Origin: Gammaproteobacteria bacterium MOLA455 | Lineage (GTDB): Bacteria > Pseudomonadota > Gammaproteobacteria > Pseudomonadales > Porticoccaceae | Length of the DNA: 64,000 bases | Direction of reading: 5' to 3' | Assembly (NCBI GenBank): GCA_000511875.1 | Contig: AZIN01000001.1 | Span: forward strand, 813,332-877,331 | In this document: positions 1-64,000 of the stretch, in pieces | How the letters are laid out: each line of letters begins with the position of its first letter | Position numbering within the stretch: position 1 is the first letter of the stretch | Notes under the pieces: model-generated | Seen by the model: only the letters and a program-made list of their open reading frames with translations | What the model was told of the DNA's origin: nothing | Databases searched by the model: none | Translations under genes and position numbers: made by a program

Positions 1-104
1 GGGTAAAAGAGACTTGGATTTATCTTCAACAGGCATAGCAACATCCACATAAATACCGAAGTGGACATTGTAAAGTATAAGCTAAAAGATAAAGCAGTTA
101 GAAC

Positions 105-350
105 TTAGTTGTCGCGCTTGATACGCAGCGTCACACCAGGGTTTACCAACGGATCGCCGGTGAATTCAATACCTGCCTCTTCAAATGTATTTCTTATCAC
201 CATCAAATTTTTGGTATTAGCAATAGGGATACCCGGCTGCACCTCATAGCGCTTAATAGAAGCGCTACCAACCCCACTTCGGTTTGCGAGCTCAATCGCG
301 CTCCAACCTAACATAGCGCGCGCTGCTTTTATTTGATACGAAGATACCAT
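105..350 (-). CDS. XRE-family HTH regulator (small)
   Basis: An 81-residue protein that is almost entirely one helix-turn-helix domain. Residues about 6-60 contain the XRE pattern of two short helices around LANRSGVGSASIKRYE, followed by a short basic tail ending RIKRDN. It has no membrane segment or enzymatic domain. It is divergent from the recombinase gene at 411, and a perfect palindrome lies between them, so it probably represses itself and/or the recombinase. A GAG-type ribosome site precedes the ATG. The HTH call is firm; the target is inferred from position only. Confidence 0.8.
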   Translation of the reverse strand: MVSSYQIKAARAMLGWSAIELANRSGVGSASIKRYEVQPGIPIANTKNLMVIRNTFEEAGIEFTGDPLVNPGVTLRIKRDN

Positions 351-378
351 TGACTCTACTTTATGATTCTATTAGAAT
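350..378 (+). promoter_or_regulatory. Predicted sigma70 promoter of the recombinase gene
   Basis: TTGACT at 350-355 and TAGAAT at 373-378 are separated by 17 bases, close to the sigma70 consensus and spacing. Transcription would begin near 385, giving a leader of about 26 bases before the ATG at 411. The -10 element lies inside the palindrome at 363-381, so a repressor bound there would block this promoter. Confidence 0.5.
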
Positions 379-381
379 CAT
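363..381. promoter_or_regulatory. Perfect 19-bp palindrome, probable operator
   Basis: ATGATTCTA, one central T, then TAGAATCAT: nine perfectly complementary bases on each side. It sits in the 60-bp gap between the divergent XRE regulator and the recombinase gene and overlaps the predicted recombinase -10 element. This is the usual place for the operator of a small XRE regulator. Binding is inferred, not shown. Confidence 0.6.
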
Positions 382-410
382 TACGATTGTTTACCTAGGG
401 TTAGAATAAC

Positions 411-1274
411 ATGATTGACGATATCTTAGCCAAGTTTGATGGCGCCTTTGCCAAAAATACCATAAGAGCCTATAGGTCAGACTTTATTCAATACCAGGCC
501 TGGTGCTCACACAATAATATTGATTCAATACCAGCTACTGCCGACGCCATGGCGCAATATGTTGACTACCTTGCTACCGTCGCAAAAAGCGCGACCATCC
601 GCAGAAGGATCAATAGCTTGGGGACGGTCCTAAAACTCTCCAAACACTACAACCCCACCAACCAGCCAGAGGTGATATTGGCCATAAAAAGAATGCACCG
701 CAAAATTGGACGGGCACAGCAGCAGGCTACTCCACTCACCAAGCCGCTACTCAACCAGCTACTTGGCAACTGCGATAACACCGTCAGAGGTTTAAGAAAT
801 CAATTACTACTGAGGCTCGGCTATGAAACAATGCGCCGCCGGTCGGAACTCTGCGCCTTTAAGTTCGAAGATATAGAGCTAGCACCCAACGGTAAAACTA
901 TAATTAGACTCAATTTCTCAAAGACCGATCAATTTGGAACAGGTAAGGTTTTACCTGTCAGCGAGGAGTTGCTTAACTTGTTAGATAAATGGGAAGGGAT
1001 AGTTTGTAATCAGGGCTATATCCTAAGATCCATCAACAAACACGGACATATTGGGGATAGCCTAAACCCTGCCAGTATCAGCACCATCTTAAAGACGCTT
1101 CAGGAAGGATTAAATTCTGGATCAATCCAACAACCGCTGAGCGGTCATTCATTTAGAGTGGGTGCGGCACTTGATCTATTAGAACAAGGTGAGCCGCTTG
1201 AAAGGATAATGATTAGAGGAGGGTGGCAAACTGACTCTAGCGCCATGGCATATCTCAGAAACTGGAGTATTTAG
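411..1274 (+). CDS. Tyrosine recombinase / phage-integrase family
   Basis: A site-specific recombinase of 287 residues. An N-terminal SAM-like core-binding domain (about 1-100) precedes the catalytic domain. The catalytic set is visible: Arg near 143 (RRSELCAF), Lys near 171, the H-S-F-R box at 246-249, Trp at 272 in GGW and the nucleophile Tyr281 (AYLRNW). The protein is therefore complete and probably active. It is the only forward gene before a long minus-strand polysaccharide locus and may mark the edge of a transferred segment. No att site could be assigned to it. It could serve a small resident element or be a stand-alone recombinase. Confidence 0.88.
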   Translation: MIDDILAKFDGAFAKNTIRAYRSDFIQYQAWCSHNNIDSIPATADAMAQYVDYLATVAKSATIRRRINSLGTVLKLSKHYNPTNQPEVILAIKRMHRKIGRAQQQATPLTKPLLNQLLGNCDNTVRGLRNQLLLRLGYETMRRRSELCAFKFEDIELAPNGKTIIRLNFSKTDQFGTGKVLPVSEELLNLLDKWEGIVCNQGYILRSINKHGHIGDSLNPASISTILKTLQEGLNSGSIQQPLSGHSFRVGAALDLLEQGEPLERIMIRGGWQTDSSAMAYLRNWSI

Positions 1275-1286
1275 ATATTTTGAGCG

Positions 1287-1967
1287 CTAACCTGGGAAGT
1301 TTAAGTCTTTCTTTAAGATATCGGGAGGGGAAGGCAAATCTTTAAATAACCTCCAAACCCAATCTGACTTGGGAAATAAAACGACCCAAACAGTAAGCAA
1401 TATCAAGGAAAAGTAGGCAATGAGACCTTGTTTTCCTACATACCAAGCTTCGACGTCTCCTTTGTATGGTCCAATTACGTTGTCGTAAAAATCTAGCGTA
1501 CCACTATGACCTTCAAGAATATCCTCTTCACCACGAAACACTACCGGCCCAATGCCAGAAAGACCAGGTTTGACCTGTACAATAATATTCTGTGCTTCAA
1601 CGGGAAAAGCATCAAAACATCTTGGCGCCTGTGGTCTTGGGCCAACCAAACTCATATGTCCAATAAATACATTGAGTAACTGCGGTAATTCGTTAATTTT
1701 TGTTTTCCTCAAAAACTTACCAGCCGGTAAAACTCTGGGATCGTTTTTCATAGTAACGGTTCCAGTTCCCATACTCGGACTATTCTTCAGCATAGTTGCA
1801 AATTTAAACAGCTTAAACATTTCCCTGTTTTTACCAACACGCTCTTGGAGGAAAAAAACTTCACCCTCACCAGAAAATTTCAGAAACAACACGATGGGAA
1901 TAATCAAAGGCGAAAGTACAATAAGTGCGAGACCTGAAAGTACTACATCGAAAAATCGAATCAACAT
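1287..1967 (-). CDS. Initiating sugar-phosphate transferase (PglC/WbaP-type)
   Basis: A 226-residue bacterial sugar transferase (polyprenol-phosphate phosphoglycosyltransferase). The N-terminus has one re-entrant/membrane helix (FFDVVLSGLALIVLSPLI), followed by the family core including KTKINELPQLLNV and the SLVGPRP motif. The short length, with no multi-helix N-terminal part, fits the PglC-like monotopic class, which moves an amino-sugar phosphate onto undecaprenyl phosphate and starts repeat-unit assembly. A second hydrophobic stretch lies near 180-200 (LIAYFSLILLTVWVVLF). The start codon overlaps the stop of the upstream dehydratase (TAATG), so the two are translationally coupled. It is the last gene of the glycan operon. 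Confidence 0.9.
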   Translation of the reverse strand: MLIRFFDVVLSGLALIVLSPLIIPIVLFLKFSGEGEVFFLQERVGKNREMFKLFKFATMLKNSPSMGTGTVTMKNDPRVLPAGKFLRKTKINELPQLLNVFIGHMSLVGPRPQAPRCFDAFPVEAQNIIVQVKPGLSGIGPVVFRGEEDILEGHSGTLDFYDNVIGPYKGDVEAWYVGKQGLIAYFSLILLTVWVVLFPKSDWVWRLFKDLPSPPDILKKDLNFPG

Positions 1968-3166
1968 TACATCCTCTGATCAAGATATTTACCGGTCTCT
2001 TTATGAGCAAACTCGGGTAATAAATCAAAAAACAAGTCTAGTACGGCCTGTTTATCCCAGCTACCTTTTTCTCTAAGAGCTTGAACACTAGAAGAAAAAT
2101 CATCTAATTTTTGACTATCGTAAATAGGTTGATTTTTTATAGCACCCACTCCATCAAACCGACTCATGTCGAGGTCTTCTTTATCAGTGAAGAATTCCTC
2201 AAAATCCTTCTCGCCAGTCGTGTCACTGCTAAAAAAATAACAAGGCCACTGTTTCTTAGCGATCAACTCGCCAGCACGATCACGAGCTTCCTCTTCACTA
2301 GCGCAACGAAATGGCTCGTAACCCATTTGGCGTAAATAACGCTCTGCGATATCAGAAAATGTGATGAGATGAAGATGTTCACTTAATTTAGGGAAGAATA
2401 TCTCTCTATTTTTCCCTAGCAATCCGGACATAAGACATAACTCGCCCGATTCTTGTGGTGTTACAAAATACCGACGCACATCATTAGGAGCAGAGAATGG
2501 TTGGCGCTTTGCAAATCGCTGATTAAAACCATGCAGTAAAGAACCATCAGAGAAAGCCACATTTGCGAAACGTGCCATTGAAATAGGCATAGTTTCGCTC
2601 TCACGCATTAAGAACATTTCCATAATACGCTTGCTCGCACCCATCATATTCACTGGATTTGCCGCTTTGTCAGTTGATACGCAAAAATACTTCTTAGCCC
2701 CGTTATCTCGAACAAGCCTGAATGTTTTAATAGTATTAAAAATATTTACGCTCAACATCCGCATTAACGTATATGGGTCTTTCTCGCTTCTCACATGTTT
2801 CAATGCCGATAGATTAAAGACATAATCATACGGTCCTTCTGAGGAGATAAGAGCTTCAAATTCAGGACTACCACAATCAACGGCAAATGTTCTAAATTCA
2901 CCTTCAATATAGCCAATGGTGCTACGAATATCTCGAACCAGTTCAACCATATTATTTTCACTAATATCAACAACATGAAGTACTTTGGGACTTCGCTTAA
3001 AAATCTCTTTAGTTACTGCTTGCCCTATAGAACCGGCACCGCCGATTACTAGAAAACGGCTACTCTTCACCAATGACAATAAAGCATCAGAAAGGACATC
3101 AACATCATCACCAAAAAGCGTTGATGTGCGACCAATAAGGTCTAAGACTCCGGCTTCATTACTCAT
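1967..3166 (-). CDS. UDP-GlcNAc 4,6-dehydratase-like enzyme (CapD/PglF type)
   Basis: A Rossmann-fold nucleotide-sugar dehydratase of the Polysacc_synt_2 family, 399 residues. The NAD site GGAGSIGQ is at 42-49. The active-site stretch STDKAANPVNMMGASKR (about 164-180) has Met at the position of the usual SDR tyrosine. This S-M-K pattern is typical of the C5-retaining WbpM/PglF enzymes, whereas PseB/FlaA1 have Tyr. The expected product is UDP-4-keto-6-deoxy-GlcNAc. It has no transmembrane N-terminal part, so it is soluble. It overlaps the DegT aminotransferase upstream by ATGA and the sugar transferase downstream by TAATG. The exact substrate is inferred. Confidence 0.85.
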   Translation of the reverse strand: MSNEAGVLDLIGRTSTLFGDDVDVLSDALLSLVKSSRFLVIGGAGSIGQAVTKEIFKRSPKVLHVVDISENNMVELVRDIRSTIGYIEGEFRTFAVDCGSPEFEALISSEGPYDYVFNLSALKHVRSEKDPYTLMRMLSVNIFNTIKTFRLVRDNGAKKYFCVSTDKAANPVNMMGASKRIMEMFLMRESETMPISMARFANVAFSDGSLLHGFNQRFAKRQPFSAPNDVRRYFVTPQESGELCLMSGLLGKNREIFFPKLSEHLHLITFSDIAERYLRQMGYEPFRCASEEEARDRAGELIAKKQWPCYFFSSDTTGEKDFEEFFTDKEDLDMSRFDGVGAIKNQPIYDSQKLDDFSSSVQALREKGSWDKQAVLDLFFDLLPEFAHKETGKYLDQRM

Positions 3167-4299
3167 GCAATCGCCTCCAAAAGCGCGTTACATACCTGAT
3201 CAACCTCATCTTCGGTCATGGTTGGGAATAGGGGAAGCGTGAGCTGTCGGCGGCAAATATCTGCCGTAACAGGTGAATCATTTGGCGAAAACTGTCCTTT
3301 ATAGGCCGTAAAATCCCAAAAGGGCGGATAGTGTATGCTCGACTGAATTCTCTTTTCTTTCAGAGCGCCAATAACGGCTACCCGGTCTGTTTTCTCGGGG
3401 AGCAAAACTGGCAAGATGTGATACACAGACGTGAAGTTTGACGCTTGGTGTGCGAAAGGCATTGTAACTGGAGAACCCTCGAGTTTACTTCGATACCGGT
3501 CAGTAAGCTCTCCTCGCCTAAGATTACCGGCCGGCAATTTATCAAGCTGCACAGAGCCAATCGCGGCTCGCATTTCATCCATTCTATAATTTAAACCTGG
3601 TTGCGCAACGTCATAGGTAATAGCCCGACCCTTATGCCTGTCTAATGTAAGGGTAGTCATACCGTGTGAACGCAAATAACCGAGCCTCTTATTTAATTCA
3701 ACATCCAATGTAGAAACCATCCCTCCCTCACCAATCGATAAATTTTTATTGCTAAAGAAAGAAAAACAACCCACATCACCAAATGTACCACATACCTTGC
3801 CATCAACTGTTGCACCTGGCGCATGTGCGACATCTTCAATTAGCCCTATACCCTTATCTCGACATAGCTGGCTGATCGCCATGATATCTCGGCAGGGATA
3901 CCCCGCATAATGAACTACTATTACCGCTTTGGTTTTTTCAGTGATCTGTTGCTCTACTGACTCTAATGACATGTTCCAATTATCCAATGAGGTAGCATCC
4001 GCTAATATTGGGCTAGCGCCAACTAAATTAACCACATTAACATCAGCAACAAAGGTAAGGGACGGAATGACTACTTCATCACCCGGACCGACATCCAAAG
4101 CTAAAAGAGCCATATGAAGAGCTGCTGTTCCGTTAGAGACGGCTTTGCAATGGGCCCCGTCACCGAGAAAGGCTCCAAAAGCCGTTTCGAATTTGTTAAT
4201 TTCTTCACCCATGGAAAGCCAGCCGCCCGTGACGACATCAGACACTGCTTTGACCTCGAGATGATCAAAGTTTAATTTAAATAATTGTATTTCCCACAT
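3163..4299 (-). CDS. DegT/DnrJ/EryC1-family sugar aminotransferase
   Basis: A PLP-dependent aminotransferase of 378 residues that adds an amino group to a 4-keto (or 3-keto) nucleotide sugar. The PLP lysine is Lys185 in FFSNKNLSIGEGG, preceded by the IEDVAHAPG block (about 154-162) that holds the cofactor ring. A GAGG ribosome site precedes the ATG. The gene is coupled to the 4,6-dehydratase through an ATGA overlap. Together they would convert UDP-GlcNAc to a UDP-4-amino-4,6-dideoxy sugar, as PglF and PglE do. The family is certain; the pathway step is inferred from the pair. Confidence 0.9.
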   Translation of the reverse strand: MWEIQLFKLNFDHLEVKAVSDVVTGGWLSMGEEINKFETAFGAFLGDGAHCKAVSNGTAALHMALLALDVGPGDEVVIPSLTFVADVNVVNLVGASPILADATSLDNWNMSLESVEQQITEKTKAVIVVHYAGYPCRDIMAISQLCRDKGIGLIEDVAHAPGATVDGKVCGTFGDVGCFSFFSNKNLSIGEGGMVSTLDVELNKRLGYLRSHGMTTLTLDRHKGRAITYDVAQPGLNYRMDEMRAAIGSVQLDKLPAGNLRRGELTDRYRSKLEGSPVTMPFAHQASNFTSVYHILPVLLPEKTDRVAVIGALKEKRIQSSIHYPPFWDFTAYKGQFSPNDSPVTADICRRQLTLPLFPTMTEDEVDQVCNALLEAIA

Positions 4300-4320
4300 T
4301 TCAATACCTCAAACAATTTG

Positions 4321-5166
4321 TTACAGAGCGACCATCTTTCGTGGCGAAAAGGAGTCGGACCGTGTGGCTTTCATAAACGGCTCCTCTATGTAAAAGTTTG
4401 GGGATAGATCGAGGAGATCTAAATAAACATTCCTAGCAGAATTTAACTCCAAGCATGACAAACGCCCCGCGCCAAAAGGCATAGTCTTAGCCAGATTCCT
4501 TTCGAAAAGAATATTGCTATAAATCTTAGCGCCTCCACCGGGAACAACCCCATCATCACGGATAAATAATTTATACTCATCCTCATATATTTCATCACCA
4601 ACTTTGATTTCCCCAGAGAACTGAAAATCATATCGATAAGGTACCTTAGCTACATCCTCTAGGTAGTGCATGAATGTAAAACATTCATGCACCATTGGCC
4701 CTATAAATAAAAATTTGACCTTTTTACCGGACTTTGACAGCAGATCGAAGGTGCTTCCCTGCCCTACTGAGCTTTTAGCGACATCCGAAATAAATGTTAA
4801 ATCGGAGCCATAACCTATATTAGACATAAGCGGATCAATTGATCTCCTCCAATGGTGTTGTTTTCTGAAAAATTCTGAAAGGGCTCCCATTGAGCTCTTA
4901 GACTTCTCCACATCATACCTTTCTCCATTACAGAAGCTAAAGGTGTAACTCGGCATAAGAACCGTTGCAACATCTAATGAATAGATAATGCTGGCTAATG
5001 CCTCCAAAACTCCGACCTTGCCAATATTCGGATTTGGGATGCCAAAGTTCATTCCACTATGGATATATAAAATATCACAGTCTTGAGCACCAATGTCTAT
5101 AAGCGACTGCTTAATAAACTTTGCATCCATAAAATCGGCATCGTGTTTGAACAAAACTTCCGACAT
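4321..5166 (-). CDS. AAC(3)-family (antibiotic_NAT) N-acyltransferase
   Basis: A 281-residue protein with the fold of aminoglycoside 3-N-acetyltransferases. Diagnostic blocks are the early DILYIHSGMNFG segment, VLMPSYTFSFCNG, and the MGALSEFFRKQ...WRRSIDPLMSNIGYG region that shapes the CoA/acyl site. In polysaccharide loci such proteins acylate amino sugars and are not resistance determinants. It lies between the DegT aminotransferase and the SDR/carrier-protein genes, so it is a good candidate for moving an acyl group onto the new amino sugar. An AGAGG ribosome site lies 5 bases before the ATG. Whether the donor is acyl-CoA or acyl-ACP cannot be read from sequence. Confidence 0.8.
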   Translation of the reverse strand: MSEVLFKHDADFMDAKFIKQSLIDIGAQDCDILYIHSGMNFGIPNPNIGKVGVLEALASIIYSLDVATVLMPSYTFSFCNGERYDVEKSKSSMGALSEFFRKQHHWRRSIDPLMSNIGYGSDLTFISDVAKSSVGQGSTFDLLSKSGKKVKFLFIGPMVHECFTFMHYLEDVAKVPYRYDFQFSGEIKVGDEIYEDEYKLFIRDDGVVPGGGAKIYSNILFERNLAKTMPFGAGRLSCLELNSARNVYLDLLDLSPNFYIEEPFMKATRSDSFSPRKMVAL

Positions 5167-5181
5167 ACTAACCTCTGAAAA

Positions 5182-5919
5182 TTAATTAATTGACGCACCA
5201 CCATCAAGGAACATTTCTTGACCCGTCATCCACAAGGAAGGCTCCAGTAAAAAGCTAATAGCGTGGGTGACATCTCGCGGTGACCCAGTTCCTAAAATAT
5301 ATCGATCAAACCTACTTTTATCTGCTCCCGAGACAAATAGATGGTCTGTCATTTTCGTCCTAACAGCGCCAAGGATAATTGAATTAAACCGCGTCCCAGG
5401 AAATTCTACAGCCAAACCTTTAACCAAACTATTGAGCGCACCCTTGGATGATGAATAAATGGCGTTGCCTTTATCACCAAACTTACTAAAAAACGCAGAC
5501 AAAAACACAACTGACTGGAGAGATCTACGATACTCCTTTGATGTTAGAACTCGCAAAATCTCAATAATACTAAAAACATTAACATTGTATATGGATTGAG
5601 TGTCAACAAGTTTGACTGCCCGAAAAGGCAGAATTTTTAGCTGACCCGCAGCATGAACAACCCTTTCCACCACAATGTCTTGACTCGAAACAAATTTACG
5701 AAAATCTTCATATAAGCTATCCACTTTGGAAAGATCATAGACCCAAATTAAAATTTTGAAGCGCGTACTCAAGGAGTCACTGAGCTCCATCAATTTCTGA
5801 TAGTCCCGACCATGCAAAAGGAGATTTTCCCCTTTACATCTTTCGAGAGCTAATTCCATACCAATAGAGGAAGTAGCTCCGGTAATCAAGGTAAAACCCT
5901 GCGCACTACTTGCGTTCAA
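5182..5919 (-). CDS. Short-chain dehydrogenase/reductase
   Basis: A classical SDR with the NAD(P) site TLITGATSSIG near the N-terminus and the catalytic YSSSK (Tyr-x-x-x-Lys). It ends with the common GQEMFLDGG motif of FabG-like enzymes. No ATG fits; a TTG at 5919 is the preferred start, and TTG codons at 5928 and 5940 in the same frame are alternatives. All of them overlap the end of the upstream carrier-protein gene. Next to a carrier protein and a KASIII it could reduce a beta-ketoacyl-ACP to the 3-hydroxyacyl form. A nucleotide-sugar reductase role is the main alternative. Confidence 0.8.
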   Translation of the reverse strand: MNASSAQGFTLITGATSSIGMELALERCKGENLLLHGRDYQKLMELSDSLSTRFKILIWVYDLSKVDSLYEDFRKFVSSQDIVVERVVHAAGQLKILPFRAVKLVDTQSIYNVNVFSIIEILRVLTSKEYRRSLQSVVFLSAFFSKFGDKGNAIYSSSKGALNSLVKGLAVEFPGTRFNSIILGAVRTKMTDHLFVSGADKSRFDRYILGTGSPRDVTHAISFLLEPSLWMTGQEMFLDGGASIN

Positions 5920-6118
5920 AATGCTCAAGAAAGTCTCCAATAGTAGGAAATTTTACAATATCTTCCGCGGCCATTTGGGTCCCAAGCTGATCCTCCAGAT
6001 AACCAAGTAATACGAGGGCATTTAACGAATCCCACTCCTCTAACTCTTCAAAATTTAATGTCGTATCAATTTGATCTACTTCGAATATTTCCTTTAACTC
6101 ATCTAACAATTTACTCAT
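5906..6118 (-). CDS. Acyl carrier protein (first)
   Basis: A 70-residue acidic carrier protein. The phosphopantetheine serine is Ser31 in EEWDSLNALVLL, the standard DSL motif at the start of helix 2. It is not the housekeeping AcpP, whose sequence around the site differs (GADSLDTVEL in most gammaproteobacteria). The gene lies just downstream of the KASIII gene and overlaps the SDR gene, so it is probably a dedicated carrier for acyl-chain building on this glycan. Cytoplasmic. Confidence 0.88.
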   Translation of the reverse strand: MSKLLDELKEIFEVDQIDTTLNFEELEEWDSLNALVLLGYLEDQLGTQMAAEDIVKFPTIGDFLEHFERK

Positions 6119-6119
6119 T

Positions 6120-7184
6120 TTAAAACTCCATCACAGACATAAACATAGGATTCTCGATATCAATTACCAAGCTTCCCCAAGAAAGACCCACACCAAAACC
6201 AGCGAAGCATAACTTTTTCGGCTTAACGAAGTCATTTTTCTCAAAGTTAGTACACAAAACCGCAGGAATAGTGACACCGCTGCTATTACCATAATGACTC
6301 ACAAGTTTATGAGGCATTTTCTCAATAGGTATCTCCAATTTGTTCGCTAACTTTTTCAACATAAAGGGATTTGGTTGGTGAAAGATAAAAAAATCAACAT
6401 CATCTTTCATTACCTTAGCCTCACTAAGTATCTCTTCAACCAAAGCAGGGACCTCTCTTAGAACAAAGTTGAATACAGCATCACCTTTCATCACGAGATC
6501 ATCAAGACATCTCACATTACCATTTTGGTCTTGAGTTAACTTTTTCGTTTCTGAGCTTGGACGAATTTTCATTCCACCCGCAGGGATCATAAGGGCATCC
6601 CAACCACTGCCATCGATATAGTTTAAAGCTGTTATATCGTTAGAATTGACACTATCATCAACAATAGTGATAGAGGCGGCATCGCCAATAATTGGACGAC
6701 TATTCCGATCGCCCGCACCAACTAATCGACTCAAAACATCGACATTTACAACAGCAACTCGATTTATATTTTCTTGCCAAAGTAGGGACAGAGCAGTTGT
6801 CATTCCCGATATAAAACCAGAACATCCCTGATTGATATCAATACACACCATGTCTTTCTTGAATGGAAGAGCGCCATGAACAACAAAGCTCGTTCCTGGC
6901 ATAAGATAATCGGGTGTCTGAGTGATCAGAACCATCGCATCAACTGAGGATAGATCAAGCTCTTTTGCGTCAATTAAGCTTTTAAATCCGGCTATCACCA
7001 AGTCCGAACTCGAAGTATCAGATGCAACTACCCGCCGCCTATCATACCCCATCACCAGTTTTAACTTTTTTGACTGCGCATTAGTAAAATTATACTGATC
7101 TACCTCACTGTCAAACCGCACTTCATTTTTGGGAATAACTAAATGAACACCGGAAATCTTTCCTCGTGGAAACTTCATAATCAT
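6120..7184 (-). CDS. 3-oxoacyl-ACP synthase III-like (KASIII)
   Basis: A thiolase-fold condensing enzyme, 354 residues. The Cys-His-Asn triad is visible: Cys121 in DINQGCSGF, His269 in FIFHQPNP and Asn300 in HYGNSSG. All three residues being present supports true condensation of an acyl-CoA primer with malonyl-ACP, not just acyl transfer. The ATG overlaps the stop of the second carrier-protein gene (ATGA) and the first carrier-protein gene follows at once, so both carriers are made alongside it. In O-antigen loci such enzymes are known to make short acyl groups (for example 3-hydroxybutyryl) for amino sugars. The product here is not known. Confidence 0.9.
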   Translation of the reverse strand: MIMKFPRGKISGVHLVIPKNEVRFDSEVDQYNFTNAQSKKLKLVMGYDRRRVVASDTSSSDLVIAGFKSLIDAKELDLSSVDAMVLITQTPDYLMPGTSFVVHGALPFKKDMVCIDINQGCSGFISGMTTALSLLWQENINRVAVVNVDVLSRLVGAGDRNSRPIIGDAASITIVDDSVNSNDITALNYIDGSGWDALMIPAGGMKIRPSSETKKLTQDQNGNVRCLDDLVMKGDAVFNFVLREVPALVEEILSEAKVMKDDVDFFIFHQPNPFMLKKLANKLEIPIEKMPHKLVSHYGNSSGVTIPAVLCTNFEKNDFVKPKKLCFAGFGVGLSWGSLVIDIENPMFMSVMEF

Positions 7185-7411
7185 CGCTGCGAAGACTCAT
7201 TCAAATATGCTAATAATGTTACGAAAGACGAGAAGACATCTGGATTTATTTGACTCACTTCTATCTCGATGCCTAACGTAGCCTCGATTTCATCCACAAG
7301 CAATACAATATCTAAAGAATCTAAAACACCATGCAATGCAAAGTCGACAGACCCATCGAATTCTAAATCCGGTCGTATCTCTCTTATAGCATCCAATAAT
7401 TTAATTTTCAT
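7181..7411 (-). CDS. Acyl/aminoacyl carrier protein (second)
   Basis: A 76-residue carrier protein with the phosphopantetheine serine Ser32 in GVLDSLDIVLLVDEIE. The chosen ATG at 7411 has a GGAG ribosome site six bases upstream; an ATG 12 codons earlier lies well inside the formyltransferase gene and is unlikely. It overlaps the formyltransferase by 11 bases and the KASIII by ATGA. Because an adenylation-domain gene lies two genes upstream, this protein may carry an activated amino acid in the way DltC does for DltA. It could instead be a second fatty-acyl carrier. Confidence 0.85.
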   Translation of the reverse strand: MKIKLLDAIREIRPDLEFDGSVDFALHGVLDSLDIVLLVDEIEATLGIEIEVSQINPDVFSSFVTLLAYLNESSQR

Positions 7412-8279
7412 TTTTTCTCCATTTAAGGTGTGATAAACCGCCATCATTAAGTATCAAATATGACACGTCACCAAGTTGACAGAAACCTATTCCAAACGTT
7501 TGATATAATGAGGTAAATTCTTCATGGTTCATTCTATTTGCTCTTAAAATCTCAATATCACCATAAATAGCACCAGCATAGGGGACGGAAAACGCTCGGA
7601 TTTTTCCATATGCTGTTTTAAGACTATCGGAGTTAACTATCGTACGATCATGAGTAGAGATTTTACCATAGTAACTAGATGCAATAACTTCTTGTTCGAT
7701 TCCTTGATAGCCGTCTATACACTTGTTTACACTATTACGCATAATTCTGGGATACACTTTAAGAAACTCCTTCTGTAATTGGTGAATGTAAATATCCTCA
7801 GAGAGATTAATAACAACTTGATCAATGATGCGGCCGACGTCCACATCCTCTTCCATGACATGCACGGTAACGCCCGTCTTTTTATCACCATTGACAATAG
7901 GCCAGTGCTGTGGAGACATCCCTCTATAGTATGGAAGTAAAGATGGATGCAGATTCAAAGCGTTTAGTTTTGCTCTCCCAAAAATAGACCTCGGAATTAT
8001 CCTTTGAAAGTGCGCACTTAAGATAAAATCGTACTCCATAGCAGCGAATAATTTTATTACTTTTTCATCCTTAAATGACGCAATCTGAATTACAGGGATT
8101 TCGTTTTTCCTACAGTAGTTTACTAACTGCTCTCCTGATGTCGAAACTGGTGCTAAAATAATGACAGCCAATGCAGATAAACCTGACTCTTCAACAAGAA
8201 GAGACCGTAACACTGCAAGACTGAAAGAGTCCTCCCCAAAAAAAACAAACGTATGGTTACGCATTTCAAATTGAGTCAT
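7401..8279 (-). CDS. Formyltransferase (Fmt/sugar N-formyltransferase-like)
   Basis: A 292-residue N10-formyltetrahydrofolate-dependent formyltransferase. The catalytic set Asn109-x-His111 in NALNLHPSLLPYYRG and Asp147 in EDVDVGRII matches the Fmt/ArnA/VioF fold, as does the GVTVH strand. It has no ArnA dehydrogenase domain. It overlaps the adenylation-domain gene upstream and the carrier-protein gene downstream. In LPS loci such enzymes formylate 4-amino or 3-amino dTDP/GDP sugars. Lying between an adenylation domain and a carrier protein it could instead formylate a carrier-bound amino acid. The residues alone do not decide. Confidence 0.85.
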   Translation of the reverse strand: MTQFEMRNHTFVFFGEDSFSLAVLRSLLVEESGLSALAVIILAPVSTSGEQLVNYCRKNEIPVIQIASFKDEKVIKLFAAMEYDFILSAHFQRIIPRSIFGRAKLNALNLHPSLLPYYRGMSPQHWPIVNGDKKTGVTVHVMEEDVDVGRIIDQVVINLSEDIYIHQLQKEFLKVYPRIMRNSVNKCIDGYQGIEQEVIASSYYGKISTHDRTIVNSDSLKTAYGKIRAFSVPYAGAIYGDIEILRANRMNHEEFTSLYQTFGIGFCQLGDVSYLILNDGGLSHLKWRKNEN

Positions 8280-9789
8280 AGTAATTCTTTTCGAGGGATA
8301 ACCTATCTATTTTGCCATTTTGGTTGAGAGGAAGAACATCAAACTTAATCCATTTCCAAGGAATCATATACCTTGGAATTCGACTAACGATTTCTTTCCG
8401 TACACCCTTGATATCTAATTCTCCACAATAGAAAGCTATGATTTTTTTTTCCTCATGGAGATAGATAACGCACGCATTATCTATTCCATTTAAACCGACA
8501 ATAGCAGACTCAATCTCTCCAAGCTCGATGCGGTAACCCAAATGTTTTACTTGGTTATCTTTCCGGCCAGTATAGATGAACTCGCCAAATTCATTAATGT
8601 AGCCTAAGTCTCCCGTTTTATAAATAAATTCCTTATAAGAATTATTTAAAGGATTTTTTACGAAAGCTGCGTCAGTTTGATTGCCATTATTAAAATAGCC
8701 TAACGCTAAACTGGCCCCTCTAACACATATCTCTCCAACACTCCCATCTTCAACAGCAGCATCATCAGCGGAAAGTAAAAATACATCGGAATTTCGGCAT
8801 GCTTTCCCTATGGGAAGAATATCATCATCAGCAAATTCGCGATCTACTATATAGAAGGTACAATCGACAGTAATTTCTGTCGGCCCATAAAGGTTCGAAA
8901 AAAGGGCCTCCGGCATTGCTCTTCTCCAATAATTTAAATGCTTAGTTGGCATAACCTCACCAGCGAATAATATTTTAGAAAGAAAAGTAGGCTTTATATC
9001 AGAAAAAACCTTTAAATTTGCCACATTAACAAGAACTGACGGAACCCAAAAGATAAAACTAATCATGCGAACATTTAAATATTCGATTAACTTAATGGGG
9101 TACGTGAATTTTTCCTCCGGAATTATAACCAGTCGAGCACCAACAGCCAACATTAGGTAAATATCTAAAGTGGAGTTATCAAAATAGAATGGTGCCTGAT
9201 TACCAATCACATCGTCTGACGAAATATCATATGTGTCTATCGCCCATTCGATGTAATCAATGATACTCCGATGCGAAATTAACACGCCTTTCGGCGTTCC
9301 TGTAGATCCAGACGTAAAAATACAATAAGCTGGATCCGCGTCTATTTTATTACTTAAAAGGGATTTAAATTCGTGAAATCGCGAGATTTCATTCATTGAT
9401 TCGATTACTTCATCAATGAGTACAACACTAGCATTGCTTTCTAAGTTATCCAAATCAGAGTAACTATTTCGGTCAGAGATAATAACCTTGCAATCCAAAT
9501 TACCTAATATTTTAGATATACGACTAGTTGGCGATTTGATATCTAACGGCACATAAAAGTTTCCACTAAGCAAAACACCAATAAACGAGACCACAGACAT
9601 CTTTGTTTTAGGTAGATAGACTGCGATTGGCGAATTTGCTAGATTAAAGCCGGAAATGCAGTAAGCAATTTCCGCGGCCATCTGTGACAACTCGCTAAAC
9701 TTAATACACCCGGCATCGTCTTCAATGGCAACGGCCTCCGCGTTTCGATCGCAGGTCTCTCCTAGATAGTCGATTACGCTACACTTCAT
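8266..9789 (-). CDS. Stand-alone amino-acid adenylation domain (DltA/NRPS-like)
   Basis: A 507-residue ANL-superfamily enzyme. The P-loop core TSGSTGTPKG is at about 159-168, the A4-type segment FYFDNSTLDIY carries the Asp that usually holds the substrate amino group, and YKTGDLG...GRKDNQVKHLGYRIELGEIE follows. The C-terminal catalytic Lys (about 493) is in NQNGKIDR. The size and features match single-domain enzymes such as DltA that load an amino acid onto a separate carrier. The likely partner is the carrier protein at 7181-7411. The amino acid cannot be predicted with confidence. It starts the module formed with the formyltransferase, carriers and KASIII. Confidence 0.88.
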   Translation of the reverse strand: MKCSVIDYLGETCDRNAEAVAIEDDAGCIKFSELSQMAAEIAYCISGFNLANSPIAVYLPKTKMSVVSFIGVLLSGNFYVPLDIKSPTSRISKILGNLDCKVIISDRNSYSDLDNLESNASVVLIDEVIESMNEISRFHEFKSLLSNKIDADPAYCIFTSGSTGTPKGVLISHRSIIDYIEWAIDTYDISSDDVIGNQAPFYFDNSTLDIYLMLAVGARLVIIPEEKFTYPIKLIEYLNVRMISFIFWVPSVLVNVANLKVFSDIKPTFLSKILFAGEVMPTKHLNYWRRAMPEALFSNLYGPTEITVDCTFYIVDREFADDDILPIGKACRNSDVFLLSADDAAVEDGSVGEICVRGASLALGYFNNGNQTDAAFVKNPLNNSYKEFIYKTGDLGYINEFGEFIYTGRKDNQVKHLGYRIELGEIESAIVGLNGIDNACVIYLHEEKKIIAFYCGELDIKGVRKEIVSRIPRYMIPWKWIKFDVLPLNQNGKIDRLSLEKNYYDSI

Positions 9790-9804
9790 TTAAAAAATAT
9801 CCTG

Positions 9805-10482
9805 TCAACTAATTACAGATTGGGTTGGAAAACGTCGGCAGTATTCAGCCAGATCATACTCAACAATCAACCGTTCATTTCCATTAAAATCCATGGTAGT
9901 ACTCACAACTTTGCCGCCCATCGCTCGAACTGCTTTTCTTACTTTAGGCTGAGAAACATTGACCTCAGATTTAACCGAGCGAGCTCCCATATTGAAAAGT
10001 ACATGATGCCATACACGATGGATTGATCCGGCACCACTTTTTGGGGCTCCAGGTCTCCATGCCCAATATTCTCCGCGAGGTCCTTCTCGAACGATGGCGG
10101 TACTAAAGTTATCGCCCAACGACTGGTAGCGCTTAAAAATATCGGTTATTAATAGCGGGTTTCGGATTAGGCAAAAAATAGCTGAAAGACCTAAATAAAA
10201 GTATCTCCTTTGCATATTTTTCCTTTGCTTAAACGTATCTATGGTCCCGGAATGAAAGCCATAAATTTCATTATCGCTATCCCTATAACCAACTACAATC
10301 ACAGAGTATTTACACTCCAGAACTGTGACATAGTAGCTTGTCAGAAATCTCTTGCCCAACTTCTCCATAAAGCTATCGACCTGTTTATCACCACATAACA
10401 AATGGATCTTTGCTAAGGCCCGGGCATCACTTTTTTTTGCTAACCGAAAGAGGACTTTACTTTGATTAATATCAGCGTTCAT
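9805..10482 (-). CDS. GNAT-like N-acyltransferase
   Basis: A 225-residue protein beginning with the usual GNAT opening FRLAKKSDARALAKIHL and a following helix-strand pattern with VIVVGYRDSDNEIYGF. A pyrophosphate-binding R/Q-x-x-G-x-G/A loop is not obvious; KAVRAMGGKVV occupies the late part. It overlaps the glycosyltransferase upstream by 11 bases and precedes the adenylation-domain gene. With the AAC(3)-like enzyme it gives the locus two candidate acyltransferases for amino-sugar modification. The family call is moderate and the substrate is unknown. Confidence 0.62.
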   Translation of the reverse strand: MNADINQSKVLFRLAKKSDARALAKIHLLCGDKQVDSFMEKLGKRFLTSYYVTVLECKYSVIVVGYRDSDNEIYGFHSGTIDTFKQRKNMQRRYFYLGLSAIFCLIRNPLLITDIFKRYQSLGDNFSTAIVREGPRGEYWAWRPGAPKSGAGSIHRVWHHVLFNMGARSVKSEVNVSQPKVRKAVRAMGGKVVSTTMDFNGNERLIVEYDLAEYCRRFPTQSVIS

Positions 10483-11698
10483 AAGTCTCTATAAACTCCC
10501 TAAATAAGCCATATTGTGTTTTGACATCATACTTTTTTGATATCGTTTTCGAAGCTGTTTGACATGATCCTAATAGAGCCCGATCTTTTGAAAAGACTTT
10601 CAGCTTGTCGATAAAGTCAAGCATATTAGACGCTTCGAAATTAAGACCGACACCTTCTGAGATAGTGAGCGCGCCAACATCCCGCCCCAGGCAGTTCAAA
10701 ATCGCAATCCCAGCTCCCAAATAATCAAAAAATTTGATAGGCATAGCCACAGTCGACCCGGGAACATAAGTTATCAGACCAACATCACAAAACGAATACA
10801 AAGCAGAGAGCTGATTCGCTGGCAGTATGCCAAGAAAACAAAGATTATCGGTAAACCTGTCGTGACTTTGAAAATCGCTAAACCTTGGCCCATTCCCAGC
10901 AACAATAAACCCAATTGATATACCGTTTTTATCACAGTAATCTGATGCAGACAGCAACAAATCCATGTCATACGCATCGCCAAGAGTGCCAGCATAAACG
11001 GCAACTAAATCAAACCGCTGTCTAAAAGATGTTACTCTATCGTCTATCGCTTGATCCAATGGCATATTGTGGTCAGTGTTAGAATTCAGGCCCCAATAAA
11101 CCACCTGTGACTGAACGTTACTCATCGCTTCATTTTTTGAAACTTCGAGATAATCTTTACTTACAGCAACAATTCCGTCGCTGGCTTGCACTTGCTTTTT
11201 TCTCAACCAATATAATGGGAAAAATATAATGCGCGAAAATCGCTTAAGGAGTCTTGGCAGAACAACTGAAAATAATTCCGGCCATAAATCAATAACGTCT
11301 AAAATTAATGGCACAGATAACTCTTTCTTTAACTTAAAGATAGGTCCGCCTGTAAAAATTGCTGGATATGCTAGCACTATTAAGTCGGGCTTTATTTGTG
11401 TTTGCGCTATTTTATAGAGCTCTCGCCCAAACTTCACTTCATATAAGATCCTGCGCAAGGAAATATTTTTATCATAAGCAATACACGGAACAGAAAAGAT
11501 GTTTAGTTGAGCCCCAACACACACCGCTTCAGTCTCAGAGGCTTCACGAAACGTTTTTGTCCTATGGTCGAAGTTAGATATCCACCAACTAACACTATGC
11601 CCGCTCTCCACTAACTCTTTTGCAAGCATATAGCTACGATATTCTCTCCATTTTCCTGAAGGCAACTCTCCATAGGGATTTATTATCCAAATATTCAT
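10472..11698 (-). CDS. Glycosyltransferase family 4 (WbuB-like)
   Basis: A 408-residue GT-B glycosyltransferase. The N-terminal acceptor domain begins MNIWIINPYGELPSG. The C-terminal nucleotide-sugar domain shows FVAVYAGTLGDAYDMDLL-type strands, and the late segment VAMPIKFFDYLGAGIAIL contains the E/D-x7-E-like donor site region. It resembles WbuB/WcaI enzymes that add FucNAc or similar sugars to polyprenol-linked acceptors. It overlaps the upstream gene by ATGA. Cytoplasmic face of the inner membrane. Donor and linkage are unknown. Confidence 0.83.
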   Translation of the reverse strand: MNIWIINPYGELPSGKWREYRSYMLAKELVESGHSVSWWISNFDHRTKTFREASETEAVCVGAQLNIFSVPCIAYDKNISLRRILYEVKFGRELYKIAQTQIKPDLIVLAYPAIFTGGPIFKLKKELSVPLILDVIDLWPELFSVVLPRLLKRFSRIIFFPLYWLRKKQVQASDGIVAVSKDYLEVSKNEAMSNVQSQVVYWGLNSNTDHNMPLDQAIDDRVTSFRQRFDLVAVYAGTLGDAYDMDLLLSASDYCDKNGISIGFIVAGNGPRFSDFQSHDRFTDNLCFLGILPANQLSALYSFCDVGLITYVPGSTVAMPIKFFDYLGAGIAILNCLGRDVGALTISEGVGLNFEASNMLDFIDKLKVFSKDRALLGSCQTASKTISKKYDVKTQYGLFREFIETYER

Positions 11699-12597
11699 AT
11701 TTTATTTAATTCTCCGCGCAGTCTCATAAATTTTCTTTTGCTGTAAACAAATAGTCTAGCAGCCACTGTTCGAAGAAGACTTGGCTTATCCCAGGACTCG
11801 AAAGCGACATAATCAAAAACATCTTCAAGACCACTCACATCCGCCAGCTTGAGATCACAACAAAAGAAAGACGTACCGTACCTAAACCAGGAACGTTTAA
11901 TTGATAAATATTTATCAGGATATTTATCTAGACAATAATTGGCATAAAATTCGTACTCTGATAGCTGAAAGGGGGTATGACTGTCTAATTTTGCAAGTAT
12001 AGCCGAATACCAGGGCTGCCCAGGCTCTTCGATCTCTGAAATAAGCGACAGCATATGTGGCCTGAAAATCAGCATATGTTGGGCTATATATGATGACCTA
12101 CTAATAGGAATATGAGGGAATAACTTAGAAAAAAAGGCGAAATACGACGCGTGGTACTCGTTCCCCTCAGTAAGTAAAACTCGACCCTGACTATCAACGA
12201 AATCAATCCTTTTTACCAACAGAGTGTCTGCATCCCATATCAGATAGTAATCCGAATCTTTAAAATATTCAGCAAAACCCATCTTTAGAAACTGCTGATA
12301 ATACCATCCAGGCATCTTTGGGTCATCGAATCTAAGATGCTCCATAAGACTATTAACCAAGTGGACACTAAGCTGAGGAATCACCTCATTTTCGTCGACG
12401 ATCTTAATATTAATGCCATCATATAATTTCACGAGATCTGCAACATTACAAGAGGCTTCATCTAAGCTAGACGTCGGGCATACAATGTAAAAAAGAGTCA
12501 GTCCACAATAGTCGTACAAGTTCGCAATAACTCTGCCAATGGACTTAACTTTACTACCAGCGACCACCAACACAACCGGCACCTCATCCAATTTCAT
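11695..12597 (-). CDS. DUF6492-like putative glycosyltransferase
   Basis: A protein of about 300 residues resembling the DUF6492 group of polysaccharide-locus proteins. Diagnostic blocks are PGWYYQQFLKMGFAEYF, then YLIWDADTLLV, where the Asp-Ala-Asp is a probable metal-binding DxD of a GT-A fold, and a later HMLIFRPHML. The preferred ATG at 12597 follows a GGGGGTGG stretch; two in-frame GTG codons precede it. It overlaps the polymerase gene upstream by 14 bases. A glycosyltransferase role is inferred from the DxD and the locus. Confidence 0.65.
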   Translation of the reverse strand: MKLDEVPVVLVVAGSKVKSIGRVIANLYDYCGLTLFYIVCPTSSLDEASCNVADLVKLYDGINIKIVDENEVIPQLSVHLVNSLMEHLRFDDPKMPGWYYQQFLKMGFAEYFKDSDYYLIWDADTLLVKRIDFVDSQGRVLLTEGNEYHASYFAFFSKLFPHIPISRSSYIAQHMLIFRPHMLSLISEIEEPGQPWYSAILAKLDSHTPFQLSEYEFYANYCLDKYPDKYLSIKRSWFRYGTSFFCCDLKLADVSGLEDVFDYVAFESWDKPSLLRTVAARLFVYSKRKFMRLRGELNKI

Positions 12598-13909
12598 CAC
12601 CACCCCCGACTTTTTTAGATATTCTCAATGACATTAGAAATGAAATAATACTTGTTCCAAAATACAAAATAATAATACCATTGAGATATCCTTGAACAAT
12701 CTCAGCCATCATTACCAACGAAGGAAAAATACATAGTAGAAAAAGAAATTTCGAGTCATGAACGTAATATTTTTTAACAGCATTGAAATAACCTCTGAAA
12801 ATTAGGCCTAAAGAATACATTAACAAAATAACGCCTGCCCAACCTAGATGCCAATATAATTCGCCAATAATAGTAGGGGACACGCCACCTGGGATTCCAA
12901 AAAATGTATTGGAAAAAACTGAAGTCAAGGGAATCGGTTTTCCGGGCCAAATGAAGTGGGGTATTATTATTGTAAAAGCTTCATATAATGCAGGGTACAA
13001 CAGTAAGTAGTCATCTAAACCTTGCATCTGACTATGAAAATGTACCAATATATCAGCACCTTTTGATCTTAAAAGTATAGCAAAAATAAATTCTGGGCGG
13101 CTTGATATAAGGTCGAAAATAGCATCTAAATTAACAGGGCTGTTAGTCAAAAATGATGCCTCTCTATATAACCCATAAAGCGTAAAAATCAAGACAATCA
13201 TAAAAAGCGGCAAAATAAGCCGTAGAAAATTAATTTTCATTACCCGAAAGTGATACAAAAATAGGATCTGTAGTAAAGGCAATAAGATGAGACTACGAAA
13301 GCCCATCTGGCTGGCAGGAAAGAGTGCAATAGAAATAGTTGCGAGTAATTTGAGAGTTGAATTGCCCCTGATGAACCAAAATTTATTTATAATAATAAAT
13401 ACGCATGCGATTATTGCTAAAACTGAGGTGGATAAAAAAATCAGCCACCCCTGCCCTGACAGACCTCCAGCTCGCCATGACTCCCGATTCGCCATAAAAT
13501 TAGCATAACCACCGTTTATATGTAAAAGATACGCAAACGCTATGTATGCCAATATAAAAAACATAAAACAGATGAAATTACCCTTACTTTTCCTCCATCT
13601 CGCTGCACCTATCACAGGCACAGGAAGTATAAACTTTGGACTGTTGTAATAACCTAAAACAAAAGCAAAATGACCTGAGAAAATAAGGATGCATAACGTG
13701 TATATCAAGTTTTCATCGGTGTTTTTATCCAAAAATAAATACCCTGGTATGTCGTAGTTATAACCTAAATAAAAAGACAAGGGAAGTTGAATAAAAAAGT
13801 AAATCTGGAAGAGGTTTTTAGGATTAAATAAATCAAATGCTGAGCGGTCAATCCTTAATTGGATGACTATTAAAAAAAACGTCAAGATCAAAAGAATAAC
13901 TGCGGGCAT
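12584..13909 (-). CDS. wzy: O-antigen/capsule polymerase (Wzy-like)
   Basis: A 441-residue integral membrane protein with about a dozen hydrophobic segments and a long periplasmic-type loop between about 270 and 330 (with ILLRSKGADILVHFH), as in oligosaccharide repeat-unit polymerases. Wzy proteins share little sequence, so the call rests on topology, length and position directly after the flippase gene (TAATG overlap). It would join repeat units at the periplasmic face. Confidence 0.72.
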   Translation of the reverse strand: MPAVILLILTFFLIVIQLRIDRSAFDLFNPKNLFQIYFFIQLPLSFYLGYNYDIPGYLFLDKNTDENLIYTLCILIFSGHFAFVLGYYNSPKFILPVPVIGAARWRKSKGNFICFMFFILAYIAFAYLLHINGGYANFMANRESWRAGGLSGQGWLIFLSTSVLAIIACVFIIINKFWFIRGNSTLKLLATISIALFPASQMGFRSLILLPLLQILFLYHFRVMKINFLRLILPLFMIVLIFTLYGLYREASFLTNSPVNLDAIFDLISSRPEFIFAILLRSKGADILVHFHSQMQGLDDYLLLYPALYEAFTIIIPHFIWPGKPIPLTSVFSNTFFGIPGGVSPTIIGELYWHLGWAGVILLMYSLGLIFRGYFNAVKKYYVHDSKFLFLLCIFPSLVMMAEIVQGYLNGIIILYFGTSIISFLMSLRISKKVGGGDEIG

Positions 13910-15189
13910 TAAGATAACTGCCTTCGAGCTAATAAAAATATAGCGCTATATATTACAACCATATATAAACCCCAGACAGTACTGTATCCGACTCCAATCC
14001 CCTGAGGGCCATCGAGGTAATATGAGGAACTAAATAGATAATAAGTACCACCCCAAGATATCCCTATTAGCCCTGCAATTCCAGTCGAGTTTTTAAGACA
14101 CAACAGGATACGCATCCCTATTACAGAAACTAGCATACAAAACATTCCCGGAAGAGCGCTTTGCAATGTCAAGGACACTGCCTGAGCCGCCTTATTATCA
14201 AAATTACCTCTACCAAACATTAGCGTCACTAAATCCGACGAATTTAGATATACCAGGCCTATTATCACGGCTAAAACCGAAACAACAAATCCAATAGCTT
14301 TTGCAAGAAGTCTTAAAAAGTCAGTAAATATGCCTTTGTGGATACAATCAACAAACCACGGAATCACGATAGCAGATGGTGCAGCTATCGCTAGATTACC
14401 AACTCCAATCATTATCCTTTGAACATAACCTAAAGTAGCCAACGCACCGACACCCGCCTGTGGTGCCCAATAACTGTCGATAACGACATAAATAGAGAAA
14501 CATGAAATGGCCAGCGCAACGAGAACATTCCTTTTCATCAGCCCTTTCATCTCTTTGATTGATACAAAAGATGCAAAATCCCCTAATTTAGATCTGAGAA
14601 TAATTAGCGCTAAAATCACACTGGTAAGATTGCCAATTAGGAGACCTACTATTAAGAAACGTAGATCATTACCATCGAAGAGGGTGAAAAATAAAACTGA
14701 GCCGCAATACGGCAGTAAGTTCAAATTAGCAGCAGCTATTGGCCGCTTTAAGCCAACCAAAATTGCGGCAAAGCAGCTTGCTCCAATCTGGATTGCGGCG
14801 CTCATCCAACTCAAAACTAAATACAGGTGGGCTCCACTCCAAGTCATCATCGCGGCATCGTCTGCCAACAGCGATTTATGGAGGTCGATTAAAAGAGGTG
14901 AGGTCAAGATGATAACAGCTGAAAAAACGAATGATAGAACTATTGAGGAACATATCAGACGATTTAATTCTCCAACCCCATTGGCTCGCTCAGAGACTAA
15001 GGGTGCTAGGCTAAAGCTTAACGTCGCACCAATTAAGCCTGCTGCAAAGGTAGGGACACTAAGAGCGAAAGAATATAAGTCTACTTCCTCGCTAACACCG
15101 AACTTACCTGCTATGAGAACCTGGATTAAAAAACCTAGCAAGCTGCCAAGCACGGTGATCAGAGTTACCAGTAGACCAGACTTTATCAC
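13909..15189 (-). CDS. wzx: MurJ/Wzx-type lipid-linked oligosaccharide flippase
   Basis: A 426-residue polytopic membrane protein of the MOP superfamily, closest in style to MurJ/MviN: the opening GLLVTLITVLGSLLGFLIQVLIAGKFGVSEEVDLYSFA, cut here into its two parts around residues 5-40, is characteristic. It has about 12 membrane helices. In this locus it probably flips the undecaprenyl-linked repeat unit and would serve as the Wzx. The GTG start overlaps the stop of the upstream gene (GTGA). A second housekeeping MurJ elsewhere would be expected. Confidence 0.8.
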   Translation of the reverse strand: MIKSGLLVTLITVLGSLLGFLIQVLIAGKFGVSEEVDLYSFALSVPTFAAGLIGATLSFSLAPLVSERANGVGELNRLICSSIVLSFVFSAVIILTSPLLIDLHKSLLADDAAMMTWSGAHLYLVLSWMSAAIQIGASCFAAILVGLKRPIAAANLNLLPYCGSVLFFTLFDGNDLRFLIVGLLIGNLTSVILALIILRSKLGDFASFVSIKEMKGLMKRNVLVALAISCFSIYVVIDSYWAPQAGVGALATLGYVQRIMIGVGNLAIAAPSAIVIPWFVDCIHKGIFTDFLRLLAKAIGFVVSVLAVIIGLVYLNSSDLVTLMFGRGNFDNKAAQAVSLTLQSALPGMFCMLVSVIGMRILLCLKNSTGIAGLIGISWGGTYYLFSSSYYLDGPQGIGVGYSTVWGLYMVVIYSAIFLLARRQLS

Positions 15190-15980
15190 TTTAGAATAAG
15201 TTGCTTCACCGCATGCGGCACATTTTCTGAAAGTTTCTTGAGCACATCTAATTTGTGCAATAGTGGATTCCGAGGCACGTAGAATCCACGCTTGCTAAAA
15301 TCTACCTCGATTTTGTTTTCCAAAAAGTCTGATACGATCTCTCTATACCATTTACCTTTAATTATGCCAGTATGTTTGTAGTCGATAACTGGATCATTAG
15401 ATTCTAAACTATTATCCATAATTAGAAACTTATCGCCGTTATTTCGCGAGCGCCAGGTACCAAAAATCTCAAACATCCAACCGTTTTCAGCCTCATTTAA
15501 GTAACTTCGTAGATCTTTGACTCTCCATAGTCCGGCTTGCGTCGATATCCTGTATTTTGCATTTTGGCGGATTTCTTTAAACCTTGAGTCTTTATACTCC
15601 AGGTATGGTCCATAGCTTCCATGCGGAGTAAGCGCTACGTGGGAGATATTGTTGTTTATCATATGCTCTGCTGCCAACATAACTCTGTCAACATCCACCT
15701 TTCTATTTATAAAGTAATCTTCCTGAAAATATAAGACCAAGGGTGTCCTAACTCTTCCTAAAACTTCAATTAAGCACTCGCTCCAAGTTGGCTTGTTCCT
15801 GAATGACTTCTCAACTTGAGAACATACTAGACTAGGAAATCTTTGATTTTTGTATAATTTTATTCCAGTATTTAAAATTATATCACTTTTTAGGTCTTGC
15901 CAATAAATATCTAGAAGCTGGAAAAAAGGGTCCCAGCAATCATCATATCCATCAGAGCTATTTACTAATATTGTAAACAA
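15186..15980 (-). CDS. Putative glycosyltransferase, unassigned family
   Basis: I do not assign a named family. The open frame extends upstream to 16163, but that part overlaps the epimerase by 143 bases and looks non-coding in this frame. A TTG at 15980 gives the compact start FTILVNSSDGYDDCWDPFF, which resembles the opening of GT-A-like hypothetical proteins from polysaccharide loci. Later blocks RTPLVLYFQEDYF (possible metal/donor region) and QAGLWRVKDLRSYL...WMFEIFGTWRS fit the same group. The protein is about 264 residues, soluble, and lies between an epimerase and the flippase. The start codon is uncertain. Confidence 0.6.
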   Translation of the reverse strand: MFTILVNSSDGYDDCWDPFFQLLDIYWQDLKSDIILNTGIKLYKNQRFPSLVCSQVEKSFRNKPTWSECLIEVLGRVRTPLVLYFQEDYFINRKVDVDRVMLAAEHMINNNISHVALTPHGSYGPYLEYKDSRFKEIRQNAKYRISTQAGLWRVKDLRSYLNEAENGWMFEIFGTWRSRNNGDKFLIMDNSLESNDPVIDYKHTGIIKGKWYREIVSDFLENKIEVDFSKRGFYVPRNPLLHKLDVLKKLSENVPHAVKQLILK

Positions 15981-16020
15981 CTCACTGTCACTTTTAGTTT
16001 TTGCTATTTTTAAACTATTT

Positions 16021-16884
16021 TTATGATTCAAGTCGAATACCTGCAATGTAATCTTTGAGCTTGCGTTTGGGCTCCCACCCAAGTTTTTTTGTTTTTTCGG
16101 TAACCAACTCTGCGTGCATACGATTACCCTTTCGAGCAGGCAGCATTTCGATTTCTCCATCAAAAAGATTAGCTACATCCAAAACAGTATAAGTATCTGG
16201 ACTACCTATACCATAGCCATCACCATTCCCATTCTCTCCTACTAAGATAAGGCCGTCGACGATATCATCAACATGCGTAAAGTTTCTCTCTTGCGTCCCA
16301 GGGCTTACGACCGTCAGCGGTTTACCTGCTCTAATGGCACGTGAAAACAATGCGATTAGGGTGGCATATTTACCATATGATATTTCATTATTGCCGTAAG
16401 CATTATAAAAATAAACGATCGAAATTCTAATATTAAACCATGCTGCAAAATTCAAGATTAATTCAGTATTGGTTGCCTTGGTCCACGCATAGGGGCTCTG
16501 ATTTCTGCCAATACCTCCATCACCAAACTTCGTACTGCTTCCTGCGTAAATTAGCTTTGCACCAGTCTTGATCACAAACTTTAGCATTGGGAACATACCA
16601 CCATTATTTGACTCCCAAACCTTATCAAGATCCTCAAAACTTTGCTCAACACGCGAGTATTCACCAAGGTGGTAAATATAATCAGGATTGAAGTCTATTA
16701 ATGCACTAATATCCTTTACTTCTCCCTCTAGATAATGGACTCCAGTAATATGATTTTCTTTCGAACCTGTGGAGTAGTTATCAAGTGAGTAAACTTCATT
16801 TTGTGGATTTTTAGCTAGTTGAAAACATAAGTTACTCCCAATAAAACCAGCGCCCCCTGTAACTAATATTTTATTTTTTACCAT
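16021..16884 (-). CDS. NAD-dependent nucleotide-sugar epimerase/dehydratase
   Basis: An extended SDR of 287 residues. The NAD-binding GGAGFIGSN lies near the N-terminus (about 10-18), and the catalytic Tyr-x-x-x-Lys is in SPYAWTKA. RNFTHVDDIVDG is the usual substrate-site segment. It resembles UDP-glucose 4-epimerase-like enzymes, but at 287 residues it is shorter than GalE. The substrate is unknown. An AAGGAAT ribosome site lies upstream. It sits between the fcl gene and an unassigned glycosyltransferase. Confidence 0.8.
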   Translation of the reverse strand: MVKNKILVTGGAGFIGSNLCFQLAKNPQNEVYSLDNYSTGSKENHITGVHYLEGEVKDISALIDFNPDYIYHLGEYSRVEQSFEDLDKVWESNNGGMFPMLKFVIKTGAKLIYAGSSTKFGDGGIGRNQSPYAWTKATNTELILNFAAWFNIRISIVYFYNAYGNNEISYGKYATLIALFSRAIRAGKPLTVVSPGTQERNFTHVDDIVDGLILVGENGNGDGYGIGSPDTYTVLDVANLFDGEIEMLPARKGNRMHAELVTEKTKKLGWEPKRKLKDYIAGIRLES

Positions 16885-16950
16885 AATTAATCTATTCCTT
16901 TAATCTCTGGACCATGTAGTTTTTACACTTATTGTAATCATAATTATTAA

Positions 16951-17898
16951 CTAAGTTGCTAAGCCGCTCTGAAACTCTCGATATGCGTCTGAAAGGCCAA
17001 AGTCGAGCGAAATTGAAGGATTCCATCCTAAACTGTTTAAGGTACTACTATCCATGCATTTTCTTGCCGGACCTTCAGGCTGTGATGGATCCTGGATAAT
17101 AGTTCCCGAGAATCCAATCACTCTTGAAATCAACTTTGCCAGCTCAGCAATAGATATTTCCTCACTACTCCCAACATTGATATGGCTTAGCTGAGACTTT
17201 ATTGATTTAGCGTATAACTTTTCATCTAGGTTCATGATAAATATCGAAGCCCTAGCCATGTCATAAACATGTAAAAATTCACGCTTTACACTACCAGACC
17301 CCCACACAACCACCTCAGACTCATTATTAATCTTAGCTTCATGAAATCTCCTAATTAGACCGGGTATCACATGACTGTTATCAGGATGGTAGTTATCGCC
17401 AGGGCCATATAGATTAGTCGGCATCACACTCCGATAGTCTGTTCCATATTGCCGATTGAAACTCTCACACATTTTAATACCAGCAATTTTAGCTATTGCG
17501 TAAGGCTCATTTGTTGGTTCTAGATAACCTGTCAACAGCTCCGCCTCCACCATCGGCTGTTTAGCCATTTTAGGATAAATGCAAGACGAACCTAAGAACA
17601 GTAATTTTGAAACGCCAGATTTATATGCGGAGTATATTACGTTACTTTGGATCATTAAGTTCTGGTAAATAAATTCCGCAGGGTATTCATTGTTGGCACG
17701 AATACCTCCGACTTTAGCTGCAGCCAAATAGACTTGATCGAATCTTTCTTTTTTGAAAAATTCACTGACATTATCTTGGTTAAGAAGATCAAGTTCATTT
17801 CGCGAGGCGGTGATTACGTTAATATTTTCTTGTGCTAGCTGGCGGCATAAAGCTGATCCTACCATTCCATTATGGCCAGCAACGAATATCTTACTCAT
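16951..17898 (-). CDS. fcl: GDP-L-fucose synthase
   Basis: Converts GDP-4-keto-6-deoxy-mannose to GDP-L-fucose by 3,5-epimerisation and NADPH reduction. The 315-residue protein has the cofactor site [10 protein letters not shown] (8-17), the Ser-Tyr-Lys set with GSSCIYP and YAIAKIAG, and the very characteristic [18 protein letters not shown] segment. The gene follows gmd directly, the usual pairing, so GDP-fucose is a likely component of this glycan. Confidence 0.95.
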
Positions 17899-17903
17899 TA
17901 ACT

Positions 17904-19025
17904 TTAGCCCCCTAACTGCGAAGAGATATCGTATCCATGCTCTTTAAGTAGTTTTATCCTTTTTGCCTCTTTTAGGTCCGTTCGAACCATATCGGCGCAC
18001 ATATCTTGAGCAGTGATTTCTGGAATCCAACCTAATTTATTTTTTGCTTTTGTTGGGTCACCCAGCAAAGTTTCTACCTCTGCGGGCCTGAAATATCGAG
18101 GATCAACTCTAATAATTACATCTCCTACTTTGAGCCCAGGAGCGTTATCGCCAACTATTTTGGTCACTATAACTTCCTCTCTTTTACCCTCACCCTTAAA
18201 CTCAAGGTCCACACCTAGCTCAGCCGCTGACCATTGAATAAACTGGCGCACTGAGTACTGGGTGCCTGTGGCTATGACAAAGTCTTCAGGAGTATCTTGC
18301 TGAAGCATCATCCATTGCATTCTGACATAGTCTTTTGCATGCCCCCAATCACGGAGTGCATCCATATTACCCATGTACAAACAGCTTTCTAAACCCTGAG
18401 CGATATTACTAAGGCCACGAGTGATTTTTCTTGTAACGAAGGTCTCCCCTCTGCGAGGGGATTCATGATTAAACAAAATACCGTTGCAGGCGTACATGCC
18501 ATAAGACTCTCGATAGTTTACTGTTATCCAGTATGCGTATAGCTTCGCAACAGCATAGGGAGATCTCGGGTAAAAGGGAGTAGTTTCTTTTTGGGGCGTC
18601 TCCTGAACCAAACCATAAAGCTCAGAAGTAGAAGCCTGATAAAATTTGGTTTTCTTTTCTAGACGTAAAAACCGGATTGCTTCTAATAGTCTAAGAGCAC
18701 CTATAGCATCAACATCGGCAGTATACTCTGGGGAATCAAAGCTTACTGCCACATGTGACTGAGCACCAAGATTATAGACTTCATCCGGCTGAACTTCCGA
18801 TAAAATGCGAGTAAGGTTAGATGAATCTGTCAGATCACCATAATGAAGAACAAAGTTCTGATCATTGATGTGTGGATCCTCATAAATATGATCAATTCTC
18901 TGAGTATTTAGGGAGGATGCTCGGCGCTTTATTCCGTGCACCTGGTAGCCTTTCTCTAACAACAACTCTGCCAAATAAGATCCATCCTGACCTGTAATAC
19001 CAGTAATAAGTGCTTTCTTTTGCAT
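17904..19025 (-). CDS. gmd: GDP-mannose 4,6-dehydratase
   Basis: Makes GDP-4-keto-6-deoxy-D-mannose from GDP-mannose. It is an extended SDR of 373 residues with [17 protein letters not shown] at the N-terminus, [11 protein letters not shown], the YRESYGM and [12 protein letters not shown] (Tyr-x-x-x-Lys) blocks, and [18 protein letters not shown]. The ATG at 19025 follows a GGAGAG ribosome site; in-frame codons further upstream lack one. The stop is six bases before fcl. Confidence 0.96.
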
Positions 19026-19086
19026 AAAATCACTCTCCATTTCCTGCTGCATACTTCACCATGCCAATTATTAATTTAAACTGCTT

Positions 19087-20490
19087 TTATTTGTCTACTC
19101 GGCCATAGATGTCATCCAAGCGGACAATATCATCTTCTCCAAGATATGACCCAGACTGGACTTCTATCAACTCTAGAGGTACCTTGCCTGGATTTTCCAA
19201 CGCATGAACTACGCCCAACGGAATATAGGTTGATTCATTTTCAGACAATATGAAAACCTTCTCGCCATTGGTGACTTTCGCGGTGCCGGACACTACGATC
19301 CAATGTTCTGCTCGGTGATGATGCATTTGGACACTTAATTTGGCGCCGGGGTTTACGGTTATTCGCTTGACCTGATATCGATCACCATTATCGATTGAAT
19401 CATACTTTCCCCAAGGCCGATAAACTTCCCGGTGGTTTTTCCACTCGGTTCTTGCTTCACTCTTTATTTTATCGGTTATGACTTTTACATTCTGCACACT
19501 ATCTTTTTGGGCTACCAGCAATACATCTTTGGTCGACACAATTACTAGATCATCTACACCAATCGCCGCAACTAACTTTCCATCCGTTCTTACATAGGAA
19601 TTATTAGCCTCGTGGAGCATAACGTCTCCGTGTGTGGTGTTGCCATTATCGTCTTTTTGACTGATGTCCCACAAAGATGACCATGACCCTATATCGCTCC
19701 AACCAGCATCCATCGGGACAACAACCGCATCCTCCGTTTTTTCCATAACAGCATAATCAATAGAATCACTTGGGCATGCATCAAAGGCCAGTTCATTGAC
19801 CCTTAAAAAATCATTATCTTGTGAGGTGCCTTCCATTGATAACTGACAAGCCTCATAAATATCTGGACGGTGCTTCTTAAGCTCCTCCAAGTAGCGGCTA
19901 GCCTTAAAGAGAAACATACCACTGTTCCAGAGGTAGTCACCTGATTCAAGGTACTCTTTTGCTACTTCAATAGAGGGTTTTTCGACAAACACGTCGACAG
20001 CAAATCCAGGACCCTGAGATTTACCCTTCTTTATATACCCATAACCTGCATGCGGCTCATGGACTACTATACCGAAGGTGACTAGCTTTCCCGATTCCGC
20101 TAAAGGGATTGAATTCGTTACCGTCTTGATGAATGCCGCTTCATCTTGAATCGCATGATCAGCCGCCAGAACCAACAACAAAGGGTCCTCACCCTCTGGC
20201 GATGAAAGTGCGGCAAGTGCGATTGCCGGCCCAGTATTACGGCCCACAGGCTCTAATATAATTGAGCCTAACCTGTCAATTTCACGAAGCTGCTCTGCCA
20301 CAAAGAAGCGGTGTTCCTCATTACATATTGTGACTGAGGACTGGATATCCAAACCATCAAGCCGCTTAAGCGTCTCCTGCAGCATGGTGTCGTCACTATG
20401 CAGACCTAAGAATTGCTTAGGGTGTGCGGCTCGAGATAGAGGCCAAAGGCGCGTGCCTGAACCACCCGCCATAATCACGGCTTTAATCAT
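19087..20490 (-). CDS. manC: Mannose-1-phosphate guanylyltransferase / mannose-6-phosphate isomerase
   Basis: A bifunctional 467-residue enzyme. The N-terminal nucleotidyltransferase domain has [12 protein letters not shown] and PKQFLGL (about 9-30) and FVEKPS. The C-terminal cupin (about 360-460), with [20 protein letters not shown], carries the type II phosphomannose isomerase metal site. It supplies GDP-mannose to Gmd. It overlaps the upstream gmm gene by eight bases, so the two are one transcript. Confidence 0.95.
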
Positions 20491-20962
20491 GTGTATCTCC
20501 TATCTTATTCAACAGCCAGGTCGCATAGTTGTGCATGTAAGGATGGAATTTTTTATCACTAGACACCACTGCCAGATCAAACCACTTAAATTCAGCATGC
20601 TGATCATCCAAGGTTATTTGAGGTTTAGATTGAAACCGCACATGGTGGGGCAGGTTCACATAATGAGTTGATGTGTGCTGATCAATGGCACTATTGCTAT
20701 AAAAATGATCCCACATGCCCATCAAACCAAAATCCTGTGCCGCAATGCCACTTAACCCTAATTCCACTTTAGCAATCCTAAGCAATGCGCCCTGCCAGGT
20801 TTCATTTTTATGGATTCGACCGCCTGGCGTAAACCACTCACCCTTCAGGGGCTCGTTAGTGCGCTTACACAACAATACTTGACCATCCCACACGATACAG
20901 AGATCTATCGAGACAAGCGGTGTATTTTTAATTACTGTTTTAAAGATTTCTTTTTCTAACAT
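20483..20962 (-). CDS. gmm: GDP-mannose mannosyl hydrolase (Nudix)
   Basis: A Nudix-family enzyme of about 160 residues. It has a modified Nudix box beginning [18 protein letters not shown] and ending KVELG, in which the usual glutamates are partly replaced, as is normal for WcaH/Gmm. These enzymes cleave GDP-mannose (and GDP-glucose) with inversion. The ATG at 20962 is preferred over a TTG two codons earlier. It sits between ugd and manC, matching colanic-acid-type loci. Confidence 0.85.
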
Positions 20963-20989
20963 AATCAATTCTTAAAGAAAAAATCTAAA

Positions 20990-22168
20990 TTAGTTATCTC
21001 CAAATAGGTCTCTTGAGAAGCACTTTGAATCAACATCTCTCAAACAATCAGCCTTGCGGTTCGCAACAATCACATCACACATCTTTTTAAAATCATCTAA
21101 ATCTTTGATAACTGTTGAACCAAAAAAATCACTTAAATCAAGCTCTGGCTCATATACCACAATCTCTATACCCTTTACCTTCATCCTCTTCATGATCCCT
21201 TGAACGGCAGAGGATCTAAAGTTATCGCTACCCTCTTTCATAACTAAGCGATAAAACCCAACTGTTTTTGGCTTTAACTTTAGTATTTCATCGGCAATAA
21301 AATCTTTTCGAGTCGTGTTTGACGACACAATCGCCTGGATCAATGTCTGCGGCACCTGATCATAGTTTGCCAGAAGCTGCTTGGTATCCTTTGGAAGGCA
21401 GTAACCACCGTACCCAAAAGATGGGTTGTTGTACCCATCGCCTATGCGCTCATCAAGGCACACGCCATTAATAATGCCCTTAGCATCTAGGTCATGGGCC
21501 AGCGCATAGGAATCCAGCTCATTAAAAAACGATACACGCATGGCAAGGTAGGTGTTAGCAAAGAGCTTAACTGCTTCAGCTTCCGTTGAGCGGATAAAGA
21601 GTGTTTCTATATCCTGTTTTTTAGCACCTTCAACTAAAAGGTTAGCAAACGCTCTACCCGCCTCAAGTTGACTTCCCACAATAATGCGTGATGGATACAA
21701 GTTATCCTTTAGTGCCTGACCCTCTCGCAAGAACTCGGGCGAGAAAATTACACGGTCTGTGTTGTGCTTCTCTTGCAATGATTTTGTATGCCCCACAGGG
21801 ATGGTCGACTTGATTACCACCAATGCATCTGAATTTAACTCTAGAGCATCTTTAACAACACTATCAACCGAGCTGGTATCAAAGCGGTTGGTATCAGGGT
21901 CATAGTTGGTGGGCGTTGCCACCACCAAAAAGCTAGCCCCCTTATAGGCAGCCTGCTTATCTAGGGTTGCCGTTAGGCTAAGCTCTTTATCGGCTAAAAA
22001 GGCCTCAATCTCGGCATCAGCCACGGTGGACTGTTTGTTATTGACCTTTTCAACTCGTGAAGCGTCTACGTCAAGCACTACCACATCGTTGTGCTGGGAA
22101 AGTAGCACTGCAAGTGACATGCCCACGTAGCCAGAACCCACAACCGTAATTTTTGTTTTGATTGCCAA
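20990..22168 (-). CDS. ugd: UDP-glucose 6-dehydrogenase
   Basis: Oxidises UDP-glucose to UDP-glucuronate. It is a 392-residue protein, the length of the short enterobacterial Ugd. The Rossmann motif VVGSGYVGMSLAVLL is at the N-terminus, the catalytic cysteine lies in FGYGGYCLPKDTKQL (about 252-266), and PEFLREGQA is present. The start is a TTG at 22168 with a good AGAGG ribosome site seven bases upstream; no ATG fits. It is the first gene of the long minus-strand nucleotide-sugar block. Confidence 0.92.
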   Translation of the reverse strand: MAIKTKITVVGSGYVGMSLAVLLSQHNDVVVLDVDASRVEKVNNKQSTVADAEIEAFLADKELSLTATLDKQAAYKGASFLVVATPTNYDPDTNRFDTSSVDSVVKDALELNSDALVVIKSTIPVGHTKSLQEKHNTDRVIFSPEFLREGQALKDNLYPSRIIVGSQLEAGRAFANLLVEGAKKQDIETLFIRSTEAEAVKLFANTYLAMRVSFFNELDSYALAHDLDAKGIINGVCLDERIGDGYNNPSFGYGGYCLPKDTKQLLANYDQVPQTLIQAIVSSNTTRKDFIADEILKLKPKTVGFYRLVMKEGSDNFRSSAVQGIMKRMKVKGIEIVVYEPELDLSDFFGSTVIKDLDDFKKMCDVIVANRKADCLRDVDSKCFSRDLFGDN

Positions 22169-22280
22169 ATTTAGACCTCTAGTTTGATTTATTTTTAGAA
22201 TTTATAACTGATTGTTTTTTCTTTTTTATAGACTCCAGAGACTCTGAAAACTACCCTTTAAAATGCGATAATAGCCTTTA

Positions 22281-23000
22281 TCATTCCCTAGGCACTCCAT
22301 CCGCTATAAAGCTTTTCACTTTACTAATATTCTGCCAAAGAAGCGCCCGAGGGACTGAAACATCCATAGCTTTCATACAACGCTCAAGCGGACCGTTCGC
22401 CTCACCTAACCTATCAATCACCTTGGTAAGATCTTTTAAGATGGTCTCACCATAGGCTTCTTTAGATTTCGTGGCCGCCTCGACAAATTCTGTCTTGCTA
22501 AGATTAAGCATGGCAAGGTCTATTACATCCCTGCAATGCATTCCCATATCCAGGCCTCGATCAGAATTGGCGAGTAGCTTACTTGCAGCCATATCTAACC
22601 TAGTTAAGGTGGCGACGCCTAAAATGCTATCTTTCTTTCGTGGTTTTGCTAGCGCAATCCGCCCCTCAAGGACAATCTCAAACTTAATCGGCTTTCCTTG
22701 GACAAATACTTTGGTTCGGATACCGTACTGATCACTGCGAATATCCGACGCTTGAAGCTGGCCGGCATCGGTACTTCTCATTAGCGCTTGAAGGCCCTGC
22801 TCACGGACTAGATTGCGCAGATGTCGATATGAGGCCAAGTCCGACACCAAAAAATCCATATCAACCGATTCGCGGTACTCACCATATCGCAGGGCGATCG
22901 CCGTGCCCCCAGCAAAAAGACAGTTGTGCTGCTTCAGTGAATCCGCATCCAGCGACTCAAGTACTTTTGCTATTCGTTGGTGATGTGGACGAATAAACAT
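22281..23000 (-). CDS. AbiEii/AbiGii-type nucleotidyltransferase (toxin-like)
   Basis: A 239-residue nucleotidyltransferase of the AbiEii/AbiGii family. The active-site pattern GGTAIALRYGEYRESVDMDFLV (about 31-52, here described in two parts: Gly-Gly-Thr then Asp-Met-Asp) is complete, so the enzyme is likely active. Its ATG overlaps the stop of the HTH partner (TAATG). Family members act as type IV-like toxins or abortive-infection factors, some by modifying tRNA. The pair interrupts two glycan-gene blocks, consistent with a mobile cassette. Confidence 0.82.
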   Translation of the reverse strand: MFIRPHHQRIAKVLESLDADSLKQHNCLFAGGTAIALRYGEYRESVDMDFLVSDLASYRHLRNLVREQGLQALMRSTDAGQLQASDIRSDQYGIRTKVFVQGKPIKFEIVLEGRIALAKPRKKDSILGVATLTRLDMAASKLLANSDRGLDMGMHCRDVIDLAMLNLSKTEFVEAATKSKEAYGETILKDLTKVIDRLGEANGPLERCMKAMDVSVPRALLWQNISKVKSFIADGVPRE

Positions 23001-23482
23001 TAAGACACCGCTCCCTCAAACACTACTCCAAGCAGCTCTATAAGCTTCTGCTCACTGTCACTGAGGTTTTTACGATCCAAGAAGCGCTTGTTACGCTCAT
23101 AGATCGAGTGAGCTTCAACAGGAGATAACTCATCGACTCCCTGCACATGCCATGCAAGCTCTTTTAACTGGGGGTAGTCATCTAACAGGATACGAACAGG
23201 TAACTGGCCCACCATGCTCCTCCTTGAATCACACCCTGCATTGCCCTTTTTAGAAAGATGGAATTTCAGATCTAAAGCGCTGATGACATTTAGGTAGGCA
23301 CCCATGCTCACGGTGGACTCCCCCTTCTCAATACGGTGCAGTGTCACCCGAGATATGCCCGCTGCCTCAGCGGCTGCATTTGCCGTAATCTTGAATGACT
23401 TACGGTGCTGCATTATAAACTGCCCTATATGGGCGAGCTGACTAACCGCGTCATCTGATATTTTTTCTATTGTTTTCTTCAT
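23000..23482 (-). CDS. HTH (XRE) partner/antitoxin of the nucleotidyltransferase
   Basis: A 160-residue protein with an XRE helix-turn-helix at about 25-80 (ITANAAAEAAGISRVTLHR then IEKGESTVSMGAYLNV) and a C-terminal part of no clear family. It is translationally coupled to the nucleotidyltransferase. Its promoter is bracketed by a 14-bp inverted repeat, which suggests autoregulation. It is not the wHTH AbiEi fold as far as can be seen, so this is a variant HTH-NTase pair. Confidence 0.75.
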   Translation of the reverse strand: MKKTIEKISDDAVSQLAHIGQFIMQHRKSFKITANAAAEAAGISRVTLHRIEKGESTVSMGAYLNVISALDLKFHLSKKGNAGCDSRRSMVGQLPVRILLDDYPQLKELAWHVQGVDELSPVEAHSIYERNKRFLDRKNLSDSEQKLIELLGVVFEGAVS

Positions 23483-23483
23483 A

Positions 23484-23533
23484 ATGTTTCATATAATATA
23501 CATACACTTAGATATGTCAATTATATGAAACAT
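23484..23533 (-). promoter_or_regulatory. Operator-bracketed promoter of the HTH-nucleotidyltransferase pair
   Basis: ATGTTTCATATAAT at 23484-23497 and its exact reverse complement at 23520-23533 form a 14-bp inverted repeat. Between and overlapping them on the minus strand are TTGACA (23520-23515) and TATTAT (23498-23493), spaced by 16 bases. Transcription would start within a few bases of the ATG at 23482, so the mRNA may be leaderless or nearly so. Confidence 0.62.
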
Positions 23534-23582
23534 AATAAAGCTTTTACATAGCGCAAGCTTTTACTGTAATTGACAAAAGCCT

Positions 23583-23927
23583 TTATCGCCGACCAGACTT
23601 CCCAGCCACACCACTCACCTCAGCCTTCAGCTGCTCGATCTCTTCCCGCAGCGCCTCATACTCCAATTGCTTTCGAGCGAGAAATCGCACCGTAATATCA
23701 GCCTTTTCGGCAATCCCTTTGGCAGTAAGCAGATAGGCATAACCTAGCTTATGGTCGCTGCGGCGAAAGTTATCTAATTTCACCCAGCCCATATTGACCA
23801 GCGCTTTCAAAACGTAGTGAGCTTTGCCCAGGCTTACGCCTAGCTCAGCGGAGAGTTCCCGCTGGGACAGGTGGGGGTTTTGCTCAAGTAGTTTGAGCGT
23901 TCTGAGTTGAATTTCCTGGCCGGTCAT
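23583..23927 (-). CDS. EPS-associated MarR-type transcriptional regulator
   Basis: A 114-residue winged-helix protein: helix-turn-helix at about 18-45 (LSQRELSAELGVSLGKAHYV), a wing near VNMGWVKLDNFRRSD, and a C-terminal coiled coil (KQLEYEALREEIEQLKAEV). This matches the MarR-family regulators regularly found beside exopolysaccharide loci. It has no sensor domain. It stands just downstream of the WecA/Wzz/Wza group and probably controls one or more of the glycan operons here. Confidence 0.85.
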   Translation of the reverse strand: MTGQEIQLRTLKLLEQNPHLSQRELSAELGVSLGKAHYVLKALVNMGWVKLDNFRRSDHKLGYAYLLTAKGIAEKADITVRFLARKQLEYEALREEIEQLKAEVSGVAGKSGRR

Positions 23928-24018
23928 ATTCTCACAGGTGTGCTTGGATATTTATTGCATGCAGGCTACCGCAGGGGTTTTATAGAAAAACTCCGCGTGG
24001 GTGACATGTTTAAGTCAA

Positions 24019-24041
24019 CAGCGTTCAATGCATGAACGCTG
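24019..24041. promoter_or_regulatory. Palindrome upstream of the EPS regulator
   Basis: CAGCGTTCA, a 5-base centre, then TGAACGCTG: a perfect 9-bp inverted repeat in the 194-bp gap before the regulator gene. On the minus strand it is followed by TTGACT but by no T-run, so an operator is likelier than a terminator. The bound protein is unknown; self-binding by the MarR-type regulator is an obvious guess. Confidence 0.4.
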
Positions 24042-24121
24042 CGGGATGATAGCACAGAGAATTGATCAATGCCTTGTGAAATTAACCATCGAGAAAACGT
24101 TTTTTGAGGCATTCTGGGCCA

Positions 24122-25276
24122 TTATTTTGGGTCTGCATAACGGGTCTTGGGCTGAATTGAGGTTAGGTACGTTAGACTGACAAGATAGAGGGAAATCTCG
24201 GCGACAAAAAAGAGGTACCAAAGGTTACTTTCAGGTGGCAGCACATCCATTAGGTAGGCAAGCAACACCACGCCAGAGGTAGAGCCGCTAATGATCAAGC
24301 CAGTGAAAGAATTTGCCATCACCGCAGAGTTAATCCTTAGCTTTATGAGCTGATGAAGACGGTTGTGAAGATGTCCGTTATCCGCTGAAAATGGCGACCG
24401 GCCGGCTCGCCGGCGGCGAATAACGCTGACTAAAAAGTCTATGCACGGATAACAAAACAGGGCCGCCATAAATCCCGCCGAAAAATTGCCCTCAGCCACG
24501 CCCAGCAAACCGTAACCCAGCAGGATTGCCCCTAGCCCATAGCTCCCGGTGTCGCCTAAAAAGTACCAGCCGGAGATAACATTGAAGATAAAAAAGATGG
24601 TGCAGGCAAAAAGAAGAGCCCCGTCCATTGGTCGCCCATATTCGATAAAAAATACGCCGAAAGAAGCGAGGGCAATTCCTGGCACTAAGCCATTAGCGCC
24701 ATCAGCCATATTGAGTGCATTGATAAACCCTACTGCGAACACCGTCACCAGCGCCCAGCCTAAAACAGGCAGAGCTATCAGAGTATCGATAAGGGGAATC
24801 CCCAGCGAGACAGGTATAAACATCGGTGACAACCAGAATAGCGCCCCCAACACCACAAACTTGGCGCCCAGTCTCAGCATGGGAGTCAAAAAATCTGGCT
24901 TAATGTCTTCTGCGAAGCCTAGCAGACAGCAGAGAAAGATAGCGCACCAGAGATATAAAAGGCCCTCGTCTCTAACTGGGCCAGGAGTATAGGGCGATAT
25001 AAGGGAGAGACCAACAATATAGACAATAACGACAATGGCAATGGCGAAGCCACCCAAGCGTGAGGACTCGGAAGCGCTTATGCCGTGTTTAGCAGACGCA
25101 TCTTTACCCAGTTGACTATTGGCTAGGAGAGCCATTAGCAACATAGCCCCGATGCCCGCAGCGCCATAGGTGAGTCCTGCAAAGACAAACATCAAAATGA
25201 GCTTCTGAGATGTCGACTCACATCTTGCGTTTAAAATATGGCCGATAAATTTAACCCGAGTCTTAGCACTTAACAT
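24122..25276 (-). CDS. WecA/MraY-family sugar-1-phosphate transferase (first copy)
   Basis: A 384-residue polytopic membrane enzyme of the UDP-HexNAc:polyprenol-P HexNAc-1-P transferase family. Signature blocks are KHGISASESSRLGG, NALNMADGANGLVPG (catalytic Asp region) and DNGHLHNRLHQL, the WecA-type histidine motif. About ten membrane helices. It would start lipid-linked oligosaccharide synthesis at the inner membrane. A paralogue lies upstream at 25670. The GAGAG before the ATG serves as ribosome site. Confidence 0.88.
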   Translation of the reverse strand: MLSAKTRVKFIGHILNARCESTSQKLILMFVFAGLTYGAAGIGAMLLMALLANSQLGKDASAKHGISASESSRLGGFAIAIVVIVYIVGLSLISPYTPGPVRDEGLLYLWCAIFLCCLLGFAEDIKPDFLTPMLRLGAKFVVLGALFWLSPMFIPVSLGIPLIDTLIALPVLGWALVTVFAVGFINALNMADGANGLVPGIALASFGVFFIEYGRPMDGALLFACTIFFIFNVISGWYFLGDTGSYGLGAILLGYGLLGVAEGNFSAGFMAALFCYPCIDFLVSVIRRRRAGRSPFSADNGHLHNRLHQLIKLRINSAVMANSFTGLIISGSTSGVVLLAYLMDVLPPESNLWYLFFVAEISLYLVSLTYLTSIQPKTRYADPK

Positions 25277-25310
25277 GGCGCACTCTCATTGCCCCCATAT
25301 TCTAGGGATA

Positions 25311-25580
25311 TTATTCGCTGCCTGTGAGGACACTAGCGTCAGGAGCCAAGAATTTTTCGTTACCCTTCGACAGCACTGTTTGACGGCCGTTGGATACAAT
25401 TTTGGATACTACCCTGTCACCAACGAAGCCTACGGCAAGCACTCGGCGTATCGACCGTTGACTCTCGAGAGCCTCAGTATTGGCGTGCCGATTAAAATCT
25501 TTTACGCTTGAAGACGCACTCTCAAGCACACCAATCCAAACAAAGCCTATGGCAATGATAAAATATACAACAAACCGCAT
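25311..25580 (-). CDS. Small secreted or membrane-anchored hypothetical protein
   Basis: An 89-residue frame in the gap between the two WecA-like genes. It begins with one hydrophobic helix (RFVVYFIIAIGFVWIGVL) that could be a signal peptide or anchor; the rest is polar with no recognised domain. An AAGGTG ribosome site lies seven bases before the ATG, which supports translation. Exopolysaccharide loci often contain small exported proteins, but no family could be named. It could also be a chance frame. Confidence 0.42.
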   Translation of the reverse strand: MRFVVYFIIAIGFVWIGVLESASSSVKDFNRHANTEALESQRSIRRVLAVGFVGDRVVSKIVSNGRQTVLSKGNEKFLAPDASVLTGSE

Positions 25581-25669
25581 CTACAACACCTTAAAGAGCC
25601 CGCACCTCTTCAGTAAAAACTCTCTCACCAACCATTCTATTCACTATAGCATAGCGCTATTTAACCCTG

Positions 25670-26779
25670 TTAATGCTTTGTCAACCGGCCTAGCTGAAAA
25701 TACACCAGTCCATAAAGCACAGATTGGGCTAAAAAAACCATCAGCCAGCGCTCATCAAGCGCCGTTAACCAACCAAAATAATATAAAAAGACAGAGAGTC
25801 CCGAGCTTGCCATAGTGATAGCAACCCCAGTGACGGCATTGGGCAATCCAGCCCCCTTTAGATACCGTCGCAGAAATCCATGCAGGCGATTATGTAAGTG
25901 ATGGTTGTCAGGAAGAAACATCGACTTCCCGCTAAGAGCTCGTCGGCCTATGCTAACCACCATCTCCAAACAGGGGTACGAAAGCGTCGCCGCCAACAGC
26001 CATGGCGATGCTTCACCCTCGCTGACCATGAACAGCCCTCCCAAACTCAGCAAACATGCGACAGTGTAGGACCCTGCGTCACCCAGAAAAAGTCGCCCTG
26101 ACACTAGATTGAAGATCAAAAACATACCGAACCCAATCACCAAGTAACTCCACACTGGGGAGCTGTTTAAAAGACTGAATAAGAAAAATGACAGCAAAGC
26201 AATACCCGGCACCAGACCATTTGCCCCATCAGCCATATTAATGGCATTTAAAAAACCAACACAGAAGATAATGGTCAATACCAACCCGACCAGGGGAATA
26301 GACATCACATAATCTACGGGAGCAATTCCCAATGAGGAGGGTATTAACGCCGGCAATCCGACCAATACAATTGCATAGACTAAGGAGAGAGTCACCAGCC
26401 GAAATCTCGGCCGCAGGCCGCCAATGGATAAATCATCCCAAAGACCGAGAGAGAAGCAAGATGCCACCAGGAACATAGAGAAGTAGCGAACTGGAGCGTC
26501 TTTAAATAAAACTGCGCCAGGGCTTAAATACTCAGAGAATGCCATCAAAGTGCAGGTTATGACAACCACTGCGACCCCGCCAAGGCGAGACGATGGCCTC
26601 GTTGAAATACCGTGTTTAGCTGTGGCGTCTGGAGCGTAACTCTGCCCCATTAACCACTGCATAAACAGCATTCCCAGTATACCGGCCAAACCAAAATAGA
26701 TAGCTGCGAACACCAATATAACAAAGAGCTTGCGCCCTTCTCTCTGTGAGAACGAAGAAGCGCTCACAACCACGTCCAT
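25670..26779 (-). CDS. WecA/MraY-family sugar-1-phosphate transferase (second copy)
   Basis: A 369-residue polytopic enzyme clearly paralogous to the gene at 24122: both have ATAKHGIS or equivalent, NAxNMADGANGLVPG and DNxHLHNRLH. All the diagnostic residues are present, so it is probably active. The start immediately follows the Wzz stop. Tandem copies may act on different UDP-sugars or on two glycans. It is known that some EPS loci carry one such enzyme as the initiating transferase; two in a row is less usual. Confidence 0.88.
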   Translation of the reverse strand: MDVVVSASSFSQREGRKLFVILVFAAIYFGLAGILGMLFMQWLMGQSYAPDATAKHGISTRPSSRLGGVAVVVITCTLMAFSEYLSPGAVLFKDAPVRYFSMFLVASCFSLGLWDDLSIGGLRPRFRLVTLSLVYAIVLVGLPALIPSSLGIAPVDYVMSIPLVGLVLTIIFCVGFLNAINMADGANGLVPGIALLSFFLFSLLNSSPVWSYLVIGFGMFLIFNLVSGRLFLGDAGSYTVACLLSLGGLFMVSEGEASPWLLAATLSYPCLEMVVSIGRRALSGKSMFLPDNHHLHNRLHGFLRRYLKGAGLPNAVTGVAITMASSGLSVFLYYFGWLTALDERWLMVFLAQSVLYGLVYFQLGRLTKH

Positions 26780-27718
26780 CTAATCAACTTCACTGAAGGC
26801 ATAACGCCGCACCAAAACCCACAGCACCGACAACATGCCTCCCAGGAGAGTACCGAGAATACAAACGAGCGCGCGTTTAGGCTGAGACTTCTCCTCGGGA
26901 ACCATTGCCTTGCTCACGGTAACAAAGGCATATTCTGGGCTGGCCTCGGCTAACATTTTTGATTTGGTCTGCTCTTCGATCAGCTGATAAAACACTTCAC
27001 GCATGTCGGCGATAGCGGTTTTCTCAATCTGAACTGTCAGAAATTCTATGTTGCGGTTGACCTGCTCTAGCTTTCGAGCGCGCATGTAGTCGTTGATCGT
27101 AGTGACAAAAAGGTCTACCCACTGCTTGGCTATCTGCGGCGAATAATATTCAACACTAATATTGATCAGGCCTGATTTTTTATCCTGCGAGACAGCGACT
27201 CTAGACTTAAAAATCTTATACAGCTCCCAGCTAGTGGGTGCACGGTTTTCACCACTTTCACTGTCTTCAATCAACCAACGCTTCGACGACACATCGTAAA
27301 GATCATCATCCAGCTTGAGACTATTAGCGCCTTTGTCCCAGCCAATCGCCGCATACACCGGCACCTGCAAATCATGAGTTTGGATAAACTCTTCCATAAA
27401 ACCCCAGGACTGCATGATTTCCATGGCTTCCTGAGTCTCATTACTTTCGCCGGAGCCAATATTAATACCCGCCAGTGACGCCAAGCCACCGAGCTGCCCA
27501 GCCATAGCACCAAGAGACGAGCCACCTGAATCAGCTGGTGACACCACAGCTGAGGCTTTGTATTGGTTGGCTAAACTCAGCGCATAGATAACAGAGACCA
27601 CGGCAAAAACTGCCGTTACAGCAACAATCAGTTTTTTGCCTGCCCATAACACAGAGAACAGCTCTCGAAGGTCGATCTCATCATCATAGGGTTGCGGCGT
27701 TTGAATCTGGTTTTGCAC
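26780..27718 (-). CDS. wzz: Wzz-type chain-length determinant
   Basis: A polysaccharide co-polymerase of about 312 residues. The N-terminal helix is KLIVAVTAVFAVVSVIYAL, then comes a periplasmic domain, and a second helix near the C-terminus (ALVCILGTLLGGMLSVLWVLV, given as its two halves around 290-310). The GNVR-type loop is not complete. There is no cytoplasmic tyrosine-kinase domain, so it is Wzz-like and not Wzc. The chosen GTG at 27718 follows AAAGGAGAG; a TTG at 27754 would extend the frame by 12 codons without a ribosome site. Confidence 0.85.
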   Translation of the reverse strand: MQNQIQTPQPYDDEIDLRELFSVLWAGKKLIVAVTAVFAVVSVIYALSLANQYKASAVVSPADSGGSSLGAMAGQLGGLASLAGINIGSGESNETQEAMEIMQSWGFMEEFIQTHDLQVPVYAAIGWDKGANSLKLDDDLYDVSSKRWLIEDSESGENRAPTSWELYKIFKSRVAVSQDKKSGLINISVEYYSPQIAKQWVDLFVTTINDYMRARKLEQVNRNIEFLTVQIEKTAIADMREVFYQLIEEQTKSKMLAEASPEYAFVTVSKAMVPEEKSQPKRALVCILGTLLGGMLSVLWVLVRRYAFSEVD

Positions 27719-27772
27719 AGTCTCTCCTTTGAAGTTGTCAGGCACGTTTATCAATCATGGTTTAAGGTCGGG

Positions 27773-30265
27773 CTAGGGGCTCGAAAAACTATTGATGGCC
27801 GCGGCGCCCAAGGCTAATTCATAGATCATTCGACTCACTTCTGCCATTAACGGAATGAACTTTACTGGGCCATTAGTATCCACTGGAACAACTATTGTGT
27901 CACCGGGCTCAACCTTGTCCGATTTCGACTTAAACCTGAACAACCCTGAACGTGGGATAACGACTTCACCACTGGATTTAATCAGATAGACACCGCGCTT
28001 ATCCGCAGCCTGTGTAAAGCCGCCACTCATCTCTAGGTAATCTTTCAGCTTGGTCTTCTTGCGAAACAGATGGGATGCCGACCTCTGAACCTCGCCTAGG
28101 ACCGTAACTTCCTGCCTAAACTTGGGAATAATCAACTTGTCGCCTGAGGTTAATATAATGTCATTTTCACGCTGGTCTAAAATTGCCTTCAAAGGAATCA
28201 CTAGACGCCCAACTGCTTTAGTATCAGCAAGTTTTGAGAGAATTTCTTTTTGACGAGCCAAGGCACTGGCATCCAACGGATTTTCAGTATCATTTAACTC
28301 CTCCGCAGACAGCTGTTGCTCCATCCGCTCTTTTAATTCAAGCAAATTTTGTGCTTCCTTGACCCTCAGAGCGTCGCGGGTAAAGAGGACCGCCCCAATA
28401 TCTGCATACTCAGTGAAACCACCGGCCCGATTGATTACCTGAACCAACGTCTCGCCGCGTGAAATAACATAGATACCGGGAAACATCACCTCTCCTTCGA
28501 GCGTGACACTTTCCCTTTCGCGGTAGTCTGGTAGCACCTTTATTGTCACCAAATCATTTGCCTGCAAATTTAGGCTGCCAGCACTTTCACTCAACAGCTC
28601 AGTCAGGTTCGCTGTCTTAATTTCGACATTAGCCAACTCTGCATCGGATAGATCTTCGCGTGTGACTTCGACGTAACCCATGTAGGCACTTTCAGTAAGG
28701 CCACCGGATGCTTTGATTATCTGTTTTATATCCATGGACTCAGTCAGCGGGTATGCGCCAGGAAACTTAACAGAACCACTAATCTCTACCAGCTTAGCTG
28801 GATTATCAAAACTGCGCTGGGACCTCAGCTCAACAAGCAGAGGCTCCAACTGTTCTTCTCTGGGCAGATCTTGGCCAAACAACATAACGTGATCTCTGGA
28901 CTTGAGTGCAAGATCTGCAGCACTGCCCGGCTCGGCAATGACCGCCCCAGGATTAATCAGCAGCGCTGAAAGCTCACCGGTCAAAGGGTCCTCACGGGAC
29001 AGTATTGCGTAATCAAGATCCAGCCCGGGAGGGAACTGGTCCAAGCCTGAAATCAGATCTGACAGCCGCATATCTTCCTTCCAGCTGAAATTGCCGGGGT
29101 AATACACGTGACCGGCCAGAGAGACTGTACTCTCCATACGATCTTTTATCGCAGAGACGTTTAAGCCATCGCCTGACTTCAGTAACAGCTGCAGATCACT
29201 GGCATTGGTGAGATCCAGATCCAGCGCAGTCAAAAACCCGCCTCCCTCGATGCGCTCTATACCGGCATTGTTTGGGTAGGCTTTTGGCCCCAGCCCACCG
29301 GCAAGAGTGATTAAATCAGAGACGCTTTCACCACCTTTGAGCTCATAAATAGCGGGTCGCAGCACTTGGCCATCAACCGACACCAAATCGCCCACTGTAG
29401 GAATAAAAATCACATCAGCTGGCTGTAACCGAATATCATTTTTCGTGTCGCCGCGCATCAGTAGGTCATAGAGATCCAAACTGGCAATTGTCTTGCCCGC
29501 TCGCTTAAGCTGAATATTTCGCAATGAGGCAATATCGCTGACACCACCACTGACAACCAGGGCATGAGTGATAGTCGACAGTGAGGACACCGTGTAAGCA
29601 CCAGGCTTATAGGCTTCACCTAGGACAAATATCTGCATCGAGCGCAGCTCGCCCATACTGATACTGGCCTGCACACCAATCATTTGCGCATTGATTCGGG
29701 TTTGCAGCATGTCCTTAGCTTCTTGGAAGGTTAAACCCGCTAATCCAACTGGACCTAAGTCTGGAAAATTAACCGTGCCATCACGATTAATTTCGAGCCC
29801 AAAGGCACTGTTGGTCTTGCCATAGAACATAACCTCAAGCATGTCGCCCGGGCCAAGCAGATAATTGGGAGATACTGGAACATTAGTCACAGGTGCGAAG
29901 GTATTTGGACTTCCGGCAAACAAGTCATAACCGAAAGGCTTTAACGCCTTTACTGGCGGAGTGGCGGTTACATCAACAACTGCCGTTGGATCAATTTGAT
30001 CGTCAACTTTTTCTTGCGCCATTTCTCTGCGATCAGGAATCGCGGCGGCCTGAGGAGCCGGAGTTCTTTGAGGCTGCGCGGCCAGACCGGAACAGAGTGC
30101 ATCAACATCATAGCCAGCGCTCTTGGCCATGGCTCGATTGGCCGGCGTCACATCATTGCACAGTGCGCTAGCATCGACTGACTGTGACTGCCCATGCAGC
30201 GGAAATAGTAGCGCTATAGCAAATAGGACCGCAGCACTGGATTGGAACAGGGATTGAGTTTTCAT
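27773..30265 (-). CDS. Wza-like polysaccharide export protein with several SLBB domains (first copy)
   Basis: An outer-membrane/periplasmic export protein of 830 residues, about twice the length of E. coli Wza. After a Sec signal (AAVLFAIALLFPLHGQSQS) comes a short segment with two Cys (LCNDV...YDVDALC), then the polysaccharide export domain near 130-215 (YLLGPGDMLEV...) and a series of SLBB domains to the end. No lipobox is seen, unlike the lipoprotein Wza. A paralogue of the same design lies at 42429. It is the first gene of the wza-wzz-wecA group and has a 479-bp upstream gap. Confidence 0.85.
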   Translation of the reverse strand: MKTQSLFQSSAAVLFAIALLFPLHGQSQSVDASALCNDVTPANRAMAKSAGYDVDALCSGLAAQPQRTPAPQAAAIPDRREMAQEKVDDQIDPTAVVDVTATPPVKALKPFGYDLFAGSPNTFAPVTNVPVSPNYLLGPGDMLEVMFYGKTNSAFGLEINRDGTVNFPDLGPVGLAGLTFQEAKDMLQTRINAQMIGVQASISMGELRSMQIFVLGEAYKPGAYTVSSLSTITHALVVSGGVSDIASLRNIQLKRAGKTIASLDLYDLLMRGDTKNDIRLQPADVIFIPTVGDLVSVDGQVLRPAIYELKGGESVSDLITLAGGLGPKAYPNNAGIERIEGGGFLTALDLDLTNASDLQLLLKSGDGLNVSAIKDRMESTVSLAGHVYYPGNFSWKEDMRLSDLISGLDQFPPGLDLDYAILSREDPLTGELSALLINPGAVIAEPGSAADLALKSRDHVMLFGQDLPREEQLEPLLVELRSQRSFDNPAKLVEISGSVKFPGAYPLTESMDIKQIIKASGGLTESAYMGYVEVTREDLSDAELANVEIKTANLTELLSESAGSLNLQANDLVTIKVLPDYRERESVTLEGEVMFPGIYVISRGETLVQVINRAGGFTEYADIGAVLFTRDALRVKEAQNLLELKERMEQQLSAEELNDTENPLDASALARQKEILSKLADTKAVGRLVIPLKAILDQRENDIILTSGDKLIIPKFRQEVTVLGEVQRSASHLFRKKTKLKDYLEMSGGFTQAADKRGVYLIKSSGEVVIPRSGLFRFKSKSDKVEPGDTIVVPVDTNGPVKFIPLMAEVSRMIYELALGAAAINSFSSP

Positions 30266-30744
30266 TGGATATCAAATTCTCTACTGATAATGTCACGAGC
30301 AATTAATGTGACTATTTATTTAGCTAATTTAGCTAATTTAGCTTTTTCAATAAAATCGAGTCCAATGTCATCAATGACTTGCGGGACCGAGCTACGCTAT
30401 TTTTCACTCTATCCTGAGTTCAAGGTTCTTCGCGGCCGAGTATACACTATTATCATAGAGTAACTCGACTGGCACCAGTATTTCTATTCACTAATGTTTG
30501 GCCGTGCTTTAAACTAATCATAGCGTTGAAACAGTAGGTGAGAATGGCACCAAAAGCTCACGCCGACAGAATAAAACAATGCGAATGCTCTGATGTTAGG
30601 TGAGAAATTTAATGCTAATTGAACAGCCACTAAATAGCCTAGTGAAAGCCCTCAGTTAGCCTCGGCATGACTACTTGGGTGCTCAAGCAATATAGGGCTT
30701 CCAGTGACTATATTGAGGTTTGAAAATCGCCGTCGGGAGCGTCG
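30266..30744. other. 479-bp intergenic region between rfbB and the wza-like gene
   Basis: No convincing gene. It holds three copies of a 9-base TTTAGCTAA unit (about 30328-30352) and an inverted repeat CAATATAG/CTATATTG with a 12-base loop at 30688-30715, just beyond the rfbB stop. The region should contain the promoter of the minus-strand wza/wzz/wecA operon, but no strong sigma70 match or ops (RfaH) element was found by eye. Confidence 0.5.
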
Positions 30745-31764
30745 TTAGCTACAGTACCAATCCAATGTTTTAATAATGCCACTCTCAAAAGTCTCCCGAG
30801 GCAGCCAATTCAATTCATTTGAGATTTTTGTGCTGTCAACTGCGTAACGCCAGTCATGTCCCGGGCGATCTGAAACAAATTCAATCAACTGCTGAGCAGG
30901 CCCTGCAGTCATTGCTCGCTGATCCATCAAGTCGCAAATCTTGCGACATATCTCGATGTTAGCCCATTCATTATTGCCGCCAATATTATAGGTTTCCCCG
31001 ATCTGGCCACTGCGTACCACAGTGTCAATGCCGGAACAGTGATCTTCAACATAGAGCCAGTCGCGGATATTGCTGCCATCGCCATACACAGGTATGGAAG
31101 TCCGCTGCTGGCAGGCCGCAATAACCGTGGGGATAAATTTCTCGGCGTTCTGATAGGGACCGTAGTTATTGGAGCAATTACTGGTGGTCACTGGCAAGCC
31201 GTAACTGTGGTGCCACGCACGCACCAGATGATCTGAGCTAGCCTTGGATGCTGAATAGGGCGAGTTAGGTTGATAGGCCCTGGATTCAGCAAAAGGTTGA
31301 TCTGATGCACCTAGGGTGCCATAGACTTCGTCTGTGGAAATATGGTGGAAACGGCACTGGGATTGATTTAACCCTTTAACCTGAAGCCAGAATTCCCGTG
31401 CGGCTTCGAGCAAGGTAAAGGTGCCGATGATATTGCTAGTGATAAATTCTGCAGGGCCGGTAAGTGATCGATCAACGTGACTTTCGGCGGCAAAATGCAC
31501 GATGGTATCTATGTTGTGTTGCTGAAGTAGCTGATTGACCAGTGCGCGATCACAGATATCACCTTCGATAAAGTGATGCCGCGACTTATCGGCAAGATCA
31601 GTTAGGTTTTCTAGTGAGCCAGCATAGGTGAGTTTATCCAGATTAACGATTTCAATCTCTCTGTCATTGGCCAGCATATAACGCACGTAGTTACAGCCAA
31701 TAAAGCCTGCACCGCCGGTGACTAGAATATTTTTGGGTTTATATTTATCCACTGGCTTGTTCAT
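30745..31764 (-). CDS. rfbB: dTDP-glucose 4,6-dehydratase
   Basis: Second step of dTDP-L-rhamnose synthesis. Extended SDR with GGAGFIGCNYVRYML at the N-terminus, ESHVDRS, the STDEVYG block and SPYSASKASSDHLVRAW (Tyr-x-x-x-Lys). About 340 residues from the ATG at 31764, which has a GACGGG sequence upstream and overlaps rfbD by 20 bases; an earlier in-frame start adds 20 residues with no support. Last gene of the rfbACDB order on the minus strand. Confidence 0.94.
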   Translation of the reverse strand: MNKPVDKYKPKNILVTGGAGFIGCNYVRYMLANDREIEIVNLDKLTYAGSLENLTDLADKSRHHFIEGDICDRALVNQLLQQHNIDTIVHFAAESHVDRSLTGPAEFITSNIIGTFTLLEAAREFWLQVKGLNQSQCRFHHISTDEVYGTLGASDQPFAESRAYQPNSPYSASKASSDHLVRAWHHSYGLPVTTSNCSNNYGPYQNAEKFIPTVIAACQQRTSIPVYGDGSNIRDWLYVEDHCSGIDTVVRSGQIGETYNIGGNNEWANIEICRKICDLMDQRAMTAGPAQQLIEFVSDRPGHDWRYAVDSTKISNELNWLPRETFESGIIKTLDWYCS

Positions 31765-32683
31765 TGTTTTGCCCGTCACTATTGCCGTTGTCACATTTCG
31801 ATGCCTGAGGCTCAAGTGCCGCAAGCGTCTGGCTAAGAGATTGTTGCCAGTCGGATAGGACTAAAGCAAACGTCTTGTGTAATTTTGTCGTGTCCAGTAT
31901 CGAATTAGCTGGGCGCTCCGCAGGAGTTGGATAGCCGCTGGTTGGAATGGGTAGCACCTCGTTAACGATTAATTTGCTGCCCGTTTGATACTGCTCTGCT
32001 GTATTGAATAGCGCCTGAGCAAATCCATGCCAACTAATCGGCTCAGGCTGGGCGAGATGATAGAGACCCCACTGCTCCTGGTGCTTAGGTAAAATTTCCA
32101 CTACCGCCCGGGCTATTTCTCTAGCGCAGGTTGGTTTACCTACCTGATCACTCACCACACGCAGCTGCTCGCGGGTTGAACCCAAATTCAACATGGTCTT
32201 GACAAAGTTGTGGCCAAATTCTGAAAACACCCAACTGACGCGAAAAATTAGGTACTTTCTGCAAATTTGCTGAACCGCCTCTTCTCCAGCTAACTTGCTG
32301 GCACCGTAGACACTTAGGGGGGCTGTTGAATCAACTTCTGTCCAGGCGTCCTTCTTGCTGCCATCAAATACGCAGTCTGTCGAAAAATGAATTAATGGTA
32401 TATCGACATCCACACAAACTTGCGCGAGATTGGCGGGACCGATTTGGTTCACTAGGTAGGCTGTTTCGGTTTCCGTTTCGGCGAGATCAACCTGAGTGTA
32501 GGCGGCGGTATTAATCACAAAGTCCGGCTGTTCTTGGGTGATTACCTGCCTGACGTTATTCAGGTCAGTAATATCTAGCTCGCTGCGGCTGCAGGCGACA
32601 ACGGCAATATTCGGATGGTTTTCGAGCTCGCAGCCGAAGGCCTGTCCCAACTGTCCCGCGGCCCCAGTGATCAATAGTTTCAC
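31745..32683 (-). CDS. rfbD: dTDP-4-dehydrorhamnose reductase
   Basis: Final reduction to dTDP-L-rhamnose. 312 residues with the RmlD nucleotide site ITGAAGQLGQAF, FSTDCVFDG, and SVYGASKLAGEEAV (Tyr-x-x-x-Lys). A GTG start at 32683 overlaps the rfbC stop (GTGA), so translation is coupled. Confidence 0.94.
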   Translation of the reverse strand: MKLLITGAAGQLGQAFGCELENHPNIAVVACSRSELDITDLNNVRQVITQEQPDFVINTAAYTQVDLAETETETAYLVNQIGPANLAQVCVDVDIPLIHFSTDCVFDGSKKDAWTEVDSTAPLSVYGASKLAGEEAVQQICRKYLIFRVSWVFSEFGHNFVKTMLNLGSTREQLRVVSDQVGKPTCAREIARAVVEILPKHQEQWGLYHLAQPEPISWHGFAQALFNTAEQYQTGSKLIVNEVLPIPTSGYPTPAERPANSILDTTKLHKTFALVLSDWQQSLSQTLAALEPQASKCDNGNSDGQNNEQASG

Positions 32684-33216
32684 GCTGTCAGCTCCTTAAA
32701 ACTCAACCCCGCTTTATCTTTGTCGGATAACAGCGGATTCGCCAGGGGCCACTCTATGCCGACATCCGCATCATTCCAGATCAAGCAGCCCTCATCCTCT
32801 GGATCATAGTAATCGCTGCACTTGTATTCAAAGTCGGCGCTCTCTGAGGTGACAACAAACCCATGAGCCAGGCCAGGCGGTAGCCAAAGCTGACGATGAT
32901 TCTCTTCTGATAACCACACCCCCTGCCAGCAGCCAAAGGTTGGAGAACCTTTACGTAGATCAACACCCACATCAAAAACTTCTCCGCGGACAACTCGAAC
33001 TAACTTGCCCTGAGGTTTGGTTTTTTGGTAGTGCAATCCGCGCAATACCCCCTTCGCGGATCTAGAGTGATTATCTTGCACAAAAGGGAGTTCGATTCGC
33101 GCTTGATCTAAGTAGCGCTGAGCCTGAAAGGTTTCGAGAAAAAATCCACGAGAATCGCCAAACACTGCAGGCTCAATTATCACCGCGTCTTTAATTTTGG
33201 TATCAATAATGTTCAT
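32680..33216 (-). CDS. rfbC: dTDP-4-dehydrorhamnose 3,5-epimerase
   Basis: A cupin-fold epimerase of 178 residues. [20 protein letters not shown] (about 45-64) contains the catalytic His and is unmistakable, as is [12 protein letters not shown]. Overlaps rfbA by ATGA and rfbD by GTGA. Confidence 0.95.
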
Positions 33217-34142
33217 TGATATCCCTCCAGAACACGCTGCAAATATTGTCCGTAACCGGTTTTCTGCAGTGCCTTAGCCTGTTCCTGTAAGCGCCCTGTA
33301 CAGATCCAGCCATTGCGATAGGCAATTTCTTCGAGGCAGGCGACTTTTAATCCCTGCCGATGCTCGATGGTCTGAACAAACTGGCCAGCCTCCAATAATG
33401 AATCGTGAGTGCCAGTGTCGAGCCAGGCAAAGCCGCGTCCGAGCAGACTAACATTGAGGTCGCCACGCTGCAGGTAGGCGTTATTGATGCCGGTGATCTC
33501 AAGCTCCCCACGACCTGATGGCCGAATTGTTTTGGCTATCTCAATCACATCATTGTCGTAAAAATAGAGTCCGGTAACTGCATACCTGGATTTAGGATTA
33601 GGGGGTTTTTCTTCGATACTGACTGCCAGCCCGTCACTGTCGAACGCCACAACACCGAATCGCTCAGGATCATTTACATGGTAGGCAAAGATAGTAGCGC
33701 CCTGCTTTTGGCTGGCGGCAACGGCGAGCTTTTCGCTAAAATGTTGGCCATAAAAAATATTATCACCCAGCACTAGTGCCACATTATCATCACCAATAAA
33801 CGTCTCACCGATGATAAATGCCTGAGCCAGACCGTCTGGAGTAGGCTGTTCGGCATAGCTGAGAGTAAGACCAAATTGACGACCATCTCCGAGCATGCGC
33901 TGAAAGCCCGGGAGATCTGTGGGTGTCGAAATAATCAGAATATCGCGAATGCCAGCCAGCATTAAAACCGACAGCGGATAATAGATCATCGGTTTGTCAT
34001 AGACCGGCAGTAGCTGCTTGGAGGCGGCTAGGGTAATTGGGTGCAGCCTTGTTCCGGAGCCGCCGGCTAAGACTATTCCCTTACAGCACTTGGCTGAAAA
34101 ACTCTTATTTGAGCCACTCTCCTGCTCTGCAACATTATCCAT
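33213..34142 (-). CDS. rfbA: Glucose-1-phosphate thymidylyltransferase
   Basis: Makes dTDP-glucose from glucose-1-phosphate and dTTP. The motif [11 protein letters not shown], then [20 protein letters not shown] and [12 protein letters not shown] identify RmlA. The N-terminus has an extra 15-20 residues before [12 protein letters not shown] at 34142 (or GTG at 34151). The AAAGGATTTGTG just upstream, which supplies the ribosome site, is part of a sequence copied from the 3' flank of wzi. Confidence 0.93.
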
Positions 34143-34148
34143 ATTTTC

Positions 34149-34283
34149 CACAAATCCTTTGTGTTTGCTGGGCTGTCTCTTTAACTGTCTCGCTAAAACC
34201 TATGGCTCACTGATGCCGCCAAACGCAGCTTATCTTGTTGACGACCAAATTCATCGACTAGCCTGTCGGTGTAGCAGCCCTTC
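34149..34283 (-). pseudogene. Fragment: 3' end and flank of wzi
   Basis: Nearly identical to 40813-40946. On the minus strand it reads the last ~24 Wzi residues, including [18 protein letters not shown] and the stop (34193-34195), followed by the same 3' flank with the CACAAATCCTTTGTG palindrome. No start or upstream part remains. It lies directly before rfbA. Confidence 0.85.
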
Positions 34284-34400
34284 TGGCCTTATCTTGACCA
34301 AAGATCATAACTTGATCTCTGGGTTTGAGCGCAAGGTCAGCATCGCTGCCCGGCTCGGCAATGACCGCTCCAGGAGTAACCAGCTTAGTAGGTAGTATTG
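34284..34400 (-). pseudogene. Fragment: SLBB region of a wza-like gene
   Basis: Minus-strand translation gives TPGAVIAEPGSDADLALKP, matching NPGAVIAEPGSAADLALKS in the Wza-like gene at 27773 (around 28860-28960), and continues RDQVMIFGQD against RDHVMLFGQD. The DNA match is also clear. It joins the wzi fragments on both sides with no intact frame. Confidence 0.8.
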
Positions 34401-34404
34401 TAGA

Positions 34405-34545
34405 CCACGCCGTAAGGTTGCGGCGACGAACTAGTATTGATGTCGTCATATTAAACAAAGCCAACACTTAGAAACCAAGTGCTGCTAGGACTTAACGGCA
34501 GAACCAATTGACCTGCAGTTTTTGCCAGCAGTCCAGAAGCATCCG
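34405..34545 (-). pseudogene. Fragment: middle of wzi
   Basis: The DNA matches 41225-41365 of intact wzi with many substitutions and small gaps, for example CAATTGACCTGCAGTTTTTG against CAATTGACTGGCATTTTTTG. The corresponding Wzi segment is around GGLPAKNASQLGLQLSL. Frameshifted. Confidence 0.72.
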
Positions 34546-34665
34546 CTGAGACCGCTTTTTTACCTTAGGAATATATCTTTCATCGTCAAATTGCGGCAGC
34601 GTACCTATAAAGGCATCACCATTTAACAATAGGTCGTGGAGGTGGAAGGCCGAGATAAACTTGGC
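34546..34665 (-). pseudogene. Fragment: N-terminal SLBB region of a wza-like gene
   Basis: Minus-strand reading AKFISAFHLHDLLLNGDAF followed by YIPKV corresponds to GKLISTLDLYDLLLSGDTS...YIPTV in the Wza-like gene at 42429 (about 44015-44130). It is the most diverged of the four fragments and is truncated on both sides. Confidence 0.7.
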
Positions 34666-34887
34666 GCCACTAAAGGTCATACCTGCTCATTTGACTGCCC
34701 CTCAAATGAGGGCAATTAATCGAACTATCGAGACTAACCTCAAGACTGTGTAAGTCATTGAGCCTGCCATAGGAACCTACTTAGATAGTAGCTTCGAAAC
34801 CCACCAGGAAATCTGGCGAAACGGGAATAAAAAGTTAATAGCCGTAAGTCGTATTAATCGCTAAGTTTTTTACTGCGTGTATACAAG

Positions 34888-35430
34888 CTACAAAGATTTG
34901 GCTAATGACAACGGGAAGTTGCTGTCATCGATTGACTGAACGATTAGCTCAACCTCACCCACCTCATTAATTTGGATTACATTTTTATACGCTAGGCGCC
35001 CACTGCAGAGTTGCCCGAAAAGGCCTTTTTTAGAATCGGGCTCTGTAGCTTGGTCAAGCTCTTTACTCCAAGCCTCACAAGCGTGAACAGCCGTCACGCT
35101 GCCAGGACGACTGAGCCTACGGTAGCCCTCGATATCAGCCACTTGCCAATGACTACGCGATAAGCCTAGTCCCTTAACGTCACTAATCAGCAGACCGTCA
35201 AAGAGGACTTGATCTCCCGCGGGGTTAGCAAACAGGATGCCGCCATTAACGGCCACCGCATAAACCTTAGCAGTATAGTCTCCGTAGCGAAGTACCCAGG
35301 TACTGTCATCTAGACCAGTAACCGGCGTTTTAACCATGGATAACAGGGCGCTTAACTGAGATGAGTGAATCGAACAGGCCGATAAAAAAAGCACTGATCC
35401 CGCCAGGGCAATTCGTCGAAGTATCGTCAG
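34888..35430 (-). CDS. yjbF: YjbF/GfcB-family outer-membrane lipoprotein
   Basis: A lipoprotein of about 180 residues of the YjbF group used in group 4 capsule and Yjb exopolysaccharide export. A start at GTG 35394 would give only LFLSAC before the lipid Cys. Upstream in frame there is no ATG, GTG or TTG, but CTG at 35430 gives LTILRRIALAGSVLFLSAC, a proper lipoprotein signal with Arg-Arg and lipobox. This CTG overlaps the yjbH stop (CTGA) and has GAGG eight bases upstream. The rest contains the YjbF core (YGDYTAKVYAVA...SDVKGLGLSRSHW). Confidence 0.72.
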   Translation of the reverse strand: MTILRRIALAGSVLFLSACSIHSSQLSALLSMVKTPVTGLDDSTWVLRYGDYTAKVYAVAVNGGILFANPAGDQVLFDGLLISDVKGLGLSRSHWQVADIEGYRRLSRPGSVTAVHACEAWSKELDQATEPDSKKGLFGQLCSGRLAYKNVIQINEVGEVELIVQSIDDSNFPLSLAKSL

Positions 35431-37496
35431 GGCAACATCCTCGCATAATTTTGGGAGAAAGCATCGTATCTAGCACCGCGGAGGTCCCACCAGATATTGC
35501 CACTAAAGTCTTCAAGACGGGCGCCACCATCACGCTGTATGGGTCTGATACGGGTGCTATAACTGGATCGAGTGTTGCGGCTTAAAAGACTATCAAACGG
35601 AATCTTAAAGAACATACCCTTATCGAAGCTGCCCTCGCCAAAATCATCGAAGGGGACATCCGTGAGCGTCGCCCACAACCCGACCATCCAACCATTGTCG
35701 AACGTCCGTCTCAGTTCGAGTGTCGCGCCGACATCCTCGGCCAAATATTTTCCCGCGTGGATCGCGACATCAAAATTATAAAAAGGCGTGGCCCAATAGA
35801 TACTGGCAAAGGCCGTGGTCGTCTGATACTCGAGGTGTTTAAAGCTTTTATCATAGTCTCGCTGACGAACGTTGTTGGCACTTAAACCGTAGGCTAAGCG
35901 AGACTGATTCGGCTGATATAGGAGCTCGCCGCCAACACCGCTGTACATCTCCTCTAAGATGCCGCCAAACCAACGATAGTGGAGGTTGTCTGAATACGTT
36001 CCGCGCTTCTCGAGATACAGCGAATCGATACCCGTGTCGCCCTCTTTTAGATAGCGGGCAACATCTGAACGAACGCGGGGCAGTATAGAGTCTGACTCTC
36101 GGATAATCGTGCCGAACGTGTTGTGGATGTCCACCGCATAGGCTCCCTTAAGCGACCAGTTATCCGGTAACGCCATACTTATGCCAAGCTTTCCGTAGAC
36201 CTGGTAACGTGCTGGGTCTTGAGGATCAAACAGTTGCAGCTTGGACGATAGATTGGCGTCAATAAAGACCTTACCTTGGAAAAAGTCGGTCGCATGCTGA
36301 GAGGCGCCATCAGACTTTACGGGGAGTATAGTCACCTGTTGCTGCGCCAACTGACTGATCACGGATTTAACGTTAGTCGGTCTTTGAACCTGAACAGTGC
36401 GCAGCCGATGGCCCATCTCCTCGATGACAAACTTGAAAACCCTCACCGAGGCTGGCAGATGTAAGTCTGCTAACACGGTCATCCGCGCCACTGCGTCACT
36501 CCAAAGCGGCAGACCCTTGTTGCCAATCACCAATGTCGCGGTTTTGCCCGCCTCATCAATGGATCCCGCGAGTAAAAACAAATCAGAGCGCTCGGCATCA
36601 AACAGCAATCGGTCATACCAGCTATCTTTATTAATGCCGGGCGGTAAGTCTGCCTGGGCGATATCAAGGCTGGACCTAAAGACTGGCCCAGGGCGCCGCG
36701 GAGGTGTTGATTTAGTGCCGATAGCACTGGAGATCGTCAGCCCCCACTCTTGATTATGCTGTCGCGACAGGGTGAGGCTAAGGCCAGGCAGCGCCTGCCA
36801 CTCTAAGGCGGCACTCCATGGAGAATCAGGGCTGCGACCCCCTTTATTGACTTCCCAAGCATACTGATCGGGGTTGTATTCGAGCATAGCAGTGACCGGC
36901 ATAGACTGCATCTGATACGCCAGGCCACCAAAGAGGCCGACTTTTTCACCACTAAAGAACACACCAGAGGAGAGCTCACCGCCTCTGCCTACATCGCTTT
37001 CTCTGACTGCAAAAGAATCCGACAACTGGGTCATTGGGTTATCAACGACACCTTTGCCCGCCAAGCGGCCCCAGCCAACACCTAAGGTGACATCAAAGTT
37101 GCCGTACGCTTTGGACGCGACTAAATACTCAGCACCAAAAACACCTGTACCTACGGCATCGCGTATACCAATCGCCACCTGCGGCAGGTACTCTTGCTCA
37201 GGCCACAGACGCATCTTGGCCTCGTAATTTCGATCGTAATAATAGAACTCGTTGAAACCAGTGTAGCGGAAGGTCCCTTCAAACCAAGGCGTGATCTGAT
37301 AGGAAATAGAGTAAGCACTAGTGCTGCTTTTTATTGCCGCGGTGGTTGTCAATGTGGCATCGCTGGCCATTCGGGCAGTCGGAATATTGATGAGACCCTG
37401 GGTACCGAAGTCGGAGGCGGAGATATTTGCCGACAGGGCTCCAATCAAGCATATCGATGCTATAAGCGGACGGCTGGGAGTTGAGATTACTGACAA
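35427..37496 (-). CDS. yjbH: YjbH/GfcD-family outer-membrane exopolysaccharide protein
   Basis: A large protein of about 690 residues of the YjbH family (outer-membrane beta-barrel predicted). After a signal sequence (PLIASICLIGALSANISA) comes SDFGTQGLINIPTARMA, the standard YjbH opening. The C-terminus has strongly alternating, aromatic-rich strands. TTG at 37496 with an upstream TTGGAT is the preferred start; a TTG at 37529 lies inside the terminator hairpin. It precedes yjbF and follows the YjbE-like gene, the same neighbourhood as E. coli yjbEFGH, with no separate yjbG seen. Confidence 0.83.
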   Translation of the reverse strand: MSVISTPSRPLIASICLIGALSANISASDFGTQGLINIPTARMASDATLTTTAAIKSSTSAYSISYQITPWFEGTFRYTGFNEFYYYDRNYEAKMRLWPEQEYLPQVAIGIRDAVGTGVFGAEYLVASKAYGNFDVTLGVGWGRLAGKGVVDNPMTQLSDSFAVRESDVGRGGELSSGVFFSGEKVGLFGGLAYQMQSMPVTAMLEYNPDQYAWEVNKGGRSPDSPWSAALEWQALPGLSLTLSRQHNQEWGLTISSAIGTKSTPPRRPGPVFRSSLDIAQADLPPGINKDSWYDRLLFDAERSDLFLLAGSIDEAGKTATLVIGNKGLPLWSDAVARMTVLADLHLPASVRVFKFVIEEMGHRLRTVQVQRPTNVKSVISQLAQQQVTILPVKSDGASQHATDFFQGKVFIDANLSSKLQLFDPQDPARYQVYGKLGISMALPDNWSLKGAYAVDIHNTFGTIIRESDSILPRVRSDVARYLKEGDTGIDSLYLEKRGTYSDNLHYRWFGGILEEMYSGVGGELLYQPNQSRLAYGLSANNVRQRDYDKSFKHLEYQTTTAFASIYWATPFYNFDVAIHAGKYLAEDVGATLELRRTFDNGWMVGLWATLTDVPFDDFGEGSFDKGMFFKIPFDSLLSRNTRSSYSTRIRPIQRDGGARLEDFSGNIWWDLRGARYDAFSQNYARMLP

Positions 37497-37513
37497 GCGA
37501 TTAATCCAACAAT

Positions 37514-37545
37514 AAAAAAGGGGCAACAATGCTGCCCCTTTTAAG
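37514..37545 (-). terminator. Intrinsic terminator between the yjbE-like gene and yjbH
   Basis: AAAAGGGGCA and TGCCCCTTTT form a perfect 10-bp stem (37516-37525 with 37533-37542) with a 7-base loop. On the minus strand it is followed by a T-rich stretch. It lies after the YjbE-like stop and before the yjbH start, so it would lower yjbHF expression unless read through. Confidence 0.78.
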
Positions 37546-37556
37546 ATAAAACGGAA

Positions 37557-38357
37557 TTATGTGCCCGACGTTGCACTTGTCGCGGTAGTACCTGTAGTAC
37601 CTGTAGTACCTGTAGTACCTGTAGTACCTGTAGTACCTGTAGTACCTGTAGTACCTGTAGTACCGCCATCGTCACCATCAGTAGTTCCACCATCGGTAGC
37701 TCCACCATCGGTAGCTCCACCATCGGTAGTTCCACCATCGGTCGTTCCACCATCGGTCGTTCCACCATCGGTCGTTCCACCATCGGTAGTTCCACCATCG
37801 GTAGTTCCACCATCGGTCGTTCCACCATCGGTAGTTCCACCATCGGTCGTTCCGCCATCGGTCGTTCCACCATCGGTCGTTCCACCATCGGTAGTTCCAC
37901 CATCGGTAGTTCCGCCATCGGTAGTTCCACCATCAGTAGTTCCACCATCAGTAGTTCCACCATCGGTAGTTCCGCCATCGGTAGTTCCGCCATCGGTAGT
38001 TCCACCATCAGTAGTTCCACCATCGGTAGTTCCACCATCGGTAGTTCCACCATCGGTAGTTCCACCGTCAGTAGTTCCACTATTATCGGCAACATTTGCA
38101 ATGACTGCTGCACCTACAACGCCAATGGCAACCGCCGTCGCGATGGAGAGACCGGCGATAGTACCCGCAGCCACCGCACCAGCGGCAACAGTCCCCGCTG
38201 CAGCTGAACCAGCAGCAGTACCAGCACTCGCGCCAGCAGATCCAGCGGCAGAACTCGAACTCGCACTAGTAGCGGAACCCGTTTCTCCTTGAGTAAATCC
38301 AAGTGGGCTGACCAGTACAATAGATAAGGCAAAAGCAATCTTGCGTTTGCTAAACAT
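37557..38357 (-). CDS. YjbE/GfcA-like secreted Thr/Gly-rich repeat protein
   Basis: About 266 residues from the ATG at 38357, which has an AGGAAG ribosome site. Order: signal peptide ([20 protein letters not shown]), Ser/Ala/Gly-rich segment, a hydrophobic glycine-zipper-like helix ([20 protein letters not shown]), then about 27 TTDGG pentapeptides (a few ATDGG) and about nine TGT-type units at the C-terminus. Gene order and the Ser/Ala then Thr/Gly composition recall YjbE/GfcA, which are only about 80 residues in E. coli. The long repeat is the novelty. Frames on both strands through the repeat are open only because the unit is 15 bp. Confidence 0.78.
37585..37665 (-). repeat. 9-bp tandem repeat (Thr-Gly-Thr codons)
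   Basis: About nine copies of GTACCTGTA (plus strand), nearly identical, encoding the C-terminal Thr/Gly-rich tail of the YjbE-like protein. Length changes would stay in frame. Confidence 0.9.
37676..38080 (-). repeat. 15-bp tandem repeat encoding TTDGG
   Basis: About 27 copies of a 15-bp unit (plus-strand form GTAGTTCCACCATCG with variants GTCGTT, GTAGCT, CCGCC and CCATCA). Copies differ mainly at third codon positions, so the protein repeat is under selection or the array is recent. Unit length is a multiple of three, so slippage changes length without shifting frame. Confidence 0.95.
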
Positions 38358-38390
38358 AATTAGCTTCCTGATTTGTGTAATCTGAGCGAG

Positions 38391-38419
38391 ACTATACGGA
38401 TGTTCCATTTATTCATCAA
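38391..38419 (-). promoter_or_regulatory. Predicted sigma70 promoter of the yjbE-like gene
   Basis: On the minus strand TTGATG (38419-38414), 17 bases, then TATAGT (38396-38391). Transcription would start near 38384, giving a leader of about 27 bases that contains the AGGAAG site before the ATG at 38357. Confidence 0.6.
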
Positions 38420-38536
38420 TGAAAAAATTTCAGCTAGCTCAAATTAATCTATCTATACCGTCTAATTACATATGAAATTACTTTTGGAACGACGACGTAA
38501 CAGCCAAATGCAGGGAAAGATACCTTAGCGGTAAAC

Positions 38537-40423
38537 CTAAGGCTCTGCGCTGACTTTAACAAATTCAACCAACTTCTCTTTGACAATCTTTTGGTCGACC
38601 AACTTGGCGTCTCGACAATGGTATTCCATCAATAGCTCAACATTGATCTCGGGTTGATACCCTGGAGGCTCTGTATGCTCTTTAACCCAGTAGAGATTAA
38701 ACGCCTCTAACTGCTCAGACGCTCGATATTCAGCATTCCAGGTTCTGCACAACCAAGATCCATACATTAGGCGATGCTTCGAATTTTGCTTACTCTGCAG
38801 CCGCGTTAGATATTTACGCCAGCGATAATTTTGATACTGAATCCCACTTAACATAGGTCGTTCAAACGAAAACTTATGCGGCGTCATAAACCCTATTTCA
38901 ACTAAGTCACCGCCTTTTAGGACTCCCGGCATTAATAACCAACCATCATTTTTTTGCGGCCAGGGTGCAAACATATTCCAGCGCTGATTAAGGCGCAGCC
39001 AGCTGTAAATGGGGTCGGCTATAGAGGGCGGAGAAACGTGAAAATCTGAGCCAAGGCCAGTATCCATACCATGTATCCGGTCCCACTTATCGACCGAGGC
39101 GATATTGTGCCAAAGCACCAGAACCGCCAATGCCCCTGCAATCAATGACATAGATATGCCGGCTCGAGGGTATGTCTGCCGCCAGGGCATAAGTATCGCC
39201 GTAAGTTGACCAAACTGTTGTCGATGGTCTCCAATCCAGTTGTAAGAAACGTCTCCTCTTTGACCGACTCGCTCGAAGAGCTTGCCCAGCCAGCCAAACC
39301 TCCGGCTACATCTGATCACATACACTAGCGCAGCCCATCTCAACCACTGCCTGCCGTGCTCGTCTATTACCACCCAGCTATTTTCACGCTCAAGAATGGG
39401 GCCGATTTGTGCGTCATCTTGGGCCGCCTGAATAGTGGCATTAGGTAAGCCGAGAGCGTATTTCAACAAGTAGCAGGTCTTTTCGCAGAAAACGCAGTGT
39501 TTGTCGAAATACATTTGTATTACGGTTTTATTCGCCTTCTGCTTTGGCCACAGGCGATCCAGCACCACAGTCGGCATGATCGCTACTAGTGAAAGAATTG
39601 ACACGTAGGGGAATAGGCCAATTCGCAGATTGAAGATAAAGCCTATTTCTAAACAGATAAATGCCAGCACAGCAAAGGCTCGGAAACCGACAAAGAATAG
39701 AGGAGACAGCGCCAGCAGGGGCCCGACAAGCTCTAACCACCAAACATACTGAGTTAATGGCTGCGTCAGCCAGTGTAAATCTCGCCAATATTGCGCTAAT
39801 CCAAAAGCAACCTGTTCATTATGTAGAGCATAATAGATCGCCGTGCCGTCTTTAACCCACTCATCGCCGGTCTTCAGCAAAGCAGAGAAAAAATAAACGG
39901 ACAACACCTGAAGTACCAGTGCTGCAGATCCTACACTTAAATAGCGGTTATCTCTGCGCGGCTCCCTGACCATAGCGGCATCTAGCGATAGCCTTTCCCC
40001 CAAAGGCAAAAAGCATCCCCAAAAGAGCAATAACAGCAAAAGATTATCGCCCCCCTGTAACAGCAATGGATTACGGTTATGCAGAGAGAGCAGTAATATA
40101 AAGCTGATAATAGATGCTGATCGGGTGCGCACACCAAACATCAGCATAGTGGCAAAACCCGCCGCTATCACCATCAAAAACCCTGCCCACACAGACTCTC
40201 CGTTTAACCAGTAGAGGGACCAACGCCAATCTGAATTGAACTCGATCGACGCGCTGCGAGGAAACACGCCATTATCAGAAAGCCAAGTAGGCAAGTCGGG
40301 AGCTCGAATGGCTAAATCGGCGAGTAACAGAGCACCCAGCCCAATTCGCAGCAACGCAAGAGCACGTAGATCCAAGGTGAAAGGATTGTTGAGTTTGAAA
40401 AAACGTGCCCTCATAGGGTTCAA
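38537..40423 (-). CDS. HTTM-domain membrane protein with embedded DUF393 thioredoxin-like domain
   Basis: A 628-residue fusion. Residues about 10-290 form an HTTM (horizontally transferred transmembrane) domain related to vitamin-K-dependent gamma-carboxylases, with several helices and ALLRIGLGALLLADLAIR at the start. Then, around 300-400, a DUF393/YuxK-like domain has YFDKHCVFCEKTCYLLKYAL with a C-x-x-C pair. The C-terminal third is soluble with one helix (MSLIAGALAVLVLWHN). The function is unknown; the combination of HTTM and a DCC/thiol motif suggests redox chemistry at the membrane. It stands between two exopolysaccharide gene groups. Confidence 0.8.
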   Translation of the reverse strand: MNPMRARFFKLNNPFTLDLRALALLRIGLGALLLADLAIRAPDLPTWLSDNGVFPRSASIEFNSDWRWSLYWLNGESVWAGFLMVIAAGFATMLMFGVRTRSASIISFILLLSLHNRNPLLLQGGDNLLLLLLFWGCFLPLGERLSLDAAMVREPRRDNRYLSVGSAALVLQVLSVYFFSALLKTGDEWVKDGTAIYYALHNEQVAFGLAQYWRDLHWLTQPLTQYVWWLELVGPLLALSPLFFVGFRAFAVLAFICLEIGFIFNLRIGLFPYVSILSLVAIMPTVVLDRLWPKQKANKTVIQMYFDKHCVFCEKTCYLLKYALGLPNATIQAAQDDAQIGPILERENSWVVIDEHGRQWLRWAALVYVIRCSRRFGWLGKLFERVGQRGDVSYNWIGDHRQQFGQLTAILMPWRQTYPRAGISMSLIAGALAVLVLWHNIASVDKWDRIHGMDTGLGSDFHVSPPSIADPIYSWLRLNQRWNMFAPWPQKNDGWLLMPGVLKGGDLVEIGFMTPHKFSFERPMLSGIQYQNYRWRKYLTRLQSKQNSKHRLMYGSWLCRTWNAEYRASEQLEAFNLYWVKEHTEPPGYQPEINVELLMEYHCRDAKLVDQKIVKEKLVEFVKVSAEP

Positions 40424-40856
40424 ACCTTAATTAGATAACGATATCGGCAGATGTAGGATTTCAAGGATGGTACAGAAAGGCGGTTTTGAATGAAACTATC
40501 GATGAATGCAGAGGGACTTTAATTCAAGACTATTTTGTACCTCCCAATAGATCGAAGGCGTTATGTCCGGAAATTTCTATTAGAACAATAAAAGGGTTTT
40601 TGGTTAAAAAGCAAAAAAGTGGCGGCAACCAGATAAAGGCATTCTGGGGCAGAGTAGACTTCCGTAGCCGTGGCGGAATACTTTCATCTCGCCAAGGGAA
40701 TCAAGTGCACTCTTGTTACAGACACGCCGGACATGTCTATTCCCCTGCACTACACAATTGAAGGGCACTGAGCTAAGGGACACTCTTATTAAAACATTAC
40801 CCCTATGTTTGTCACAAATCCTTTGTGCTTTCTGGACTGTCTATTTAACTATCTAG
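40424..40856. other. 433-bp intergenic region between wzi and the HTTM gene
   Basis: No intact gene. From 40813 to the wzi stop it carries the 3' flank copied at 34149-34192. Around 40657-40755 on the plus strand a short stretch reads VAVAEYFHLAKGIKCTLVTD then TPDMSIPLHYTIEGH before a stop; it looks like the remnant of a real protein (perhaps an NAD(P)-binding reductase) but has an upstream stop. No promoter for the minus-strand HTTM gene was recognised. Confidence 0.45.
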
Positions 40857-40946
40857 CTAAAACCTATGGCTAACTGATGCCGCCAAACGCAACTTATCTT
40901 GTTGACGACCAAATTCATCGACTAGCCTGTCGGTGTAGCGGCCTTC
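40813..40946. repeat. Source copy of the wzi 3'-end duplication
   Basis: This stretch (end of wzi plus 44 bp of flank) is repeated with few differences at 34149-34283, about 6.7 kb away in the same orientation. It includes CACAAATCCTTTGTG, a 15-base imperfect palindrome, in both copies. Confidence 0.88.
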
Positions 40947-42383
40947 AATTTGTAGCTCTCCCCAATCAAAGCCACGCTGCCATTTCGCTGACATTACGTT
41001 AAAACGACTACCCTCAGTCGTAATTGAATGCCTAGATGAAGTGCCGCTGTCGAGGCTGTCGACGTTTAACTCACCGCTGCTAAAACGTGCCTCGATGCTG
41101 TCACCATTGCTCAAGTAGCCGATGGCGCCGATGCTGGTTACCGTTGAATCGTTGTCCCATGTCGAGCCAATTGATCGACCCTGATAGCGATAGCCGGTTT
41201 GGTAGATACTATGATTGTAGAGCACGTTGTAGCGACGGGATGACGAGCTAGTGCTGGTGTCGTCATACTCAATAAAGCCAATACCTTGAAACCAAGGATG
41301 ATTAAGACTCAACTGCAGACCCAATTGACTGGCATTTTTTGCCGGCAATCCACCAGCTTCATCTTCACCCACTCTCTGGCCGTAAATCGAAGCACTAAGC
41401 CAGGGCATGTCCCAGCGAAAATCGATGCCACCTAATTGATTGCCCGGCTCATCTGCTTTGCACGAAGGGTCTCCGCAGTTATCGGCAAGACCAGTTACTA
41501 ACTCGAAGAAATTTTTAACATTCTGGGGACGGCCTTCTCCGCCCCACTGAGCGGCGCGACGCAGATTAATTTCGAGACTTTGCCGCGGGCGAAAACCCAC
41601 AGTCATACCAACTAATTTGGCATTGTCTATATGGCGCTCGTCATCGAGCTTGGAGATAAACAGATTGGTCGTCCAGGGGCCCAGGTGCTTGAGCACAGGT
41701 ATCTGGAAGGGTTCAGAATAATTGCGCTGCAGCGTTAAACCAGGCGTTGGCCGAGCATTATTACTGAGAATTAAATTGCTATTCCAACCCGGCCCCCACC
41801 ACTTTTCACTGTTGCCAATAATGGCGATCCAGTTGCCCCATACCACGCCAAAGTAGCTGTTGTCATAATGGGTCTGCTCATCGTCCCAAGGATTCACCGT
41901 TCTGCTGATTTCCAGATTGTAGGCAAGATGCTCGGTCATACCGCTACGACCCAGGGTGATTTGAGCCTCGTCGCGACTGTTGTCACCAAACTGCCGAAAC
42001 AACTGCGATTGATTTGCCATCGAAAGTGACAGGGACTGATGGGGCTGGTCAACTTTTGTCGCACGTCGCCCTGCTGTCAGAACCCGGGTAAAGCTATTTT
42101 GAAGTCCCAAACTCAGAAGGTTGCCCGAACTATCACGACGTTCAAGATCATTGAGAATACCTGACCACATCAATGGCCAGGTATTAATGGGCACACTAAT
42201 TATCCCTGCTCTCGATAATTGCTCAATGTCCGCCCGCAACGGTGCATTGTGCGTATCGAGCCATGGCTCTCCCTTAACAAACAAGCTAAAAAGGCACAGT
42301 ACCAACACCGATATCACTACTTGATGTCTGTTTTTGCCAACACCATTGGCTTCTGCAACACCTGATCGATCAATGATCCACAT
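40857..42383 (-). CDS. wzi: Capsule-assembly Wzi-family outer-membrane protein
   Basis: A 508-residue outer-membrane protein of the Wzi family, which binds capsule at the cell surface. After an uncleaved-looking leader (QVVISVLVLCLFSLFVKGE) comes the mature part with GEPWLDTHNAPLRADIEQLS, then a barrel with alternating strands; WNSNLILSNNARPTPGL is a typical family segment. C-terminal Phe (SHRF) fits Bam-dependent barrels. AAGGA ribosome site before the ATG. It follows wza on the same strand with a 45-bp gap. Fragments of it lie near 34150-34545. Confidence 0.87.
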   Translation of the reverse strand: MWIIDRSGVAEANGVGKNRHQVVISVLVLCLFSLFVKGEPWLDTHNAPLRADIEQLSRAGIISVPINTWPLMWSGILNDLERRDSSGNLLSLGLQNSFTRVLTAGRRATKVDQPHQSLSLSMANQSQLFRQFGDNSRDEAQITLGRSGMTEHLAYNLEISRTVNPWDDEQTHYDNSYFGVVWGNWIAIIGNSEKWWGPGWNSNLILSNNARPTPGLTLQRNYSEPFQIPVLKHLGPWTTNLFISKLDDERHIDNAKLVGMTVGFRPRQSLEINLRRAAQWGGEGRPQNVKNFFELVTGLADNCGDPSCKADEPGNQLGGIDFRWDMPWLSASIYGQRVGEDEAGGLPAKNASQLGLQLSLNHPWFQGIGFIEYDDTSTSSSSRRYNVLYNHSIYQTGYRYQGRSIGSTWDNDSTVTSIGAIGYLSNGDSIEARFSSGELNVDSLDSGTSSRHSITTEGSRFNVMSAKWQRGFDWGELQIEGRYTDRLVDEFGRQQDKLRLAASVSHRF

Positions 42384-42428
42384 ACACTAAATCCTTTTAT
42401 TTCGCTGCTTTTACTTTTCCTAGTGGCC

Positions 42429-44930
42429 TTAGAAGCTATTGACCGCAGCTGCCCCCAGAGCCAACTGATAGATTATTGCGCTGGTCTCACCCCATATCGT
42501 CAGGGCACGTCGGCGATCCACATCTAGCGGCACAATAATCGTGTCTCCCGGCGCAATGTTTGTTTTGCGGCGTTTGAACCACCCTGAGCGCCTGGGTAGA
42601 ACTACAGAGCCATCGGCTTTCACTACATAGACCCGCTTTTTATCCCCACGAGGATTTATGCCACCGCTCAAATCAATGTAATCGGTAATATCTAAGCGGC
42701 TATTAAATAGGTGTGCGGAAGAATGCTCGACTTCACCTAGCACGGAGATTTCTTGGCGGTACTCTGGAATCACCAACAAATCGCCATTTTTCAAACTGAC
42801 ATCATCCATAGAGCCATCGATTATAGCGCCTAAATCGATTACTAAGCGCCCTAGCGCTTCTGCAGTATCCAACTGCTCCAAGATACGGGCTGCGCCCCCA
42901 GCCTGACCCTCATTGGCTTTCTCTAGGTCACTCGCAGCAATCTCGGCGCGTAGGCGCTCACGCAATTCTATCAGCTGCTTAGCTTCTTGATCACGCAAAT
43001 CCTTACGGGTAAACACTGCCGCGCCCATATGAGCAAGCTCAGTCACACCCCCAGCGCGGGATATCACCTGAGCCAAGGTCTCTCCTCGTTTAAAGGTATA
43101 GGCGCCGGGAAACCGAACCTCACCTCTTATCTCTAGGCTTAGGTTTTCACGGAATTCAGGAATGCTGCGCACGGAAATCGAATCATAAGGGGACAGTTGC
43201 GGATCTTTTTCAGGATCTTTAAATGCGTCACTGAGAGTGATACTGAAATGATCAGAGACGGTCTTTTCTAAATTGCTGAAGTCATAGCGGGACAGCTCAA
43301 CTACCTGCGTATAAGCCTCTTCACTCAACCCCCCAGCTGCGGCAATTAATTGAGTTACGGTCATATTGTTGGTAAGGGGATATTCACCCGGTGAGCGAAC
43401 AGTGCCATTAATAGTTGCAATGCGCGCCATCTCTCCTGACCTCGCCTGCAGGCGTAACTCTTCCGCCAAGTCTTGCATTAAAACGGCACGATTTTTCTTA
43501 TTAGAAAAGACCATCAGCTGGTCCTTGGGGAAAAACTGAATATTATATTCACTCTGAGGATTCGCCAACACAGCACCTAAATCGACAAAGATCGGTTCGA
43601 TTTTTCCCACTGGCGGCAATTCACGGCGTATCAGGGCAAAGTCCAAATCCGCGTCGGGCTTGAGTGCTTTTATATTTTTCACTACATCGGAAATACGCAG
43701 GCCATCGCGCCATAAAAACTCGCCGGGATAATGCACATGGCCGGAGAGGGTTACAATTAGCTCTTTTTGCTCCACGGTTGTATCAATGGTCAACCGGTCG
43801 CCACTTTTGATTGGCGTATTTTTACCCTTCATCGTAGTCAGATCCAGATCCAGCACCTGCATAAATCCGCCTTTGCCAACTCGAGAGATCCGCGCACTCT
43901 GATTAAAGGCATTGGGCTCAAGTCCGCCAGCTAGATCCACTAACTGCTGCGCAGTCGGCTTGCCCTTTAACTCGTAAATAGCAGGACGGCGCACAGCGCC
44001 ATCCACTGAGGCAGTTTCTTTAACTGTGGGAATGTAGATAGCATCGCCGGATTGGAGCTGCGCATCCTGAGAGGTATCACCGCTTAACAACAGATCGTAG
44101 AGATCAAGGGTCGAGATCAGCTTGCCACTGCGCTTTAACTGCAGATTCCGCAGTGAAGCAATATCGCTGAGGCCGCCTGATAAAAACAGCGCATTGGTAA
44201 TAGTTGAAAGTGCGGAGACGGTATAGGTGCCAGGCTTGTAAGCCTCACCGAGCATAAACACCTGTATGGAGCGCAGCTCACCCAAACTAATACCGGCCTC
44301 AACGCCGATCATCTCGTGCTTGATTCGCTGTTGCAGCAACTGCTTGGCATCGCTGAAGGTCATGCCAGCGAGATTGACTGGCCCCAAATGAGGAAAATCA
44401 ATCGAACCATCGCGGCTGATCTCAAGGCTGTAGGATTCATTGATCTTGCCATAGACGCCAACCTCTATAGTGTCCCCGGGACCGAGTAGATAATCTGGCG
44501 ATACAGGAATGCGTGATGTCTGCTCAAAGTCGCTGGGTTCACCGGCAAATAGATCGTAGCCAAAGGGCTGTAGTGCGCCTATCTTCACGCGATACTGCGT
44601 TTGACTGCCTTCAACTGGAGTAGCCTGCTGAGCGGTATCAATGGAAGTTGCAGATTGTTGCTCTTGTCGCGGTGCAACCAGAGGTTCTTCTGGCTGCTTA
44701 CTACTGGGAAATTCGATGAGATCGAGACTGCCACATAGCTTATCAAGATCATAGCCTGCGGTTTTAGCCAGCCTTTTTTCCTTTTCGCCAAGACTACTGC
44801 ACAGCTCCCGCGCCTCTTTCAGCTCCTCACTTGCGGCCTCTGAAGATATCTCTTGCGCCTGAACTACAGTGCAAAATGCTATCAATGCGACACTAAGGTA
44901 GCGCAAAAAAAAGCTCTGGCTATTCTTCAT
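42429..44930 (-). CDS. Wza-like polysaccharide export protein with several SLBB domains (second copy)
   Basis: 833 residues, same design as the protein at 27773: Sec signal (FLRYLSVALIAFCTVVQA), a paired-Cys stretch (LCSSLGEKEKRLAKTAGYD then LDKLC), polysaccharide-export domain at about 130-215 (YLLGPGDTIEVGVYG), then several SLBB domains, ending IYQLALGAAAVNSF. No lipobox. AGGGAA ribosome site eight bases before the ATG. It forms an operon with wzi and lies downstream of rfaH. Pieces of it were copied into the graveyard at 34546. Confidence 0.88.
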   Translation of the reverse strand: MKNSQSFFLRYLSVALIAFCTVVQAQEISSEAASEELKEARELCSSLGEKEKRLAKTAGYDLDKLCGSLDLIEFPSSKQPEEPLVAPRQEQQSATSIDTAQQATPVEGSQTQYRVKIGALQPFGYDLFAGEPSDFEQTSRIPVSPDYLLGPGDTIEVGVYGKINESYSLEISRDGSIDFPHLGPVNLAGMTFSDAKQLLQQRIKHEMIGVEAGISLGELRSIQVFMLGEAYKPGTYTVSALSTITNALFLSGGLSDIASLRNLQLKRSGKLISTLDLYDLLLSGDTSQDAQLQSGDAIYIPTVKETASVDGAVRRPAIYELKGKPTAQQLVDLAGGLEPNAFNQSARISRVGKGGFMQVLDLDLTTMKGKNTPIKSGDRLTIDTTVEQKELIVTLSGHVHYPGEFLWRDGLRISDVVKNIKALKPDADLDFALIRRELPPVGKIEPIFVDLGAVLANPQSEYNIQFFPKDQLMVFSNKKNRAVLMQDLAEELRLQARSGEMARIATINGTVRSPGEYPLTNNMTVTQLIAAAGGLSEEAYTQVVELSRYDFSNLEKTVSDHFSITLSDAFKDPEKDPQLSPYDSISVRSIPEFRENLSLEIRGEVRFPGAYTFKRGETLAQVISRAGGVTELAHMGAAVFTRKDLRDQEAKQLIELRERLRAEIAASDLEKANEGQAGGAARILEQLDTAEALGRLVIDLGAIIDGSMDDVSLKNGDLLVIPEYRQEISVLGEVEHSSAHLFNSRLDITDYIDLSGGINPRGDKKRVYVVKADGSVVLPRRSGWFKRRKTNIAPGDTIIVPLDVDRRRALTIWGETSAIIYQLALGAAAVNSF

Positions 44931-44977
44931 AAACTATTCCCTATTGAGTTGTTCTTGCTTCCATTCGGTATATCTAA

Positions 44978-45003
44978 CGGTGCGGCACTGCCATCTTGCA
45001 CCG
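44978..45003 (-). other. Hairpin between rfaH and the wza-like gene
   Basis: CGGTGC and GCACCG (44978-44983 with 44998-45003) pair around a smaller GGCA/TGCC inner hairpin. It has no following T-run, so it is not a standard terminator. It lies in the 5' leader region of the wza/wzi operon and may be an RNA structure there. Function not known. Confidence 0.4.
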
Positions 45004-45031
45004 ACTACTATTAAAACTTAGCAACCTATAC

Positions 45032-45541
45032 TTAGCTGTCGCTTTGCTCGCTAACCACTAAACTCGCAAACGGCAACGATGTCGTAACCTGTTGATTCAA
45101 TAGATTGATTAATACTATAGCTCGCTGATCGCCATCAGGCTGAGAAAATATGGCATTTAGACCTCGGAAGGGACCATCAACAATCTGTAGCGAGTCGCCC
45201 TTGCTGGGAAGCCTGGAAACCGTTTCTTCATTGTCCGGATCGGTACGCAGCATTAGCTGGCTAATAAGTGATTCTGGCACCCTGACTGGCGCGCCGGCGC
45301 TGGTGACAAAATGACTGACACCTCGCGTAGAGCGAATGGTCGTTGAAGAAACTGACTCCTGATCAAAATTGACAAAGAGGTAACCGGGAAATAACGCTTC
45401 CTGCTTGACTACCCGAGAGCCTCGAGACAGCTTCTCGACACGTATCATTGGGCAGAATGAATTGACGCCCTGGCGCTCAAGATTATCCACCGCCCTGCTT
45501 TCTTGCTTTGATTTTGTCTGGAGTAAAAACCAGCTTTCCAT
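45032..45541 (-). CDS. rfaH: Transcription antiterminator RfaH (NusG paralogue)
   Basis: A NusG-family protein of about 169 residues. The NGN domain opens ESWFLLQTKSKQESRAVDNL and has EALFPGYLFVNF. The C-terminal KOW-type part includes KGDSLQIVDGPFRGLNAIF. It differs from housekeeping NusG in length and context and resembles RfaH, which recruits ribosomes and prevents termination in long operons with ops sites. ATG at 45541 has AGGG eight bases upstream; an in-frame GTG lies three codons earlier. Its place inside the exopolysaccharide region suggests a dedicated role. Confidence 0.85.
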   Translation of the reverse strand: MESWFLLQTKSKQESRAVDNLERQGVNSFCPMIRVEKLSRGSRVVKQEALFPGYLFVNFDQESVSSTTIRSTRGVSHFVTSAGAPVRVPESLISQLMLRTDPDNEETVSRLPSKGDSLQIVDGPFRGLNAIFSQPDGDQRAIVLINLLNQQVTTSLPFASLVVSEQSDS

Positions 45542-45598
45542 AGCCACCACCCTGTTAAATGTAATACGCGCGCTTATTGGAGCAGCTAAATTACGCTG

Positions 45599-46966
45599 TT
45601 AATCAAGCAAAGTAAGCAGCTCTTGCTGGTGCTTGGCTAACAGGTCTCTGTCGCCGCGGGTTTCAAGGTTTAACCTCACTACTGGCTCTGTGTTACTCAT
45701 TCGCAGGTTAAAGCGCCACTGCGCAAACTCCATTGAAATTCCATCAGTCTCATCTACAAGCAATGCCCTAGCCTGATAGTGCTCGCGCACACGCTGAATG
45801 GCGGCGGCAGGATCGGCAATTTTGCGATTGATTTCACCTGGGGATGGATAAGCCTCAACCATTTCATCTACCAAAGCAGAGAGCGGCTTGCCGCTGCGGG
45901 TTATCAGTTCCATCACCAGTAGCCAAGGGATCATGCCGCTGTCGCAATAGAAAAAATCTCGAAAGTAATGATGAGCACTCATCTCACCACCGTAGACCGC
46001 ATCCTCAGCACGCATACGTTCTTTGATAAAGGCGTGGCCCGTCTTTGACTGCACCGCTTCGCCGCCGCCTTTGTTAACCACGTCAATGGTGTTCCAGGTC
46101 AGGCGCGGGTCATGAACAATTTTGGCACCGGGATTCTTTAACAAAAAGGCTTCCGCGAGTAAGCCAACAATATAGTAGCCCTCAATAAAGTTGCCCTTCT
46201 CATCCACCAGGAAGCAGCGATCAAAATCACCGTCCCAGGCAATACCCATATCGGCTTTGTGCTCTAGTACTGCATCAATAGTCGGCGCACGATTTTCATG
46301 GAGAATGGGATTGGGGATACCATTGGGGAATGTGCCGTCAGGCTGATTAAAAATCTTAACGATTTCGATAGGTAACTTTAGCTCAGCAAAGCGCGTCTCG
46401 ATGGCGTCGACCACATGACCCGCCGCACCATTACCGGCATTCATGACTATTTTTAGCGGCGTAATCGCGCTGTTGTCTATATAACCCAGCAGATGGTCGA
46501 GATAGTCATCGAGGATCGAAAGTTTTTTATACTCGCCGCGTACGGCTGGATCGCTGGGTGCAAAGTTATTCTCTTCAGCAAGGCGCTTAATATCCAGAAG
46601 GCCAGTATCAGAACTGATCGGCCTGGAGCCTTCACGAATAGGCTTCATGCCATTGTAATCAATTGGATTGTGACTTGCGGTCACTTCAATACCGCCATCG
46701 GCATCGAGAAAAGAGGTGGCGAAATAGACTTCTTCAGTCCCAACCATGCCGATATCAATCACATCCGCGCCAGCATCACGAATTCCCTCGCTAAGAGCAG
46801 CTTTAAGCGCCTCGCTAGTAAGACGCATATCACCGCCCAACACAATGCTTTTTGGCTTGAGAAACTCGGCGTAAGCGCGACCAATGCGATAGGCTATCTC
46901 TTCGTCCAATTCAGTGCCCAGTTGGCCACGAATATCATAGGCTTTAAAGCATGTCAGGTCAGTCAT
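45599..46966 (-). CDS. manB: Phosphomannomutase
   Basis: Converts mannose-6-phosphate to mannose-1-phosphate for GDP-mannose. 455 residues with [11 protein letters not shown] at the N-terminus, the phosphoserine loop TASHNP (Ser in the middle), the metal loop DGDFDRCF and the [10 protein letters not shown] sugar loop: the CpsG/ManB set. GAGAGA ribosome site. It lies next to rfaH and about 25 kb from manC, the partner enzyme. Confidence 0.94.
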
Positions 46967-47097
46967 TAGTCTCTCTCATATAAATGTTTAATAGCCACTA
47001 TCTGCAGCCCCGAACAGCTTGGGAAATAGCATTGCAACTAAGGTTATGCGTTATAGTATAGCTCAGAATATAGAGCCATTCAGGATAACTAATCTCA

Positions 47098-48867
47098 CTA
47101 CAGAGGCCAAAACACCGGCACTAATAACACCACGGTGACACCAACCATCAGACTGAGCAAAATACCGACCCTAAAATAATCGGTGGAATGGTAGCCCCCC
47201 GGACCCTGAACCATGAGGTTAGTTTGATAGCCGAAGGGCGTCAAGAAACTCGCCGATGCAGCGAACATTATGGTCATGACAAAGGGCAATAAACTCGCAT
47301 CCAGCTCAACACTCAATGACTGCGCCAATGGAAACATCAATACCGCCGCGGCGTTATTAGTGATCAGCTCAGTGGCCATCACCGTGGCTATATAAAGCAG
47401 CACTAAGTTCACAAAGGGGTTGCCATCTGCCAGCAGAATGATGCCCTGAGCACCAAGATCCGCAAGACCGGTTTTGTGCAAGGCGAGCCCCAGGGCCAGG
47501 GATGCACCTATGGCCAGTAACACTCTAAAATCGATACTGCGCTGGGCAAATTCCATGGAAATACAACCAGTTGCAGCCAGGGCCATCACTAATAATAACG
47601 ACGCAGCCACCAGCGACAGCAGCCCAGACACCACTACCACCACAAAGAGTCCCAATAACCCCAGCGCGACAGGCGCCTTATTCACATCGGGAATACTGGC
47701 ATCGTCAATACGACTGAGCAGCAAAAAGTCTCGACTGTATCTATGGCGACGGACAAAGCCCCGGGCTGCCTCCAGCAACAAAGTGTCACCAGCTCGCAGC
47801 ACAATGCTGCCGACCTTTTGATTAATTCTATCGCCATTGCGTGATACCGAGAGAATCACGCCGCCAAACATAGTTCTAAAACTGGACGCCTTCACCGTCT
47901 TGCCAACCATATTCGATACTGGCGAGATCACCGCTTCGATAAGTGCTCTAGAACTGTAAGGCACATCAAGTTTTAAGACTTCACCCTCGGCAGGCACTAG
48001 ACCACGGAACTGGCGCAGTTCACTCACCCCTTCCGGCTGGCCAACAAATATCAATATATCGTTATTACTGAGAATTTCCTCGGGACCCACCGCTGGAATA
48101 ATATGACCCTTGGATTGAATCTCCGATAGGAAACTGAACTGTAGATGACGCAGACCAGCATCGGCGATCGACATCCCCGCCAAAGGGCCGCCCTCCTCCA
48201 CACGCATACTTACCGCATATTCTCGCGTATCTGGCATGCTTTCCACCAGCCCTCCCCGATCGGGAAGCAAACGGTGACCGATCAAAACAAAGTAGGTAAT
48301 GCCTAACAACACCAAAGGGATGCCAATCAGCGCAGGACTAAACAAACTTAGGCTGTTGGCCTCAGGGGTACTTTGCAGCATACCCACGACCAAAATATTG
48401 GTACTGGTGCCAATTAGTGTGCAGGTGCCGCCCAAAATAGAGGCATAACTCAGGGGAATTAGCAGCTTTGACACCGACAGATTGTGGCGTCGCGCCCAGT
48501 CCTGAATCAGAGGTATAAAGATCGCCACCACAGGTGTATTGCTGATCATCGAGCTGGTAACCGCCACCGGCCCCATAATTCGTGGCAGAGCACCTTTGAT
48601 CGAACCATTGTTCCCAAGCCAGCGCATCACCCACCAGTGCAGCGCCCCACTCTCTTTCAGCGCTGAAGCCACCACATAAAAGCAAGCGATAATAAACAGG
48701 GCAGGATTAGAAAAACCGAAAAAGGCTTCATTGGGCGTCAAAACGCCAAACACTAACAACGCCACCATGGCGCCTGCCAGTGCGAAATCCACAGCCAGGC
48801 GACCCCGAATAATGATACCGAGAAACGCCAGTAATACGCCAAGTGTGATTAGTGCGTCAGTACTCAT
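47098..48867 (-). CDS. SLC13-family permease with two RCK_C (TrkA-C) domains
   Basis: A 589-residue transporter. Two halves of about six membrane helices flank two cytoplasmic RCK_C domains at about 205-290 and 295-380 (GGPLAGMSIADAGLRHLQ, VGKTVKASSFRTMFGG). SNTPVVAIFIPL and ELITNNAAAVLMFPLA are the two conserved helix-hairpin/substrate motifs of the SLC13/DASS group. Such proteins often carry sulfate, phosphate or dicarboxylates with Na+. AGG ribosome site before the ATG at 48867. It is not part of the glycan operon. Confidence 0.87.
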   Translation of the reverse strand: MSTDALITLGVLLAFLGIIIRGRLAVDFALAGAMVALLVFGVLTPNEAFFGFSNPALFIIACFYVVASALKESGALHWWVMRWLGNNGSIKGALPRIMGPVAVTSSMISNTPVVAIFIPLIQDWARRHNLSVSKLLIPLSYASILGGTCTLIGTSTNILVVGMLQSTPEANSLSLFSPALIGIPLVLLGITYFVLIGHRLLPDRGGLVESMPDTREYAVSMRVEEGGPLAGMSIADAGLRHLQFSFLSEIQSKGHIIPAVGPEEILSNNDILIFVGQPEGVSELRQFRGLVPAEGEVLKLDVPYSSRALIEAVISPVSNMVGKTVKASSFRTMFGGVILSVSRNGDRINQKVGSIVLRAGDTLLLEAARGFVRRHRYSRDFLLLSRIDDASIPDVNKAPVALGLLGLFVVVVVSGLLSLVAASLLLVMALAATGCISMEFAQRSIDFRVLLAIGASLALGLALHKTGLADLGAQGIILLADGNPFVNLVLLYIATVMATELITNNAAAVLMFPLAQSLSVELDASLLPFVMTIMFAASASFLTPFGYQTNLMVQGPGGYHSTDYFRVGILLSLMVGVTVVLLVPVFWPL

Positions 48868-48912
48868 TGATCAACCTGCTCTTTATCCACTAATACCCAT
48901 TTTTTCATCCCA

Positions 48913-48946
48913 TAAAAAAATCCGGCCGCCTGAGCGACCGGATTAT
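48913..48946 (-). terminator. Intrinsic terminator after comEA
   Basis: AATCCGG/CCGGATT stem (48919-48925 with 48938-48944), extended by CGC/GCG after one mismatch, followed on the minus strand by seven T residues. It lies between comEA and the SLC13 gene. Confidence 0.75.
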
Positions 48947-48964
48947 TCTACATGACTAGCCTGG

Positions 48965-49285
48965 TTATTTGAGCACTATGCGTGCAGAATTTTTCTTCAG
49001 CGTCTTACTACCAACCCCTTTGACCATGGTAATCGATTCAAGACTCGTGAATGCACCATGAGTATCGCGATAAGCCACAATCGCCTCGGCGGTCTTTAGC
49101 CCAATACCTTTAAGCACGTTAGCAATATCAACCGCAGAAGCACTGTTAACATTGACCTGCTGTTGGGCCTGTTCCGACACCGGCGAACGGGCCTTTTCAG
49201 CAGATGCCGCCATCGCCGGGGCCGATCCAGCCAGAGCAACTAAGGACGCGCCGATCAAAAGGATCTTTTTACTTGTTTTCAACAT
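48965..49285 (-). CDS. ComEA-family helix-hairpin-helix protein
   Basis: 106 residues: Sec signal peptide (KILLIGASLVALAGSAPAMA), a short linker, then tandem helix-hairpin-helix motifs with VNVNSASAVDIANVLKGIGL and TMVKGVGSKTLKK. This matches the small periplasmic ComEA proteins of gammaproteobacteria that bind incoming DNA during natural transformation. Many carry this gene without being competent. A terminator follows. Confidence 0.88.
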   Translation of the reverse strand: MLKTSKKILLIGASLVALAGSAPAMAASAEKARSPVSEQAQQQVNVNSASAVDIANVLKGIGLKTAEAIVAYRDTHGAFTSLESITMVKGVGSKTLKKNSARIVLK

Positions 49286-49462
49286 GGTCTAACTCCTTGT
49301 AAGATTACATTAGAATGTCATCACCTGTCGTCCCTGTTGACCTACTCATATCCCAGCTCACAGAGCGTTCACGATCAAGCGGCATGACGTGACAATACTG
49401 GCAAAGATAGCTTTATCCTCGGCAAGACTGGATCACAAAAAAACTAATTTACACACTGGCAA

Positions 49463-49491
49463 TTGACAAAATCTTCCGCGGTTACTATAGT
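49463..49491 (+). promoter_or_regulatory. Strong sigma70 promoter upstream of tRNA-Leu
   Basis: TTGACA (49463-49468), a 17-base spacer, and TATAGT (49486-49491): consensus or near consensus. The following TCGCGCCCGC is a GC-rich discriminator, as in stringently controlled stable-RNA promoters. The tRNA begins 140 bases downstream, so a precursor leader is expected. Confidence 0.75.
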
Positions 49492-49630
49492 TCGCGCCCG
49501 CTGTGTGAGCGGCTACAGGTTTTGGCCTGAAGAGGGTCACAGTGACAGCGGAATCAGCAGCACCAAAGTAGTACTGAGTCGGGTAAACGCAAGGTTTGCC
49601 TCTCGTATAGAAAGACAGTTTTATTGTTAT

Positions 49631-49717
49631 GCCCAGGTGGCGAAATTGGTAGACGCGCTAGCTTCAGGTGCTAGTCCTCGCAAGGGGGTGGAGGTTCAAG
49701 TCCTCTCCTGGGCACCA
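49631..49717 (+). tRNA. tRNA-Leu (anticodon CAG)
   Basis: Acceptor stem GCCCAGG pairs with CCTGGGC and CCA is encoded. The long variable arm of class II tRNAs is present (87 nt in all). The anticodon loop reads TTCAGGT on a CTAGC/GCTAG stem, giving CAG, which decodes CUG. GGTTCAAGTCC is the T-arm. Its 3' end (from 49703) is repeated at 49891. Confidence 0.96.
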
Positions 49718-49911
49718 CAAGACCAAACAAGACATTCGGCTGTACCCTCTCCCTAAGCGCACTAAATCCCAACCGGGACTTGAACCGATAAGAGGTTCAC
49801 AAACTATGCCCACGGCAGAGTTTGGACAAGGAGCAAAGCAACGCCGCCCCGTAGGGGTCAAAACAGCCCAAAGGCTGTTTTTATCAACTTCTCTCCTGGG
49901 CACCACAAGAC
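49703..49911 (+). repeat. Direct repeat of the tRNA-Leu 3' end (att-like)
   Basis: A 21-base sequence beginning CTCTCCTGGGCACCACAAGA at 49703-49723 recurs exactly at 49891-49911. The first copy ends the tRNA and contains CCA. Such repeats are typical of attL/attR made by integrative elements, but only 167 bp lie between the copies and no recombinase is adjacent. Confidence 0.8.
49860..49884 (+). terminator. Intrinsic terminator of the tRNA-Leu transcript
   Basis: AAACAGCC, loop CAAA, GGCTGTTT, then TTTAT (49861-49880 stem). It lies 143 bases after the tRNA and before the second copy of the tRNA 3' end. Confidence 0.8.
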
Positions 49912-49991
49912 TAAAGAAAAACGCCGGCAGAATAAGTTCTCGGCCACGCCTCAAAACCTCACAATCAACCTCCTAAAAAACGCCAGTCAGC

Positions 49992-50879
49992 TCAAAGCGC
50001 CTGTTTACAAACCTTAATCAACGCCTCAACGCAGGCAATCCGGGTGTAATTAGGCCGAATAATAAAGGACAGACTGCGGTGGGGGCTGGGCTCATTGAGA
50101 TGCACTGCTGTAAGCAAATCACTTTGGCGAGTAAGCTGCTCGAGCGCCATTTCCGGGATTAGAGTGGTCCCCAAGTTGCCCAAAACCATCTGCACTAAGG
50201 TGTGTAGGCTAGTGGCCCCAAAGCCATGATTGGCGGTCTGCTGTGGAAAATTACAGGCTGCGAGAACATGATCTTTGAGACAGTGCCCTTCACTGAGCAG
50301 CATCAGCCGACTATCTATTAACTCATTGCTGGTGATTTCTGTTTGATTGGTGTGCTTTTCACCTTTGAGTGCGATCCAGTAAAAATCTTCCTGCCAAAAC
50401 TCCAAGCTCAGTAACCCTTCGCAAGGAAACGGCATTGCCAGCACGGCAGTATCGATCTCTCCCCGCTTGACCATGTCGACTAATACATGAGATTGCTCTT
50501 CGACAATAGTCAATTGCGCAGCGGGGTATAAAGTGCTGAGTAAGGGGAAAAGTTTCGGCAGTAGATAAGGGGCAATAGTCGGGATCACCCCCACAGTTAT
50601 GGGAAAGCTAAGGGGTAACTGTTGATTGTCCGCCAACTGCTGCAATTCATTGACCTGAGATATGATGCTCCGCGCCCGATCCAGTATGTCCCTACCAATC
50701 GGTGTCACCAAAACTTTTTTATTGTCGCGCTCAAATATCTGCAGTCCCAGCTGCTTCTCCAGTTCACTCAGTGCAGTACTCAGGGCCGACTGGCTAATAT
50801 TGCAGTCAGCAGCGGCCTTCTTAAAATGTAAGCTGCGCTCCACTGCCAGCGCATAGGAAAGTTGTTTAGTCGAAATCAT
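49992..50879 (-). CDS. oxyR: Hydrogen-peroxide sensor OxyR (LysR family)
   Basis: A LysR-type activator of 295 residues. HTH at about 18-40 (FKKAAADCNISQSALSTALS); the effector domain carries the OxyR redox pair, Cys200 in LLSEGHC and Cys209 in VLAAC, nine residues apart as in E. coli (199/208). ATG at 50879 follows TGAGTGAG; an in-frame ATG at 50903 has no ribosome site. Divergent from ahpC, its expected target. Confidence 0.92.
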   Translation of the reverse strand: MISTKQLSYALAVERSLHFKKAAADCNISQSALSTALSELEKQLGLQIFERDNKKVLVTPIGRDILDRARSIISQVNELQQLADNQQLPLSFPITVGVIPTIAPYLLPKLFPLLSTLYPAAQLTIVEEQSHVLVDMVKRGEIDTAVLAMPFPCEGLLSLEFWQEDFYWIALKGEKHTNQTEITSNELIDSRLMLLSEGHCLKDHVLAACNFPQQTANHGFGATSLHTLVQMVLGNLGTTLIPEMALEQLTRQSDLLTAVHLNEPSPHRSLSFIIRPNYTRIACVEALIKVCKQAL

Positions 50880-50935
50880 GGAAATCTCACTCAAGTTGGC
50901 CATGCTATGTACGATTATTAGTAACTCAGCGAGAG

Positions 50936-50974
50936 TAATCTATTAAATAGAACATGACAATACAAACAATCTAC
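50936..50974. promoter_or_regulatory. Candidate OxyR-binding region in the oxyR-ahpC gap
   Basis: AT-rich stretch with CTATTAAATAG (an inverted CTAT/ATAG pair) placed just upstream of the ahpC -35 element. OxyR sites are built from ATAG/CTAT elements, but the full four-element spacing is not matched. Position is the main support. Confidence 0.35.
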
Positions 50975-50975
50975 T

Positions 50976-51003
50976 TTACCGAACAACGAGATCACTCTAT
51001 ATT
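50976..51003 (+). promoter_or_regulatory. Predicted ahpC promoter
   Basis: TTACCG (50976-50981), a 16-base spacer and TATATT (50998-51003). The weak -35 is usual for an activator-dependent promoter, consistent with OxyR. Leader of about 76 bases to the ahpC ATG. Confidence 0.45.
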
Positions 51004-51086
51004 GAGCGCAGAGTTTAGGCAACTGCACTGAAAATAGATTTACTAGCCACTAACTCAAAAACACTAACCCTAACAAGGAGCCCACT

Positions 51087-51650
51087 ATGGCACTTATCAA
51101 CACCCAAGTTAAACCATTCAATGCATCTGCTTTTAAGGCAGGCGAGTTTGTTGAAGTCTCAGAAAAAGATATTGCTGGCAAGTGGTCGATATTTTTCTTT
51201 TACCCAGCCGACTTTACCTTTGTCTGCCCAACTGAGCTTGGCGATGTTGCTGATCACTATGCAGAACTGCAGTCGCGTGGTGTGGAAGTTTACTCAGTCT
51301 CTACTGATACTCACTTTACCCACAAAGCATGGCACGATTCGTCAGACACTATCGGCAAGATCCAATACACCATGATTGGTGATCCAACTGGTGAGCTTTG
51401 CCGCAACTTCGACGTGATGCGTGAAGGTCAAGGCCTTGCAGATCGCGGTACCTTTATTGTCGATCCAGACGGCATCATTCAGGCAATGGAAATCACTGCT
51501 GAAGGTATTGGCCGCGATGCGGAAGACCTTATGCGCAAAGTTAAAGCGGCTCAATATGTTGCTGCTCACCCAGGTGAAGTATGCCCAGCTGCTTGGAAAG
51601 AAGGTGAAGCTACATTGGCGCCCTCTTTAGACTTAGTTGGCAAGATCTAA
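51087..51650 (+). CDS. ahpC: Alkyl hydroperoxide reductase subunit C (peroxiredoxin)
   Basis: Typical 2-Cys peroxiredoxin of 187 residues that reduces H2O2 and organic peroxides. Peroxidatic Cys47 in [13 protein letters not shown] and resolving Cys166 in GEVCPAAW, matching E. coli 46/165. AAGGAG ribosome site seven bases before the ATG. It is reduced by AhpF, encoded next, and lies divergent from oxyR. Confidence 0.96.
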
Positions 51651-51707
51651 GCAGTTGCAAGATTGTTTTGTTGTAGAAGTCCATTAGTTTTAAAGATGGC
51701 AAGTAAG

Positions 51708-51741
51708 TTAGGCCCTGAGATTAACTCAGGGTCTAACTTTT
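51708..51741 (+). terminator. Terminator/attenuator between ahpC and ahpF
   Basis: TTAGGCCCTGAG and CTCAGGGTCTAA pair over 12 bp (one G-T pair) with loop ATTAA, followed by CTTTT. The short T-run suggests partial termination, which would keep ahpC mRNA more abundant than ahpF. Confidence 0.65.
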
Positions 51742-51785
51742 GACCTCAATTGTTACTCGTATTTATCACCCAGAGGACCACCACT

Positions 51786-53402
51786 ATGTTAACCAATGAG
51801 ATCTTACAGGCCGTAAAAGGCTATACCGCAAATATGCAGAAGGCCGTGACCTTTGTATTGCAAACCGGTGAGCATGAAAAACGTGCTGAACTAGTTACCT
51901 TTTTGCGCGATATCTCAAAGCAGAGTGAGCATATTCAGCTTGAAGAACGGGATATGGACGGCCTATTGCGCAGCCCCATCAGTTTTTTGATGCAAGCCGA
52001 TGGCGTTGATACTGGAATTCGTTTTTCAGGTATTCCCAGCGGCCATGAATTCAACTCATTGATCCTGGCAATATTGCATGCCTCTGGTACGCCATTAAAG
52101 CTTGATGACAGCGTTAAAAATATTATTGCTGGCGTCGAGGAAGAATTACATTTTGAGGTATTTATTAGTCTCAGTTGCCACAACTGCCCAGATGTTGTGC
52201 AGTCACTGAATCAGTTTGCTCTATTGAATCCCAATATCAGCAGCGAGATGATTGATGGCGGCCACTACCAGACAATGATTAAAGAGCGTGATATTCAAGG
52301 TGTGCCCAGTGTCTATCTGAATGGCGAACTGTTTGCCAACGGCAAGGTGGACACCGCCCAGCTTATCGATAAGTTGATTCAGCGAGCGCCACCAGCAGCC
52401 CTAGCTAGCAGTGATCAGCCGTCTCTGCCCCTGCAAGATGTCGCCATTATTGGCGGTGGTCCTGCAGGTGCCAGTGCAGCGATTTACAGCGCCCGTAAAG
52501 GATTAAAAGTAACCTTGATTGCCGATCGTATTGGCGGCCAGTTAAAAGACACTATGGGCATTGAGAACTTTATCTCAGTGACTAAAACTACCGGTCCAGA
52601 ATTATCCGGTGCGCTGCAATCGCACATGAATGACTATGAAATTACCTTTAAGGAATATCTTAAAGTGACAGAGGTTAAAGGCGGCGACATCAAGACCGTC
52701 ACCCTTTCCTCCGGTGAGAAAATCTTCACCAAAACCTTGATTATTGCAACTGGTGCTAACTGGCGTGAACTCGGTGTGCCTGGTGAAAAGGAGAATGTCG
52801 GCAATGGCGTAGCCTACTGCCCTCACTGTGACGGCCCCTTCTTTAAGGGCAAAGATGTTGCCGTAATTGGCGGCGGAAACTCTGGAATCGAAGCCGCACT
52901 GGACCTAGCGGGCATGGTTAAGTCGGTGAATGTTTTTGAGTTTATGCCAGATCTTAAAGCTGACCAAGTGCTGGTTGATAAGGCCATGGCCAAGTCCAAC
53001 ATTACCATTCACAAAAATGTCGCTACCAAAGAGATTACTGCCACCAATGGTAAGGTCTCGGCGATTGAATATATTGATCGCGCCACAAATACCGAACACA
53101 GTCTCAAGCTGGATGGTATTTTTGTTCAGATTGGTCTGATACCCAACAGCGTATTTTTGGGAGACCTGGTTGAGAAAACGCGCTTTGGTGAGGTAGTGAT
53201 CAATGAGAAATGCCAGACATCAGAAGCGGGTATTTTCGCCTGTGGTGATGTGACTACTGTGCCCTATAAGCAGATTATTATCTCCATGGGTGAAGGTTCG
53301 AAAGCCTCATTGTCATCCTTTGAATACTTGATGACTGAAGGGGATAGACTTGAAGAGTTGTTTTACAGTGAGAACGCTGAAGAGCTGGCTATTGCCTCTT
53401 AG
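51786..53402 (+). CDS. ahpF: Alkyl hydroperoxide reductase subunit F
   Basis: NADH-dependent flavoprotein disulfide reductase of 538 residues that reduces AhpC. The N-terminal double thioredoxin-like domain has the CHNCP redox pair; the FAD site is [20 protein letters not shown]; the central redox motif CPHCDGP and the NAD site [17 protein letters not shown] follow, then the [13 protein letters not shown] end motif. ATG at 51786 has AGAGGA upstream; a TTG at 51750 is less likely. Confidence 0.95.
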
Positions 53403-53431
53403 GTTACGCTGCCCATCAGTAGAATAGTATC

Positions 53432-53468
53432 AATGTCCCGCCTGCTTAATCTTCGGCGGGACATTTTT
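53432..53468 (+). terminator. Intrinsic terminator after ahpF
   Basis: AATGTCCCGCC (53432-53442) and GGCGGGACATT (53455-53465) form an 11-bp perfect stem, followed by TTTTAT. Confidence 0.88.
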
Positions 53469-53575
53469 ATAATCGCTACGTTACATTATTATTTGACTAG
53501 CGAAATTCTTTTTTCCCGACCGTAAAACCTAGTTAGCCCGGCCATACATAGACTGCTTGCAGCTCAATCCCATTC

Positions 53576-53650
53576 TGTCACTCCGACATAGCCTAGCGAC
53601 GAAGAATCGCAATCAGCTTGCAGGAGATCCTCCGGCTTCACTCAGGATGA
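53576..53650. repeat. Dispersed palindromic repeat-like sequence
   Basis: Begins TGTCACTCCGACATAGCC and ends GGCTTCACTCAGGATGA, with AGGAGATCCTCCGG inside. This layout resembles the widely scattered bacterial repeat that starts GTCATTCCGA and ends CTCAGGATGAC. Lies in the 279-bp gap between ahpF and nhaR. Its copy number in the genome is unknown. Confidence 0.5.
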
Positions 53651-53681
53651 AAAAAAAACGCTGCTGTTGGCAGACTTTTAA

Positions 53682-54569
53682 TTACTGAGGAATGGAATTA
53701 ACAATTTCTACAACGGCTGGGTGTTTTATTTTCCGCTCAGGCGAAATGATATAGTAACGATCAATACATTCCTCCGCCCGACCAATAATTTCCACGCCAT
53801 ATTGCGAGGCGATATGTTTTTCGATAATAGTCGGCACGGGAAACACACCGTAGCCTTCTTGGCCAAATGATTTCATCAGCGCGCTGTCATCAAATTCCGC
53901 AACTATAGAAGGCGTCACCCCGACCTTATCCAGCCACATCATCAGGCGCTGTCGAACTGCTGACTTTTTACTTTGCGTCAAAAATGGTTGAGAGGACAGG
54001 GACTGAGGGAAACCTTTCCTATAGTCGGCAGCCTTCTCTTTGGTGGCAAAAAAGGTCAGTCCACTCTCGGCGATTTGGTGAGTATAGGCCTTCACGTGTC
54101 CACCAGGCTCGAGCGGCTGGTCGGTGATGATTAAATCCAATTTATTGACCGCTAAAGAGGCCAGTAGGCTTATCTGATCTCCCTCGTGGCACACCAATTT
54201 GATCGATTCACTCATTTTCAACGCCGGTTTCAGTAGCTGGTGCGCCAACACCTTGGGTATCACATCGGTAATTCCTACAGAGAGGGTCTGCCATGAGATC
54301 GGGCGCTGGGTTTTAAGCACATTGCTCAGTTCATCACCGAGCTGAAAAATCTCTTCTGCATGACTGTAAATTAGGCGGCCCATTTCCGAAAGCTGCAATG
54401 TTTTGCCTTTTCGGTCGAATAGATCGACCCCGATTTGAGCCTCAAACTTTGTGATTTGGCCGCTGATTGTCTGAGGAGTGAGATGCAGACTAGCACTAGC
54501 CTTGGCAATGCTGCCCTCTCGCGCCACGATAAAAAAATAGTAGAGGTGGTTGTAATTCAAGGGTGCCAT
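53682..54569 (-). CDS. nhaR: LysR-family activator NhaR
   Basis: 295 residues. The opening PLNYNHLYYFFIVAREGSIA and HTH LHLTPQTISGQITKFEAQIG are characteristic of NhaR, the Na+-responsive activator of nhaA. The effector domain has the usual two lobes. It is divergent from nhaA with a gap of about 116 bases, which fits direct control. Confidence 0.9.
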   Translation of the reverse strand: MAPLNYNHLYYFFIVAREGSIAKASASLHLTPQTISGQITKFEAQIGVDLFDRKGKTLQLSEMGRLIYSHAEEIFQLGDELSNVLKTQRPISWQTLSVGITDVIPKVLAHQLLKPALKMSESIKLVCHEGDQISLLASLAVNKLDLIITDQPLEPGGHVKAYTHQIAESGLTFFATKEKAADYRKGFPQSLSSQPFLTQSKKSAVRQRLMMWLDKVGVTPSIVAEFDDSALMKSFGQEGYGVFPVPTIIEKHIASQYGVEIIGRAEECIDRYYIISPERKIKHPAVVEIVNSIPQ

Positions 54570-54685
54570 AAGCTTCCAAAATATTCGTAAAAATCGAACA
54601 AAGATTGAATTTTATTCGAATTTACAGAAGATCTCAAGACGACTACATTTACGCCACTTTCAATTACCAAGTACCCCTACATACT
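54570..54685. promoter_or_regulatory. nhaR-nhaA divergent control region
   Basis: Contains repeated ATTCG/TCGAA elements: ATTCGTAAAAATCGAAC at about 54583-54599 and TATTCGAATTT near 54613, candidates for NhaR binding sites. No clear -35/-10 pair could be set by eye. Confidence 0.35.
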
Positions 54686-55891
54686 ATGACGCACCAGCGA
54701 CTTACTTACGGATTTAAGAAACTTCTGAGTCATGATTCGGCCGGCGGCGTGCTTCTGGTCTTTATGACTATGGTCGCTATGCTGTTGGCCAACAGCCCCT
54801 TTGTTGGCGCTTATGAGGATTTTTTGGCCGCTCCGGTGCAGGTTCGTGTCGGCGATCTGAATATTGCCAAGCCGTTGCTGCTGTGGATTAACGATGGTTT
54901 GATGGCGATCTTTTTCTTTTTGATTGGGCTTGAGATCAAAAGGGAAGTCCTTACCGGGTCCCTCTCCTCCCCCTCTCAGATGGTGCTACCCGGGATTGCG
55001 GCTGTTGCAGGTATCGCGGCCCCGGCGCTGGTCTATCTCTGGTTCAATGGCCAGGATGCGGTTGCCATAGAGGGCTGGGCGATTCCTTCGGCGACAGATA
55101 TAGCTTTTGCCTTAGGGGTGTTTACGCTTTTTGGTAGTCGTGTTCCCCTATCGTTAAAACTATTCTTGTTGTCTGTGGCTATTTTTGACGACATTGGCGC
55201 GATCATGATAATTGCGCTGTTTTATTCTAGTGATCTATCAACCCTGTCACTGATCGTCGCCGGTTCAGGCCTGCTAACTCTATTTGTGTTTAATCGCTTA
55301 TCCGTCAGAAGCCAGGCTGCCTATATTATTGTCGGCACAGTAGTCTGGGTAGCGGTACTTAAATCTGGCGTCCACGCCACACTGGCCGGATTTGCCATAG
55401 CGTGGTTTATTCCCCTAAAACTAAAAAACAAAGACGGCCATGAGATGCTCCCGCACTTGGAACACTCTCTTCACCCCTGGGTAGCCTTCGCCATTTTGCC
55501 GCTGTTTGCCTTTGCTAATGCCGGCATATCCCTCACAGGTGTCTCCTTAGATGCCCTGCTCAATCCAGTGCCACTGGGTATTGCCGCGGGTCTATTTGTC
55601 GGCAAGCAAGTGGGTATCTTTGCCGCCTGCTGGCTGGCCATTAAGCTGGGACTGGCCAAGCTGCCGGAAGGAGCCACCTGGATGCAGTTTTACGCCGTGA
55701 CCATACTCTGTGGTATCGGCTTCACCATGAGTCTGTTTATCAGTTCTTTAGCATTTGAAGCTCAGGGTGCTGACTATATGATTGATGTGAAATTGGGTGT
55801 ACTGGTCGGTTCACTGCTCTCAGCGGTCCTCGGTTCTATCCTTATCTCATTGTCGCAAAAAACTAAAAACCCCAAAGGAGAACTTGAATGA
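54686..55891 (+). CDS. nhaA: Na+/H+ antiporter NhaA
   Basis: About 401 residues, 12 membrane helices, exchanging one Na+ for two H+. SATDIAFALGVFTLFG and FDDIGAIMIIALFY contain the conserved aspartates of the ion site. HDSAGGVLLVFMTMVAMLL is the standard NhaA opening. The ATG at 54686 is preferred; an upstream in-frame start adds 27 atypical residues. Overlaps the next gene by ATGA. Confidence 0.94.
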   Translation: MTHQRLTYGFKKLLSHDSAGGVLLVFMTMVAMLLANSPFVGAYEDFLAAPVQVRVGDLNIAKPLLLWINDGLMAIFFFLIGLEIKREVLTGSLSSPSQMVLPGIAAVAGIAAPALVYLWFNGQDAVAIEGWAIPSATDIAFALGVFTLFGSRVPLSLKLFLLSVAIFDDIGAIMIIALFYSSDLSTLSLIVAGSGLLTLFVFNRLSVRSQAAYIIVGTVVWVAVLKSGVHATLAGFAIAWFIPLKLKNKDGHEMLPHLEHSLHPWVAFAILPLFAFANAGISLTGVSLDALLNPVPLGIAAGLFVGKQVGIFAACWLAIKLGLAKLPEGATWMQFYAVTILCGIGFTMSLFISSLAFEAQGADYMIDVKLGVLVGSLLSAVLGSILISLSQKTKNPKGELE

Positions 55892-56379
55892 AATCAGTAA
55901 CCCCCCTTTGCATTGTGGCTGTAATTGCGCTGCTTTCCGCAGCGGTTACAGCCAGTCCTTTAACCAACAGCGAAACAAAAGAGCTAGAAAAAGAGGCTCT
56001 GAAGGGCGCTTTAGCGACGTCTTGTGAGGCACTTAGAACAGACCCGTCGAGTACTCAGGCCAGTTCCTGTCGTTACTATCTTTACGGTTTCGTTGATGCT
56101 GGACAGGCCATAGATAGAGCCAGTTTAGAGCAGTTTGAAAAGGATGATACTCAGCGCCCTTCATTTACAGAGCGAGCTTATCGCACCAGAGTCGGTGTTT
56201 TTGACGAGCGACATAAGACTGTAGAGATATTGATGAAGCCTTTTTGTATTCCCCAAGGAGAGTCGAGAGAGCGCGTTATTGACCGGCTAGCCAGGTATTT
56301 TCCCGATTCAATAGACAACCTGACCAAATTAGGCACCTCAGTCTACAAAGGTTTAAACGCGGAATATCCCTGTAGCTAA
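55888..56379 (+). CDS. Periplasmic Rap1a/Tai-like protein
   Basis: 163 residues with a Sec signal (PLCIVAVIALLSAAVTA). The C-terminal pattern FCIPQGESRERVIDRLARYF...YPC, with Cys pairs, matches the Rap1a/Tai immunity fold. No toxin gene is adjacent. The start overlaps nhaA by ATGA, so it is made with the antiporter. Members of this fold also occur without known toxins, so a housekeeping periplasmic role is possible. Confidence 0.68.
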   Translation: MKSVTPLCIVAVIALLSAAVTASPLTNSETKELEKEALKGALATSCEALRTDPSSTQASSCRYYLYGFVDAGQAIDRASLEQFEKDDTQRPSFTERAYRTRVGVFDERHKTVEILMKPFCIPQGESRERVIDRLARYFPDSIDNLTKLGTSVYKGLNAEYPCS

Positions 56380-56495
56380 GTCCTTTTTTATTACTCTAAA
56401 CGAAATAACCGATAAGCATTGAAGGCGCGTATTGAGCAACAGCCTGATTGACCTACAGCATAAAACACCGACTTAACACAGGGACTTGCAGAGCA

Positions 56496-57440
56496 ATGAT
56501 CGAGCCTATTATTCTATTTTTTGTTGTTGGCATTATTGCAGGTTTGGTCCGCGCGGAGTTGCGCCTACCGGGCCCCATTTATGACTTCGTCAGCATGCTA
56601 CTGCTGCTGGCGATTGGTTTAAAAGGCGGCATTGAGCTCGCCAAGCAACCCTTCCTAACACTGCTGCCGCAGATCCTAGTGGTGTTTACTATGGGTTTGA
56701 TTTTGCCCTTAATCGCTTTTCCGATTTTACGTAAACTTGGCAAGCTTAAACGCGCCGATGCGGCATCCATTGCGGCCCATTATGGTTCCGTTAGCGTCGG
56801 CACCTATGCAGTGGCTGTCGCGTTTATGGAAACCAATAATATTTATTTCGAAGAGCATATGCCCTTGCTTCTGGTGGTGCTCGAAGTGCCAGCAATTCTG
56901 GTGGGTATTGTCTTGGCCAAAGGCCTAAGCCAAGAAACTCAGTGGGGCTCTGTCGCCCATGAAGTATTTGCCGGCAAAGGTGTGGTGCTATTATTAGGCG
57001 GCCTGTTTATCGGCTGGATTGCCGGATCCGATGGTCTGGACCCAATCAAACCGCTATTTTTCGATCTCTTTAAAGGTATTCTGGCACTGTTTTTGTTGGA
57101 GATGGGCTTAATCGCTGCATCGAAAATCAGTTCTCTGCATAAACACGGCCTGTTCTTGGTAGTCTTTGGTATAGGTATGGCGCTGCTATCCGCAGTGATC
57201 GGAATCGGCCTTGGTTTGCTGCTCAATTTATCCATAGGCGGCACCGCCATGCTGGCGCTCTTAGCTGCCAGCGCTTCCTACATAGCTGTGCCTGCGGCGA
57301 TGCGCATATCAGTCCCAGAGGCCAATCCTACACTTTCTCTTACCGCCTCACTGAGTATCACATTTCCTTTTAATGTGTTGATCGGTATTCCCGTCTATTA
57401 TGACCTGGCAGTTAGAGCAGATGCCATTTTTGGAGCTTAG
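56496..57440 (+). CDS. sbtA: SbtA-type sodium-dependent bicarbonate permease
   Basis: 314 residues, about ten membrane helices. PGPIYDFVSMLLLLAIGLKG and HYGSVSVGTYAVAVAFME with VLEVPAILVGIVLAKG are characteristic of the SbtA (DUF897) family, which brings in HCO3- with Na+. ATG at 56496; a TTG at 56448 would add 16 residues with no ribosome site. Followed after two bases by an SbtB-like PII gene, as in cyanobacteria. Confidence 0.88.
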   Translation: MIEPIILFFVVGIIAGLVRAELRLPGPIYDFVSMLLLLAIGLKGGIELAKQPFLTLLPQILVVFTMGLILPLIAFPILRKLGKLKRADAASIAAHYGSVSVGTYAVAVAFMETNNIYFEEHMPLLLVVLEVPAILVGIVLAKGLSQETQWGSVAHEVFAGKGVVLLLGGLFIGWIAGSDGLDPIKPLFFDLFKGILALFLLEMGLIAASKISSLHKHGLFLVVFGIGMALLSAVIGIGLGLLLNLSIGGTAMLALLAASASYIAVPAAMRISVPEANPTLSLTASLSITFPFNVLIGIPVYYDLAVRADAIFGA

Positions 57441-57442
57441 TG

Positions 57443-57790
57443 ATGACAACCCAAGACAGTCAGCGTGGCCAGTTAAAAGGTCAGCCACAAAAATACAACA
57501 GCATGCTGGTAACCATAGTGACTGAGTCGTCACTGGAGGGCCAACTATCGCGAGAACTGGAAGGACTGGGCGTGCAGGGTTACACCATTACTGATGCCCG
57601 GGGTAAAGGCGAGAGTGGCTCGCGCAATGCAGGCTGGGATGCAGACAGCAATATTCGCATTGAAGTGATCTGCAGTGAGTCTATGTCGGACACCATCGCC
57701 GAGCTACTAAAAGAGAAATACTATCCCAATTTTGCTATGGTGATGCACTCCCATGGGGTCTTTGTCTTAAGGCCTGAAAAGTTTAAATAG
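57443..57790 (+). CDS. sbtB: SbtB-like PII-family regulator
   Basis: 115 residues with the PII ferredoxin-like fold. The T-loop-like stretch RGKGESGSRNAGWDADSNI is near the middle and the usual LKEKYYPNFAMVM strand follows. The C-terminal Cys-containing R-loop of cyanobacterial SbtB is absent (the protein ends RPEKFK). GGAG lies seven bases before the ATG. Likely binds and controls the adjacent permease, perhaps with adenine nucleotides. Confidence 0.82.
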   Translation: MTTQDSQRGQLKGQPQKYNSMLVTIVTESSLEGQLSRELEGLGVQGYTITDARGKGESGSRNAGWDADSNIRIEVICSESMSDTIAELLKEKYYPNFAMVMHSHGVFVLRPEKFK

Positions 57791-57890
57791 CGGTGTTGAT
57801 GGTTTCCGAAAAGTCTCTAATATTGCCAATAGCACTGTCCATAGGGGAGTCAGAAAGTTAATAAAAACTAACCAACACAATGATTAATTT

Positions 57891-59459
57891 ATGGATTACC
57901 TTTGGATCTTTATCGCATTCGTCTGCGGTTTTCTTGTTAAACATATAAACCTCCCTCCCCTAGTTGGATATCTAGCTGCTGGTTTCGGATTACATGCTCT
58001 GGGTGTTCAACCAGATGCCTCACTGCAAACTCTCGGGGATCTTGGCGTTATCCTGCTGCTGTTCACAATTGGTTTAAAACTCAACATTAGCAGTTTATTT
58101 AAAACCGAAATTTGGGCCGGCGCGGCCGGTCATATGAGCGTGATTGTGCTGCTCACCATGATTAACTGTGCTCTGCTCGGTGCTGTTGGCTATAGCCATT
58201 TTTCTGGCCTGGATCTATCTGGCGCTGCATTGATTGGTTTTGCAGTGAGTTTTAGCAGCACTGTGATTGCGGTAAAAGTACTCGAAGACAATGGTGAGAT
58301 GCGTTCTCGCCATGGTCAGGTAGCGATCGGAATATTGGTCATTCAGGATATAGCCGCAGTGATATTTGTCACCCTAGCTTCAGATATGTCGCCTTCCTGG
58401 TGGGCACTGGGGCTACTGTTGCTGCCACTGCTGCGCCCAGCGCTAGACTATTTACTGGCGCGCTGTGGTCACGGTGAGCTGCTACCCCTGGCCGGTATAT
58501 TCCTCGCTTTTAGTGGCGCTGAACTTTTCGAATTAGTCGGTCTAAAAGGCCATCTTGGGGCTCTGGTGGTCGCCGTGTTAGTCAGTAGCCATCCAAAAGC
58601 GGTGGAGTTGTCTAAGTCTCTGCTGAGTTTTAAAGATCTATTTCTCATCGGCTTCTTCCTGTCCATAGGTTTTACTGCATTGCCAACCATGGACATGTTG
58701 GGAGTTGCCCTGATCATGGCCATCGCCCTGCCATTTAAGGCTGGACTGTTTTTCCTCTGGCTGACACGCTTAAAACTGCGTGCGCGAACCTCATTTTTAA
58801 CCGCTCTCAGTTTGGCCAACTACAGTGAATTTGGCTTAATTGTCTGTTCCATTAGCGTGACTCAGGGGCTATTGAGTAAAGAGTGGCTAGTTATTATGGC
58901 TCTCAGTGTGGCGCTCTCATTTGTCTTTTCAAGTGTGGCGAATACGCTGTCTCATCGTCTATATGGGCGTTGGACGTCGCAGCTAAAGCACTTTGAGAAC
59001 CCGACACGCTTGGCCGAGGATCAATTTGACCAACCTGGAAAAGTGGCTGTTTTAGTGGTCGGAATGGGTCGTGTTGGCACTGGGGCTTACGACATACTAC
59101 AGAATGAAATGGCCAAGACTGCATGCGGTATAGACATGGATCGCAACCGGGCTGTTTCGCACTCTGAAGCCGGGCGCAATGTTATCTATGGCGATGCAGA
59201 GGATCCGGACTTTTGGTCAGACATCAACTTTGATGGCATTCAATTGATTATGCTGGCCATGCCCAACTTCCTGGATATTCAGGAAGCCCAGAATCAGATT
59301 CAGCTGGCCGGTTTCCAAGGCAAGACAGCAGCCATTGCTCGCTATGAGGATGAAAAAGAAAAATTACTCTCTGCTGGCGTCAATGAGGTGTTTAATTTTT
59401 ACGCCGAGGCAGGTGCTGGATTTGCCGACCAAAGTGTCCATCTTTTGGCCAGCAAATAA
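57891..59459 (+). CDS. CPA2 cation:proton antiporter with TrkA-N domain
   Basis: 522 residues: a Na+/H+ exchanger domain of about 12 helices (to about 380; GDLGVILLLFTIGLKLNIS, SFSSTVIAVKVLEDNGEM and VIQDIAAVIFV are family motifs) followed by a NAD-binding TrkA-N domain (VLVVGMGRVGTGAYDIL). This is the KefB/YbaL layout without a RCK_C end. Probably K+ or Na+/H+ exchange controlled by nucleotides. It follows the SbtA-B pair on the same strand. Confidence 0.88.
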   Translation: MDYLWIFIAFVCGFLVKHINLPPLVGYLAAGFGLHALGVQPDASLQTLGDLGVILLLFTIGLKLNISSLFKTEIWAGAAGHMSVIVLLTMINCALLGAVGYSHFSGLDLSGAALIGFAVSFSSTVIAVKVLEDNGEMRSRHGQVAIGILVIQDIAAVIFVTLASDMSPSWWALGLLLLPLLRPALDYLLARCGHGELLPLAGIFLAFSGAELFELVGLKGHLGALVVAVLVSSHPKAVELSKSLLSFKDLFLIGFFLSIGFTALPTMDMLGVALIMAIALPFKAGLFFLWLTRLKLRARTSFLTALSLANYSEFGLIVCSISVTQGLLSKEWLVIMALSVALSFVFSSVANTLSHRLYGRWTSQLKHFENPTRLAEDQFDQPGKVAVLVVGMGRVGTGAYDILQNEMAKTACGIDMDRNRAVSHSEAGRNVIYGDAEDPDFWSDINFDGIQLIMLAMPNFLDIQEAQNQIQLAGFQGKTAAIARYEDEKEKLLSAGVNEVFNFYAEAGAGFADQSVHLLASK

Positions 59460-59497
59460 AACACTGTCAATCGCTGAATCTTTTAAAGCATCATAGA

Positions 59498-60664
59498 TCA
59501 GCGATTGCGGCCCAAAGCATCGTGACTGGTAACCCAATCGCCAGCCAATACTGCACTCATCAGCGACACTTCTCCAGCAAGCACTGTGGCACCAATAATT
59601 TCAGCCAACTTGTGTACTTTTCCCGTGCCATTGCAGTCGAGAATATTGAGACATTCCTGCTGAGTCGGCAGGCCGGTTCCGCCGCCGTAGGTGGCGACAA
59701 TCAGTGAAGGCAGAGTAATGGATAAATAATAATTTCCGGCTTCGTCAACATCAGCAAAGATAATCGACGAAGAGGACTCAGCCACATTGGCAGCGTCCTG
59801 ACCTGTAGCGATAAACACTGCGGCTATGCCATTGGCAGCATGGGCTCCGGTGCTAGATGAACCGGCCATGAAGCTACCCACTTGGTTGATCTGTCGCGCT
59901 TTAAAGAGCACCTCTGCAGTGACTCCCATAGCCTTTTCCAACAGGTCCCCGGGAATCAACACTTCTGCAACCACGCGCTTGCCACGACTGTGCAATGTAT
60001 TGATTTGGGAATGCTTTTTATCTGTATCCATGGCGCCGGAAAGCATATAGCGCTGAATACCAGGATAGGTTTTCATAATCCATTCGCAGGCGATAAAAGT
60101 TGCCTTGCCGACCATATTTTGGCCCGCGGCGTCGCCGGTAGTGAAGTTAAAGCGCAGATAGCGCATGCGCGCTGCGGCATACTGTTCAATATCGCGGAGC
60201 TTGCCAGAGGAGGTAGTGGTTTCGGCCTGAGCAGCAATCTCTGCGAAATTCCGCTCAACCCAAGTACCAAACTCGCGGGCTTCTCGGGCATCGTTAAAAA
60301 CAAATACTGGCGCTCGCTGCATAGCGTCGTCTACTACTGTGACCTTGACACCGCCGGATTCACGCAGCAGTCGTGCACCACGGTTATAGCTAGCGATTAG
60401 AGTGCCTTCGCTGGTGGCCATAGGCACATAGAACTCACCCTGAGCATGTTCGCCGTTGACCAATAGTGGTCCGATCAGACCCAGTGGCACCTGGGCGACG
60501 CCGACAAAGTTCTCAATATTGCCAGCGGTGGCGGCGGGATCAACTGAGTAATGACCGATATGGTCTAATTTGGCGGAGGTTTTGTCGGACAAAAAATCAC
60601 GCCGGGTTTTAGCCATATGTTCGCTGTAATCGTTATCGCTGTCTCGAGGTATTCGTTCTGACAT
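59498..60664 (-). CDS. Hydroxymethylglutaryl-CoA reductase (class I-like)
   Basis: 388 residues from the ATG at 60664; an open upstream stretch is not coding-like. Catalytic features of class I HMG-CoA reductases are present: Glu in MATSEGTLIASYNRG, Lys in GDAAGQNMVGKATF, Asp in TGQDAANVAESSSS and His near the C-terminus (VTSHDALGRNR). It converts HMG-CoA to mevalonate, or the reverse. Most gammaproteobacteria use the MEP route, so this gene is notable. No other mevalonate gene is in the window. It is downstream of an amidohydrolase on the same strand. Confidence 0.88.
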   Translation of the reverse strand: MSERIPRDSDNDYSEHMAKTRRDFLSDKTSAKLDHIGHYSVDPAATAGNIENFVGVAQVPLGLIGPLLVNGEHAQGEFYVPMATSEGTLIASYNRGARLLRESGGVKVTVVDDAMQRAPVFVFNDAREAREFGTWVERNFAEIAAQAETTTSSGKLRDIEQYAAARMRYLRFNFTTGDAAGQNMVGKATFIACEWIMKTYPGIQRYMLSGAMDTDKKHSQINTLHSRGKRVVAEVLIPGDLLEKAMGVTAEVLFKARQINQVGSFMAGSSSTGAHAANGIAAVFIATGQDAANVAESSSSIIFADVDEAGNYYLSITLPSLIVATYGGGTGLPTQQECLNILDCNGTGKVHKLAEIIGATVLAGEVSLMSAVLAGDWVTSHDALGRNR

Positions 60665-60767
60665 ATTATTCTCGTTGTTTTTATTTTTGTCATGACTGGG
60701 GAACTGAGGGCCGAGGCGATTAAAAATCTCTGCGCGGGTCCATTGTGCCGCGCATTGATAACCGGAT

Positions 60768-62294
60768 CTAGTTGTTGAGCAGTTTTTTACCCGCATATAC
60801 CTGTTCGAGATGAACAGTATCTTTGACCACCTGTTGGCCGGCCACCAAGACATGATGAATACCGGTAGATGCCTGATAGGGATCGCCGTAGTCAGCATTG
60901 GCGGCAATGGTCTTAGCATCGAAGATCACAATATCCGCATCAGCGCCAAGCTGAATCCGACCTTTTCGCTTAAACAGCGGTGCGGCCTGCTCCATCCACT
61001 GGGCCTGATAGAGGCTCGTTTTGGCCAGCGCTTCATGGAGACCAATAATCTTTTGGTCGCGCACATAATGTCCCAATAGCCGTGAAAAAGTACCAGCCAA
61101 ATTGGGGTTGGTGGCGATACTAGGATCCACTGCAGGCAATGCGTCGGTAGACACCATCATCCGCGGCCACTGTAATGCCGTCTCCACCCACTGTTCTTTG
61201 ACATAGTGGTGATTGACCGCGCCAGCGGGCTGCTCTTTTGAATATTTCTCCCAGCTCTCTTTGGTCAGCCATTCACCCGTGGCCACCCACTGAACATCTT
61301 CATAACTAATATCAAAAATCGCCTGCCAGTCGCGACGTCGGAAAACATCGGCACCAATGCTGGTGCCACCGGCGGCATAGGACAATGTCTCGGTGGTGAT
61401 ATTGGCCCCGGCCTTATTAGCATCGTCGATCATGGTCAGCCAATCGCCAATTCGGCCCATGGCATTGTGGGTGATATGACAGACAAACAGCGCTGCCTTG
61501 GTGCTCTTGGCCAATTCAATAACTTCTATCAAACCAGCCGGATCACCGGTGTAACCGCGACGCACATGGACATAAATCGGTACCTCTCGCGCTGCGGCCA
61601 CACCAAACAACATCGCCAGCTCAGCATCGGATACCGCTTTGGTCATATAGTCCAGCAGCACACCAATACCCAAACCACCTTCGTCTAGGCCTTTATGTAA
61701 CAGCACTCGCATTTGCTCAATCTGTTCTAGGGTCGCCTCTTGCATCCAGGCCGGGCCGCCCACGGCTACATTTTTACCGGCAAAAATGTAGGGTTGATCG
61801 ATCTCTTCGAGGACTTTAATACGCACAGCAAAATGGCCCACAGAAGAGCCGTAGTTAATCGCCGCACCAGCGCCAAGATGCTCGCCATAGAAGCTCACTG
61901 GAAAGGAACCGGCTTCGAGATCCAACTGAGTGGTAACCCCGTCCAGTACATTAAAATGTTGGCCGAGAACCGTGGGGCTGTGACTGTGCACATCGATAAA
62001 ACCGGGGGCCACCACTAAGTCAGTGGCGTCTATGATGATCTCACTATTGAGCGGTTGGTCGGAGATGGCGACAATACTGCCGTCGCGAATGCCTATATGT
62101 TTCTGTGCATCTAGATGAGTTTCTGGATCTATTACACGGCCATTGGCAATCACCAGATCGTAATCTGCAGTCTCGCTAACAGACGAATCAAAAAATGAAC
62201 TGTAAAACAGCGAGACAACCACAAATGAGATAACAAAAACTATCTGCAAACCCACCACTATTCGACTTACCCCTAAGGCTTTTTCTGCCTTCAT
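60768..62294 (-). CDS. Membrane-anchored amidohydrolase (D-aminoacylase-like)
   Basis: 508 residues. N-terminal membrane helix (IVVGLQIVFVISFVVVSLFY), then an amidohydrolase-superfamily barrel. Metal motif GFIDVHSHSPTV (His-x-His), a later FVCHITHNA, and STDALP give the remaining metal ligands. It most resembles N-acyl-D-amino-acid deacylases/dihydroorotase-like enzymes. The anchor suggests a periplasmic, membrane-bound active domain. Substrate unknown. Between glutaryl-CoA dehydrogenase and HMG-CoA reductase on one strand. Confidence 0.8.
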   Translation of the reverse strand: MKAEKALGVSRIVVGLQIVFVISFVVVSLFYSSFFDSSVSETADYDLVIANGRVIDPETHLDAQKHIGIRDGSIVAISDQPLNSEIIIDATDLVVAPGFIDVHSHSPTVLGQHFNVLDGVTTQLDLEAGSFPVSFYGEHLGAGAAINYGSSVGHFAVRIKVLEEIDQPYIFAGKNVAVGGPAWMQEATLEQIEQMRVLLHKGLDEGGLGIGVLLDYMTKAVSDAELAMLFGVAAAREVPIYVHVRRGYTGDPAGLIEVIELAKSTKAALFVCHITHNAMGRIGDWLTMIDDANKAGANITTETLSYAAGGTSIGADVFRRRDWQAIFDISYEDVQWVATGEWLTKESWEKYSKEQPAGAVNHHYVKEQWVETALQWPRMMVSTDALPAVDPSIATNPNLAGTFSRLLGHYVRDQKIIGLHEALAKTSLYQAQWMEQAAPLFKRKGRIQLGADADIVIFDAKTIAANADYGDPYQASTGIHHVLVAGQQVVKDTVHLEQVYAGKKLLNN

Positions 62295-62333
62295 AAGAAA
62301 CTCTCTTTTTTATTATTTTTTCAAAAAACTAAA

Positions 62334-63518
62334 TCAGAACGCCGCGATACCTGTCTGCCCGCGCCCCAAAATCAGACCGTGAATATCATGGGTTCCCTCA
62401 TAGGTGTTTACTGTCTCAAGATTCATCATATGACGCATCACCGGATACTCGTCAGAGATGCCGTTGCCCCCGAGGATATCACGTGCCTTGCGGGCTATAT
62501 CCAAGGACTTGCCGCAGGAGTTGCGTTTAATTAACGAGATCAGTTCCGGGGAAATATTATTGTCATTCATCAACTCTCCGGCACGCAAACAACCCTGCAG
62601 AGCAAGGCTAATTTCTGTTTGCATGTCCGCCAGCTTAAGCTGAATCAACTGGGTCGCCGCCAGCGGTCGATTAAATTGTTTGCGTTCCATAGCGTAGCTC
62701 CGCGCTGCATGCCAGCAGGCTTCGGCGGCGCCAAGAGATCCCCAGGCAATACCGAAGCGGGCATTGTTCAAACAGCTAAATGGCCCCTTCAATCCCTCTA
62801 CGTTGGGCAGTAATTGCTCTTCGGCAACAAACACATCTTCCATTACAATCTGCCCGGTAGTCGAGGCACGCAACGACAGCTTGCCTTCAATTTTCGGCGC
62901 ACTGAGTCCGGGCATACCCTTCTCAAGAATAAAGCCGCGAATCACGTCATCATCGGTTTTTGCCCAGACTACAAAGACATCGGCAAAGGGACTATTGGAA
63001 ATCCAAGTCTTAGTGCCATTTAGTAAATAGCCGCAATCAGTACTGCGAGCACGGGTAACCATGCCGCCGGGATCGGAACCATGATCTGGCTCGGTTAAGC
63101 CAAAGCAGCCAATAAACTCGCCGCTTGCCAGCTTGAGCAGATACTTTTCACGTTGAACTTCACTGCCGAAGGCATAGATGGGATACATTACCAGTGAAGA
63201 CTGCACACTCATCATTGAACGATAGCCAGAGTCCACACGTTCTACTTCTCTAGCCACTAGGCCATAGCTGATGTAGTCCATGCCAGCACAACCGTAACCT
63301 TCGATGGTGAGCCCTAAAAGGCCCATCTCGCCCATCTCACGAAAGATACCCGGATCGCTGGTTTCATTTTGAAAGGCATCGCGAACCTTTGGCTGCAAAC
63401 GCTCTTGCGCATACTGACGGGCAGAGTCGCGAACCATTCTCTGCTCATCGGATAATTGTTGCTCAAGAAGAAAAGGGTCTTCCCAAATCAGGCGCTGCCA
63501 GGGTTTACTCTTGGCCAT
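62334..63518 (-). CDS. gcdH: Glutaryl-CoA dehydrogenase (acyl-CoA dehydrogenase)
   Basis: 394 residues. FAD-binding [15 protein letters not shown] and [16 protein letters not shown], and the catalytic Glu in TYEGTHDIH, follow the glutaryl-CoA dehydrogenase pattern; [18 protein letters not shown] is its usual opening. It oxidises and decarboxylates glutaryl-CoA to crotonyl-CoA in lysine/tryptophan breakdown. GGAG eight bases before the ATG at 63518. Confidence 0.9.
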
Positions 63519-63597
63519 CAAAATAACTCCAAACCATTAGCTATATCAGTGGGTTAAGAGTACCAAACACAAGGCGAATTATCTCGGCCTTTAAAGG

Positions 63598-64000
63598 CTA
63601 GTTACAGAGAGTCTTTTTCTCATCGAGAAAATCAGGTTGTGCTTCAAGATAATTAAAAAACTTGGTGTTTTTATAGGGTAGCTTCATAAATCCAGACACC
63701 CCCAGCCCCTCTATAGCGGGCAACTCGGCGAGAAGACTACTTAGACAGTCGCGAAAGTCTGGCTCTTTGGATCCATCCAACAGGGTCAAATAATTGTGGA
63801 TTTTAAGGTCCCGCTCCACCGCTTCAAAAATAATACAGCCGGTGTGATGAATCTGATTCATCCGTGCCAACACCTGCATAATCGATTCTGGCAGATGCAG
63901 CATTTCATCTGGATCGCTGCCATCTTCAAAGTAGGAGTGCAGGCGTGTGTCCTGATCATGGTGATCGCCCTCGCTATCACCTTCACTAACATCTACCCCT
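63598..64000 (-). CDS. Unrecognised protein, 5' end cut by the window
   Basis: The minus-strand frame ends at 63598 and stays open to the window end (at least 134 residues). The first visible part is very acidic and His-rich (SEGDSEGDHHDQDTRLHSYF), then comes DEMLHLPESIMQVLARMNQ and a soluble C-terminus ending DEKKTLCN. An ATG at 63903 exists but the coding continues upstream, so it is not the start. No family recognised. Confidence 0.65.
   Translation of the reverse strand, partial: GVDVSEGDSEGDHHDQDTRLHSYFEDGSDPDEMLHLPESIMQVLARMNQIHHTGCIIFEAVERDLKIHNYLTLLDGSKEPDFRDCLSSLLAELPAIEGLGVSGFMKLPYKNTKFFNYLEAQPDFLDEKKTLCN

What the first reader, a model, noticed from the sequence alone, without database searches (positions are those of the whole stretch)
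4321..10482. Carrier-protein acyl/aminoacyl assembly module inside a surface-glycan operon
Eight overlapping or closely spaced minus-strand genes code for a GNAT, a DltA-like adenylation domain, a formyltransferase, two different carrier proteins (Ser32 and Ser31), a KASIII with a full Cys-His-Asn triad, an SDR and an AAC(3)-like acyltransferase. Seen directly: the order, motifs and overlaps. Known: KASIII/SDR/ACP sets can make 3-hydroxybutyryl groups for O-antigen amino sugars, and DltA/DltC load amino acids on a carrier. Inferred: this locus may combine both, activating and perhaps formylating an amino acid on one carrier, building a short acyl chain on the other, then transferring the product to the 4-amino sugar made by the adjacent dehydratase/aminotransferase. 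I do not know of a described pathway with this exact set.
Basis: partly seen in the sequence, partly recalled or inferred. Interest (0 to 1): 0.8.

Follow-up and report, generated by a model that had tools for sequence, protein, structure and literature searches.

The report
Amino-acid-started acyl module for surface sugars
This bacterium carries a compact gene set that most likely loads an amino acid, caps it with a formyl group, lengthens it by a fatty-acid-type step and hangs it on a surface sugar; similar sets with exchangeable loading and capping genes occur in distant bacteria, but the chemistry is still inferred.

Summary
The eight genes at 4321-10482 are there; all but the 'GNAT' are supported by family models. 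A KASIII-only search found the same core order, A - [cap gene] - carrier 1 - KASIII - carrier 2, often followed by SDR and an acyltransferase, in Bacteroidota and Firmicutes. Of 30 distinct loci, window included, 28 have carrier 1 upstream of KASIII, 27 within 15 nt; the other two have a FkbH-type loader and another ACP instead. The KASIIIs of 29 of the 30 group together, apart from 49 control KASIIIs. No control locus of 31 showed adjacent A or carrier 1. Between A and carrier 1 sits a formyltransferase (8 loci), a GNAT-type protein (9) or nothing (5). I therefore favour one linear pathway, not two parallel ones: an amino acid is loaded on carrier 1 and formylated, KASIII condenses it with a malonyl unit on carrier 2, SDR reduces, and the AAC(3)-fold enzyme moves a gamma-formamido-beta-hydroxyacyl (statine-like) group to a 4-amino sugar. 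The genomic linkage is shown; the chemistry and the amino acid are not. New variant of a known kind.

The parts
9805..10482 (-). possible GNAT protein, 225 aa, upstream of A; a homologue (37% identity) stands at the same place in the Sphingobacteriaceae locus L020; role unclear
   Evidence: no Pfam/NCBIfam hit; poor model whose listed PDB matches are mostly N-acetyltransferases; L020 homologue; no significant match to the slot GNAT profile (E 0.097)
8266..9789 (-). stand-alone amino-acid adenylation domain (A); ten-residue pocket code by motif anchors D-N-L-F-L-A-L-V-D-K; Asp at position 235, which binds the alpha-amine (recalled)
   Evidence: AMP-binding 199.3 bits; TIGR01733 329.9 bits, above cut-off; code
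7401..8279 (-). formyltransferase in the cap slot between A and carrier 1; Asn109-His111-Asp147 kept
   Evidence: Formyl_trans_N 89.7 bits; alignment of 6; clade of 7 slot formyltransferases, support 99/98
7181..7447 (-). carrier protein 1 (PCP1), phosphopantetheine Ser in L-D-S-L-D; likely start at Met13 (about 7411)
   Evidence: PP-binding 26.5 bits; best NCBIfam match DltC, below cut-off; same place in 28 of 30 loci
6120..7184 (-). KASIII with Cys-His-Asn triad, member of the carrier-1-linked group
   Evidence: ACP_syn_III domains; alignment; trees
5906..6118 (-). carrier protein 2 (ACP2), Ser in W-D-S-L
   Evidence: PP-binding 38.6 bits
5182..5940 (-). SDR reductase (best NCBIfam YmfI and FabG-type models, below cut-offs), presumed beta-keto reductase
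4321..5166 (-). AAC(3)-fold N-acyltransferase; His167 invariant in 10 of 10 aligned; presumed transfer of the acyl group to the amino sugar
   Evidence: Antibiotic_NAT 57.2 bits; alignment; model pLDDT 75.9, best PDB match AAC(3)-IVa, E 1e-14, TM 0.66
3163..4299 (-). DegT sugar aminotransferase
   Evidence: 357.6 bits; best NCBIfam PseC, below cut-off
1967..3166 (-). nucleotide-sugar dehydratase (Polysacc_synt_2)
   Evidence: 135.2 bits
1287..1967 (-). PglC-type initiating sugar-phosphate transferase
   Evidence: Bac_transf 157.2 bits

Best explanation
A linear, carrier-based pathway that builds an unusual N-acyl group for a surface glycan. (1) A activates an alpha-amino acid and loads it on carrier 1. 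(2) The formyltransferase formylates the amine of the aminoacyl carrier. (3) KASIII takes the formyl-aminoacyl group from carrier 1 and condenses it with a malonyl unit on carrier 2. (4) SDR reduces the beta-keto group. (5) The AAC(3)-fold enzyme transfers the resulting gamma-formamido-beta-hydroxyacyl (statine-type) group to the 4-amino group of the sugar nucleotide made by the neighbouring dehydratase and aminotransferase, which the PglC-type enzyme then puts on the lipid carrier. Shown here: gene content, conserved order, conserved residues, the KASIII grouping, and exchange of cap and loading genes between loci. Inferred: every chemical step. The amino acid is not identified.
For: Carrier 1 lies upstream of KASIII in 28 of 30 loci, within 15 nt in 27 (26 and 25 of 28 relatives, plus window and L009 by coordinates). 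Both exceptions, L017 and L120, carry a FkbH-type loader and another ACP. ACP2 follows KASIII within 60 nt in 24 of 30 (23 of 28, plus the window), so KASIII stands between two carriers. 29 of the 30 module KASIIIs (L018, read as two ORFs, left out), with the second KASIII of L025, form a 30-row group with support 100, apart from 49 KASIIIs of 31 control loci; without the L025 second copy the support is 78 (first tree, 20 rows). 0 of 31 controls show A or carrier 1 adjacent (L096 is cut upstream); 28 of 31 have an ACP just upstream. Cap slot directly between A and carrier 1: formyltransferase 8, GNAT-type 9, none 5. The L121 formyltransferase does not group with the other seven in any of 200 bootstrap trees, suggesting a second recruitment. 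Asp235 is kept in 26 of 26 A domains. Distance correlations: KAS with PCP1 0.78, KAS with ACP2 0.56, ACP2 with SDR 0.90, ACP2 with NAT 0.95. Precedents: in F. psychrophilum a PglD homologue is predicted to move a 3,5-dihydroxyhexanoyl group from an ACP to UDP-Qui2NAc4N (PMC6519341, passages); vicenistatin caps its aminoacyl-ACP starter before chain extension (PMC11284099, passages).
Against: No biochemical or glycan-structure data. Ten of 30 loci (L013, L014, L015, L017, L018, L022, L024, L029, L033, L119) have no SDR hit in the stretch fetched, and L023 is cut, so there the beta-keto group may stay or be reduced by a housekeeping enzyme. Five loci have no cap gene. In L016, L027, L031, L032 and L024 other carrier and KAS genes lie between A and carrier 1. 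A tracks its presumed partners only moderately (A with PCP1 0.49, A with KAS 0.48, against A with SDR 0.80 and A with NAT 0.83). Known glycans carry N-(3-hydroxybutyryl)-alanyl groups (PMC10609480, PMC3210612, passages), which the same gene kinds could make another way. The loci are related by descent and transfer, so the counts are not independent; the correlations rest on unequal subsets. In Paenibacillus (L009) no glycan gene was hit nearby.
Confidence: 0.6

Rival explanations
1. Two parallel routes: A and carrier 1 load an amino acid, while KASIII, carrier 2 and SDR make 3-hydroxybutyrate from acetyl-CoA and malonyl units. The two are coupled as an amide, or go to two different amino groups.
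For: Such groups exist: N-[(S)-3-hydroxybutyryl]-D-alanyl on Qui4N in E. coli O123 and N-[(R)-3-hydroxybutyryl]-L-alanyl on Qui4N in a marine review (PMC10609480, PMC3210612, passages only). A slot GNAT could form that amide.
Against: The KASIII group is tied to carrier 1 and not merely to ACP2-SDR. Where a formyltransferase fills the slot, the alpha-amine would be blocked. FkbH loaders replace A and carrier 1 ahead of the same KASIII. Ten loci have this KASIII but no SDR hit.
Confidence: 0.2
2. The formyltransferase acts on a sugar amine, as ArnA, VioF or WlaRD do, and has nothing to do with carrier 1.
For: Its best solved relatives include ArnA and sugar N-formyltransferases, and the locus has a sugar aminotransferase.
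Against: In 8 of 30 loci it sits exactly between A and carrier 1, where 9 others have a GNAT-type protein; no locus had both in the slot. The sugar amine is wanted for the acyl group.
Confidence: 0.1
3. KASIII works as an acyltransferase without condensation, moving the capped aminoacyl group from carrier 1 to carrier 2 or to the sugar.
For: KASIII-fold acyltransferases are known (recalled: CerJ, ChlB3). Ten loci have no SDR hit.
Against: The condensing triad Cys-His-Asn is invariant in 17 of 17 aligned; transferring homologues have Asp in place of Asn (recalled). An SDR was hit in the other loci except the cut L023 (window and L009), which suggests a keto group.
Confidence: 0.08

Closest known systems
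Flavobacterium psychrophilum O-antigen R1 genes wfpC-wfpG (3,5-dihydroxyhexanoyl on Qui2NAc4N)
   Same: ACP, 3-ketoacyl-ACP synthases, reductase and a dedicated acyltransferase predicted by the authors to acylate a 4-amino sugar (PMC6519341, passages); the gene kinds match my control loci
   Different: no adenylation domain, aminoacyl carrier or cap enzyme is mentioned in the passages seen; control KASIIIs of that layout lie outside the group found here (the wfp proteins themselves were not compared)
Linear gramicidin synthetase LgrA initiation module (formylation-adenylation-carrier)
   Same: adenylation, formylation and carrier functions act together; LgrA tops the PDB list for A by whole-sequence score because two of its domains match, its better domain scoring 195 bits against 210 for Txo2; LgrA is among the PDB matches of the formyltransferase
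   Different: here separate genes, followed by KASIII and not by an NRPS condensation domain; the formyltransferase scores higher with Fmt and ArnA (73.6, 71.3 bits) than with LgrA (46 bits)
Vicenistatin-type beta-amino acid starter loading (adenylation enzyme, ACP VinL, capping enzyme VinM)
   Same: stand-alone adenylation enzyme and ACP load an amino acid whose amine is capped before polyketide extension (PMC11284099, passages)
   Different: alpha-amino-acid type A domain here, formyl cap (GNAT in relatives) instead of alanyl, KASIII instead of a modular PKS, glycan as presumed product
DltA-DltC D-alanylation
   Same: stand-alone A and small carrier; DltC is the best NCBIfam match of carrier 1
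   Different: scores far below the DltA and DltC cut-offs; no DltB or DltD family among the 30 window proteins scanned
Undecylprodigiosin RedM-RedO-RedX (recalled, not in any call)
   Same: stand-alone A and carrier feeding a KASIII-like enzyme
   Different: prolyl group oxidised to pyrrole; antibiotic, not glycan; my paper search for it found nothing

Membership tests
Type II FAS-like acyl modules of surface amino sugars | dedicated ACP, KASIII and SDR beside sugar aminotransferase and acyltransferase | tested here: met
   window genes
Type II FAS-like acyl modules of surface amino sugars | ACP directly upstream of KASIII, no adenylation domain or aminoacyl carrier (ACP upstream in 28 of 31 controls, read) | tested here: not met
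   window has PCP1 upstream and ACP2 downstream of KASIII, and an A domain
LgrA-type formylating initiation module | formyltransferase with Asn-His-Asp and adenylation domain with Asp235 next to a carrier | tested here: met
LgrA-type formylating initiation module | domains fused in one NRPS protein ahead of a condensation domain | tested here: not met
   separate ORFs; no condensation domain in the Pfam results
DltA/DltC D-alanylation | scores above DltA and DltC equivalog cut-offs | tested here: not met
   289.5 vs 559.85 and 25.6 vs 68 bits
DltA/DltC D-alanylation | DltB and DltD in the locus | tested here: not met
   not among Pfam results for the 30 window proteins scanned
AAC(3) / Antibiotic_NAT N-acyltransferases | family profile and fold | tested here: met
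   Pfam 57.2 vs 25 bits; AAC(3)-IVa E 1e-14, TM 0.66
AAC(3) / Antibiotic_NAT N-acyltransferases | catalytic His | tested here: inconclusive
   His167 invariant in 10 of 10; its match to the AAC(3) His was not checked by superposition
AAC(3) / Antibiotic_NAT N-acyltransferases | acts on aminoglycosides | not testable with these tools
   27.7 vs 270 bits of the AAC(3) equivalog model, so resistance function is unlikely
KASIII condensing enzymes | Cys-His-Asn triad | tested here: met
   17 of 17 aligned
KASIII condensing enzymes | takes an aminoacyl carrier as starter (claim made here) | not testable with these tools
   needs purified proteins; indirect support

The most novel reading that the evidence does not exclude
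Probability: 0.5. Interest if true: 0.8.

Novelty: new variant of a known kind. Interest (0 to 1): 0.7.

Why it matters
If right, bacteria use a small NRPS-PKS-like line with single-gene parts to decorate surface sugars. This would predict a class of glycan acyl groups from gene order alone, suggest antigen variation by swaps of the cap or loader gene, and give compact, separable enzymes for making gamma-amino-beta-hydroxy acids.

Tried and rejected
Formyltransferase as a query: at E 1e-30 only the window among 369 genomes of its class; at E 1e-20 the window plus an ArnA-like 744-aa protein among 94 relatives; the 11 plasmid records were Fmt, ArnA, another formyltransferase or unannotated, all below 60% identity. 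A profile of 6 slot formyltransferases at E 1e-65 found only the seed in 395 genomes. So the formylating version is rare in what was sampled; KASIII was the useful query.

Loss of the FabH Trp that stacks on CoA (no Trp in that segment in 17 of 17 module KASIIIs) was rejected as evidence, because the Azospirillum KASIII L012, with no A domain listed beside it, also lacks it. Structure of the first GNAT: model too poor to use beyond a hint. NF009519 (PRK12880) gave no hit in the 14 control genomes, so the recalled likeness to the Campylobacter jejuni flagellin locus (Cj1297-Cj1308) was not tested; a paper search for five of those locus tags listed nothing that I judged to bear on function, and none of those papers was opened. 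Amino-acid identity: the pocket codes match none that I recall, so no assignment.

Paper searches, all 10 used, that listed no description of this gene set: (listings only; passages of six papers seen; no paper read whole). The E. coli O123 cluster was not located and not compared; the E. coli collection offers no protein search and I ran no DNA search of it.


Full report
What is there. The window is part of an unnamed 2.6 Mb genome in 4 contigs. The minus strand from 10482 to 1287 reads possible GNAT, A, formyltransferase, carrier 1, KASIII, carrier 2, SDR, AAC(3)-like NAT, DegT aminotransferase, dehydratase and PglC-type transferase, with short gaps or overlaps. Upstream lie a glycosyltransferase, DUF6492, a 441-aa protein without Pfam hit, a MurJ/Wzx-like flippase and sugar-nucleotide genes, then Wzz and polysaccharide export genes. 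By gene content it is a polysaccharide locus of Wzx/Wzy type.

How relatives were found. A tblastn of plasmids showed A (43%), KASIII (44%) and NAT (37%) together in Paenibacillus cellulosilyticus. A two-row KASIII alignment was then used to scan the genome-contig collection (84,980 species genomes by its description); 21 loci came back. The query held no A, formyltransferase or carrier. Two further searches with a 17-row KASIII profile found 6 of 299 and 7 of 295 genomes, seeds included, in two groups centred on L013 and L029. The scan used two short peptide patterns, so it misses members.

What they share. A lies upstream of KASIII in 26 of 30 (24 of 28, plus window and L009); the four without are L017 and L120 (FkbH loaders) and L028 and L123 (contig begins after it would stand). 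Carrier 1 lies upstream in 28 of 30, within 15 nt in 27. ACP2 follows within 60 nt in 24 of 30. The NAT is found in 10 of 30 (window, L009, L016, L020, L021, L026, L027, L028, L032, L127) and a PglD/NeuD-like hexapeptide protein somewhere in the stretch in 17 of 29 relatives; L127 has both, L017, L023, L025 and L031 neither (the last three are short contigs). At least one glycan gene of my query set is in the fetched stretch of 21 of 29 relatives; of the other eight, three are short contigs (L023, L025, L031), four are Prevotella or Prevotellaceae loci (L021, L027, L028, L032; L021 has a Capsule_synth gene next) and one is Paenibacillus. L020, a Sphingobacteriaceae MAG, has the window's order from GT through GNAT, A, formyltransferase, carrier 1, KASIII, carrier 2, SDR and NAT to DegT and PglC, with an extra metallo-beta-lactamase-fold gene and no dehydratase hit; DUF6492 and a flippase lie upstream in another order.

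The cap slot. Directly between A and carrier 1: formyltransferase in 8 (window, L013, L014, L020, L025, L029, L121, L124), GNAT-type protein in 9 (L009, L019, L021, L026 by Pfam; L125 by a sub-cut-off NCBIfam match; L023, L123, L126, L127 by my profile only; in L123 A is cut off), nothing in 5 (L015, L018, L022, L033, L119). In five more (L016, L024, L027, L031, L032) a GNAT-like protein is present but carrier and KAS genes also lie between A and carrier 1; these are called GNAT-like only by my profile, which was built with two of them, and had no Pfam or NCBIfam hit where tested (L016, L024, L032 in Pfam; L024, L027 in NCBIfam; L031 not tested). Two have FkbH, one (L028) is cut: 30 in all. 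Seven slot formyltransferases form a clade with support 99/98; the eighth, L121, groups with them in none of 200 bootstrap trees, though its branch is long and its own placement weak. It scores 82 bits with the slot profile against 107-164 for six other formyltransferases and 75 and 57 for two from capsule loci. This looks like a second recruitment to the same place.

Controls. 31 loci (all non-seed matches of the 17-row profile at E 1e-75 in 395 genomes of the class of L020) carry sister KASIIIs of 256-292 bits. None shows A or carrier 1 adjacent; L096 is cut just upstream of its KASIII. Three (L075, L077, L100) have an A-like gene several kb away. 28 of 31 have an ACP within 300 nt upstream of KASIII, by my reading (not L093, L095, L096). 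Tree: 29 module KASIIIs (all but L018) and the second KASIII of L025 form one set with support 100; all 49 control KASIIIs lie outside it; the 29 without the L025 second copy have support 78 (quick method, SH-aLRT only). The 29 include the FkbH loci L017 and L120. Fisher's test of 28/30 against 0/31 gives 2e-15, but the loci are not independent.

Mechanism. Carrier 1 before, carrier 2 after and a condensing triad suggest that KASIII takes its starter from carrier 1 and leaves its product on carrier 2. Replacement of A and carrier 1 by FkbH plus another ACP ahead of the same KASIII (L017, 305 bits to the FkbH model; L120, 959 bits to the L017 protein) fits a starter-loading role. Distance correlations partly agree: KAS follows PCP1 (0.78) more than ACP2 (0.56), while SDR and NAT follow ACP2 (0.90, 0.95); but A follows PCP1 and KAS only at 0.49 and 0.48. 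Asp235 in 26 of 26 A domains indicates an alpha-amino acid (rule recalled). Pocket codes, by motif anchors set by eye: DNLF(L/F/I)ALVDK in 15, a type with Trp at the fifth place (DIFFWALLDK and kin) in 10, and an odd one, DMLFLGMGTK, in L119. Formyltransferase and GNAT slots occur with both main types. The amino acid is unknown. Capping before extension has a precedent in vicenistatin (PMC11284099, passages).

Novelty. ACP/KAS/SDR acylation of 4-amino sugars is predicted in print (PMC6519341, passages), and aminoacyl and 3-hydroxybutyryl-alanyl groups are known (PMC10609480, PMC3210612, passages). Flagellin islands with ACP, reductase and AMP-dependent synthetase or CoA ligase are known (PMC7874193, PMC4875605, passages). 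I found no paper describing an adenylation domain, cap enzyme and aminoacyl carrier feeding a KASIII in a glycan locus (searches; open-licence papers only).

Noticed in passing
22281-23482 (minus): AbiEii nucleotidyltransferase and HTH pair, like a type IV toxin-antitoxin system, inside the polysaccharide region.
   Followed up: no
411-1274 (plus) and 105-350 (minus): Tyrosine recombinase (Phage_integrase) and a small ORF that looks HTH-like by eye next to the 3' end of the operon; may bear on mobility, since the KASIII was found in none of the 49 other genus genomes searched.
   Followed up: no
24122-25276 and 25670-26779 (minus): Two separate Glycos_transf_4 (WecA-like) genes besides the PglC-type gene.
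   Followed up: no
L017:7443-9411 and L120:6878-8882: FkbH-type loader plus ACP in place of A and carrier 1; L120 also has a hotdog/hydratase-like gene and an SDR before KASIII.
   Followed up: partly
L024:8970-9986: Nitroreductase-family gene between carrier 1 and KASIII, perhaps oxidising the carrier-bound group.
   Followed up: no
L025:4463-5536: Second KASIII of the same group in one operon, suggesting two rounds of extension.
   Followed up: no
L016, L019, L020, L121 and others: Metallo-beta-lactamase-fold hydrolase in the stretch of 11 of 29 relatives, not among the Pfam results of the window operon; possibly an editing thioesterase.
   Followed up: no
L018:10001-11068: KASIII reads as two ORFs in this Winogradskyella contig; left as it is.
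   Followed up: no
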